Source: a virus
DNA: 37,111 nucleotides
IMG/VR virus record: IMGVR_UViG_3300031576_000186
Span: 1 to 37,111 of that record
Reading direction: 5' to 3' (one strand)
Shown here: positions 1 through 37,111 of the stretch, piece after piece
How positions within the stretch are numbered: position 1 is the first letter of the stretch
How the letters are laid out: every line of letters begins with the position of its first letter
Translations under genes and position numbers: made by a program
The notes under the pieces: model-generated
Told to the model about the DNA's origin: nothing
Seen by the model: only the letters and a program-made list of their open reading frames with translations
The model's database searches: none

Positions 1-600
1 GGGGTTATGTACGTATTCCTTGATTCCTAGCTTCGTGTAGGCGTTACTAACTGCTCCGTCCACGGAGCGCCATCCCCTAACAGGATCTAGTGGCCGCTCG
101 GTTATTTCCCCTCGCTGGCTTAATAAGGCAAGTACTCCTTCACGGCTGAAGACCAGTCCCAAGGCTCCCTTGCCCCACTGGTGAGCTATATACCAGCCTA
201 TCTTCCTATTGCCATTGCCATCCACTGGGCATAGAGCTTGATTTGATGGGAAGGTGTAGAGGTTCCAGTAGCCGTCTCTTGGATAAGCACATGCCTCTAG
301 ATACTGGCGCAGGTTGAGGTAAGTAATCAGGTCGTCTTGGAAAATAGCATACCGGTCGGCCGTGGGAGCGCGAATAAACAACTCCGCCAGTGCCAGTATC
401 CAGTTGCCGAATACCCTAATCTTGGGAAAGCGAGAAGTTATTTCCAGGTTAAACTCGCTTTCCCAGCTTCTAGAGTCATTGTCCCCATCCACGAACAGGC
501 GCGGATTATCAAACCCACCTTTGGCCAAGGATTTGAGAGTTTGCGGGAGCAAGGCTGCTCTCCGCTGCGGAACCGTGGTTAATCCGTAAGCCCACCGCAC
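1..600 (-). CDS. Glycosyltransferase-like protein, 3' end cut by the window
   Basis: An open frame of 200 codons runs off the left edge. It starts at GTG (598-600), which overlaps the TAG of the upstream gene (600-602) as TAGTG. The N-terminus MRWAYGLTTVPQRR is followed by LFVDGDND (about residue 36) and YAIFQDDLITY (about 85). The acidic clusters DGDND and QDD look like the nucleotide-sugar/metal site of GT-A type glycosyltransferases. Further on are WNLYTFPSNQ and, at the window edge, EYVHNP. The closest family I recall is a GT2-like protein of planctomycete phages and prophages. A role in modifying a tail-tip or host-surface glycan is inference. It follows the CPC-motif gene directly, so the two are probably translated together. 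The C-terminus is not in the window. Confidence 0.7.
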   Translation of the reverse strand, partial: MRWAYGLTTVPQRRAALLPQTLKSLAKGGFDNPRLFVDGDNDSRSWESEFNLEITSRFPKIRVFGNWILALAELFIRAPTADRYAIFQDDLITYLNLRQYLEACAYPRDGYWNLYTFPSNQALCPVDGNGNRKIGWYIAHQWGKGALGLVFSREGVLALLSQRGEITERPLDPVRGWRSVDGAVSNAYTKLGIKEYVHNP

Positions 601-1154
601 TAGTCCGCTCCCCCAGCGTTGTTACGTAATTTTTCGTCAGCGCGACTAATTGCTTCCTCCACCAACCCCGGAAATGGGTCTAGTGGATTCAACCGAAAGG
701 CCAGCCTACTTACTGTTGCGGAGAACGCGGCGGCCAGCTTCTCTTTCCATCCCCAGAAAGCTTGACCTTCACGCAACCAACCGACGATCTCGTTGAAATG
801 CTCGCGGCAACCGTCAATACCCCACGCGTTCATTTGCGCGGCCCGCACTTTGCATGGACAATCAACCATGATCGTGATTCCCAATGATGCCAGAATGCGC
901 ACTAACTCAGTTCCAGGTCCCCGCCTATCCAGAATCGCGTGCTTCTCTGGCACGCGCGCTGGCGCTGGTGTTGATTCATGCCTAACTTGAGTTCCATCCT
1001 TGTCCGCTTCCCACTGGCGCAGATAAGCTGCTCGGTAGTTTTCCGAACATGGTGGCACGCGCGTATTGGAACAGATTTTGTGGGCAAGATCGCCCTGCTG
1101 GCGATTGAATCGCTCGCAATATCCAGGACCTAAACAAGTACAAGATCCATCCAT
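600..1154 (-). CDS. CPC-motif phage protein of unknown function
   Basis: 184 residues. The N-terminal part is Cys-rich (CTCLGPGYC and further Cys up to about residue 35). A central block IMVDCPCKVRAAQMNAWG (about residues 96-113) is followed by GCREHFNEIVGWLREG, then an amphipathic C-terminus with FRLNPLDPFPGLVEEAI. The DCPC...GCREH spacing suggests a small metal-binding or disulphide module, but no enzyme signature is visible. I recall similar proteins beside glycosyltransferase-like genes in planctomycete phages and prophages. The ATG directly follows the TAG of the Cys-rich gene upstream (1155-1157), so it is in the tail-end operon. Function unknown. Confidence 0.75.
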   Translation of the reverse strand: MDGSCTCLGPGYCERFNRQQGDLAHKICSNTRVPPCSENYRAAYLRQWEADKDGTQVRHESTPAPARVPEKHAILDRRGPGTELVRILASLGITIMVDCPCKVRAAQMNAWGIDGCREHFNEIVGWLREGQAFWGWKEKLAAAFSATVSRLAFRLNPLDPFPGLVEEAISRADEKLRNNAGGAD

Positions 1155-1595
1155 CTACGGTCTATCCACGTCAACGGTTGCCGGCCAGTTCGTGCAATCA
1201 CTCGCGGACACAAAGCTAAACACGCCACCCGTGCAATCAAACATGGATTGATGAACACTATAAGTTGCAATTATCGTGCCCAATACTGGACCAACTCCTC
1301 CACATTTCCGAATCGTTAACTCCCAATTGACGCCTACTTTTTCAATATGGTACTGAAGTGGCGCAAGCGGATCGCAAGCACAGCTAGCCTCGGCCGTGCC
1401 GTCATCATGATACCATTTGCAAGGAAGATAACAGTGTAGAGGATATTTGTCTGGGCATTGTCGCGCAACTAAGGAACATAAGCAATCACTGGTAGTCTGC
1501 ACGGCCTGTGAGAAGCAAAACCGCAGGGTGTATGTTTGCCCTGCTCCAGAACACTCAGGTTCTCCGCAGATGCAGTCACAGCAGGCGCACGCCAA
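1155..1595 (-). CDS. Small cysteine-rich late protein
   Basis: 146 residues with 17 cysteines, many paired closely, as in the N-terminus MACACCDCICGEPEC and in SCACDP near residue 74. There is no signal peptide or membrane segment. The C-terminal half (WELTIRKCGGVG, ATYSVHQSMFDC) reads like a small beta domain. It sits between a beta-rich structural protein and the CPC-motif gene in the tail-tip region, so a disulphide-stabilised or metal-binding tail-tip component is a reasonable inference. I do not recognise the family. The gene ends with TAG touching the next ATG. Confidence 0.7.
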   Translation of the reverse strand: MACACCDCICGEPECSGAGQTYTLRFCFSQAVQTTSDCLCSLVARQCPDKYPLHCYLPCKWYHDDGTAEASCACDPLAPLQYHIEKVGVNWELTIRKCGGVGPVLGTIIATYSVHQSMFDCTGGVFSFVSASDCTNWPATVDVDRP

Positions 1596-1597
1596 CT

Positions 1598-2293
1598 TTA
1601 CACCACCGATCCCGAGTCAAATAGGCCATGGATAAAGCAGATTGTAAACGTACGAGACACGCAATTTGCATCCAAAAAGTTTATTACAAACTGTTGCGTC
1701 CCGCCCGCCGTGCCTATATTCGCTTTGCGCTTGCCACCAGTTTCCGAAACGGTAACCTTGAAATCGCAGCCGTTGAATTCCAGTTGATCGACGCCCTTTT
1801 CGTCCGTGGCGACAGCCCCCTCCGTGCATGCACACCCGCTTTTCTGCGGCGTGGTCTTGAGCACGTCAATCTCGCCTCCAGCCGGCGAAGCAAACCAGTA
1901 ACCAAACTTATCCCTTAGTGCTATTATCCACTGATTACCTTGGATTGAAATTATCCCAAGATTCCATACTCGTCTTTTTGAACCGACGGAGACCATCATG
2001 CCATCGTTTGCCGTGCCTACTGGGGCCGCCGTGTATACTACTCGATGGATGTCACATAATGCGCTACCAGGGTTGTCGTTCAACTGACCTGGACCGGTAC
2101 CAGGTTCCTCGATTAAAGCTGGAATACCAGTGCTAGGGACACGAGCAACGTATACCTCCGGTGCTTGGATTTCCTGATGGTCAATGGACCCCTCGGCGCC
2201 CCTACCAGTGGTACTAAACCAGCGCTTGCCGGACTCATCCAGAAGTTGCTGGATAAGCTTCACGTCATCATCGGTTAAACCGTGTAAAGGCAT
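1598..2293 (-). CDS. Putative tail-tip or fibre structural protein
   Basis: 231 residues. It begins MPLHGLTDDDVKLIQQLLDE, a short helical head, then turns into beta-rich sequence (PEVYVARVPSTGIPAL, VVYTAAPVGT, WIIALRDKFGYWF) with a Cys pair GCACTEG near residue 153 and a hydrophobic C-terminal strand region. A short helix followed by a beta domain fits a phage tail appendage. It lies in the leftward tail operon, 2 bp from the next gene. I do not recognise a catalytic motif. Structural role is inferred from position and composition. Confidence 0.7.
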   Translation of the reverse strand: MPLHGLTDDDVKLIQQLLDESGKRWFSTTGRGAEGSIDHQEIQAPEVYVARVPSTGIPALIEEPGTGPGQLNDNPGSALCDIHRVVYTAAPVGTANDGMMVSVGSKRRVWNLGIISIQGNQWIIALRDKFGYWFASPAGGEIDVLKTTPQKSGCACTEGAVATDEKGVDQLEFNGCDFKVTVSETGGKRKANIGTAGGTQQFVINFLDANCVSRTFTICFIHGLFDSGSVV

Positions 2294-2315
2294 GACTTGG
2301 AGGCTTTAGTAAGCT

Positions 2316-2801
2316 TTATTTGGGAAATACGTGGACTACACACTTAGACATACCCTTGCGGCAGCGCACAAGTAGCGAGCCAAGGCCGGAAGGACAGCCA
2401 CGGAACGAGTCGCCCGGAGGAATAAGCCAGCAGCCAGACTGTCCAGGGAAAGCCAGCTCCACGACTTTTGTCTCCAGCTCCTTCCGCTGCTCCTCCGTGG
2501 GAACCACCTGTAAATACTTTCCCTCCTCGTTGGAAATTACAAGCATGCTGGCTTCCTCAACCCAACCATGATCTAGAGGTTGCCAGCTTTCCCCCACCTT
2601 GATTACGCGCCTATAAGGTTGTTCCTGGCTATTCAGTGCCCTTCCGAACCTGGATTCAACGGCTACCGGCTGCTCGCCTGGAGATTGGCAATAGACAGTC
2701 TCCACCACCACGAGCCGGGCTTTTAGACTGGCTTCCCGGTCTTTAAAGGAAGCGGAAGTAGTAATTTGTTCCGCCGGCCCCGGCGAAGAAACTTCAATCA
2801 T
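2316..2801 (-). CDS. Hypothetical tail-region protein
   Basis: 161 residues, soluble and mixed alpha/beta, with no recognised domain. A polar N-terminus is followed by repeated Val/Glu-rich strands (ARLVVVETVYC, VVELAFPGQ) and a short Cys-containing C-terminus (GCPSG, VRCRKGMSKC). The next gene downstream starts 22 bp after its TAA. Position between two probable tail structural proteins suggests a late gene; nothing more specific can be supported. Confidence 0.65.
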   Translation of the reverse strand: MIEVSSPGPAEQITTSASFKDREASLKARLVVVETVYCQSPGEQPVAVESRFGRALNSQEQPYRRVIKVGESWQPLDHGWVEEASMLVISNEEGKYLQVVPTEEQRKELETKVVELAFPGQSGCWLIPPGDSFRGCPSGLGSLLVRCRKGMSKCVVHVFPK

Positions 2802-2822
2802 CCAATTGCTCCTTCCACTCCC

Positions 2823-3272
2823 CTATTTCTCAAAAGCACCGACGAACACGTTAGCGTTGCCATTAAATCCCTTTACCATGAACTTGTTAGTTGGTCCAGT
2901 GGTGCCAGTACCAGTTCCTATATATTCCTCCAACAGGTTGCGCGTGAGTTTGAGAATGTAGCTCTCGCCAACTCCCAACTCTCCCAAAGGGTAAAATACG
3001 TTGATCTGCGGGTCATAAATCCCATACTCCACGTAGTTGCCCGTGTTGCTGTCAAGGCTGGTAATCTGGCAAAACCCCGGAATGGTCAGCTGGCTAAAGT
3101 CTACAATCGTCCCGGTTCTCAGCGCAGTAATCGCTCCCGGTACTGGGCCTTTGGTTCCGGCAACGTCGGCCTGAAACCCGGATGGCCGGCCGGAGTACTC
3201 CAGGATGGTCACGTTGTTGGCATCGAGTTTTCGGAGACTCAGGCTGGAGCGGATTGTTGCTTCGTTACTCAT
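2823..3272 (-). CDS. Hypothetical tail structural protein
   Basis: 149 residues. The N-terminus MSNEATIRSSLSLRKLD is followed by beta-strand-like segments (VTILEYSGRPSGF, TIVDFSQL, NYVEYGIYDP) and a Gly/Thr linker GTGTGTTGPTN before KFMVKGFNGNANVFVG. No catalytic or transmembrane signature is seen. The sequence looks like a beta-sandwich virion protein. It lies 11 bp downstream of the 347-residue gene and in the same operon. Family not recognised. Confidence 0.65.
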   Translation of the reverse strand: MSNEATIRSSLSLRKLDANNVTILEYSGRPSGFQADVAGTKGPVPGAITALRTGTIVDFSQLTIPGFCQITSLDSNTGNYVEYGIYDPQINVFYPLGELGVGESYILKLTRNLLEEYIGTGTGTTGPTNKFMVKGFNGNANVFVGAFEK

Positions 3273-3283
3273 GGTTGCCTCGC

Positions 3284-4327
3284 CTACGGTCCTAGTATAA
3301 CCGGGATACCAAGTACCAGAAAGTTCGACTCCTCATACTTCTCCACGTGGATAGAGCCAGGCCCGGTAAATCCCGTACCAGTACCAGGCTCCGATTCTAT
3401 CGGGACTCCCTGGCCATTAAGAACAACGCGCATAACATTACCATCGCGATCCTGCACGCGCTTGAAGTGGGAAGGATTGTTAGGATTAGGAGCCGCGCCG
3501 CCAATAGTATCCAGTACCCACTTCCCCGTTGTTTCATCCCAGTGACCGTTGAGAGCTTTTGTCCCCTCATCCAGTAAATCCTTATCCCAGCCGCTTACCA
3601 GTCTGCCGGAATCCGGGTCAAACTTTACGTTAGATTCAAACGTAAACTTACGCACGTAGTACCTCGCGCACAGGCCAAAATAATTCTCTGTCCAGGTCCA
3701 GTCGGAGAGCTTGATGCAGCGCGCCGGGAATCCCCACAAGGGCGCGGAATTTAACGTATCCATCATCTTGTCGCAGAGGAACTTATTCAGAATTGGTACG
3801 TTCTGTTCCACCGTGGTAGTGGAGCGGCTTTTATCAAACTCCACATGGGGACCACGCATCTGCTCGAATGCGGAGTTTGTAATCGCGACGTTAAAGCGGT
3901 CGAACACAGCCTCTTCTTTATCCTTGATAACCCCGCCGTTTACTTTCTGTGGTTCCAGCAGTGGGTCCTCGATACTAAGGTCGTGACACTTTTTGTTAGG
4001 CCTGGTGGAAAAGATCTGTTCCACGTCGAACAAAGTGTTCGGCTCGCCCTCCGGCGACACTGGAGTAACCGTTGCCTCCGGCCGACACCAGGCCCATGGG
4101 TCCAAATCGTTGTCGAAAGCCCAGATCCTTCCTGGGAGTGGAAGACCAGGAGTAAAGAGCAGCGCGGTTGCTGGACCTAGCGTTGGGTCGGGTCGGCCAT
4201 AAGTAGCTGGAAGCTTACTAAGAGAAGTAAGACAGCGCACTCGGTGCTTAATCTTGTAAGTCCGATGCCCGTCGGCATCACGGCTACAAGACCAAGTGCG
4301 ATGTCCGTCCACTAGTTCAGTTGGCAT
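3284..4327 (-). CDS. Putative distal tail protein, family not recognised
   Basis: 347 residues, directly downstream of the tape measure gene. That is where siphoviruses usually encode the distal tail or baseplate hub protein. Visible features are WTWTENYFGLCARYYVRKFTFE (about residues 214-235), which reads like an antiparallel beta core, and a later stretch DGNVMRVVLNGQGVPIE, again followed by a GTGTGFTGPG linker like that in the neighbouring 149-residue protein. There is no peptidase or lysozyme motif. The distal-tail assignment rests on gene order only. Confidence 0.6.
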   Translation of the reverse strand: MPTELVDGHRTWSCSRDADGHRTYKIKHRVRCLTSLSKLPATYGRPDPTLGPATALLFTPGLPLPGRIWAFDNDLDPWAWCRPEATVTPVSPEGEPNTLFDVEQIFSTRPNKKCHDLSIEDPLLEPQKVNGGVIKDKEEAVFDRFNVAITNSAFEQMRGPHVEFDKSRSTTTVEQNVPILNKFLCDKMMDTLNSAPLWGFPARCIKLSDWTWTENYFGLCARYYVRKFTFESNVKFDPDSGRLVSGWDKDLLDEGTKALNGHWDETTGKWVLDTIGGAAPNPNNPSHFKRVQDRDGNVMRVVLNGQGVPIESEPGTGTGFTGPGSIHVEKYEESNFLVLGIPVILGP

Positions 4328-4372
4328 AAGCAGGACTACCTGGTCTTTATTGAGGTTACCTCATCAAGTGAG

Positions 4373-6247
4373 TTAGCCCACCAATCCGGCGGGCTCCAGG
4401 ACTACCTGGTCTTTCTTGACCAAACGATCAATTCCAGCCCTGATATCCTTGAGCACTGTTAGGGACTTGTCCACGCGGTCCAGCCCCTCGGCGCCACGCT
4501 TGTCAGCGGCCGCGAACCCCTCCGGCTCCCCAGAACCAAAAGACTTTCCCGCGCGCATGGCTGCCAGTCGGTCTCGGAACTCAGTAATGCGGCCAAGAGA
4601 TTCAGCGGAACCGAAAAGCGTGGCGTCAACCTTATCAGCCTCTTTCTTGAAACCCGCCGCGAACGCTTCGCCCGAGCTGACACCGGCGAGGCCAGCCGCT
4701 TTCTCCATGCCTGTATCATCATACAGCGGATCTAAATTGGTGAAAGCTTTCCCAATGAGAGTGTCGCGTTCTTTCTCCAGGACTTTGAGCTGGTCCTGGA
4801 TGGCTTTAATACTCTTTGCCCCCTTGTCGTGAGCAGTTTCAAGTGCTTTAGCACGTGACTTTTCTATCTCCTTTAGACTATGCTCCAGATCACTATTTAT
4901 TATGGCGTCTAGCTCCGCCTTCCGCTCGGCGGAGATGAGTTTCAGCATGCGTCGCAGATCGGTTATCCCCATTGCGATGTTGGTAGTAGCTTTTTGCCAT
5001 ATAATCCTGAGAGAAAAGCCAAGATCAACCCAAGTTTCCTTGAGCGTGAATACGAATCCTATCCACAACTCTTTTATAGACGCAATTCCTTTAGCAAACT
5101 CCAACTTAATCTGGGCCCATAATATCTGAGCGGCAAGCACTAAGTCTCCTGCCTTTAGCGCGTCTTGCATCCCCTGGATGGCTGGCTGAACACTCTCGGA
5201 TAGGGAAGCCCACTGCTTGGTAAACCATTGAATTGCCGCGCCTCCAGTCTTTGACCAGCCAAGCGTGCCAAGACCCATGGCGATAATAGCCGCTGTTAGT
5301 AAGCCGAGAGGAGTTAGAAGCAAACCCACCGCGCTAAAAGCAAGCCCAAACAAGGCAATTAAAGGAGACAGAGCCAGGTTAAGAATCAGTATAGCCGGCC
5401 CAAGGAGTACAGCACCAGCGGTTACCGCTGTCACGGACGTGATTAGCTTCTTCGATTTCTCGTCCAGGTTCCGCACCAAGAATACAGCTTCCTTTAACCA
5501 AGCCACTAAGGGTCGTATTCCTTCCGCGACGAAGGCGCCAAAATCCTCTAAAAGATTGCCCAAATCCCGGCGAAGGATCTTTAGTTGGCCGCTTGAAGAT
5601 TTAGCCACGGCTTCAGCCACGTAAAGTGTTTTGGATACTAACCTTTGTGCTTCTGCTAGCCGCTTCGACTCGTCCTTGATTGCGGCGAGGCTGCGGAAGT
5701 AGCGAGTTAGCATAGGACTAACCAGCCCTTGCTCAAGAGCGGCTGTCATGCGGATAAACGACTCGGCGGAAGAGTCGAATGCCTCTCCCAACCCTATTGC
5801 GTTACGCACAGCATTCTTGGCCTTCTCTCCAGTGGTTCCCAGCGTTTCCGCAAGTTGAATAAGTTTCAAGATGGCGTCATCTTCAGCGGTCGTTGTTCCC
5901 TCCATCTGCCGAGCGAATTCCCGATATTCTCGGGTAAGTTTTTCCACGTCGCGCCTATTGGCTTCCAAAACGGCGCTCAATCGGATGCCAATTACCTCCG
6001 CCTCCTGGAAGTTACGCAAGGATTGGCGGATGACTCCGGCCGCTCCAAGAGCGGCTAACGCGGTAAAGGCGGACTGGGCAAAATTGCGAACGCCTCCAGT
6101 AAATCCCTCGATCCGCTTGGCCGTGGCCTCCAAGGCGCGAGCCGTGGTAATAGTGGCTTGTTGGCTTTGCTGCAGAGCTTTCATGTACCCCGTAACGTCG
6201 CCAACCAAACGGACAACCAGGGTTTCCAGTTCGGTTTCAGTGGCCAC
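4373..6247 (-). CDS. Tail tape measure protein
   Basis: 624 residues from GTG at 6247. The N-terminus reads VATETELETLVVRLVGDV, then GYMKALQQSQQA, as in tape measure proteins. Helical, Ala/Gln/Lys-rich sequence follows. A hydrophobic block at about residues 270-335 (AVTAGAVLLGPAILILNLAL and following) would span or insert into membrane. The C-terminal third is coiled-coil-like (SLKEIEKSRAKALETAHDKG). Tape measure proteins set tail length and line the tail tube; this one is short, which fits a short or medium siphovirus tail. The longer start at 6289 (TTG) would add 14 residues read from a hairpin repeat. I prefer GTG 6247, which overlaps the chaperone stop by 11 bp. Confidence 0.85.
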   Translation of the reverse strand: MATETELETLVVRLVGDVTGYMKALQQSQQATITTARALEATAKRIEGFTGGVRNFAQSAFTALAALGAAGVIRQSLRNFQEAEVIGIRLSAVLEANRRDVEKLTREYREFARQMEGTTTAEDDAILKLIQLAETLGTTGEKAKNAVRNAIGLGEAFDSSAESFIRMTAALEQGLVSPMLTRYFRSLAAIKDESKRLAEAQRLVSKTLYVAEAVAKSSSGQLKILRRDLGNLLEDFGAFVAEGIRPLVAWLKEAVFLVRNLDEKSKKLITSVTAVTAGAVLLGPAILILNLALSPLIALFGLAFSAVGLLLTPLGLLTAAIIAMGLGTLGWSKTGGAAIQWFTKQWASLSESVQPAIQGMQDALKAGDLVLAAQILWAQIKLEFAKGIASIKELWIGFVFTLKETWVDLGFSLRIIWQKATTNIAMGITDLRRMLKLISAERKAELDAIINSDLEHSLKEIEKSRAKALETAHDKGAKSIKAIQDQLKVLEKERDTLIGKAFTNLDPLYDDTGMEKAAGLAGVSSGEAFAAGFKKEADKVDATLFGSAESLGRITEFRDRLAAMRAGKSFGSGEPEGFAAADKRGAEGLDRVDKSLTVLKDIRAGIDRLVKKDQVVLEPAGLVG

Positions 6248-7183
6248 TATCCACTTCTCCAACTCCAGCCTTGGAAATGCTGGGCTCAACTCCGGCGTTT
6301 ATTTGTACTACCTTAACTGGCATCGTCATCCGGCCTAGCCAGCGTGCCTTGCTCAAGGCGGCGGCTTGCCGCTGGGTGGTTAGCTGGGCCGGCTGGAGAG
6401 GTTTCACTTCCATTTCCCGCTTCCTGAATTGCAGCTCTTGCATGGCCAGTGTCACTTTGCGAGGGCTTTTAACACATCCCTGTTGCACGCGTTGAGCCAC
6501 GCGCATAAGGTAGTGATCCGTCCGGTCCGGGATATTCCATTGCATGTCCAGCCATTCTTGCCAAGCCTCGTATTGCCGGTGCGTGATTGGACCGGGCCAA
6601 TCAAACAGCTCATGTAGGTGTTTACCTAGCTCATGCGCTAAGCGGAAGTAACCGCTGTAGCGCTTGGCAAGTTTTTTACGTTTGGCTCACTAGTACCAGA
6701 GCGGATTTTAGCCAAACTATCCTGCAGCTCTTCGATCCGGTTTTCCAGAGCTTCAGCCGTATCCGGAGTTTGTAAGTCGCTGATCTTGTCCAGCTCACTC
6801 AGTAGACGGTTGATAACACGGTGAGGCCAGCCACGAACCGCGTCTCCGGCTGACTCCCCAGTGCCGTTGTACACGCAAGCGCAAAGGAGAGCCAGGCGCG
6901 CTTCATGTGCTTTTGTGAGCTGTTCATTGTCAAACGAAGCCTGAACCTTCCCGGCCTCTATTTTTACCGATTTGAGCTGGGAAGAGCGGAAGGCGATAAT
7001 GGCTGGCTCGGAAGCCTCGTGAAGAACATAGCTTTTGCCCCCGAATTTGAACGGGACTTTGATCTCTTCCAAGCTATCGAGACTATATTCCACGGCGTTG
7101 CTCCTAAAATAAACAGGGAAAATTTGAGCCCAGCCTTTCCAGGGCCGGAGTTTGAGGGCGATTGAACCAGGCTGATTCACCAT
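6237..7183 (-). CDS. Tail assembly chaperone, G-T type -1 frameshift product
   Basis: Predicted fusion of the 171 residues read before a slippery A AAA AAC (6677-6671) with 144 residues of the -1 frame, giving about 315 residues. The -1 frame is open from CTT (6671-6669) to TGA (6237-6239). It encodes LAKRYSGYFRLAHELG, WPGPITHRQYEAWQEWLD and MQWNIPDRTDHYLM, which look like a T-type extension. In lambda and many siphoviruses the G and GT proteins coat the tape measure during tail assembly and are made in a fixed ratio by this slip. Position between major tail protein and tape measure fits exactly. The last residues (EPSISKAG) are read from a hairpin repeat, so the natural C-terminus may have been extended. 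Confidence 0.8.
6266..6289 (+). repeat. Hairpin repeat copy at chaperone/tape measure junction
   Basis: Copy of the 24-bp element, with one stem mismatch (AATGCTG for AAGGCTG). It encodes the last residues of the chaperone fusion (EPSISKAG) and, in another frame, the optional N-terminal extension of the tape measure protein (MSPAFPRLELEK). Confidence 0.85.
6635..6677 (-). promoter_or_regulatory. Programmed -1 ribosomal frameshift signal
   Basis: Slippery A AAA AAC in the zero frame (6677-6671) is followed by a 7-nt spacer (6670-6664) and a hairpin. The hairpin has GCGCTA (6663-6658) pairing with TAGCGC (6640-6635), one bulged C, AGCGG (6656-6652) pairing with CCGCT (6645-6641), and the loop TTACTT. 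Heptamer, spacer and stem match the established layout of bacterial and phage -1 frameshift sites. Confidence 0.85.
6638..7183 (-). CDS. Tail assembly chaperone, G-type zero-frame product
   Basis: 181 residues ending at TAG (6638-6640). The N-terminal part (WAQIFPVYFRSNAVEYSLDS) is beta-rich. The middle (HEARLALLCACVYNGTGESA) and the C-terminal helical segment (ALENRIEELQDSLAKIRSGT) fit a small chaperone. The gene begins 3 bp after the major tail protein stop, so the two are probably translated together. The slippery heptamer lies 10 codons before its stop, and the stop itself is buried in the stimulatory hairpin. Identification rests on gene order plus the frameshift signal, since these proteins are poorly conserved. 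Confidence 0.8.
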   Translation of the reverse strand: MVNQPGSIALKLRPWKGWAQIFPVYFRSNAVEYSLDSLEEIKVPFKFGGKSYVLHEASEPAIIAFRSSQLKSVKIEAGKVQASFDNEQLTKAHEARLALLCACVYNGTGESAGDAVRGWPHRVINRLLSELDKISDLQTPDTAEALENRIEELQDSLAKIRSGTSEPNVKNLPSATAVTSA

Positions 7184-7186
7184 GAC

Positions 7187-7666
7187 TTAGGTACCAGCCA
7201 CCGACGTGAGTACCGGCGCGGCCTCTACTCGGTTTACCGGATCGAAGTTGGTTGGAGTGATAGTCACGGTTGCTTCCGGCTGCTCTCCCTCGCTCAATTC
7301 GGATGGCTCGAACGTTCGTAGATATCCGTAAAAGTCCAGCTTGCTACTATCGGGGAAGTGCACCGTGATTGACCCCTCCTGGTTAATTAAATTTGTAAGG
7401 ATATCGTTGTAGACGTTCGGATCGTAAGCAACCGTGAGGGAGCTCTCCGTAAGCGTGACAAGCGCGCGTGAAGCCATTGTTCGGTAGATAAGATTATGCA
7501 TCGTCGTTGTTTCGATGGCTTCACCCCCATCCAATCCTGGAGGACTAACCGACTTTTCCCAAAAGCTGACATTCGAATCACGCGCGAAGGCAATCTTCGT
7601 CGAGAACCCGTCGTCTAGTTTAATTCCGACCGGGGTAACGCGGACAGTTGAAGCTGGCGCGGCCAT
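7187..7666 (-). CDS. Major tail (tube) protein
   Basis: 159 residues. It opens with VRVTPVGIKLDDGFSTKIAF, followed by VSFWEKSVSPPGLDGGEAIE, then TTTMHNLIYRT (about residues 53-63), a run typical of phage tail tube proteins. The C-terminal half alternates beta strands (EGSITVHFPDSSKLDFYGYL, ATVTITPTNFDP). It is encoded immediately upstream of the frameshifting chaperone and the tape measure, which is the invariant order in siphoviruses. It polymerises as stacked rings around the tape measure. Ends with TAA at 7187-7189. Confidence 0.88.
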   Translation of the reverse strand: MAAPASTVRVTPVGIKLDDGFSTKIAFARDSNVSFWEKSVSPPGLDGGEAIETTTMHNLIYRTMASRALVTLTESSLTVAYDPNVYNDILTNLINQEGSITVHFPDSSKLDFYGYLRTFEPSELSEGEQPEATVTITPTNFDPVNRVEAAPVLTSVAGT

Positions 7667-7717
7667 TTGGTTAAGTCTCCTATTTCAAAGCCTTGTTACG
7701 GTTTCTTCCGCATATTG

Positions 7718-7948
7718 CTAGTCCCACATTGTACGCTTCTTCTTGATTCCGGCATGCGAGTTCTTTCCAGTAAATGCGGCATCCTCCTCAGCCTTGGAAA
7801 GGCTTGGCTCAATGGCGCGCCCCGCCAACTTCCCCCGCGCGCGCCTAAACAATATCCATAACGCTGGCGGTAGCAACAAAATACCAACCAGGAAGCCCGA
7901 CAAGAAAAACCATAATCCGCCAAAATCAATGCTTGGCTCAATAACCAT
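7718..7948 (-). CDS. Small single-pass membrane protein
   Basis: 76 residues. One strong transmembrane segment (FGGLWFFLSGFLVGILLLPP, about residues 9-28) is followed by a basic stop-transfer region LFRRARGK and a hydrophilic tail. Residues EPSLSKAE near 47 are read from a hairpin repeat at 7789-7812, so the tail has been extended or altered by the element. It lies between the tail terminator and the major tail protein. Function unknown; a membrane role during infection or lysis is possible. Confidence 0.6.
   Translation of the reverse strand: MVIEPSIDFGGLWFFLSGFLVGILLLPPALWILFRRARGKLAGRAIEPSLSKAEEDAAFTGKNSHAGIKKKRTMWD
7789..7812 (+). repeat. Hairpin repeat copy inside small membrane protein gene
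   Basis: Copy with the 7-bp stem interrupted by one substitution (AAGGCTT), loop GGA and tail GGCTCAA. It is translated in-frame as EPSLSKAE. Confidence 0.9.
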
Positions 7949-7965
7949 GCCTTTGGCTTCTCCTA

Positions 7966-8781
7966 CTACAAACTCCTCAAGCTCACCAATACGTTAACCG
8001 TGAATAAGCGCCGTTTTGACGTTGGCGTATCCGTTCCTAAGGCCAAAACTCCGCTAGTGCGTGAAACCGCGTGGACGAGGTAGGCGGTGCCAGCGATAGT
8101 TACCGACTCTTGATAAACCTCTTGATCCAAAGCCAAGGCCAAGGCCCGTGCCTTGACGTACCCAACGCCATGCGTGGCCCCACGCACGCGTACTTGCACT
8201 CCATGGTGTTCTTGCTGCTCCCCATCAGTTTGTGTTCTGCCATGCCCTCGGCGCTCCGTGTCGTAACAGGTAATGCAGTTATCCGGTAAGTCAGGCTCGG
8301 CGCCAGCGTAAATCGGCCAAACAGTTCCCGGAGGATCAACCCCATGACCAAGAGCAATGAGTACCCGCCTAATAATATCCGCCGGCGAGTGCGCCAGCGT
8401 GCCGGAAGGCGTGCCAACCCGGAAGTAAACCAGGTTGCTCACGGCGCTGCCGCCGGCAGTACTACTCGTTACCCTAACCCAATAAAGCCCGTCCGCCAGT
8501 GCCGGCGTAATAGTAACGGCACCGTCGCCAGCACGCGACCCATCAGTTGTCCAAGTAAATGACCCCAAACCGGTTTGCGCCGATAGAGTCTCGACAGTGT
8601 TCGTGCCGCCAGCCGTCGAGCCAGCAATAGTAACCACCGTTCCAGCACTGTTAACGGAGATAGTTGGTTGCGCTGGGGGAGAACCACCACCACCACCAGT
8701 ACTGTTGCCAAACGTTCGGCAGAAAAAAGTCCTAGGCAAGGTGCTGTTCCCCAATCCCGGCCTTAGAAATGCTGTGATCAA
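7966..8781 (-). CDS. Tail terminator / minor capsid-type protein with N-terminal Ig-like domain
   Basis: 271 residues in three parts. Residues 1-8 (MITAFLRP) are read from a hairpin repeat whose TTG supplies the start. Residues about 30-125 form a Ser/Thr/Gly-rich beta domain after GGGGGSPPAQP (TISVNSAGTVVTIAGST, DGLYWVRVTSSTAGGS), resembling Ig-like decorations of phage tail proteins. From about residue 130 (SPADIIRRVLIALGHG) comes a tail-completion-like domain with HHGVQVRVRGATHGVGYVKA and LFTVNVLVSLRSL. That part and its location just upstream of the major tail protein support a terminator role, capping the tail for joining to the head. The Ig-like fusion is unusual for this small protein. 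Confidence 0.7.
   Translation of the reverse strand: MITAFLRPGLGNSTLPRTFFCRTFGNSTGGGGGSPPAQPTISVNSAGTVVTIAGSTAGGTNTVETLSAQTGLGSFTWTTDGSRAGDGAVTITPALADGLYWVRVTSSTAGGSAVSNLVYFRVGTPSGTLAHSPADIIRRVLIALGHGVDPPGTVWPIYAGAEPDLPDNCITCYDTERRGHGRTQTDGEQQEHHGVQVRVRGATHGVGYVKARALALALDQEVYQESVTIAGTAYLVHAVSRTSGVLALGTDTPTSKRRLFTVNVLVSLRSL
8758..8781 (+). repeat. Hairpin repeat copy supplying a start codon
   Basis: Diverged copy (tail GTGATCAA). On the minus strand its first three bases are the TTG at which the tail terminator frame begins (8781). Confidence 0.8.
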
Positions 8782-8795
8782 TAAGAGCGGACATG

Positions 8796-10148
8796 CTAGT
8801 TGTAAACTATGGCTGTCCGGTTGCCGGAGCTGTCAACAGTTATCGTTACGCGCGTGGTTACCCCGTCAATGCCGACGAACGTTTCCGTGTTTGTCTGCGA
8901 GCCTGACAGCTTCCCGGCTACCGTGGCGGCGGTATATTGCAATGCCTGCCTGGGAGTCTTGCCATCAATAGCCGAGGCTCGGTCCAAATAGGCGTCCGCG
9001 ATTGAATTGCGCTCTCCGGCCGTTAAAGCATAACCGGTCTTATCGTTGTTTGTCCCCACCGTGACACTAAATCCGAAGGCGGTTAAAGTCCTAGTCGCGC
9101 TAGCCCAAATCTTGTCAGCGGCGGCTTGGGAGAATTCAGCCGCGCCTAAGGCGTCAGTAGCCATGGCCGCCGCGTCTATAGCGCCTACCACAAAACTAGC
9201 GGAGCTGATGGCTCCAGCGCTTATCGTTGTTACACTCCCAACGCTGCCAGACAGATTACCTGTAATATTACCCGTGATATCAGCGTTCAACTCTATTCCA
9301 CTCGTGACAGTACAGCGAATAGCGTCGCCAGACGTTGCTCCTCCGTTGGCGTTGATGCCATGTCCGGTTACTCCTGGGATAATGCGCAAACCATCACCAG
9401 TGCCAGCGCCAGTTAGCACGAAGGCATGGCCTTGAGTCACGCAGCTAACGTGGATTCCATTGCCCGATGTTGTTTCCACGTCAATCCCGCGCCCGGACGC
9501 CCCACCAACAATTCGTAAACCAGCGCCACTCGTATTACCAGTAACGATCATTCCCGGTTGACCAGCCGTGCTCCGTGTAATAGTTAACCCATCGGATAGA
9601 GTTACGTTGCCTGTATGTATCGTCGCTCCCGTAACTGTAAACGCGGCTAAAGTCACGGTCCCACTGTTACCACCGTTGATTATAAGCCCGCCCGAAGCCG
9701 CCGCCGCCGCATTGGGCAAGGCTGTAAGACCGGCCCGGACGGAATCGTACGGATCAAGATCACGCAAGGGGATAACAGCATCGCACTCAGCCGCGTTCGC
9801 CACGCCGCTGATACTTATTAGTAAGCCCTTGGCGTTGGCCACGGCAAAGCGAGCGTCGGCAAACTGGATTTCATAGATCCCCTTGTGGTTCGTCGCATCC
9901 ACCTCCTTGAACCTACACTTACTCGCCGTGGGAGCAGAATAGGTACCCAACGCTGTAACCGTCTCGACATTACTAGCCGCCGACGTATAAACCGTTGCCG
10001 TTGCCTCGTTATCGGCAATAGTGGAGATTATCAAACCGCCCGAAACGTTAGTCAGGCCGGTTTTCCCGGCGCCAGTGGTAACCGACGAGTCAAAGATCTT
10101 GACTCGAACGATGACCGAGCCCTGACCACGCTTGTAAGATATAAGCAA
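8796..10148 (-). CDS. Tail fibre/appendage-like protein with beta-helix repeats
   Basis: 450 residues. An N-terminal domain of about 130 residues (VRVKIFDSSVTTGAGKTGL, KGIYEIQFADARF) looks like a phage fibre-associated module. The middle, about 160-330, is built of short Gly/Thr/Val units (GGLIINGGNSGTVTL, NGIHVSCVTQGHAF, GDGLRIIPGVTGHGI) typical of right-handed beta-helix fibres. The C-terminus carries ERNSIADAYLDRASAIDG and TPRQALQYTAATVAGKLSG, then TRVTITVDSSGNRTAIVYN, a terminal block I associate with phage tail proteins. Likely role: host recognition or appendage. It sits between head-tail joining genes and the tail terminator, an uncommon spot for a fibre gene. Confidence 0.7.
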   Translation of the reverse strand: MLISYKRGQGSVIVRVKIFDSSVTTGAGKTGLTNVSGGLIISTIADNEATATVYTSAASNVETVTALGTYSAPTASKCRFKEVDATNHKGIYEIQFADARFAVANAKGLLISISGVANAAECDAVIPLRDLDPYDSVRAGLTALPNAAAAASGGLIINGGNSGTVTLAAFTVTGATIHTGNVTLSDGLTITRSTAGQPGMIVTGNTSGAGLRIVGGASGRGIDVETTSGNGIHVSCVTQGHAFVLTGAGTGDGLRIIPGVTGHGINANGGATSGDAIRCTVTSGIELNADITGNITGNLSGSVGSVTTISAGAISSASFVVGAIDAAAMATDALGAAEFSQAAADKIWASATRTLTAFGFSVTVGTNNDKTGYALTAGERNSIADAYLDRASAIDGKTPRQALQYTAATVAGKLSGSQTNTETFVGIDGVTTRVTITVDSSGNRTAIVYN

Positions 10149-10280
10149 TTTACCACTCTTGCACTCTTAAGCCGCCAGAGTGCCACAAGCGGACGTAGTG
10201 AGGGAATGGCCCGCCAACAGGCGCTCCCGCCCCACTCGCGCCAGTGAAAAAGTGAAATAGCACTAAGTAAGTTACATTCA

Positions 10281-11519
10281 TTACTTATAGTCCAAGTTAA
10301 TTACAATTTCATTCGCCGCCACCGCGCCCGTGTCGGAATCCGGGGCACCAGTAGTCGTTCCAAAGCCGATCCCATTGGTGAACGGCAAACCCGTTGGCCA
10401 GGCTATCACCAGCCCACCGCCAGCGGTGTTACCAGGAACCGTCAATACTTTAACAGGAACATCCGTGCCAATGGTCGGGGCAGTCGCCTTGTCATAAACC
10501 TTGAGATACCGCGCCCCAGCGTTCGTGTTGAAGACCTGCACTCCATAAAGCTGCCCGGCTGAAGACTTGACATTCGTGGCATTCGTACTAGCCGCCGAAA
10601 TCGTCTTGCTCATGCTTGCCCCGCCCTGGGTGTGAGCCTGGGCAACCGAGAGAAGCATGCGCGCCAAAGTCATCCTAGCCGCGCCCACGTCCCCCTCGTC
10701 CACTAAGTCGGGTGAAGTCTCGTCCGCCAAAAAACCAACAGGCTGAACTTTAGTGGTCGCCACGGTAAACGCAGCGTCATCAGCCAACTTCTCGGAATCC
10801 TGCACGACAAACGTGCCGGCGTTCGTGACATTGTGCGCGGCAACGGTAACCGTATTACCCACGTTACAATGCAAGCGACCACTCGCGTCACAGATCAAGG
10901 CACAATAATCCCCATCCGTGCCAGCTGTCTGCGCGGCTGTATCGGAGCGCACCACCAATACAAAGACCCCAGTATCACCCGTGACATGCGCCGCGTCCTC
11001 CGCCTTGCCAAGATTCGTGGCCCCAGTTCCAGTGATCACGGAGGTTACATCAACATCTCCAATATCAACACCACTATTCGCCGCCAACTTTCCTATCGCG
11101 TTGGTCCCAGCGGGAAGAGCAACCGTGACCTCACAATTAGTCCAAAGCTTCCCAGCGGCATCCACGTTCAGGGTGGAGTAATCCCCGTCTAAACCAGAGC
11201 CAACGGCCGCCACGTCTCGCCTAACCGTCAGCACGGCGACTCCCGTATCGCCGGATACATGCACGGCATCTTCCGCTTTACCAAGGTTGGTGGCGCCCGT
11301 CCCTGGAACCACGGCCGTTGTAACCGAACCAACGTCATGCGCCGCGACTGTCCAAGTACCTTGTTGTTGCACTGGCAAACCGCTAACCGTGCTTACAATG
11401 GTTACCGAGTCAAGGGCACCATGCGCCAGCTTGCTTATGGGATAATGCACCCCGGCCACGTCATCCGTCGCGAATGTGGCTCCACCGGCTCCAGCATCGG
11501 CAACCACGTTGTCAACCAT
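10281..11519 (-). CDS. Structural protein with duplicated beta units
   Basis: 412 residues. Two copies of a unit of about 90 residues are visible: TGATNLGKAEDAVHVSGDTG with DGDYSTLNVDAAGKLW near residues 74-130, and TGATNLGKAEDAAHVTGDTG with DGDYCALICDASGRLHCN near residues 163-222. The C-terminal 120 residues form a separate beta domain (QLYGVQVFNTNAGARYLKVY, VPVKVLTVPGN). Such duplicated repeats with a small C-terminal beta-sandwich are usual for phage neck or fibre-associated proteins. The gene's ATG is adjacent to the stop of the upstream gene (11520-11522). No enzymatic motif. Confidence 0.7.
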   Translation of the reverse strand: MVDNVVADAGAGGATFATDDVAGVHYPISKLAHGALDSVTIVSTVSGLPVQQQGTWTVAAHDVGSVTTAVVPGTGATNLGKAEDAVHVSGDTGVAVLTVRRDVAAVGSGLDGDYSTLNVDAAGKLWTNCEVTVALPAGTNAIGKLAANSGVDIGDVDVTSVITGTGATNLGKAEDAAHVTGDTGVFVLVVRSDTAAQTAGTDGDYCALICDASGRLHCNVGNTVTVAAHNVTNAGTFVVQDSEKLADDAAFTVATTKVQPVGFLADETSPDLVDEGDVGAARMTLARMLLSVAQAHTQGGASMSKTISAASTNATNVKSSAGQLYGVQVFNTNAGARYLKVYDKATAPTIGTDVPVKVLTVPGNTAGGGLVIAWPTGLPFTNGIGFGTTTGAPDSDTGAVAANEIVINLDYK

Positions 11520-12731
11520 TTATACTCCTACCCCCAAAAGCGACAGAGTTTGTTGCCGGGTTGCCACAGCCAAATCGTCAGCCGTGAAGTCGTCAAGCTC
11601 ATCTCCCACGCGCCGCGCGAACAATCCGCAGTTCAATTGCCCTGATAGAGAAGTATCCGTGAAGTTGTGTTGAACCACGCCGTTGAACCGCGAGATCATG
11701 GTCGAGTTGTTCACCTCGATCTCGATATCGTCCGGAACGGAGATGGAAATTGTCTTGTTGGAATCGAGCGCGGTAATCGTGCCGTTCACGACTTTACGGT
11801 AGATCAAAACGTTGCTTATGTCGGCCAGCGCCACGTACATGTCATGGTTGGGGCTGGCGTCGGTACTGTTCCTGGCCGTGACACCAAGGCCTCCATTCGT
11901 GCCATTAATCGCAATTATGGTTCCTTTAGCCTTGTGGTCGTCCGTCGAGAGCTGAGTTGTATGCCTCGCGTAAGCCACGTCCGCCGCCACCAGCTGGGCA
12001 TGATTGCTAAACACTTCCCAATTCCCCGTCACCTCAACCCACGAGCCAGCGTCCAGGGATTCATTCGCGCGATTGAAGTTATCGCTAATTGAGGTTTGGG
12101 GCAGTGCCCAGCCATCTCCTTTGTACGGGTCTGGGAGTAGCAGTTGCGCCGTTGAGTCATCCATGATTCCGTAAAGCTTCCGCATGGTTGCGCCCGTCCA
12201 GCGGCGAAGGATTGTCAAGGTATCTCCTCGCACTCGCGCAGCCGCGTAATCACTCTGAAACACCGCGACAGCGGCGGCACGCGCTGGGTGTGCCGCCGTC
12301 ACGCGCTCGGCGAAGATCTCCGTGCCGGCAACCGTTAGCCTCACGTCTTGGTTAAGCGCGCCACACAGTGGCTTCCAGCGCGTAACGCCGGTTGAATCGT
12401 AAATTGATGAATCAAACATCAACTGCCGAAGAATAGCCCGCGCGCTATTGTCCAGTGGCGTGGTGGGAGACAGACCTAACTCAGCCCTTAGCACGGTCTT
12501 GCGGATGGAGTTAACATTGGTGTCCAAGTTATCACCAAGGTCGATAAGTAGAAGAGGATCAGACTTGGGCGAGGCATAGCAGAACAAGCCAGTACCACTA
12601 GGAACCCCCCCGGCTTGAGCTGCTTGGCTACTAGAGCGTAGGTCCAAACAGCCGACATGATCGCCTCCAGGTGCTCGCCAATGCGGATCGCCAGCATTAA
12701 ACCATTCCCATTTGCCGAAGTACCAGCGCAT
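11520..12731 (-). CDS. Structural protein with C-terminal lectin-like domain
   Basis: 403 residues from ATG at 12731 preceded by a strong GGAGGAGAG ribosome binding site. The N-terminal 200 residues are of unknown fold (KWEWFNAGDPHWRAPGG, LLLIDLGDNLDTNVNSIRK). From about residue 217 a concanavalin-like domain begins at DNFNRANESLDAGSWVEV, with TGNWEVFSNHAQLVA and strands through NGLFARR-like sequence near residue 370. This module commonly binds carbohydrate or decorates virions. Probably a fibre or neck appendage. The tandem 30-bp repeats lie in the gap just upstream. Confidence 0.7.
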   Translation of the reverse strand: MRWYFGKWEWFNAGDPHWRAPGGDHVGCLDLRSSSQAAQAGGVPSGTGLFCYASPKSDPLLLIDLGDNLDTNVNSIRKTVLRAELGLSPTTPLDNSARAILRQLMFDSSIYDSTGVTRWKPLCGALNQDVRLTVAGTEIFAERVTAAHPARAAAVAVFQSDYAAARVRGDTLTILRRWTGATMRKLYGIMDDSTAQLLLPDPYKGDGWALPQTSISDNFNRANESLDAGSWVEVTGNWEVFSNHAQLVAADVAYARHTTQLSTDDHKAKGTIIAINGTNGGLGVTARNSTDASPNHDMYVALADISNVLIYRKVVNGTITALDSNKTISISVPDDIEIEVNNSTMISRFNGVVQHNFTDTSLSGQLNCGLFARRVGDELDDFTADDLAVATRQQTLSLLGVGV

Positions 12732-12750
12732 CTCTCCTCCGGAACGCTTT

Positions 12751-12840
12751 AGCGGGAATTCCTTAATAGGAATTACCTAAAGCGGGAATTCCTTAATAGG
12801 AATTACCTAAAGCGGGAATTCCTTAATAGGAATTACCTAG
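12751..12840. repeat. Three tandem copies of a 30-bp unit
   Basis: Units 12751-12780, 12781-12810 and 12811-12840 are identical apart from the last base. Each contains GGAATTCC and, 10 bp on, GGAATTACC, so each unit is partly self-complementary. The last copy also supplies the TAG stop of the upstream connector gene (12837-12839). Confidence 0.95.
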
Positions 12841-13220
12841 CATGTTCCTGGTAAGGAATCCCGGTAGCGCTGTAATCCCACGACGCGATGTTTACCTCTA
12901 CCCTTAAGGTCCGGCGTTTCGTCGTAGATAGCCACGCGCATCAGCTCCGTGTCATCCCCGCCCGAGCCGGTGCCATACCAGTCCGCCAGCGCTCCCAGCC
13001 AGAGAATACTACCAGCCTTAATAACCCGATCCACTACCGCTTGCGATTCCAGGGCAATAACGTTGCCATTGGGATCAACAGCTTCCTTCAGCCCGATCAG
13101 CCAACGCACCTTAATTTCCACCGGTGAAGTGGCTCTAGTCGGCTCGCCGTAATCGTCAAAACCGGCCGCCGTCCAGAGCACGGCCTTTTGTAACCGATGC
13201 GAAGTTTCTTGCGCCGGCAA
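12837..13220 (-). CDS. Head-tail connector (head closure) protein
   Basis: 127 residues. It begins MPAQETSHRLQKAVLWTAAG and has the pattern VEIKVRWLIGLKEAVDPNGN, SILWLGALADWYG and RVAIYDETPDLKGRGKHRVV expected of small beta-barrel head-completion proteins. These seal the portal/adaptor channel after packaging and offer the surface for the tail. It follows the adaptor-like gene, as is usual. Its final residues GTC and stop come from the first bases of the 30-bp tandem repeat, so the repeat may have eroded or replaced the original 3' end. Confidence 0.75.
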   Translation of the reverse strand: MPAQETSHRLQKAVLWTAAGFDDYGEPTRATSPVEIKVRWLIGLKEAVDPNGNVIALESQAVVDRVIKAGSILWLGALADWYGTGSGGDDTELMRVAIYDETPDLKGRGKHRVVGLQRYRDSLPGTC

Positions 13221-13248
13221 TTTGAATTAACCAAGCCTTCCTCGTCCT

Positions 13249-13272
13249 CAGCCTTGAAAAGGCTGAGATCAA
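13249..13272 (+). repeat. Hairpin repeat copy between connector genes
   Basis: Perfect 7-bp stem with loop GAA and tail AGATCAA, in the 106-bp gap between the adaptor and head-closure genes. Confidence 0.88.
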
Positions 13273-13326
13273 CTCTAGCGCCTCGCAACAAACAAACCTG
13301 GTTTATGCGTTCGGTGGGATGGAACT

Positions 13327-13764
13327 TCAATCCCTGTCCACATAGTCAGTTTGCTCAGAAGGGATTTTACCCAGCCAAACGGCTCTTACTTTTCTCGACT
13401 GGCTAATCGCCTTCAAACAACCAGACGGGTCTAGGCTTAGCGCCATTTGGCCATACTTGGAATTTTCCAACCCCATCCCTGTTTGCCCATGAAAGCTAGC
13501 ACTAGCGCCGGCTGTTGACTTGCTCGCGTAGCTTTGGTCAGTCTGCACATAGCAGTGAGCCGCCAACCATCGCTCAATTAGCTCCAGCTCGGCTGTCGTG
13601 AGAGTAACTTCTCTATCCGTGGCACACGTATTAACACGATCCACTATTGCCGTGGCAGTATCAATAAATGGCGTTAGGCTAGGCGAGTTTGCGTCATCAT
13701 AATCTCCTCCCTGGCTTCCCAGGCGCAGCACGCCTTGCACGTTGGTTGAATTCGTCCTGGCCAC
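13327..13764 (-). CDS. Head-tail adaptor protein
   Basis: 145 residues. Helical N-terminus (LTPFIDTATAIVDRVNTCA), then LTTAELELIERWLAAHCYVQ, followed by SYASKSTAGASASFHGQTG and YGQMALSLDPSGCLKAI. The pattern of a helical bundle with LIERWLAAH and a Ser/Gly loop matches phage head-tail adaptors that bind below the portal. It ends at TGA (13327-13329). Location between the gp10-like gene and the head-closure gene is consistent. Confidence 0.78.
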   Translation of the reverse strand: MARTNSTNVQGVLRLGSQGGDYDDANSPSLTPFIDTATAIVDRVNTCATDREVTLTTAELELIERWLAAHCYVQTDQSYASKSTAGASASFHGQTGMGLENSKYGQMALSLDPSGCLKAISQSRKVRAVWLGKIPSEQTDYVDRD

Positions 13765-13785
13765 TTATCCACACCCAATCCACCT

Positions 13786-13809
13786 AAGCCTTTCCAAGGC
13801 TTAGCTCAA
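13786..13809 (+). repeat. Hairpin repeat copy, intergenic
   Basis: Stem AAGCCTT/AAGGCTT with loop TCC and tail AGCTCAA. First of three copies in the 152-bp gap 13765-13916, which holds no gene. Confidence 0.88.
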
Positions 13810-13859
13810 CTGGCCTAAGTACTTTTTCCAGTCGTTCAGCCCCATTTATCCATCCATCT

Positions 13860-13889
13860 CAGCTTGGAAAGGCTTGGATCTGGGATCAA
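13860..13889 (+). repeat. Hairpin repeat copy, rearranged
   Basis: CAGCTTGGAAAGGCTTGG followed by a shifted ATC/GGGATCAA tail; one C is missing from the left stem arm and extra bases lie before the tail. Confidence 0.7.
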
Positions 13890-13892
13890 TCT

Positions 13893-13916
13893 CAGCCTTG
13901 GAAAGGCTTAGCTCAA
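13893..13916 (+). repeat. Hairpin repeat copy touching a stop codon
   Basis: Stem with loop GGA and tail AGCTCAA. Its last base (13916) abuts the TAA stop (13917-13919) of the gp10-like gene. Confidence 0.9.
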
Positions 13917-14273
13917 TTACCTGGTATCTAGTCTTGTAAAAGCACTATTCTTCAAGGCCCCGGTATCCACTGGTACCAGCAGTTGGCTCTCGCGCTGGAG
14001 CCTTAAGCCAGCTAGCACTAGCGCCTGGGCCAAATTCTTACCAGCATGCAAAGCAGTTTTGACAATCCCCACTAGAGTTCCGCTTAGCTCCCGCGCCGGC
14101 TGCTCCAAGTACTTCGCCTGACCAACTTTATGATGCGCCTCCAGATTTTCGTGGACATAAAGAGCGTAAGACTGAGTATACCCCACTCTCACGATTGGTT
14201 CACTATTCCCATACCTACCGACAGCCGCCCGCAAAGCCGCCTCCAACCTCCTAAGATTCTTGATCTCAGCCAC
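13917..14273 (-). CDS. HK97 gp10-like tail/neck protein
   Basis: 118 residues from GTG at 14273, chosen because AAGGCGG lies just upstream and MAEIKNLRRLEAALRAAVGR is the usual kind of beginning for this family. Key blocks are IVRVGYTQSYALYVHENLEA, HHKVGQAKYLEQPARELSGT and the C-terminal LLVPVDTGALKNSAF. The V-D-T-G-A-L-K/R-S ending is the hallmark of gp10-like proteins that act in head-tail joining or tail completion. A longer TTG start at 14315 is possible. Confidence 0.82.
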   Translation of the reverse strand: MAEIKNLRRLEAALRAAVGRYGNSEPIVRVGYTQSYALYVHENLEAHHKVGQAKYLEQPARELSGTLVGIVKTALHAGKNLAQALVLAGLRLQRESQLLVPVDTGALKNSAFTRLDTR

Positions 14274-14343
14274 TTCTTCCGCCTTGGATTTTAGGTCTCC
14301 GTAATGGAGTATCAATCATCCGCCTCCACCACATGGAAAAACC

Positions 14344-14889
14344 TTAGACCATTTTCCCGACGGCTCGAATAACGCGAAGAATCTCCTCCTTCGTCTTGGC
14401 CCCTCGGAGATCAATCTCCTCCTCCTCCGCGTAAGCCACAAGCTGAGGCACGTTCATCTTTTCCAAAGGGTAAGACGGTGGGGGAGTCGCCTGGGCGGGA
14501 GCATGCTGCTCGTGCACGCGCTCGAACTTGCGCGAGTAGGTACCCTGGTTAAACCGGTCCACCAGGCTAACAGTGGAATCAATAATATCACCATCGTACG
14601 CCTCCTGGGAAAGCGGCGTCTCCTTCCGTCTTAGACACTGCCGATAGTACGTATCGTAAGCTTCGTAGAGATGGTTACCACCACCAATAAGAGCCGCGCC
14701 GCACTTACAGTACTTACCCTTGCCTGGTATAAGTTTATGATCGCAAGTAGGATCCCCACCAGCCCAGGAAACAGCACAGCCGGAACACTCACACCCTTCC
14801 GGACCTTTGTCTAAATGGCTACCCACGATTACCCTAAACTTTCCGCCCTCTTGTTGCCGTGGAAGCTTACGCTTAACAGCCGTTGCCAC
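14344..14889 (-). CDS. Head-region protein with zinc-finger-like cysteines and SAP/HeH-like C-terminus
   Basis: 181 residues from GTG at 14889, supported by GGGAGGA seven bases upstream; this starts MATAVKRKLPRQQEGGKFRV. Residues about 30-75 carry a Cys/His cluster (CECSGCAVSW, CDHKLIPG, YCKCGAALIGG) that could bind zinc. The C-terminal 40 residues (MNVPQLVAYAEEEEIDLRGA, EEILRVIRAVG) look like a SAP/HeH helix-extension-helix fold. Similar small proteins follow the major capsid gene in other phages. Function unknown; binding of nucleic acid or capsid is inference. Confidence 0.68.
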   Translation of the reverse strand: MATAVKRKLPRQQEGGKFRVIVGSHLDKGPEGCECSGCAVSWAGGDPTCDHKLIPGKGKYCKCGAALIGGGNHLYEAYDTYYRQCLRRKETPLSQEAYDGDIIDSTVSLVDRFNQGTYSRKFERVHEQHAPAQATPPPSYPLEKMNVPQLVAYAEEEEIDLRGAKTKEEILRVIRAVGKMV

Positions 14890-14953
14890 TTTTGTTCCTC
14901 CCAATAAAAGAAAGTGTTTTGGGCGAATGCGGACTAAAGTCTGGGTAAGATTA

Positions 14954-16159
14954 TTAACTTGTAGTACCATGAAGGATACCAGTGCGAGAGCTGTAATCAC
15001 TGCGCAAGCGCGGCACCTTGATCGCCATCACCTTAAAGCGCAGTTCCAGCCCGCCTTTCTCTTCCCACTGCACCGTGGTAATATCCATGCCGCTGACCAT
15101 CTGTGCCACTTCGCTCGTTAGTTGCACGAATACAAGCGTGAACGTGGCGGTAAGCCGGTCCAGCCGGCGCACATCGGAAATTCCCTGGGTTTTGAGTAGC
15201 ATGCTTCGTAGGGTCTCACCAGCGCTGTTGCCACCAGAGACGGAATACACACGCTCCATGTATTGAGTCCAATCCGTGGAGTGGTAAAGTACAAACGGCC
15301 CATAGAAAAACTGTGCGTAAAGTTGATCCAGCGCCGCCAGTATTTCATTCCTCGCCGTGTCCGGTACCCAACCACCAGCGGTCGGTAGAGTGAAGTTTGT
15401 CTTCGTCAACCGCTGCGGGAAGTTCGTGTAACCATAGACGGTGGAAGTCCCAGTATGAGCGCCTGGACCAGCCGTCTGCGTCGCATAGGTAACACCAGTA
15501 ACGTTACCAATAGTCTGATCCTCCAAACTCTCGGCTACCCTACGACCAGCCGCCTCGCCCATCGTGGTGTCAAGCGGAGTATCACTATTCCGGCTTACTT
15601 GAATCTCGCGAGACGAAAACCCAAAATCGCTATGAGTAATTGGTAGCGGCAGCGAGCGGAGGAGAAACTGCGGAGTATCCGTGCGCCCGTCCGCGCGCGC
15701 ATCCATGTCCACCACGGCCTCGCCAGGGTCTGACATGGCTTGATACTCCAGCGTCATCTTACCCATGGCGTTGAAGCCGCCGAATGAGCTAGCAGCCTCC
15801 AGGTCGCTAACGGCGCGGAGACGCTGGCGAGCAGGCATAACCACGGCCCTATCCAGCTGAATCCAGTCCTCCTTGCGCAACGTCGTGGCGTTAGCCGTGA
15901 GAGGAATCGGGTAGCCCATGCCAACTAGATCGTGGATCAGGTAAGTCCGGAGGAGCGGCTTGGGTTCCCCTCCGCGACTATCATTGACCGTATAGCCACC
16001 TTGGAGATCCGTAACGGTAACACACGCGCGCCCCCTCCGGTCGAGGAAAGGCTGCCGTAGGCGTATCCAATCCCTATCCGGCAGACTTCCACCCACGGCG
16101 CGTAGTACATCCGACTGACCAAACAGAGCGTCTGGAATAAAGTTGTTCAGTAGAGGCAT
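14954..16159 (-). CDS. Major capsid protein, encapsulin-like HK97 fold
   Basis: 401 residues from ATG at 16159 (MPLLNNFIPDALFGQSDVLR), chosen because AAGGGAGA lies at ribosome binding distance. Central motif HSDFGFSSREIQVSRNSDTP (about residues 182-201), then LDTTMGEAAGRRVAESLEDQ and IGNVTGVTY, matches the linocin/encapsulin-like branch of HK97-fold capsid proteins. It lies directly downstream of the decoration protein and DUF2213 protease, the normal head order. No delta-type N-terminal scaffold domain is seen. A start at 16225 would add 22 residues but lacks a good site. Confidence 0.82.
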   Translation of the reverse strand: MPLLNNFIPDALFGQSDVLRAVGGSLPDRDWIRLRQPFLDRRGRACVTVTDLQGGYTVNDSRGGEPKPLLRTYLIHDLVGMGYPIPLTANATTLRKEDWIQLDRAVVMPARQRLRAVSDLEAASSFGGFNAMGKMTLEYQAMSDPGEAVVDMDARADGRTDTPQFLLRSLPLPITHSDFGFSSREIQVSRNSDTPLDTTMGEAAGRRVAESLEDQTIGNVTGVTYATQTAGPGAHTGTSTVYGYTNFPQRLTKTNFTLPTAGGWVPDTARNEILAALDQLYAQFFYGPFVLYHSTDWTQYMERVYSVSGGNSAGETLRSMLLKTQGISDVRRLDRLTATFTLVFVQLTSEVAQMVSGMDITTVQWEEKGGLELRFKVMAIKVPRLRSDYSSRTGILHGTTS

Positions 16160-16209
16160 CCCACTATCTCCCTTAAAAGATGGTGACTTCAGTAAACTAC
16201 TGCTGATGA

Positions 16210-16695
16210 TTAGTAGCCGGTCCAAATCATCCAGGCTAAGGTGTCGGCCGTCGGGTCAGTAATTACTTCCAGGAGCATCGCCGGCTCAGTCTCCGGCGTT
16301 CCCGTCGTGACAATGAACTTCCCCGTCGTGTCGTCCACTATTAGGATCTCCCCGAGTGGGTGATCGTCGCCGGTACCAGCAAGGTTCAAAACCAGACCAT
16401 TAAACTCACAGCCAGGTAAAAGTATAGCGCCAAAGGCTCTGTCTCCAGCGGCGTAAGCGTCGGCCGTTGTCTTACCCTGGAGCAAGTCTTCCTTTAGAAG
16501 AATGAATGGACCCTTCGGCCGACCCCCATCAGCATCAGCGTTATAAATCTCCCACGTGTGCCGGCCGCCCTTGAGAGCCGTGGCAGCCTGAATCTGCACC
16601 ACCTGGCCAGGCTTTGGAGTTTCCCCGGCCGCGATGATTCCCTCCACGGGGAAGTAACGATCAGGCGTGATAATAATGCTATTACCTCGTGCCAT
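16210..16695 (-). CDS. Head decoration / capsid stabilisation protein
   Basis: 161 residues. N-terminus MARGNSIIITPDRYFPVEGI, then AGETPKPGQVVQIQAATALKG, mid-region AAGDRAFGAILLPG and C-terminus EPAMLLEVITDPTADTLAW. A small beta-rich protein encoded between prohead protease and major capsid protein is usually a capsid decoration protein like lambda gpD. Sequence identity to a named family is not evident by eye; gene order carries most of the weight. A good SD (AAGGAGAT) precedes the ATG. Confidence 0.75.
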   Translation of the reverse strand: MARGNSIIITPDRYFPVEGIIAAGETPKPGQVVQIQAATALKGGRHTWEIYNADADGGRPKGPFILLKEDLLQGKTTADAYAAGDRAFGAILLPGCEFNGLVLNLAGTGDDHPLGEILIVDDTTGKFIVTTGTPETEPAMLLEVITDPTADTLAWMIWTGY

Positions 16696-16760
16696 CTGTA
16701 TCTCCTTACTGAAAAGAGTTCACGTATTTTTGCATTGGGTCCTGGTGACCTGGCTCCATC

Positions 16761-18488
16761 CTAACCCACGCCTTTTTTATGAAGTGGATCATACTCCGAG
16801 CGAGCGGATTCCAAATCGAGAATATCCGCCTGTTCGTTCTCCGTGAGCCGACTAAACTGCGGTCCACCGCTGGCGCCAACGTAGTTAGTAGTTGGCTCCA
16901 CCGGCCAAAAGCCTTGGTTAACCGCTGGCTCATCAACCAAGTCAAGAACCTCTTGCAAAGCACCCAACGGCAGCGCTGGTTTGGAATCGAGCTTATTGAG
17001 AATGAGAGATTTCCTACGTGGGTTGGGTGTGTTATCGGCAATCTGCCGCAACCGGCCGGTAAGAATTTCACGTTCGCGCTTCTCAATCCGCATGGCATTT
17101 TGCAACACGGATTGGATTTCGGCCGGGGCTGACTGAATCCACTCATTGGCCGTGAGGACCTTTTGAGTATTGCTCTGCTGATTATCCACTTTTGCCTCCT
17201 CCTTCTTGTTCTTCACTCCATCTTTTACCATCTCCAAACACTCTTCGTCATCCGGGTCACACTCCTCCCCGTCATCGTTACGAACCACGAACGCACCCTT
17301 GGCCGCGTTGAAGACTAGTGTGGCCTTTCCGACGTGAAAGCCCTTAAGAGCGGCGTTCGCCACGGCTGCATGCTCTACTTCCTTGTCCGCCGCTGCCTTT
17401 AGGGAGGTCAGCTTATCGTCAGTAAGTTTGTTAAGCACCTCGCCGTCCCCCTGGTGCTTCCAGCAATTACAATTGGCAACCAGGTGGTCGATGATTGTCT
17501 TGCGCTCGTTATCGCTTAGTTTTACCAGCATGGAACTTTCTCCAAGTTTATTATTCGTATCCGTGGTTATGCTAAAGTCTTTCTGGTTACTTACCTGTCC
17601 ACCCATGTTCCGGAAAATATGGGATACGACCGCCCAGTAAGTATCACCGCTATAGCCTCCCTTGTCAGCCGCCGCTTTAGCCAGCTCCCAAATTGGCTCG
17701 TCTTCATCGTCCACCCAGCCAGGAGGGTTATACCCAGCTTCGGCGGCTACCTTCGCCAAAGCACCTCTGGCAGTATCCTCCACGGTAAGCACCATAGCGC
17801 CACGCTGGGCAGCCTCGTGAGTCTCCCCTTTTCCCGTGCCGGCCTCTAGGTGTTTGAAGTATCCGGTTACCTTTGAGTGGGGCTGATTGACCCCAGCGTT
17901 GCCGGTGGCTACCTTGAGCCCAATCTGGTTAACCAGGATCCCGCAGCCATCCGCTATCGAGCACGCGCCTTTCTGATCCGGTAATACAGCCACGTGATCC
18001 GGCCGGTAATTACGAGCTTCGGCGTCATACTCCTTACCGTTATAAGTACCAGAGGAGGGGATATTTTCCGTGTACAGCCCGGTTGATAGCTCTATCTTCT
18101 CTTCGCGCTCCAGGCGAGGAAGAATGCGCGCGCCTTCCGCCAGGCCTTCGTCAAACTTCACCGTGTTAAGCACGTCGAACCAAGCTTCGCCGCTCAGCTT
18201 GCCGTTAGCCGTGGCTCGGTAAAAAAACCCCAGTCCTTGCTTTTCAAGGATATCCGGGTCTCGGCCGGAGACGTGCTGGCCGTTAAGTATCGGGTGATAG
18301 CCAACAAGGGGCATTCCGTTCCACTGGGAAGGATCTTTAGCTACCTCGTCAGGAGGGTAATAAAGCCTACCCTTCGACCCTTGAAGGACTCCAGGAACTA
18401 GAAGCGTGGCTGGGGCAACAATGTACTCGCGGCCGTTCAAGATCGCCCGGCGAGTCTTTCCCAAAGTATTAGCGGAAATGATCTCCAT
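16761..18488 (-). CDS. DUF2213 prohead protease with C-terminal scaffold-like region
   Basis: 575 residues. The N-terminal 190 residues match DUF2213: NGREYIVAPATLLVPGVLQG, WNGMPLVGYHPI, SGEAWFDVLNTVKF, KIELSTGLYTEN (about residue 135) and NYRPDHVAVLPD (about 161). In this family the protein is the likely capsid maturation protease. A middle segment (GYNPPGWVDDEDEPIWELAK, about 260) is unassigned. The C-terminal 250 residues are charged and helical with a DDGEECDPDDEECLEM acidic patch and MRIEKREREILTGRLRQIA, as expected for an internal scaffold. Protease-scaffold fusions upstream of capsid genes are common. The catalytic residues are not defined by me. Confidence 0.8.
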   Translation of the reverse strand: MEIISANTLGKTRRAILNGREYIVAPATLLVPGVLQGSKGRLYYPPDEVAKDPSQWNGMPLVGYHPILNGQHVSGRDPDILEKQGLGFFYRATANGKLSGEAWFDVLNTVKFDEGLAEGARILPRLEREEKIELSTGLYTENIPSSGTYNGKEYDAEARNYRPDHVAVLPDQKGACSIADGCGILVNQIGLKVATGNAGVNQPHSKVTGYFKHLEAGTGKGETHEAAQRGAMVLTVEDTARGALAKVAAEAGYNPPGWVDDEDEPIWELAKAAADKGGYSGDTYWAVVSHIFRNMGGQVSNQKDFSITTDTNNKLGESSMLVKLSDNERKTIIDHLVANCNCWKHQGDGEVLNKLTDDKLTSLKAAADKEVEHAAVANAALKGFHVGKATLVFNAAKGAFVVRNDDGEECDPDDEECLEMVKDGVKNKKEEAKVDNQQSNTQKVLTANEWIQSAPAEIQSVLQNAMRIEKREREILTGRLRQIADNTPNPRRKSLILNKLDSKPALPLGALQEVLDLVDEPAVNQGFWPVEPTTNYVGASGGPQFSRLTENEQADILDLESARSEYDPLHKKGVG

Positions 18489-18999
18489 TAACCGTAAATA
18501 ATAAGACCCAGCCTACAGAGGTGTAAATAGGAATCTAAAAGAATTTAGTAACTAAACAAGGAGAAGGCGTGGAAAGGTTGGTTCTCCCAGTGCAAAGTAC
18601 TTTGTATAATAACCGGTGGTTTGGGTGCTTCGCCTGCTTGCGAAGAAGCCGGCGAAATGGTAGTGTCTCAGGACGTTTGAATTCCCGTCCAGATTCCCCC
18701 GAAAAGGATCGGCCTCGAAGAAGAGGTTAAGTTGCTACCAACGAATGAAAGGCTTAAGGTTATCAGCCAGCAAAAACGCTGGTATCTTGAAGAAGTCGCC
18801 ATCGATCCGATCCGCCCTGGCGGTTTGCCAACCGGACATGGAAATGGCACAGGAGCACAAGCGCCTGCGGCGTTACCCGACGATAAGTTTCGAGGAAATC
18901 GCCGCTCTCGCCAAACTGAGACACTACCGGCGAAAGCAAGGGGTGGCCCGGTCCGTGCAACGAGGCACGGATCGGGTTTTGCAATGGAGGACCACACCC
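18489..18999. other. Gap upstream of the plus-strand gene
   Basis: About 510 bases separate the divergent DUF2213 gene and the plus-strand gene. The left part is AT-rich and holds a candidate promoter (18593-18610). A short hairpin CTTCGC/GCGAAG lies near 18630-18650. From 18745 the plus-strand frame is open and continuous with the gene that I start at 19000, so part of this stretch may be coding (possible ATG at 18745 or 18838). Confidence 0.5.
18593..18610 (+). promoter_or_regulatory. Palindrome next to a -10-like box
   Basis: CAAAGTACTTTG (18593-18604) is a perfect 12-bp palindrome directly followed by TATAAT (18605-18610). No good -35 box sits at the usual distance, so an activator- or repressor-controlled promoter for the plus-strand gene is only a possibility. 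Confidence 0.35.
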
Positions 19000-19329
19000 A
19001 TGGGCCGTCATAACTGGACCTATGGCGCTTGCGAGATGTACCCGGGGCACGATTATACCCCTGACGAAGTAGTCTTTATACGCGGCATGGATTATTACAA
19101 ACGCACTGGCAAGCTGCCTGGCAAAGACTTGCGCCCGCTGTTTCTGCGCGACGTGGCTCCGCGCCCGCGCCCGTTCCCCGCATGGCGCGAAGTGCTGGCC
19201 GTGTTGGAACGACTTGGCTGGATACGCGTAACAGCCGCGGAGCGCCGTCAACTTGGACGATTGCGCTCCGGCACGTGGCGATTGCGGCAAGCCGCCAAGG
19301 TGCCGAGACGGCTCGAGGTTGAAGACTAG
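19000..19329 (+). CDS. Plus-strand small basic protein, family not recognised
   Basis: 109 residues from ATG at 19000, chosen because GGAGG (18986-18990) sits nine bases upstream. It reads MGRHNWTYGACEMYPGHDYT, PDEVVFIRGMDYYKRTGKLP, then LRPLFLRDVAPRPRP and a helical, very basic C-terminus (EVLAVLERLGWIRVTAAERR). The last part resembles the end of a winged helix, so DNA binding is possible. It is one of only two plus-strand genes and looks more GC-rich than its neighbours, which suggests transfer. The frame is open back to 18745, so a longer protein is possible. Confidence 0.55.
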   Translation: MGRHNWTYGACEMYPGHDYTPDEVVFIRGMDYYKRTGKLPGKDLRPLFLRDVAPRPRPFPAWREVLAVLERLGWIRVTAAERRQLGRLRSGTWRLRQAAKVPRRLEVED

Positions 19330-19371
19330 TGATTAGTGGTATAACCCATGGCCGGGAACTTTACCTCCGGC

Positions 19372-19689
19372 CTACGTCTTGGATTCCGAGATCGACTTGG
19401 CAGCTTGGCTCAGTGCTAAAACAACAGCCGGCAACTTCTCGCTAACCAGCTTCAAATCTCCCTTCACCTCCGTAAGAATCTTGGTTTGCCCGTGAAGAAT
19501 TTCCGTCTGCGCCGACAGCGCTGACTCCATATTATCGAGAAACTTGACGAAGCGATCACTCAACGTCGTGAGGAGCGGCTTGACAATTTCCGTTGCCGTC
19601 CAGCGAATCCCACGGCCTAGCGCTATTCCCAAAACAATCACTAGCGCGATTGGGAACCCGACAGAGGTCACGAGCTGCTGGGTGTCCAT
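19372..19689 (-). CDS. Holin-like small membrane protein
   Basis: 105 residues. One N-terminal transmembrane segment (SVGFPIALVIVLGIALGRGI, about residues 9-28) is followed by a long amphipathic helix (LSDRFVKFLDNMESALSAQT, LTEVKGDLKLVSEKL) and a charged C-terminus. This one-segment plus coiled-coil plan occurs in holin-like and spanin-like lysis proteins. It lies 5 bp downstream of another tiny membrane protein. A lysis role is inferred from topology and pairing only. Confidence 0.6.
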   Translation of the reverse strand: MDTQQLVTSVGFPIALVIVLGIALGRGIRWTATEIVKPLLTTLSDRFVKFLDNMESALSAQTEILHGQTKILTEVKGDLKLVSEKLPAVVLALSQAAKSISESKT

Positions 19690-19694
19690 GCTTT

Positions 19695-19847
19695 TTAACC
19701 TCGCAATTTTCGCGTCATCTCGTCTCTAAAGTGCATAAGCTCCCTGCGTACTCTCAAAATCATAACCGTGTTAGCAATCACTACCGGCACGACTACCAAC
19801 AGGAAAATTAAGCGCGTGAGAACAACCCAATCAAATGTGTTTATCAA
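19695..19847 (-). CDS. Very small membrane protein, possible lysis partner
   Basis: 50 residues from TTG at 19847, with GGAG six bases upstream. It reads MINTFDWVVLTRLIFLLVVV, then PVVIANTVMILRVRRELMHF and RDEMTRKLRG. A single transmembrane helix spans about residues 7-31, followed by a basic cytoplasmic tail. The stop at 19695-19697 is five bases before the ATG of the holin-like gene, so the two are probably translationally coupled. Two tiny adjacent membrane proteins suggest a holin/antiholin or holin/anchor pair. Confidence 0.6.
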   Translation of the reverse strand: MINTFDWVVLTRLIFLLVVVPVVIANTVMILRVRRELMHFRDEMTRKLRG

Positions 19848-19878
19848 TGGTAACTCCAAAATCTAGCTCATACGACGA

Positions 19879-20197
19879 TTAAAGCTTATAGGCTTGTTGA
19901 GCGTCCGGGAAGGTGTGGCCTACGCGAACTACAAACATGCGCCCAAGCCGCTCTTCTTGCACAAGGCAATTGTCCAACCAAAGGCCGTCATGCGTTTCTT
20001 CAGCTCCGGAGAGTAAGGACCAAAACTGCCACGCTGATAGCGCAACCCAGTGGAAACCCCCGATTGCGTGGCGAAGTAGGCGATTTTCTGGAACGTAGTT
20101 CGGCCGACGGGCCAGTGGTGAGGCTCGTCTTCGATTCTCCGGAGGACCTCCACCAGTCAAACCAGCTTTCCTTGACCGAGTGCGCGCAGAGGCCGAA
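19879..20197 (-). pseudogene. darG: Remnant of the DarG C-terminal domain
   Basis: Recognisable DarG C-terminal sequence is spread over two frames. VEVLRRIEDEPHHWPVGRTT, with FQKIAYFATQSGVSTGLRYQ and RGSFGPYSPELKKRMT, is read from 20153. QEERLGRMFVVRVGHTFPDA and QQAYKL are read in another frame down to 19879. The linker from the macro domain is nearly deleted, at least two frame changes separate the pieces, and the end is truncated. In intact DarG this domain follows the macro domain and helps bind the DarT toxin. The region cannot make that domain as it stands. Confidence 0.75.
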
Positions 20198-20659
20198 TTA
20201 GAAACAGGTCGCAATGCGCCGGACCAAGGCGTACAGCTCTACAGGGATGTCCATGCGTTTCAGATACCGGTAGAGCGTGGGACCCACCACCCGCCACTCC
20301 AATTGCCCATGCCCACAGCCAAGAGGCGGCACGGCAAGTGAAGTGATGTCCCATTCCTGGTAGTGAGACAACAAGTAGGCGAGCCCCTCTTCAATGTCCT
20401 GCAGGCGCGACACGGACCGCCAATGGTTCTTGGTTGGGAAGTTGAGAACCCACGGAGGAACCAAGCTTCGGTAGAGGTAAGGCCGCCCCAGCCGGACCTG
20501 ACCAGCGTTGCACCGAGCGACGTAGTCCTCGTGCATTTCAGGGAAGCGATTCTTGAACTCAAGCGCCACGCCCTTGCCCATCACACCGACGCAGTTGACG
20601 GTGTTAACAAGCGTCTGCGCGTCTGAGTCAAACAGGTTGCCGATCTTCACGGTCACCAT
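20198..20659 (-). CDS. darG: DarG-type macro domain protein, truncated
   Basis: 153 residues with an intact macro domain. Visible are VKIGNLFDSDAQTLVNTVNC, VGVMGKGVALEFKNRFPEMH, YLYRSLVPPWVLNFPTKNHW, then ITSLAVPPLGCGHGQLEWRV. These are the ADP-ribose binding loops and the wording of DarG antitoxins, which remove ADP-ribose from thymine bases added by DarT. Family similarity stops after PVELYAL, where the frame runs into RRIATCF and a stop, so the C-terminal domain is detached. No darT gene is visible nearby. The sequence looks more GC-rich than the phage core, which suggests capture from a host. A working orphan de-ADP-ribosylase is possible. Confidence 0.85.
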   Translation of the reverse strand: MVTVKIGNLFDSDAQTLVNTVNCVGVMGKGVALEFKNRFPEMHEDYVARCNAGQVRLGRPYLYRSLVPPWVLNFPTKNHWRSVSRLQDIEEGLAYLLSHYQEWDITSLAVPPLGCGHGQLEWRVVGPTLYRYLKRMDIPVELYALVRRIATCF

Positions 20660-20700
20660 GAGCAGTTTCCTAGGCCGGTCAGCTGAAGATCGTCGGTAAC

Positions 20701-20771
20701 TATCTTACTAGCAGCATGCGGCTAAGATACCAGCAAATCCCGGTCCCGTGCAAAACAATGCACGGGCCGGG
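20701..20771. other. Two adjacent hairpins between macro gene and membrane gene
   Basis: TATCTTA (20701-20707) pairs with TAAGATA (20723-20729). A stronger hairpin follows: CCCGG, a bulged T and CCCGTGCA (20739-20752), loop AAACAA, then TGCACGGG and CCGGG (20759-20771), 13 base pairs. Neither is followed by a T-run, so a classical terminator is not clear. Confidence 0.7.
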
Positions 20772-20832
20772 CATCCCGTCCGGTACCCGCCAGCCCCCTT
20801 CACGCCGGCAATGATAACCGAACCTCACACTC

Positions 20833-21258
20833 TTATCCGTCTTCCAACTTGTTGTACCCCTTTAGGCCACTTGCTCCTGGACTAGGGACCGTGGGAGTGT
20901 CAATTGGCAAGGGGCCATGGAAAATTGGAGTGATTGGTTTCCATGGCCCCTTGCCAATACGGTACTCCCAGCGCCACTCGGGCTGCTTTTCGGATTTGCT
21001 CGCTTGCCAAAAGTTCCAAGCGCCGAATCCAGTACCTCCCAACAGAACGGCCAGCACGATACCACCAAGAATTTTCCCCGCCCCAGCCGCCTCTCGAACA
21101 CTAATCGTCGTGGCCGATCCGGGAAACGGCCGCGCGTATTGCTCTGGACTAAATCCCATGCCAGTAGCCATGGCAGCCCGCGCTAAGCGCTGTTTCTCCG
21201 CGAAATCCCAAGCAAGACACTGCCTCAACCAATCCCTGGCGGTTTCCTTAAGATTCAT
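20833..21258 (-). CDS. Membrane-anchored protein, unknown function
   Basis: 141 residues from ATG at 21258. The N-terminus MNLKETARDWLRQCLAWDFA is amphipathic. A single transmembrane segment (AGAGKILGGIVLAVLLGGTG, about residues 59-78) is followed by a short outer domain (WRWEYRIGKGPWKPITPIFH, then GPLPIDTPTVPSPG). It overlaps nothing and begins four bases after the TGA of the small coiled-coil gene. Part of the outer domain is encoded by a 21-bp perfect inverted repeat. It lies in the likely lysis cluster. No enzyme motif. Confidence 0.65.
   Translation of the reverse strand: MNLKETARDWLRQCLAWDFAEKQRLARAAMATGMGFSPEQYARPFPGSATTISVREAAGAGKILGGIVLAVLLGGTGFGAWNFWQASKSEKQPEWRWEYRIGKGPWKPITPIFHGPLPIDTPTVPSPGASGLKGYNKLEDG
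20903..20958. repeat. 21-bp perfect inverted repeat in a coding region
   Basis: Left arm 20903-20923 (ATTGGCAAGGGGCCATGG...) and right arm 20938-20958 are perfect reverse complements of 21 bases, separated by 14 bases. The arms encode IGKGPWK and FHGPLPI in the membrane-anchored protein. Confidence 0.95.
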
Positions 21259-21262
21259 GGTT

Positions 21263-21454
21263 TCACCCCGGCGCCGCCGGTTTTGTTTCCGGCAGCGCCA
21301 TGTCGTTCCCAAAAACCTCCCGCAAGACGTGCTCCATGTCCGCTTGCAACTGTTCGATTGCCTCAACCGTTTGCTCCCGCAGGCGCTTAGCAAGCGCTTG
21401 GGAATTTTCTCCCATGCGCTTCGCAAACGCCTCATTGTCAAACGTTTCAGCCAT
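21263..21454 (-). CDS. Small coiled-coil protein
   Basis: 63 residues, almost entirely helical: MAETFDNEAFAKRMGENSQA, then LAKRLREQTVEAIEQLQADM and EHVLREVFGND. No signal or membrane segment. The ATG overlaps the end of the upstream gene region (stop TAA 21456-21458) and the TGA is four bases from the next ATG, so it belongs to a tightly packed mini-operon. Function unknown. Confidence 0.65.
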   Translation of the reverse strand: MAETFDNEAFAKRMGENSQALAKRLREQTVEAIEQLQADMEHVLREVFGNDMALPETKPAAPG

Positions 21455-21455
21455 C

Positions 21456-21698
21456 TTACTTCGGACCGCTTACGTCGTGGCCAAGAGTCGTTGGATTGCG
21501 GGCAAACAGGTTATTGCGGCCGGCGTCGCCAGGATCGTCTGAAACAAGCAACTCTTTCGCGGTCACTGCCTCGACTACTTTCAGGCCGTGCAGGGCAGTA
21601 TCACGCGCCCGTGCCATCGCGGCAATATGATCCGATTGCTGCACGGCATAGCGCTCGGCCAAACCGGCGCCTATGATTTTCTCAATCACTGGGTCCAC
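21456..21698 (-). CDS. Small hypothetical protein
   Basis: 80 residues from GTG at 21698 with GAGGTGA upstream. MDPVIEKIIGAGLAERYAVQ, then SDHIAAMARARDTALHGLKV; the first 55 residues are helical and the tail (DPGDAGRNNLFARNPTTLG) is polar. No recognised domain. Its position right after the protease gene and before a coiled-coil protein suggests one transcription unit. Confidence 0.6.
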   Translation of the reverse strand: MDPVIEKIIGAGLAERYAVQQSDHIAAMARARDTALHGLKVVEAVTAKELLVSDDPGDAGRNNLFARNPTTLGHDVSGPK

Positions 21699-21725
21699 GG
21701 AATCACCTCATTTCCTTTACCTACT

Positions 21726-22730
21726 TTAAGGAACAATTGGTACACGACGAAACTCAATGTTGAGCCCAGCCTTTTCAAGGCCAAGAGTAAATTTATCAGC
21801 CAAGCTAGTAAATTTATCCGCTAAGCCAAGCGCTGCCGACTCCAGGCTATCAAGCCGCTTTTCCACGCCGGCCAAATCCACGGTCGAGCCGTCACTACCA
21901 CGTGGCCCGGCTGGTCCAGCTAAACCTTGCGGCCCAGCTGAACCACGGACCGATCCCAGCGTCGCGATTATTTTCTCCAGACCATCAATCTTCAATCGCA
22001 ATTGGCTCACTTCGGCCAAAATCCGCGCGTCCGGCAGCGCCGGCGCTGGAGCAGTTGGCGCGGGAGCCACCGGCGCCACCGGCGCTAATGGTGCTGGCAT
22101 GCCAGGCTGAACAGGTATACCTGGCGGCTTCCGGCCTTGGCCGGGCCGGCGGAAAAGATGGCAGGTTTGATCCACGAATGTCTGAATATCCGCCAACCCA
22201 ACGAAGCTGGTATTATTCGACGAACCCCAAACAACTCCACAAAGAGTATTGTCAGACCTAAACACTCCACTACCACTATCGCCACTTTGCACGCGCGCCG
22301 AGAACCCATGCACCAAAGCGCCACGATTATCGCGGCCACCAACACCCTGATAGTACCCAGCACGGACCACGGGTCCACGCCCAAGCGGATAGCCCACCTG
22401 GGTGAGAGCTTCCCCACGCACTAGGGGTTCAGTCGCCAATGGTATAAATGGAGTGGTGGAATCCGCGTTAATCGCGACCGCCGCAAGATCAGCTTTATCA
22501 GCGCGGCCAAGAAAGGCGCCGTAAGCACGCTGGCCACTTGGTAAAGTCACAAGGATAGTGTGAATCCCGTCGTTAAACAAGTGCCGGCACGTTAGTACCA
22601 CGGCCGCGCCTTGTTCCTGAGAATAAGCGATCACCGTGCCGCTGCCACCACTCGCGCCATTGGATATTTTCACGCTGGCGGCGACTATCGATGGGTCCGC
22701 TCGCGACTGTGCCGGGACAACCTGCCCCAC
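21726..22730 (-). CDS. Trypsin-like serine protease with collagen-like and coiled-coil tail
   Basis: 334 residues from GTG at 22730. The chymotrypsin-like domain shows the His block VVLTCRHLF (about residue 50), the Asp block RADKADLAAVAI (about 85) and the Ser block VQSGDSGSGVF (about 154). After a Pro/Ala linker comes a coiled-coil (EVSQLRLKIDGLEKIIATLG), then collagen-like GXY triplets (GPQGLAGPAGPRGSDGS), and a second helical stretch DLAGVEKRLDSLESAALG. LEKAGLNIE near the end is read from a hairpin repeat. Collagen plus coiled coil suggests a trimer. Upstream, in the same frame but beyond an in-frame TGA (22743-22745), lies a clear signal peptide, so export is likely in an ancestral form. 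A lysis or envelope-degrading role is inference. Confidence 0.78.
   Translation of the reverse strand: MGQVVPAQSRADPSIVAASVKISNGASGGSGTVIAYSQEQGAAVVLTCRHLFNDGIHTILVTLPSGQRAYGAFLGRADKADLAAVAINADSTTPFIPLATEPLVRGEALTQVGYPLGRGPVVRAGYYQGVGGRDNRGALVHGFSARVQSGDSGSGVFRSDNTLCGVVWGSSNNTSFVGLADIQTFVDQTCHLFRRPGQGRKPPGIPVQPGMPAPLAPVAPVAPAPTAPAPALPDARILAEVSQLRLKIDGLEKIIATLGSVRGSAGPQGLAGPAGPRGSDGSTVDLAGVEKRLDSLESAALGLADKFTSLADKFTLGLEKAGLNIEFRRVPIVP
21760..21783 (-). repeat. Hairpin repeat copy inside protease gene
   Basis: Minus-orientation copy (tail TTGAGCC at 21760-21766), stem with loop TTC in the plus reading. It is translated in-frame as LEKAGLN close to the protease C-terminus. Confidence 0.9.
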
Positions 22731-22745
22731 CGGACAAGTCGGTCA

Positions 22746-22844
22746 CCCACCTCGCGCTTGCCAAGTCAGCAACCCTAACGCCACAATGGCTAAAAGCGCG
22801 CAAGACAACTTGCGCTTAAATGATAGACGCTTAAAGGAGAGCAA
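22746..22844 (-). pseudogene. Signal-peptide segment cut off from the protease by TGA
   Basis: 33 codons from TTG (22844): MLSFKRLSFKRKLSCALLAI, then VALGLLTWQARGG. A basic n-region and hydrophobic core make a convincing signal peptide. It is followed by TGA (22743-22745), then PTCP and the protease frame. TGA is used as a genuine terminal stop elsewhere in the window, so a nonsense change (or a sequencing error) is more likely than recoding. Confidence 0.55.
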
Positions 22845-22909
22845 CCTGCTCGGGATAGTCTCAAACGTTAAGTAACCAACGCTTGCAATTTTAATTCACG
22901 TCTCCTTCT

Positions 22910-22933
22910 CAGCCTTGAAAAGGCTGGGCTCAA
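22910..22933 (+). repeat. Hairpin repeat copy, intergenic
   Basis: Exact consensus with loop GAA and tail GGCTCAA, in the gap 22845-23029 between the protease leader and the winged-helix gene. Nothing else is seen in that gap. Confidence 0.92.
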
Positions 22934-23029
22934 ATTTTGGCTGGGGTTAGCACCTGGCGCCCAGGCTGAAATCAGGGACCCGCCTCCCCCCACCAACATC
23001 TCCCACGTATCTTTATCCGCGCTAGGTAA

Positions 23030-23305
23030 TTATACTACTCGAACTAACCGGTAACAGCAGTAATACCTGCCCTCATAGATAATCGTGCAACCATCTCCCC
23101 TCATTTTAGCACGGAGGTTTGTCAAATGAGCATAAAGGGCTTGATACTCCGCGCAGTTATCTCCAAGACAACCCAGCAACTCCTTACGAGAATGAGACTC
23201 ACCATCCGCCAAGACCCGGAGCAGCCTATTCTCCGTTAGCGTGTAGCCATTCCCAGCCTTCCCAAGGCCAGGCACATTACATGATTTTGTATTCACCACT
23301 AGCAA
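23030..23305 (-). CDS. Winged-helix DNA-binding protein
   Basis: 91 residues from TTG at 23305, directly after the TGA of the upstream gene; a GTG three codons later could also start it. After NVPGLGKAGN (read from a hairpin repeat) comes LTENRLLRVLADGESHSRKE, LLGCLGDNCAEYQALYAHLT and NLRAKMRGDGCTIIYEGRYY. This is the helix-turn-helix plus wing layout of OmpR/PhoB-type effector domains. It has no receiver domain. A phage transcription factor for the late genes is plausible. Confidence 0.65.
   Translation of the reverse strand: MLVVNTKSCNVPGLGKAGNGYTLTENRLLRVLADGESHSRKELLGCLGDNCAEYQALYAHLTNLRAKMRGDGCTIIYEGRYYCCYRLVRVV
23247..23270 (-). repeat. Hairpin repeat copy, diverged
   Basis: Stem CAGCCTT/AAGGCCA with loop CCC; the left tail (CCATTCC) no longer matches TTGAGCC well. 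It encodes the residues VPGLGKAGN of the winged-helix protein. Confidence 0.6.
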
Positions 23306-23545
23306 TCACTTCCCTGCTTCCACAAGTTTGGGCACGACCGTTTTTGGGTCCGCTTCCTGCCCTCCCACGATGGCCATCTTAATCTCACGGTGTTCCTTGC
23401 TGGCCGGGATCACAAAGTAGACTAACTCCCCAACCAGGTCGTCCGACTCACGTTCATATGGATCCTGGTCGAACTCACGCGCTGGAGTTAATTGCTCGTC
23501 CCAACCTAGCCTCTTAGCGGTTACGAGTTCTTTGGGAGTTACTAT
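23306..23545 (-). CDS. Small hypothetical protein with a non-canonical start
   Basis: An open frame of about 79 residues. No ATG, GTG or TTG lies between the preceding in-frame TAA and residue 40 of the readable protein. The only well-placed ribosome site is AAGGAG, eight bases before ATA (23545-23543), which overlaps the TAG of the minor head gene as ATAG. From there it reads IVTPKELVTAKRLGWDEQLT, then PAREFDQDPYERESDDLVGE and LVYFVIPASKEHREIKMAIV. It ends at TGA (23306-23308), which touches the TTG of the winged-helix gene. Codon flow and tight packing argue for a real gene. Family unknown. Confidence 0.6.
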   Translation of the reverse strand: MVTPKELVTAKRLGWDEQLTPAREFDQDPYERESDDLVGELVYFVIPASKEHREIKMAIVGGQEADPKTVVPKLVEAGK

Positions 23546-25299
23546 TTTAAGTTCTCCTTGCGTAAAGGTATATCGTTGCGCGAGCGATTAGCGGCAAACG
23601 ATTCAGGTATCAGGTTAGACAGCTGATATCCCCCACCTTGTTTCTTGGTAAAAATCTTGCCTCTCTCAAATTTTGGATAACTCCTAGTGTTGACAGTCAA
23701 ATTATCGGTCCAATGCATTTTTAGCCCAGTCCAAGGGCAAACAACATAGCCATTTTCTTCCCCACCAAACTCCCTAAATAAATTCTGGCGTTGCCTGCGC
23801 CTATCCGCTGCGCTACCCCCCCTAGCATCTCCTCCGACTCTACTTCCAAAGGCCATATCATCCCGTGCTTTACGAACATCATCAGCCGAAGGAACAGGTA
23901 CGGACTTTATCTTGCTCCGGGCCAATTTTACAGCTCGCTCCTGCTCCCCCGGTCGAGCAAAGCCCTCCCTCATTGTACCAGCTGGCAGGCAGCGACCTTT
24001 TTCGTCACAATCGCAATCAGCGAAGAAGGAGCGATTAAAAGCCAAGAACTGGCTAAAAGCCAATAACTCGAGCGACACTGGTTCTTGTCTCAATCCCGGC
24101 CTTGAAAAGGCTGGGCTCAATGGAAAAAATCTTTGTACTAACGGCTCAGGCCGGCGCTTAGCTATCTCTCTATCCGCGCCTGCCCACTTGGTCTCCTTCT
24201 CGCCTTCACCTTGCTCTTCCCGATCAACACTCGCGCGGATAGCCTTAGTAATAGCTGACTTGGTAGCCTTCTGCTCAGCGTCCTCACCAACGTTAGCCGG
24301 AACCCAGGCGCAACGACACTGCGGATGCCTTGGAAGCATGCCTCTAGCCTCGTCTATCTTAAGGACTACTCTCTCTAGCTCCTCGCAAAGTGGGCATACA
24401 CGGTCGTCTCCAGCAGTAGACCACTCGACAGCAACGCCTACCTCCTCCACGCCTAAATCCTCCAGAGCGTTTAACTGTCCCTCAGCGTGGGCGCGAATAA
24501 TCTCCGTCCGGGCGATCACCTCACTCCTAGCTTCCCCCAGGTCCAGCTGCTCGTTCAGACTCTTGGCCAAGTCGCGAGGATTCCTACCTTGCACCAAGCC
24601 GTCTGTAAGTACGCGCGACATGCGAGCACTCATCTCCTCGGTAATGCCTTTCAGATCGCTAAACTGCCGGCCCGCCAGAAGCTTTACCTTATCAACGCTT
24701 ACTGGCTGGCCGAAGGAGGAGCGGAGGAACTGCTGCTTGGAACCTTTGTAAAATTCACCCTCTCCGGGAGCGAACTTACGCTTACGCACGTCGTCGAAAG
24801 CACGGCCTGCTCCCTTGCGAAAGCCATCTTCCACATACTTGCGCCATAGCTCTTCTTCTTGCTCCTTTAGGAAACGAGCATGAAACTGCTGCCGGAGCCA
24901 ACCTTGAAAAGCCTTCACCTTTTCCGGAGCCGTGTTGAATCGCCAACGCTGGTTACTAGTTAGCTGTCTATCTACATTCCTAACCGCCTTGCTGTCAGCT
25001 CTTAACCCGAAAGCGTCTTCGTCCACGATAAGCTTTACCAAATCCAGCTTGAGGTTGCGCCAGCGCTTGCGTAACTCTTGCTGAAAAGCTCGGCGCAGCG
25101 TTATAGTACGCGTTGGATCAATGCGTAGATGGTTGAGTTTGCGCGCGTTCCTTATCCAGCCTGATAATTGTAGCGCCCGCGCGCGCGCGGACTTACCAGC
25201 GCCACAGTGGCTGCGCGCGCCCCAGTTGAACCAAGCCTTTTCAAGGCCAAGCTTGCGACCTAGTTTACCTTTTACCAAGCACGACGATTGAACAGGCAA
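23542..25299 (-). CDS. Minor head / head morphogenesis protein (Mu gpF, SPP1 gp7 type)
   Basis: 585 residues from TTG at 25299 with GGAG upstream. The defining block lies at about residues 225-340: NPRDLAKSLNEQLDLGEARS, VIARTEIIRAHAEGQLNALE, DDRVCPLCEELERVV and LPRHPQCRCAWVPANVG, with the CPLC...HPQCRC zinc-like motif of this family. It helps portal and capsid assembly and may enter with the DNA. Two hairpin repeats are read in-frame: KLGLEKAWFN near residue 18 and LSPAFSRPGL near 400. The last 100 residues (YVVCPWTGLKMHWTDN, GGYQLSNLIPESFAANRSRN) look like a degenerate HNH module. Confidence 0.85.
   Translation of the reverse strand: MPVQSSCLVKGKLGRKLGLEKAWFNWGARSHCGAGKSARARALQLSGWIRNARKLNHLRIDPTRTITLRRAFQQELRKRWRNLKLDLVKLIVDEDAFGLRADSKAVRNVDRQLTSNQRWRFNTAPEKVKAFQGWLRQQFHARFLKEQEEELWRKYVEDGFRKGAGRAFDDVRKRKFAPGEGEFYKGSKQQFLRSSFGQPVSVDKVKLLAGRQFSDLKGITEEMSARMSRVLTDGLVQGRNPRDLAKSLNEQLDLGEARSEVIARTEIIRAHAEGQLNALEDLGVEEVGVAVEWSTAGDDRVCPLCEELERVVLKIDEARGMLPRHPQCRCAWVPANVGEDAEQKATKSAITKAIRASVDREEQGEGEKETKWAGADREIAKRRPEPLVQRFFPLSPAFSRPGLRQEPVSLELLAFSQFLAFNRSFFADCDCDEKGRCLPAGTMREGFARPGEQERAVKLARSKIKSVPVPSADDVRKARDDMAFGSRVGGDARGGSAADRRRQRQNLFREFGGEENGYVVCPWTGLKMHWTDNLTVNTRSYPKFERGKIFTKKQGGGYQLSNLIPESFAANRSRNDIPLRKENLK
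24097..24120 (+). repeat. Hairpin repeat copy inside minor head gene
   Basis: Loop GAA, tail GGCTCAA intact. Translated in-frame as LSPAFSRPGL. Confidence 0.92.
25226..25249 (-). repeat. Hairpin repeat copy near the minor head N-terminus
   Basis: Minus-orientation copy with tail TTGAACC; translated in-frame as LGLEKAWFN. Confidence 0.88.
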
Positions 25300-25319
25300 C
25301 TTATATTCTCCAACTCTGG

Positions 25320-26903
25320 TTAAACTTGCTCATCAGAAGCAAACGCGCGTTTTTCCTCCTCCGCGATGAGGCTTCCAACTTCCTCCCCGGCCATTGAAAG
25401 ACTTGGATCAACCCCGGTAAGTTCTTGACTCTCGTCCACTGTTTCCAACTGCCTCTCCTCCTCCAGTTTCGCGGCCTCCATAAGAACGGACTCCGCTTCC
25501 TCCTCAGTGAAGCCGTGTACCCGCGTCAAGTAATCCATTGGTGGCACAAGGGCTTCCACCCCACCTTGCACGTATTGAGCCAGTGCCGCCGTGGTTGCCG
25601 AAGCAACACTAGCCTTCTCCGCGCTACTCTGGGTGTTGATATCAGGCCACTCCACCAAGTACCCATCCTTAAGCCGTGGTAGTACACCCAAAGTTATCAG
25701 CCGGTCGCAGAAGGGAATTATAAGACGCGGGGTAAGGTAGTTCCGCTGGCGCTGGCGCAAACGCTCGTTCCAGTCCTTGCGGTTCTCCGTGGAAGCCTGC
25801 TCTCCAATCTCGTAACCCTTGAATACCGGCACGGGCACTCCCAAACAAACACAAATAGCCTCTATCTGGGTATTAATCTGCGGAGTAGGATCAACAACTT
25901 GTGGGCTATGCGACTTGAGAGACATGCCCGTAAGAGCCATACCGCGTTGGAGTCCGTTCCACCACTGCTCGAACGTATCACGGGTTTTAGTTTCGTCTAT
26001 CCGCACGTCACCACCCAGCTGTGGATGAGTCTCTAACGTGTAGCCAGGAAAAGCGCCGCGCCAGTACATCTCCGCACTACCGTGATAAAGTTTGCGAAGG
26101 CCCAGCAAGTGATTGAGCACTGGGAGCATGCGCGGGACGGCGAAAATCTCACTGCTCGTTGCCTGATGATAAACATCAGCCACGTGGATTACCCGCGACC
26201 AGTGCACTACTAGAGTAGCCGTCTGTAAACCGATCCCACCGTGATAGTCGCCTGGATTGTTAAGGGTGATAAGGTATTTTGTTGGCTGGCCATGACGTGA
26301 AGACCTGGGATCAACCTCGTGGTTGGAGATCTGGGCCAGTGATTCTGGGAACACGCGCAAGTACTTGAGTACCATACCTTTCCTAGGCTTGACTTCCATG
26401 CTTGGATCTTGACCATCGTTCAATCCCAGGAGAATAACGCCGTACCGACCAATGCCCGATAGCTCATCCGCCCTTGCCAGGTACTCCCATATTGGATTCC
26501 CCAACTCTTTCGCATACCAACTAGGTTCCCCGCGCATGCCAGAACCCAAGGCATCCCAAGCCTTCTCAAACTCTGTTACCGTCCGCGCATCTTCATCCTC
26601 GTAAACCAGCGGCTGCACTTGCCAGCTCTCCTTGGAATAAACTTGTACTACCCTGGCAGCCACGGCTTCACGATTGTAAAGCCGCTGGAAAAACTCGGTG
26701 GTGATATAATCCGTATCACGAGGGTATCCACATTCATCTTCTATATTTCTGCGCCTGTCCAGTAGATTACGGAACAGCTCCGTGCGCAGGGTAATAATAT
26801 TATTAGTAAGGTCTTGCAAACGCTGGGAGGTATTATCCGTCAGACCTAGTAAAGATGAAGATGAATAGCCATTTTTTTGTTCCGCCCTTTGGTTTCTTGT
26901 CAT
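25320..26903 (-). CDS. Portal protein, DUF1073 type
   Basis: 527 residues. Family wording is seen in NREAVAARVVQVYSKESWQV (about 76-95), then WEYLARADELSGIGRYGVIL, the stretch LVVHWSRVIHVADVYHQATS, and PVFKGYEIGEQASTENRKDW followed by YLTPRLIIPFCDRLITLGVL. Portal proteins form the dodecameric DNA channel of the head and anchor the terminase. It lies between terminase and minor head genes, as expected. The acidic C-terminus (SQELTGVDPSLSMAGEEVGS) includes a hairpin repeat read in-frame. The ATG is preceded by AAGGG, derived from the adjoining pentamer array. Confidence 0.85.
   Translation of the reverse strand: MTRNQRAEQKNGYSSSSLLGLTDNTSQRLQDLTNNIITLRTELFRNLLDRRRNIEDECGYPRDTDYITTEFFQRLYNREAVAARVVQVYSKESWQVQPLVYEDEDARTVTEFEKAWDALGSGMRGEPSWYAKELGNPIWEYLARADELSGIGRYGVILLGLNDGQDPSMEVKPRKGMVLKYLRVFPESLAQISNHEVDPRSSRHGQPTKYLITLNNPGDYHGGIGLQTATLVVHWSRVIHVADVYHQATSSEIFAVPRMLPVLNHLLGLRKLYHGSAEMYWRGAFPGYTLETHPQLGGDVRIDETKTRDTFEQWWNGLQRGMALTGMSLKSHSPQVVDPTPQINTQIEAICVCLGVPVPVFKGYEIGEQASTENRKDWNERLRQRQRNYLTPRLIIPFCDRLITLGVLPRLKDGYLVEWPDINTQSSAEKASVASATTAALAQYVQGGVEALVPPMDYLTRVHGFTEEEAESVLMEAAKLEEERQLETVDESQELTGVDPSLSMAGEEVGSLIAEEEKRAFASDEQV
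25388..25411 (+). repeat. Hairpin repeat copy, diverged, in portal gene
   Basis: Right stem arm and tail (TTGAAAGACTTGGATCAA) remain alignable; encodes DPSLSMAG. Confidence 0.7.
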
Positions 26904-26904
26904 A

Positions 26905-27130
26905 CCTCTACCCTTTCCGCTCCGGTCCTCTCAACTCCTGTCCTCTCCACTCCAGCCTCTCAGGTCCGCTCCGTTCCATTCCACTCCCCGCATCTCCGAA
27001 TGGAACGGAGAGAAGGCTAGAATGGAAAGGCCGTTCCAATCCTACCAATCCGGTCCTCTCCTCTCCCACTCTAGCCTCTCCATTCCAATCTCGTCCCATC
27101 CTCTCATCTCCATTCCGCTCTAGCCAGTCT
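26905..27130 (-). repeat. Degenerate 5-bp array 1 (GGANN on coding strand)
   Basis: Plus strand is a run of TCCNN-like pentamers. An internal segment (about 26998-27033) has the opposite orientation, with GGA on the plus strand. The array ends at the portal ATG, where it provides the purine-rich ribosome site. Confidence 0.85.
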
Positions 27131-27210
27131 TTCCCTTCAGATTTTTATACTATTAGTCTATCCCTGAACAGGACTGCCGAGCGAGCTGCTGCGCGCAATC
27201 ATTGTGCAAT

Positions 27211-27354
27211 CTATCCAGCTGGGGGTGTCGGTAAAGTGGGATCGATCTTTCCACCCGACCGTTCCAGCAGCCTGACAAGCCGGCGGAAAAACTCAGGCGC
27301 GCTTACTTGCTTCGTGAGTAACGGTGCCGTTGTACTAAGGTTGCGATAATCCAT
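27211..27354 (-). CDS. Small hypothetical protein between two pentamer arrays
   Basis: 47 residues from ATG at 27354: MDYRNLSTTAPLLTKQVSAP, then EFFRRLVRLLERSGGKIDPT and LPTPPAG, ending at TAG (27211-27213). No domain. Support comes from context: in this block the pentamer arrays fill the gaps between genes, and this frame sits exactly between arrays 1 and 2. It has a weak ribosome site. The 80 bases between its stop and array 1 show nothing. Confidence 0.4.
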   Translation of the reverse strand: MDYRNLSTTAPLLTKQVSAPEFFRRLVRLLERSGGKIDPTLPTPPAG

Positions 27355-27374
27355 TGCTTCAACACTCTAGGTAA

Positions 27375-27470
27375 ATATACCTCTCCAGTCCACTCCCATC
27401 CACTCCCCTTCTCTCCACTCCAGCCTCTCCACTCTCGTCCCATCCCATCCAGTCCTCTCCTTTCCCATCT
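27375..27470 (-). repeat. Degenerate 5-bp array 2
   Basis: About 95 bases of TCCNN-like pentamers on the plus strand, filling the gap below the small Cys protein gene. A short TCC-rich patch also lies at about 27705-27748, between that gene and terL. Confidence 0.85.
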
Positions 27471-27471
27471 T

Positions 27472-27693
27472 TTACATCAACAGTTCGAGTTTTACTAACT
27501 CGCGCTCCTTGTTGGTCAGCTTGTCATAACGATCCGGTAACCAACGGTTATCCGTGGGATATGCCGGCGGGTCACTCGTAACAGCGCCACAGAGACAGCA
27601 CTTCCAACCGTTACACGTTTTGTACCAGATATGGTCGCCTCGATAATAGTCCTTGGTGTTTGGCGTCTGAAACACTACGTGGCCACCGTGCAT
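27472..27693 (-). CDS. Small Cys-motif protein in the packaging block
   Basis: 73 residues from ATG at 27693 (alternative GTG at 27720, nine residues longer). MHGGHVVFQTPNTKDYYRGD, HIWYKTCNGWKCCLCGAVTS and DPPAYPTDNRWLPDRYDKLT. The CxxxxCCxxC cluster with aromatic residues resembles a small zinc ribbon, although the usual second Cys pair is missing. It lies between terL and portal. Function unknown; a DNA or protein binding role in packaging or regulation is possible. Confidence 0.65.
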   Translation of the reverse strand: MHGGHVVFQTPNTKDYYRGDHIWYKTCNGWKCCLCGAVTSDPPAYPTDNRWLPDRYDKLTNKERELVKLELLM

Positions 27694-27748
27694 CACCTTA
27701 TTTACCCCCCCACTCCCCACCGGTCAATTCCAAATCCCATCCCTTCTC

Positions 27749-29281
27749 CTAAAACGCGCTTGCCAAGCTCTGGCTCGTCTTATGCTCCATCGCGTAAAGG
27801 GCAAGAACCAAGGCGTCCGCCTCGTCTGGCGAGTGGCCTATCAGCTCGGTCAACGTCTTGCGCGTATCACTCTCGCCACGCTTACTTTTTGGCGGGAGAG
27901 TAATCCGTCCTTCCGAATCGTACCACCTCGGAAACTTGCCGAGCTGCCAAAGTAGCTCCGTGTACTCCCTTGGTATCGCGAACTTCAGCGCGTTCGTTGG
28001 GTTAAGCCTCCGGCTCAGGTTGCCATACAACTCAGCTCGACGATTACGGTAAGCATAGCTCTCTTCGTACAGGCCTATTCGCTCTTCCAGGCTTGTAACC
28101 GTCCCTCTACGCTTTGGGTCAGCGCTAACCGTCTCGCCAAAGGCCAAGGTCCCCACGTTGTAACCCTGGCTTCGCAGTCTATCAGCGTGCTCTTTACCAC
28201 CTCCACCACGGTCGAAGAGCACCTTTTCTGCTGGCACCCCATGAGCAAACATGAAAGCCAAAGCCTCACCGGTCACCACGCTCGTATCAGGAGTCTGCCT
28301 GCTCACTAACTCCAGCAATCCATATTCGTCCACGGCGGCCATCGCCGTCTTATCTCCTCCCTCAGCCGGGTCAATTCCTATAGCCCTGGCTTGCCGCTTA
28401 CGTCCGTTCATCTCGTCTGCCAGCTGCCCGGCACGGCTCAACCACTCCGGTGGAAACAAGAGTACCTCTACTCCCTTGTAAAACTCCGCATCCAAGCCAA
28501 CACACTGCCTACGGGCATCCCAATGCTTCCTACGATACTGATAACCAAGAACACCGTTCTCCCAACGGATAACTCCTGGTACAAGTATTTCGTTCGTAGG
28601 AGTCTTACCAATAGCAAGCTGCTTGAGAGCCAGCTTAACGCTAGGACTCTTCTCGGCATTAAGCTTGATGATCTTGCGGATATACCCATCTCCATTTTCC
28701 CTCTTCAGATCTCCTGCTTCTATCGCTTTGCGGAAGAAGTTCTGGCAGTCATTTGGATTACCAAAAAAGAAAAACCGCTTTGCCCAACCTTGTCCAGCTG
28801 AATACACCAAATCTGGTATTGCGCTACTCTCATCTCCCACCAAGAGCGTGAACTCCGCGTGATGCCCAGAGAGTCCTTCACCCGTCTCAGACACCATCGC
28901 CTTTAGGTAGTTTGCCGGGTTCTTGCTCTCTCTCTCGTCCGCCCTACGAATTTCCTGGTGCATAAGTATGAGAGGGCCACCACGGTCAGCCACCAGCGGG
29001 TACTTACTGCCCATTACCAACCGGCCAATCTCCGCCCACAAGACTCCAAGATGCTCTCCCTTAACGGACGTGGTTATAATTCGGCATCCCACTCCAAGCT
29101 TAATGCAGCTCAAGAAAATCGTAAGTACTAAGTACGCGGCCGTGAAGTCTTTTCCCATCATATTCGCGCTAGGCACGTACGTTTCATTGTTCTCCAGAAC
29201 CGAGTAGCAGATTTCGCGCTGTTCTTTGTACAACTCAATTCCAGGCCACAGAGTATTACCAAGCCTGATTGGGTCCAGCAC
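27749..29281 (-). CDS. terL: Terminase large subunit
   Basis: 510 residues from GTG at 29281. N-terminal ATPase: ELYKEQREICYSVLENNETY, then a Walker A-like PSANMMGKDFTAAYL (about residue 35), the stretch CRIITTSVKGEHLGVLWAEI, and a Walker B-like FTLLVGDESSAIP (about 149). C-terminal RNase H-like nuclease: AIGIDPAEGGDKTAMAAVDE (about 304), KVLFDRGGGGKEHADRLRSQ, and HSPDEADALVLALYAM near the end, giving the acidic residues of the nuclease site. TerL cuts concatemers and drives DNA into the head through the portal. The GTG start is preceded by GGAGAGGAAAG, which is the edge of a pentamer array. An upstream in-frame extension is only array and HTH-gene shadow. Confidence 0.9.
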   Translation of the reverse strand: MLDPIRLGNTLWPGIELYKEQREICYSVLENNETYVPSANMMGKDFTAAYLVLTIFLSCIKLGVGCRIITTSVKGEHLGVLWAEIGRLVMGSKYPLVADRGGPLILMHQEIRRADERESKNPANYLKAMVSETGEGLSGHHAEFTLLVGDESSAIPDLVYSAGQGWAKRFFFFGNPNDCQNFFRKAIEAGDLKRENGDGYIRKIIKLNAEKSPSVKLALKQLAIGKTPTNEILVPGVIRWENGVLGYQYRRKHWDARRQCVGLDAEFYKGVEVLLFPPEWLSRAGQLADEMNGRKRQARAIGIDPAEGGDKTAMAAVDEYGLLELVSRQTPDTSVVTGEALAFMFAHGVPAEKVLFDRGGGGKEHADRLRSQGYNVGTLAFGETVSADPKRRGTVTSLEERIGLYEESYAYRNRRAELYGNLSRRLNPTNALKFAIPREYTELLWQLGKFPRWYDSEGRITLPPKSKRGESDTRKTLTELIGHSPDEADALVLALYAMEHKTSQSLASAF

Positions 29282-29352
29282 CTTTCCTCTCCATTCCAAT
29301 CCAGCCTTTCCTGTCCTGTCCACTCCTTCATCCGGTCCGGTCCAGCCCTTCC
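29282..29352 (-). repeat. Degenerate 5-bp array 3
   Basis: TCCNN-like pentamers (plus strand) fill the gap between the HTH gene and terL; on the coding strand the final GGAGAGGAAAG serves as the terL ribosome site. Confidence 0.85.
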
Positions 29353-29385
29353 TGAATGGATTTGCTAATCTGCAAAGGACATTTG

Positions 29386-29643
29386 TCAGCGCCGAAAATC
29401 CACTGGCATTGGCGGCTCTGGTGGTGCTTCGTCGAGAAAGAAAACGCCCAAGGGTCGTTTGTAGGTATGAGCCAGTTTTCGCAGCTGGGAGATAGTGGGC
29501 TTGGATCTTCCAGATTCCCACTCTTGCAGACGGAGAGGTTTGATTTGACTTTTCCGGGCCGAATCCTCCACGCTGAACCCGGCGCTCTCGCGCGCCCAAA
29601 CGAGCAATTCTGGTTTCACCAGGGCTTCGATCTGGGTCGCCAT
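29386..29643 (-). CDS. Orphan HTH (XRE) domain of an HTH-ImmA/IrrE type protein
   Basis: 85 residues: MATQIEALVKPELLVWARES, AGFSVEDSARKSQIKPLRLQ, EWESGRSKPTISQLRKLAHT, YKRPLGVFFLDEAPPEPPMP and VDFRR. This is the XRE helix-turn-helix followed by the linker RPLGVFFLDEAPPEP that precedes the metallopeptidase half in HTH-ImmA/IrrE proteins. Here the frame ends at TGA (29386-29388) right after DFRR, and no HEXXH domain follows. It is either a truncated relic or a phage-shortened repressor acting as a decoy or autoregulator. It sits between arrays 3 and 4, in the middle of the packaging operon. Confidence 0.75.
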   Translation of the reverse strand: MATQIEALVKPELLVWARESAGFSVEDSARKSQIKPLRLQEWESGRSKPTISQLRKLAHTYKRPLGVFFLDEAPPEPPMPVDFRR

Positions 29644-29689
29644 TCGATCCGGCTCCGAGCTTAGCGTACCTTGAAGAACGCGGCAACCG

Positions 29690-30060
29690 TGCCTCTCCTA
29701 TCCGCTCCGCTCCCATCCACTCCCGTCCAGTCCCGTCCTGTCCATTCCTGTCCGCCCCTAGCCATTCCCGCCCATCCGGTCCGGTCCGGTCCAGTCCAGT
29801 CCAATCCCGTCCTCTCCTGTCCCTCCACTCCCGTCCTGTCCCTTCCACTCCCATCCTGTCCACTCCGGTCCTCTCCAATCCCATCCAGCCCCTCCACTCC
29901 TGTCCTATCCCTTCCGCTCCCCTCCTATCCTCTCCCCTCCAATCCGCTCCAGCCCCTCCTCTCCAGTCCACTCCCGTCCCGTCCTTTCCGCTCCCATCTA
30001 ATCCCCTCCCTTCCTCTCCACTTCCCTCAAGCCCTTCCGGTCCGGTTAAGTCCAATCCCT
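29690..30060 (-). repeat. Degenerate 5-bp array 4, the longest
   Basis: About 370 bases, over 70 TCCNN pentamers on the plus strand with little interruption (for example GGTCCGGTCCGGTCCAGTCC). The third-to-fifth positions vary freely while TCC is kept. It lies between the small terminase-like gene and the HTH gene. Frames through it (TGLDWTG-like) are not genes. Confidence 0.95.
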
Positions 30061-30077
30061 CCAGTAACTTTTATCAT

Positions 30078-30563
30078 CTACGCTCCTTCCAATTTTATTC
30101 TCTCCTCTATTCTATCCGGCTCGTGCTCGCTGCTTATTGCCATCCGTTGCCAGTCGATTACGTTCACGTTTACCGCCGAGCCACCTTTCGTTTTGCCAGC
30201 CTCCGAGGGATGGTCTCTTTCCCACTGTAGTTGATCGCCTTTCACCAAGGCATTATAAGCCATTACTCTTTGTACCTCGCCCACTTCTTGGCACTCGACC
30301 ATTTTAATCATTTCATCCACCAGCCTTGGTTTTTTTTCTTCTGGTGTTGCCCAGCCTCGTCTTATTGCCGTACCTATTAATACTGGCAATGGTTGTTCGC
30401 TCTGGGAACTTGGGTCTACGACCTCGTTCCACACGGCTCCCTCCGCGCTCGTGGGTATTTCGCCGGCCAGTTGCAGCTCTTCGCGGAGCTTGGAATAGCG
30501 CTTGACTTTGCGCTGGCGCACTTTGCGCTTTTTGCGGCCTAGGTTTTTCGTTTTATGTTTCAC
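30078..30563 (-). CDS. Candidate terminase small subunit
   Basis: 161 residues from GTG at 30563. The N-terminus is strongly basic (KHKTKNLGRKKRKVRQRKVK). The middle contains PLPVLIGTAIRRGWATPEEK, then KPRLVDEMIKMVECQEVGEV and MAYNALVKGDQLQWERDHPS; the end GGSAVNVNVIDWQRM precedes an acidic tail. Proteins with this wording and this place upstream of terL occur in related phages, where they are taken as small terminases or DNA-recognition partners. No classical HTH is visible by eye. The start GTG overlaps the TGA of a 20-residue leader frame. Confidence 0.6.
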   Translation of the reverse strand: MKHKTKNLGRKKRKVRQRKVKRYSKLREELQLAGEIPTSAEGAVWNEVVDPSSQSEQPLPVLIGTAIRRGWATPEEKKPRLVDEMIKMVECQEVGEVQRVMAYNALVKGDQLQWERDHPSEAGKTKGGSAVNVNVIDWQRMAISSEHEPDRIEERIKLEGA

Positions 30564-30622
30564 CACAAGCCGAGCAGCCTTGCGAGCCAAGGGGTGACTT
30601 TGTTGTTAATCTTTCTCGCCAT
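30560..30622 (-). CDS. Possible leader peptide
   Basis: 20 residues (MARKINNKVTPWLARLLGLW) from ATG 30622 to TGA 30560-30562, which overlaps the GTG of the terminase-like gene (GTGA). If translated it would couple translation into the next gene. The candidate promoter places the transcript start almost on this ATG, so it could also be leaderless or untranslated. Confidence 0.35.
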   Translation of the reverse strand: MARKINNKVTPWLARLLGLW

Positions 30623-30625
30623 TAG

Positions 30626-30654
30626 ATTTTACTTTATTCTAGCACATTTTACAA
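30626..30654 (-). promoter_or_regulatory. Candidate sigma70-type promoter for the packaging/late operon
   Basis: On the minus strand TTGTAA (30654-30649), a 17-bp spacer and TAAAAT (30631-30626). It lies in an AT-rich stretch directly upstream of the terminase-like gene. Confidence 0.45.
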
Positions 30655-31140
30655 GGTCACGATCCCACCAAAGTGGTAGTTCATTCGCGAGGCACGCTGG
30701 AGGCGGTTGCCGTAACCACCAGTGGACCTCCAGGCTACGGCGCCATCGACTGAACCAGATCCGTTCGCGGGTGGCGTTGGCGTTGCCCTTGGCTGGTCAC
30801 TGGCGTAGATGTTCAGGTCGCGGCCGGTCTGGGCGGAGTAGGGCGGGTCGAGGAAGAGGCCGACCGTGCCGAGACTGGTTGTCACCGACTCTGAGTTGCA
30901 AGACTCGCAGCCAATCACCCACAACAGACCCTGACGGTACGGAGCCGATCACGGAGGCGGTCGAACCAGTTGATGAGCCAGGCCCGGCGAATCGGCGCAG
31001 GTGCCTGCCGAGTCGTTACCGTGGACGCCGCGACCGCACAGCGGCGGACCCGGCGAAGGGTTCGATGTAGTTGGCCACGTTGCCCAAGCGTGTCCAGACG
31101 AGGTTGGCGATGCGCGACTTGCCGCCAAAGTAGGGAAATG
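30650..31140 (-). pseudogene. Decayed D12-type adenine DNA methyltransferase
   Basis: Three fragments of one enzyme in different frames. First, FPYFGGKSRIANLVWTRLGN with VANYIEPFAGSAAV (about 31139-31035), the AdoMet-binding motif region. Next, a short LINWFDRLRDRLRTVRVCCG. Then SESVTTSLGTVGLFLDPPYS with the catalytic DPPY motif, and AWRSTGGYGNR near the end. Large internal deletions and at least two frame changes separate them, so no active enzyme can be made. Intact relatives methylate adenine in DNA and are often carried by phages. The remnant looks GC-rich compared with the neighbouring phage genes. Confidence 0.75.
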
Positions 31141-31172
31141 GGGCTTTTAGTTTTGGCTGAGATTGATCACGG

Positions 31173-31196
31173 TTGAGCCCAGCCTTTTAAAGGCTG
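31173..31196 (-). repeat. Hairpin repeat copy, intergenic
   Basis: Minus-orientation copy with intact TTGAGCC tail and full 7-bp stem. The gap 31141-31270 holds only this copy and the next. Confidence 0.9.
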
Positions 31197-31246
31197 AGAA
31201 CGAGCGGTTGACTTTTCCAGGAAAATTCAGAACGTCATGGGTGAGC

Positions 31247-31270
31247 GCGCTTTGAAAATGCTTGTCTCAA
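31247..31270 (+). repeat. Hairpin repeat copy, diverged, touching the primase stop
   Basis: 18 of 24 positions match the consensus (tail GTCTCAA). Its last base abuts the TGA (31271-31273) of the primase-helicase gene. Confidence 0.55.
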
Positions 31271-33514
31271 TCAAGAACATCCAAGTACTTCGTTCCAGAG
31301 ATCGCGCAGCCGCTCCGTTAATCGCCACTTACCGCGATTGATAGCTGGGTTAGGCCTGAACCTCTCCACTACCTTAATCTTGCGCAAAAATCCCAGTAGT
31401 TGAGCTACTTTGGCCTCAGGGACATTTATCAGAGCCGTCATGGCATTACAATATATCCCCTCGACTCCGGACTGGGCTAACTGCTTACAGATGTCGAACG
31501 TCCGCCCGCGCGCCGTATCCAAAGCCGTGCGAGTAACTCGGCGCATTACTTCTTGGTCTAAGCTGTCTCTGTTTAAAACCACGGCCATGCACTGGGCAAG
31601 CCGCATTAATTGGCTTACCAGCCTACCCGCGAATTCACGCTCGGCTATTTCATCTTGCCTAAGGCTAGGGCGAGCGCGCATATACGCCACGAATTTACCA
31701 AGCGCCATGCATCGGCGCAGCTCCAGATCTGGCTTTTCCACTTTGACTGTAAATTCGGTTACATGCTCGCGAAGGTAGCTGACATACCCTCCAGTCAACT
31801 GCATCGCCTTAACCAGTTCTGGGTCGTACTGACTTTCCAGCTGTTCGTCGGCCTCCACGGCGGAATTGCGCACTGCCCGGTTAACGATGCGCCAAAGAAC
31901 ATCATCTTCCTGTTTCTCGTCTATATCTTCCATGATAACGCAATCCAAAAACCTTTCTCCCAACTCGCTACTATCCAGTTGCCGCAAGGAGTTCGTGCCG
32001 CACAGCAGCCACGTCATGCGCACTCCCTCGTGGTCACGACTTATGCCATGGCGGTAGTGAACACGAGCCGTGGAATCGTACAGGTCGCGAGCTTCGGATA
32101 ATATCTGTGATAAATTAGGAGACTGAAGCAGGGTGTCGCCATCCTTGGTAACCAGCGTTTTACCGCGCACTTTCGGGATCAGCCCAAAGTCCTCCGCGCC
32201 CTCCTTATCGGCCTTATAGCCGGAGTGAAACCCACGGATGGTAGATTTAGCGTACACGTACTTCTTACAAATGCTCAGCGCCTCGCAAAGGGTGCTTTTA
32301 CCGCAGCTAGCCGGACCAATAATCCTACACCACAGCTGGTCGTCTATCAAGTTCGTGCTAGCAACGCATGACAGCATGACGCTTAGAGCTCGGTCTAGCC
32401 CCTCGGTCCAGTGCAGTGCTTTGCGCCATGCTCTTTCTAGGATCATCCAACTATCGCAGGGTAAACACGCTATTTCCACTCCTCTCTTGGTGGAGGCGGA
32501 CTTACCTTGGCCAACCACCAATTCACCAGACACTAGGGATATTTTATCCAACAGGCCTTTCAATAGTCCAACCCGAGCCTCTATGCCGCTGGCATGGGAG
32601 CCAGCGGCTCCCATAGGCAGCAGCCCCTTGGTTAGCCAATCGCGCACGTCATACCCGTCTGAAAGCGACGGATCATGATTGTAATCCTTGCCCCACTGAA
32701 GGAAAAGCACTTCAGCAGGCGCCTCTTCGGCGCTGGCAAGAATATTCACCGCTCTCTTAAGTGCCAAGTAGCCGGCTGGCTCAACTATTACTTTTGTTGT
32801 GGGGTGCTTGCGTGGGTGGTCGTTGTCGAACATAAGGACGACGCGCTTACCAGCAAAAAGGGGAAGCCACCGGGCGAATGGCTCCCCCACGCTGCCACAA
32901 CCGGGCACGGCAACCACATTTGCACTAGCGTAGAGACTATTGGATTTACTAGCGGTCGGAATATAATTACCATTACCACTATCTTTGGCACGGCGCAGTA
33001 CTTCCCACAGCGCCATGCCATCCCAAGGCCCTTCGCACACATAGACTGTACGCTTATTTTTATCATGAAGGTTGACGCCGTACAGGCCAGCATTGGCTTG
33101 CGGAGTGGCGAAAAGAGTGCTCTTACCACCACAGCGCACATAACGGTAGAGCTGAATAAGCTTGCCTTCGGCGTTGTATCCCGGCACCAACCAATCGCTA
33201 GTAATATCCGACTGAGCAACACCCCAGTAAATTAGCGTTTCCGGGTACAGCAGTCCCCGGTCTTCCGCCAGGGTTGAATAATCGCTAGTTCCTTCATCGC
33301 TTATTTCTAGTAACTGCTTTAAGAATGAGGCCGAGTTTCCTTTGGCGCCACACACTTTGCAGTCCCATAAGCCGTTACTGACTCCCACATAAAACTTTTT
33401 TTTACCGCAGAACGGGCATTCTCCTAGCGCCTGCGTGCCGTTGCGCCAATCCAGCTTCAATCCGTGGAATAGGTAGGGGCGCAAATGTGTCGGTGCGTTA
33501 ACAACTTTTGGCAC
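31271..33514 (-). CDS. Primase-helicase
   Basis: 747 residues from GTG at 33514. N-terminal zinc ribbon GECPFCGKKKFYVGV and WDCKVCGAKGNSASF (about residues 32-65). Toprim-type primase core: TVYVCEGPWDGMALW (about 156), then VVLMFDNDHP (about 224), supplying the acidic residues. The C-terminal half has a P-loop IIGPASCGKSTLCEA (about 407) and downstream LVTKDGDTLLQ and MTWLLCGTNSLRQL, in keeping with a superfamily 3 or AAA-type helicase/ATPase. It would prime and unwind at the phage fork together with the polymerase encoded upstream. A hairpin repeat abuts its stop. Confidence 0.85.
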   Translation of the reverse strand: MPKVVNAPTHLRPYLFHGLKLDWRNGTQALGECPFCGKKKFYVGVSNGLWDCKVCGAKGNSASFLKQLLEISDEGTSDYSTLAEDRGLLYPETLIYWGVAQSDITSDWLVPGYNAEGKLIQLYRYVRCGGKSTLFATPQANAGLYGVNLHDKNKRTVYVCEGPWDGMALWEVLRRAKDSGNGNYIPTASKSNSLYASANVVAVPGCGSVGEPFARWLPLFAGKRVVLMFDNDHPRKHPTTKVIVEPAGYLALKRAVNILASAEEAPAEVLFLQWGKDYNHDPSLSDGYDVRDWLTKGLLPMGAAGSHASGIEARVGLLKGLLDKISLVSGELVVGQGKSASTKRGVEIACLPCDSWMILERAWRKALHWTEGLDRALSVMLSCVASTNLIDDQLWCRIIGPASCGKSTLCEALSICKKYVYAKSTIRGFHSGYKADKEGAEDFGLIPKVRGKTLVTKDGDTLLQSPNLSQILSEARDLYDSTARVHYRHGISRDHEGVRMTWLLCGTNSLRQLDSSELGERFLDCVIMEDIDEKQEDDVLWRIVNRAVRNSAVEADEQLESQYDPELVKAMQLTGGYVSYLREHVTEFTVKVEKPDLELRRCMALGKFVAYMRARPSLRQDEIAEREFAGRLVSQLMRLAQCMAVVLNRDSLDQEVMRRVTRTALDTARGRTFDICKQLAQSGVEGIYCNAMTALINVPEAKVAQLLGFLRKIKVVERFRPNPAINRGKWRLTERLRDLWNEVLGCS

Positions 33515-33564
33515 GCCGAGTCCTGGTTTTTGGATTGACTTTTGTTAACAAGCCGCCTTATAAT
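33497..33564. promoter_or_regulatory. Divergent control region: plus-strand promoter and palindromic operators
   Basis: Plus-strand promoter TTGACT (33535-33540), 18-bp spacer, TATAAT (33559-33564). TTGTTAACAA (33542-33551), a perfect palindrome, lies in the spacer. A second GTTAACAA (33497-33504) lies 46 bp away over the primase start. This is the pattern of operator sites for a regulator controlling both directions. Confidence 0.6.
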
Positions 33565-33573
33565 AAGCATTCT

Positions 33574-33598
33574 CAGCCGTTGGAAAGGCTAGGCTCAA
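33574..33598 (+). repeat. Hairpin repeat copy in the leader of the regulator gene
   Basis: 25 bases, with one G inserted in the left stem arm (CAGCCGTT); tail AGGCTCAA. It would fall in the 5' untranslated region of the plus-strand regulator transcript. Confidence 0.85.
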
Positions 33599-33660
33599 TC
33601 ATGACGAGGTAAGTTGATCCCGCGTTTAGTAGTCTTGGAGTAAGCCTGGTAGAGGCAGTT

Positions 33661-34038
33661 ATGGCAGAGAATATTACCAACACTACCAGCCTTTTCAAGG
33701 CCAAACATAAAGGTGGCCTCCGCAAGCCGCAAGTCCGGATTCTTGAGATCTTTGCCAAGGCCAAAGGACCGCTGAACCGAGCCATGATTTCTGAGCGAGC
33801 CAAGGTTGACCTAGCCATGCTCCCTAGGTATATTGGCTCCCATGACGAAGTGAAGCGCCGCAAGAACGACAAAAACGCGTGCGTTTCGCTCCTCACCCTA
33901 GGATACGTTTGCTACGCCTCCAACGAGGAGCTGTCTGGCGCAGCCTATGAAATCACCCACAAGGGGCGGGCCGCTCTCGCCAAGAAGCAAGGAGCTGTCT
34001 GGCGCGGCTTGAGGCTTTTGACCGGTCATCAATCTTAA
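33661..34038 (+). CDS. Winged-helix regulator, divergent from primase
   Basis: 125 residues from ATG at 33661, with GAGG five bases upstream. Residues about 8-15 (TSLFKAKH) are read from a hairpin repeat. Then come RKPQVRILEIFAKAKGPLNR, AMISERAKVDLAMLPRYIGS, KNDKNACVSLLTLGYVCYAS and AAYEITHKGRAALAKKQ. The spacing fits a winged helix with wing in LTLGYV...YEIT and a conserved GRAAL end, as in MarR-like or PadR-like phage regulators. It is preceded by a good promoter with palindromic sites, so autoregulation is likely. It may be the phage's early/late or lysogeny switch protein. Confidence 0.72.
   Translation: MAENITNTTSLFKAKHKGGLRKPQVRILEIFAKAKGPLNRAMISERAKVDLAMLPRYIGSHDEVKRRKNDKNACVSLLTLGYVCYASNEELSGAAYEITHKGRAALAKKQGAVWRGLRLLTGHQS
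33680..33703 (-). repeat. Hairpin repeat copy in the regulator N-terminus
   Basis: Stem and loop match (CAGCCTTTTCAAGGCC); the TTGAGCC tail has diverged. Encodes SLFKAK. Confidence 0.75.
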
Positions 34039-34057
34039 GACCAGGGAATATTATCAA

Positions 34058-34185
34058 CGGTAGACCTATATCGTTACCAACCGACGTCCTCGTCATTGAA
34101 AAGGCTGGGCTCAACGTGGCACCCCTTTCCCCCAATCGTCGGCATAATACTCAATACCAACCGGCGTCGGTAGACCTATATCGTT
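34058..34185. repeat. 18-bp direct repeat flanking a hairpin copy
   Basis: CGGTAGACCTATATCGTT occurs at 34058-34075 and 34168-34185. A second word, ACCAACCGRCGTC, occurs at 34076-34088 and 34156-34168, in swapped order relative to the first. The right-hand copies encode NDIGLPTPVG near the polymerase C-terminus; the left copies are downstream of the gene. Confidence 0.9.
34091..34114 (+). repeat. Hairpin repeat copy carrying the polymerase stop codon
   Basis: Right arm and tail AAAAGGCTGGGCTCAA are intact, the left arm has diverged (CGTCATT). The TGA of the polymerase (34111-34113) is read from the tail (TTGAGCC on the minus strand). Confidence 0.88.
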
Positions 34186-36297
34186 GCCTCCCTCCTCCAT
34201 GAGCTTTTTCAATACTAATATCCTCTGGAAGTTGTCTCCAACTGGAAGATCAAACACTAATTCGTCGTGAACTTGTAGCGTAATGAATCCATAGAAGCCG
34301 TCCAGCGCATTCCACTTATCCAGCTGCTCATGGCAGCGGATCATTGCTTTCATCATCCACCAACAAGCCGTGCCCTGGACGTGGTAGTTCAGTGGTACCG
34401 TGGGCAGGATCTTTCCCCACCATTTGGAGCGCGCGCACAGCAGCGGATAACCCCTCTCCTGGTCCACGGTTTTATCTGGTAACGTCTCGACGTAGCCATG
34501 CTTCTCGGCGAAGCGTATACAGCGTTCATTGAGTCCTCCCGGGCCGTGAATACGCGCGAACCTTCCCTTGACTTTGGCAAACGCCCCTGGGCGGTGATAA
34601 GCTCGGTCAGCCGTGCCGCTCTCCTCCACGGAGCCGTACTGCACGGCAAAGTCCCCATTTTTCACCCACTGGTAGTAGGTCGACGCGAACAGCTCTTTTA
34701 CCTTGGCTCCGTGCCTGGCGAAGATCTCCGGGTAGACAGTATCAAACATAAGCAAGTGAACTTTTCCATAGTACGGCGGATCATTTGGCCGGTTGAATAA
34801 ATCCACCATCTCTGCCTCTCCAGCTTCGTAGGCAGGAATGCGCAGCTCTATATTCTCAGCGTCCAAGCTCCACCACTCTCTCCCAGGCGCTGGGCCAAAG
34901 CAGTAACGGAGATTGCGCCCATCGCGCTTAGATATGTTTTGTTCGTTTGGATTAAAACTAGAGCAGCGGAGCGTATCCGTTCCGGTGGGATTGAGGAAAG
35001 GGTGTAGCCGGTGGACACCGCCGCCGCTGGTGTTACCTTGCGACCCCACCGCGTGGAGCGGAACCCAGAAGCGGCGGTAGGATTCCATGTAGGCCAGCGC
35101 GGTATCACTGGCGCGCTTGTTTGTCAGGTTACGCACAAAAGTTAGTGCCTTGTCGTGCCTGGGCAGATTCCCAAGGTAATGAGACATGGCTATCTTGGAA
35201 CCAAGCGATGGAGCGCTGGTCTTTGCCTTGTGGTTACGTATTGGCTTCAACTTCAATACCTCAAAGCAGAATTTCCGCAGTGAGTTATTGACAGCCCCTT
35301 TTGGCAACTCCAACTCGTACATCAGCGAGGATGCAAGATTAATGCATATCTGGCCGGCTTTACAGCTCTCCTCCCGGCATTCATTTGTCAACTTCTCCAA
35401 CCTATTCACGCTTAGTGTTACTCCATTATGCTCAATTGCCGCTATCACCGGCAACACCCCGCGCCTCTCCTGGTAAATCTTCCACAACTTTCTCCGCTTA
35501 AGTTCCCGCTCCATTGCAATCCACAAGGCGAGCGTGGTCGAGCTGTCAGCGTTACTGTAATCTCGCAAAACAGTATGCCATGGATGCCCGTGATCGTATC
35601 TTAGTTCCTTTGCCAGTGCTCTTGGAAGCCAGCAGTCGTACTTCCAGGTCTTTTCCTTGGCGCTGGGCATGTCAAGCCTACCCTTGGCTGCTAGTTGCCA
35701 GTTGGGAAACTCTTTCACGGCAAGCTTACGGGACTCCTTGACCGCTACTTCCAGTGATTTTTCATATGGCTCCAGGTCGAACGCATCAAGGTAGTAGAGT
35801 GCCATGGACGTGAGGTCATGGGGTTGATTGCTGGCCAATAGATGCCCGGCTAGTAATGTGTCGTGCGTTTTGTTCCACGGCCAGCTGGGGAATTGGTATT
35901 CAGTGGCGACCAACGCAGCAACATCAAACTTGGCGTTTTGCAATACCAGTTCCTCGCCTGATAGATGAACAGCCTTACTTATCTCCACCAGATCCGAGAC
36001 TAATATTTTTGGCTTACGAGTTAAAGGGTCCACGTCCCATTCCCACCACATTTGTTCGCCGTTAGCGCGACAGAGCGTCACGAAGAACGGCTTGGCGCCG
36101 TGGTGTAGATCCATGCCAGTTGTTTCCGTGTCCAGGCAAATCATGGGTAAATTGGGTGATCCGTGGCTCGGGAAACCGTGGCGAACGGAGATCTCCATCA
36201 CGGTTGCTATTGGTGAGTAAAGTCCCCGCGCGCTGGCATCCAGCCTGACGGTAACCCCATTACCTGTCCCGCGCGGGGTGTCCAGGAGAAAGATCAA
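34111..36297 (-). CDS. DNA polymerase, family A, with 3'-5' exonuclease
   Basis: 728 residues. Exonuclease motifs: LPMICLDTETTGMD (Exo I, about residues 51-63), ELVLQNAKFDVAAL (Exo II, about 113-127) and RDYSNADSSTTLALW (Exo III, about 246-260). Polymerase motifs: WWSLDAENIELRIPAYEAGE (motif A), VKNGDFAVQYGS (O helix, keeping K, F, Y and G) and LQVHDELVFDLP (motif C, with HDE). This is a replicative T7-like polymerase rather than a repair enzyme. The first 50 residues look unusual, so ATG starts at 36198 or 36144 are possible. The stop is inside a hairpin repeat, so the original C-terminus may have been shortened or extended slightly. Confidence 0.9.
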   Translation of the reverse strand: MIFLLDTPRGTGNGVTVRLDASARGLYSPIATVMEISVRHGFPSHGSPNLPMICLDTETTGMDLHHGAKPFFVTLCRANGEQMWWEWDVDPLTRKPKILVSDLVEISKAVHLSGEELVLQNAKFDVAALVATEYQFPSWPWNKTHDTLLAGHLLASNQPHDLTSMALYYLDAFDLEPYEKSLEVAVKESRKLAVKEFPNWQLAAKGRLDMPSAKEKTWKYDCWLPRALAKELRYDHGHPWHTVLRDYSNADSSTTLALWIAMERELKRRKLWKIYQERRGVLPVIAAIEHNGVTLSVNRLEKLTNECREESCKAGQICINLASSLMYELELPKGAVNNSLRKFCFEVLKLKPIRNHKAKTSAPSLGSKIAMSHYLGNLPRHDKALTFVRNLTNKRASDTALAYMESYRRFWVPLHAVGSQGNTSGGGVHRLHPFLNPTGTDTLRCSSFNPNEQNISKRDGRNLRYCFGPAPGREWWSLDAENIELRIPAYEAGEAEMVDLFNRPNDPPYYGKVHLLMFDTVYPEIFARHGAKVKELFASTYYQWVKNGDFAVQYGSVEESGTADRAYHRPGAFAKVKGRFARIHGPGGLNERCIRFAEKHGYVETLPDKTVDQERGYPLLCARSKWWGKILPTVPLNYHVQGTACWWMMKAMIRCHEQLDKWNALDGFYGFITLQVHDELVFDLPVGDNFQRILVLKKLMEEGGNDIGLPTPVGIEYYADDWGKGVPR

Positions 36298-36317
36298 CTA
36301 AAGCAACCTGGGCATTG

Positions 36318-37111
36318 TTAAAATCTGGTTGGTTGTTCTGACTCTAGCTCGTCCCATTTTACTCCACTGATTACAACTTTAGTGTCGAGACGCTTGAGAG
36401 TCACCATGCGTGTCTTATCATCCACCACCATCACCTCGCACTCCACTGGCGTCTTTACTGGTTTTTTGGTTTTGTGATCCACTGGCCAATACAGATAAAT
36501 CTCCTCCGGCTTTGGCACCCACGCCTCCACCGCCGCGTCTTTCTCCCCGCTTGGTGGCGGTAGCATGGACAGCACCATGGCCACTTCCGCCCAATCCGCC
36601 GCGCTATCAATAGCTTCTTCAGTTACCCTAGCTGATATGGCAAGCGTTCGCAGTTCGTTGGCCGCCTCTTCATCTCCAGCGTCCGCCAAGGCCGCCAATG
36701 TGGCGGCATTCTTGAACCAGGTCTTGGAGAGGCTAGGCACGGTTTTGCCAAGCTTCTTCGTGCCTTCACCAGAATTCTCGCCGTTATCACTGAATTCCAC
36801 CAGGCCGTTCCAGTTGTGTTGCACGCGTGGTTCTTGGTTCGCGTAAGGTCCGCTGGTTTGTCTATCTCCCTGCCATGTGCGGAAGCGAAAGTGTGGCCGT
36901 GCCTGCTTCAGCGCGGCCACGGTAATCTCCAAGTTTTCCAGAGGCATTGTAGTAGTATCTACTCCAAGTTTACGCAACTCGTTGTAGATAAACGCAAGAT
37001 GATCGCTTATGGTCTTGCGCGTCCTCGTAGGCGTGTCATATAGTGGCTCAATCAGGCTTGTGCGCAGTCCTTCAACTCGCTGACCCACCGCCTCAATGGG
37101 CCTCTTGACCA
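36318..37111 (-). CDS. Hypothetical early protein, 5' end possibly outside the window
   Basis: At least 256 residues from a possible GTG at 37088; the frame stays open to the window edge (VKRPIEAVGQRVEGL), so the true start may lie outside. Visible are TRKTISDHLAFIYNELRKLG, then TMPLENLEITVAALKQARPH, a central GKTVPSLSKTWFKNAATLAA region and a C-terminal small beta domain (EEIYLYWPVDHKTKKPVKTP, MVVDDKTRMVTLKRLDTKVV). It is the first gene of the replication block and ends 20 bp before the polymerase. Family not recognised; a replication accessory role is inference. Confidence 0.65.
   Translation of the reverse strand, partial: VKRPIEAVGQRVEGLRTSLIEPLYDTPTRTRKTISDHLAFIYNELRKLGVDTTTMPLENLEITVAALKQARPHFRFRTWQGDRQTSGPYANQEPRVQHNWNGLVEFSDNGENSGEGTKKLGKTVPSLSKTWFKNAATLAALADAGDEEAANELRTLAISARVTEEAIDSAADWAEVAMVLSMLPPPSGEKDAAVEAWVPKPEEIYLYWPVDHKTKKPVKTPVECEVMVVDDKTRMVTLKRLDTKVVISGVKWDELESEQPTRF

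Follow-up and report, generated by a model that had tools for sequence, protein, structure and literature searches.

A probable programmed −1 frameshift in the tail-assembly chaperone gene of an uncultivated siphovirus-like phage

We analyzed a 37,111-nucleotide stretch of viral DNA (IMG/VR record IMGVR_UViG_3300031576_000186, positions 1 to 37,111; hereafter the window) and found on its minus strand a locus that is, with high confidence, the gene for the tail-assembly chaperones G and GT in a siphovirus-like phage, with programmed −1 ribosomal frameshifting as its mode of expression. The frameshift reading, which an earlier inspection of the letters (the original prediction) had put forward, is supported by the sequence elements themselves, by the conservation of the slippery heptamer, its phase and its position across relatives, by the predicted fold of G, by the protein families that relatives of T match, by the coding-type GC pattern of the T frame and by gene order. 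The principle of a lambda-type −1 frameshift in a tail chaperone gene is already established, and the window locus adds another example.

Reading frames and slip signal

Across the heptamer, the ORF that ends at 6638 is read as GTA AAA AAC, which places A AAA AAC in the X XXY YYZ phase (Table 1). The zero-frame heptamer was present where the original prediction had located it, on the minus strand, a detail that the prediction had left unstated; the 7-nt spacer and the zero-frame stop within the stem were likewise recovered as described. Two consecutive stops, TAG TGA at 6692–6687, close the −1 frame, which opens at 6686, 9 nt 5′ of the heptamer, and runs to TGA 6239–6237. In the window sequence, no ATG, GTG or TTG occurs in this frame before ATG 6545, so that the long open −1 frame claimed to reach the tape-measure gene indeed exists, spanning 144 codons without a usable start. 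Codon-position GC in the T frame (0.66/0.40/0.62) was about the same as in G and in the tape-measure gene.

A bare AAAAAAC is not rare, with 5 copies observed against 6.6 expected over the whole window, and ORFs of at least 100 aa in the window held 33 in-phase XXX-WWW-N heptamers. AAAAAAC at 6677–6671 was the only one of these 33 to lie in a plausible gene, with a zero-frame stop close by and a −1 frame that stays open for more than 100 codons.

The hairpin downstream of the heptamer was also borne out, with the 11-bp stem, single bulge and 6-nt loop originally described. Its arms, GCGCTA(c)AGCGG and CCGCTTAGCGC, enclose the loop TTACTT, the 3′ arm pairing as CCGCT-TAGCGC. The folding energy of the 78-nt RNA was −26.7 kcal/mol, which corresponds to a z of −3.4 relative to dinucleotide shuffles, the 60 nt downstream of the heptamer gave a fold z of −4.1, and the stem was more stable than all 300 of 300 synonymous recodings of T (z −3.6). 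This stable structure begins 7 nt past the slippery site, inside the 5–9 nt range used as a criterion for hairpin-stimulated −1 signals. An Rfam search of the window returned no matches, and a Shine-Dalgarno-like stimulator 5′ of the window slip site did not rise above the gene background; such a stimulator was seen in some relatives (L010, L023 and L008).

Table 1 Features of the predicted frameshift locus and its surroundings in the window
Feature	Position	Strand	Basis or remark
Slippery heptamer A AAA AAC	6677–6671	minus	In phase; kept in most distinct relatives
Spacer TTGCCAA, 7 nt	6670–6664	minus	
Downstream hairpin, 6+5 bp, one bulged C, 6-nt loop	6663–6635	minus	Folding z-scores
Zero-frame stop TAG	6640–6638	minus	In the 3′ arm of the hairpin
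Shine-Dalgarno-like AGGAG	7101–7105	minus	7-nt spacing to GTG 7093
G ORF, zero frame, 151 aa	6638–7093	minus	Likely start GTG 7093; HK97 chaperone fold match
T domain, −1 frame, 144 aa post-shift	6237–6671	minus	Relatives match PF06223 and phrog_337
Tape-measure protein gene	4373–6247	minus	PHROG tape measure families, E 1.7e-8
Probable major tail protein gene, 5′ of G	7187–7666	minus	Position and size
Dispersed repeat copies	6257–6290, 7124–7150, 7791, 8752–8782, 13251, 13788, 13895		
Dispersed repeat copies, further	21769, 22912, 24099, 25235, 31182, 33580, 33689, 34096		

Conservation among IMG/VR relatives

Searching IMG/VR with window T yielded three relatives, and their alignment extended these to 22 loci, of which 19 were distinct after three near-duplicates were dropped (20 with the window locus). 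Because the second search relied on RTDHYLM and HRQYxxW as patterns, the selection of loci was independent of the heptamer. Another round with a deeper T alignment returned the same contigs again, an IMG/VR search with window G alone found no relatives, and no relatives were found in the GTDB species genomes. Close relatives of the window locus were not found, and the conservation counts accordingly describe distant ones, their T proteins being only 25–44% identical to window T; the constancy of the heptamer is therefore not due to recent inheritance alone.

In all 22 loci, the G ORF overlaps the T ORF, with T in the −1 frame. AAAAAAC was in phase in 14 of the 19 distinct relatives (15 of 20 counting the window), and a canonical in-phase heptamer of any kind was present in 17 of 19 (18 of 20), the three others being GGGAAAC in L008 and L012 and CCCTTTG in L015. 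The distance from heptamer to the invariant DHYLM motif was 138–153 nt in most loci, even though protein identity is just 25–45%; where AAAAAAC is kept, it is nearly always 141–150 nt. L003 and L004 have no canonical heptamer at the expected place; L004 carries the atypical GGGGGAG exactly 141 nt 5′ of DHYLM, a distance matching that in five other loci. Loss of the heptamer from loci that keep both frames had been set beforehand as the test of the prediction, and the result of this test, run on distant relatives only, came out in its favor, with 17 of 19 canonical and one atypical. When codons were shuffled within the G genes, AAAAAAC in the overlap was expected in 0.06 of 20 genes, against 15 observed; the associated probability is formally too small because the loci are related.

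This in-phase conservation, far above chance, weighs against reading T as a separate gene with its own start, reached by internal initiation or by coupling to the G stop, with the heptamer merely incidental. A T-frame ATG does exist at 6545, and in L003 the G stop shares bases with an ATG of the T frame (TGATG, 1924). However, ATG 6545 falls within the conserved T domain, past the T[HN]RQYxxW motif, and initiation there would lose 42 residues, some of them conserved, from the heptamer onward; moreover, L006 and L007 contain no T-frame start codon upstream of DHYLM. We regard a separately initiated T as very improbable.

Even smaller probabilities attach to two other explanations. The homopolymer at the site, which reaches seven A's in L010, could suggest that T is reached via transcriptional slippage on the A6 run and not by the ribosome. 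Six A's are short for RNA polymerase slippage, the GGGAAAC and CCCTTTG found at the same place in relatives suit tandem tRNA re-pairing and not polymerase slippage, and the window has a positioned downstream hairpin; we accordingly give polymerase slippage hardly any weight. Similarly, the window is a single metagenomic contig and A-runs are prone to errors, so the G/T split might be a sequencing or assembly error, or the mark of a decayed gene, with G and T really forming one frame or being dead. About 19 independent contigs, which show the identical −1 arrangement at the corresponding position, refute this idea, and the G and T frames both resemble constrained coding sequence, leaving error or decay with a negligible likelihood. 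Ribosomal frameshifting at the heptamer is the reading we retain.

The downstream structure was less uniform. Folds were strong in six of the 20 loci, namely the window, L002, L007, L009, L010 and L013, where the z against synonymous recodings ranged from −2.8 to −5.1; in the remaining loci they were unremarkable. Hence, the "complete cassette" of the original prediction holds for the window locus, and the heptamer alone is the feature of the family.

Two variants were seen among the relatives. In L002, L007, L019 and L020, the zero-frame stop abuts the heptamer (AAAAAAC TAG or TAA), which means that the A site receives a stop codon as soon as the slippery codons have passed. In L003 (1771–1924), the expected place is without a canonical slip site and the G stop is overlapped by an ATG of the T frame (TGATG, 1924), a possible shift from frameshifting to coupled initiation, although T similarity there extends 5′ of this ATG. 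The only in-phase candidate in L003, AAAGGGC, was rejected as a slip site, since it lies 231 nt before DHYLM, compared with 138–168 nt elsewhere.

Products of the locus and neighboring genes

By its sequence context, GTG 7093 is most likely the start of G. It follows an AGGAG, and many relatives have AAGGAG or AGGAG ahead of the aligned G start; ATG 7183, the start assumed originally, lacks a Shine-Dalgarno sequence and would add 30 residues that are missing from most relatives. With GTG 7093 as the start, G would comprise 151 aa and GT about 285 aa, which amends the 181 and approximately 315 residues first proposed.

The junction between the two parts also needed revision. According to the established model of simultaneous slippage, the A-site tRNA-Asn adds its residue ahead of the shift. 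The predicted junction under this standard model is therefore VKN-LAKR, with V-K-N-L-A-K across it, and not the VKK-LAKR for which the original prediction proposed a search by mass spectrometry; K instead of N at this point would mean P-site-only slippage. Tryptic digestion of GT would leave NLAK as the only junction-spanning product, so the proteomic test as proposed would probably fail for technical reasons. Digestion with Glu-C is predicted to give a usable junction peptide of 33 residues, LQDSLAKIRSGTSEPNVKNLAKRYSGYFRLAHE, with N at the junction.

We then modelled G with AlphaFold from a 20-row alignment (pLDDT 84) and compared the model by Foldseek. Among PDB entries, 2OB9, the HK97 tail chaperone, matched best, with a probability of 1.00, 16% identity, a TM of 0.60 on the target and a modest E-value of 7e-3, and matches in BFVD included many tail assembly chaperones together with the "Tail assembly protein GT" of phage N15. 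In this model, G adopts the HK97 tail-chaperone fold; relative to HK97 gp13 (2OB9), it has an extra C-terminal helix and a linker that bears the slip site. Window G and T, each searched alone, matched no informative Pfam or PHROG family, and for T the structural model led to no informative match by fold. Among the 20 aligned members, PF06223 (Phage_tail_T) was matched by 5 (best 1.8e-5) and the tail protein family phrog_337 by 12 (best 1.8e-8), window T itself having a match to neither. Searches by tblastn against a 50,697-record collection of isolate phages found no match for window T or the tape measure, and those with the G and T of the relatives found none in isolate phages either.

The genes lie in the order 7187–7666, G, T and tape measure, the second of the two overlapping frames being −1 and without its own start. 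The tape-measure gene likely starts at GTG 6247, to judge from a GGAG at 9-nt spacing, and this start overlaps the T stop codon. The product of 7187–7666 had no match in a PHROG search; a gene of about 150–170 aa occupies its place in nearly all relatives, and its position and size make it the probable major tail protein gene.

A dispersed repeat of 25–30 nt, built around the palindrome GCCTTttcAAGGC (TTGAGCCCAGCCTTTTCAAGGCC...), is present in both orientations, in approximately 15 copies or more. Many of the copies are intergenic; one lies just 5′ of G and another where T meets the tape-measure gene. In IMG/VR contigs, an exact 22-nt form of this repeat had no match. A separate intergenic array at 12751–12840 consists of three tandem copies of AGCGGGAATTCCTTAATAGGAATTACCTAA, 30 nt each and internally palindromic.

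Elsewhere in the window, long degenerate TCC-rich tracts (TCC[AG][CG]TCC..., in units of about 5/10 nt) at 26912–27465 and 29281–30053 flank ORF 27749–30055 and run into its 5′ part, giving it a G/D-rich N-terminus that is probably non-native. This ORF is terminase-like by position only and had no match in a Pfam search; within its repeat-flanked region, another frame (29386–29643, minus strand) encodes an 85-aa HTH_3 (XRE-type) regulator. Further minus-strand genes encode a macro-domain protein (20198–20659; PF01661, 2.8e-16) and, at 21726–22730, a protein in which a Trypsin_2 protease (PF13365) precedes a collagen-like GPxG stretch.

Known systems and proposed mechanism

The archetype of such genes is lambda G/GT (PMC5009743). 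Like lambda gpG/gpGT and the class of Xu, Hendrix and Duda, the window locus has its genes arranged as probable major tail protein, G, T and tape measure, a −1 shift near the end of G, and a small C-terminal T domain that has no start of its own and whose counterparts in some relatives match Phage_tail_T. Unlike lambda, the window uses A_AAA_AAC instead of G_GGA_AAG, its zero-frame stop lies 30 nt past the heptamer, inside the hairpin, and its G and T are too diverged for a direct family match.

Two of the heptamers found among our loci have precedents in tail chaperone genes of other, different phages. AAAAAAC, the heptamer of the window and most relatives, has been named as the slip site in phiCbK-like Caulobacter phages, with GGGAAAC, as in L008 and L012, in Colossus (PMC3556154). 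AAAAAAC is also the named site in Acinetobacter phage Loki (PMC5313236), and the same pair recurs in the haloarchaeal HCTV-2 (AAAAAAC) and HCTV-1 (GGGAAAC) (PMC5009743). In E. coli constructs, A_AAA_AAC was much less slippery than A_AAA_AAG (PMC5009743), and E. coli may not resemble the host here; a weaker A_AAA_AAC would be in keeping with a low ratio of GT to G, with a hairpin being present or with a host whose tRNAs differ.

From these elements, we infer slippage at the site, and its efficiency, as follows. The majority of ribosomes would translate G and end at TAG 6640–6638, while a minority, paused at the heptamer by the hairpin, would have tRNA-Lys and tRNA-Asn slip one base back from AAA-AAC and re-pair on AAA-AAA, then read on in the T frame to yield a G-T protein of about 285 aa. 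The presumed chaperone function in the window phage would parallel that in lambda: by analogy, many G molecules would coat the tape-measure protein, a few GT molecules would recruit the major tail protein via T, and both G and GT would depart from the tail afterwards.

For annotation, the locus offers a correction, as gene callers would report a truncated G and a mis-started T; the phages affected are uncultivated ones, and neither their chaperone nor their tape measure has a match in the collection of isolate phages. Somewhat speculatively, and at rather less than even probability, the loci may constitute a branch of tail chaperones that is undescribed and confined to environmental sequences, with A_AAA_AAC almost fixed and the hairpin gained and lost between lineages. 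If so, they would provide a natural set in which to ask what sets the G:GT ratio at a constant slip site. A near-constant slip site with varying downstream structure among relatives could help to separate the contributions of heptamer and hairpin.
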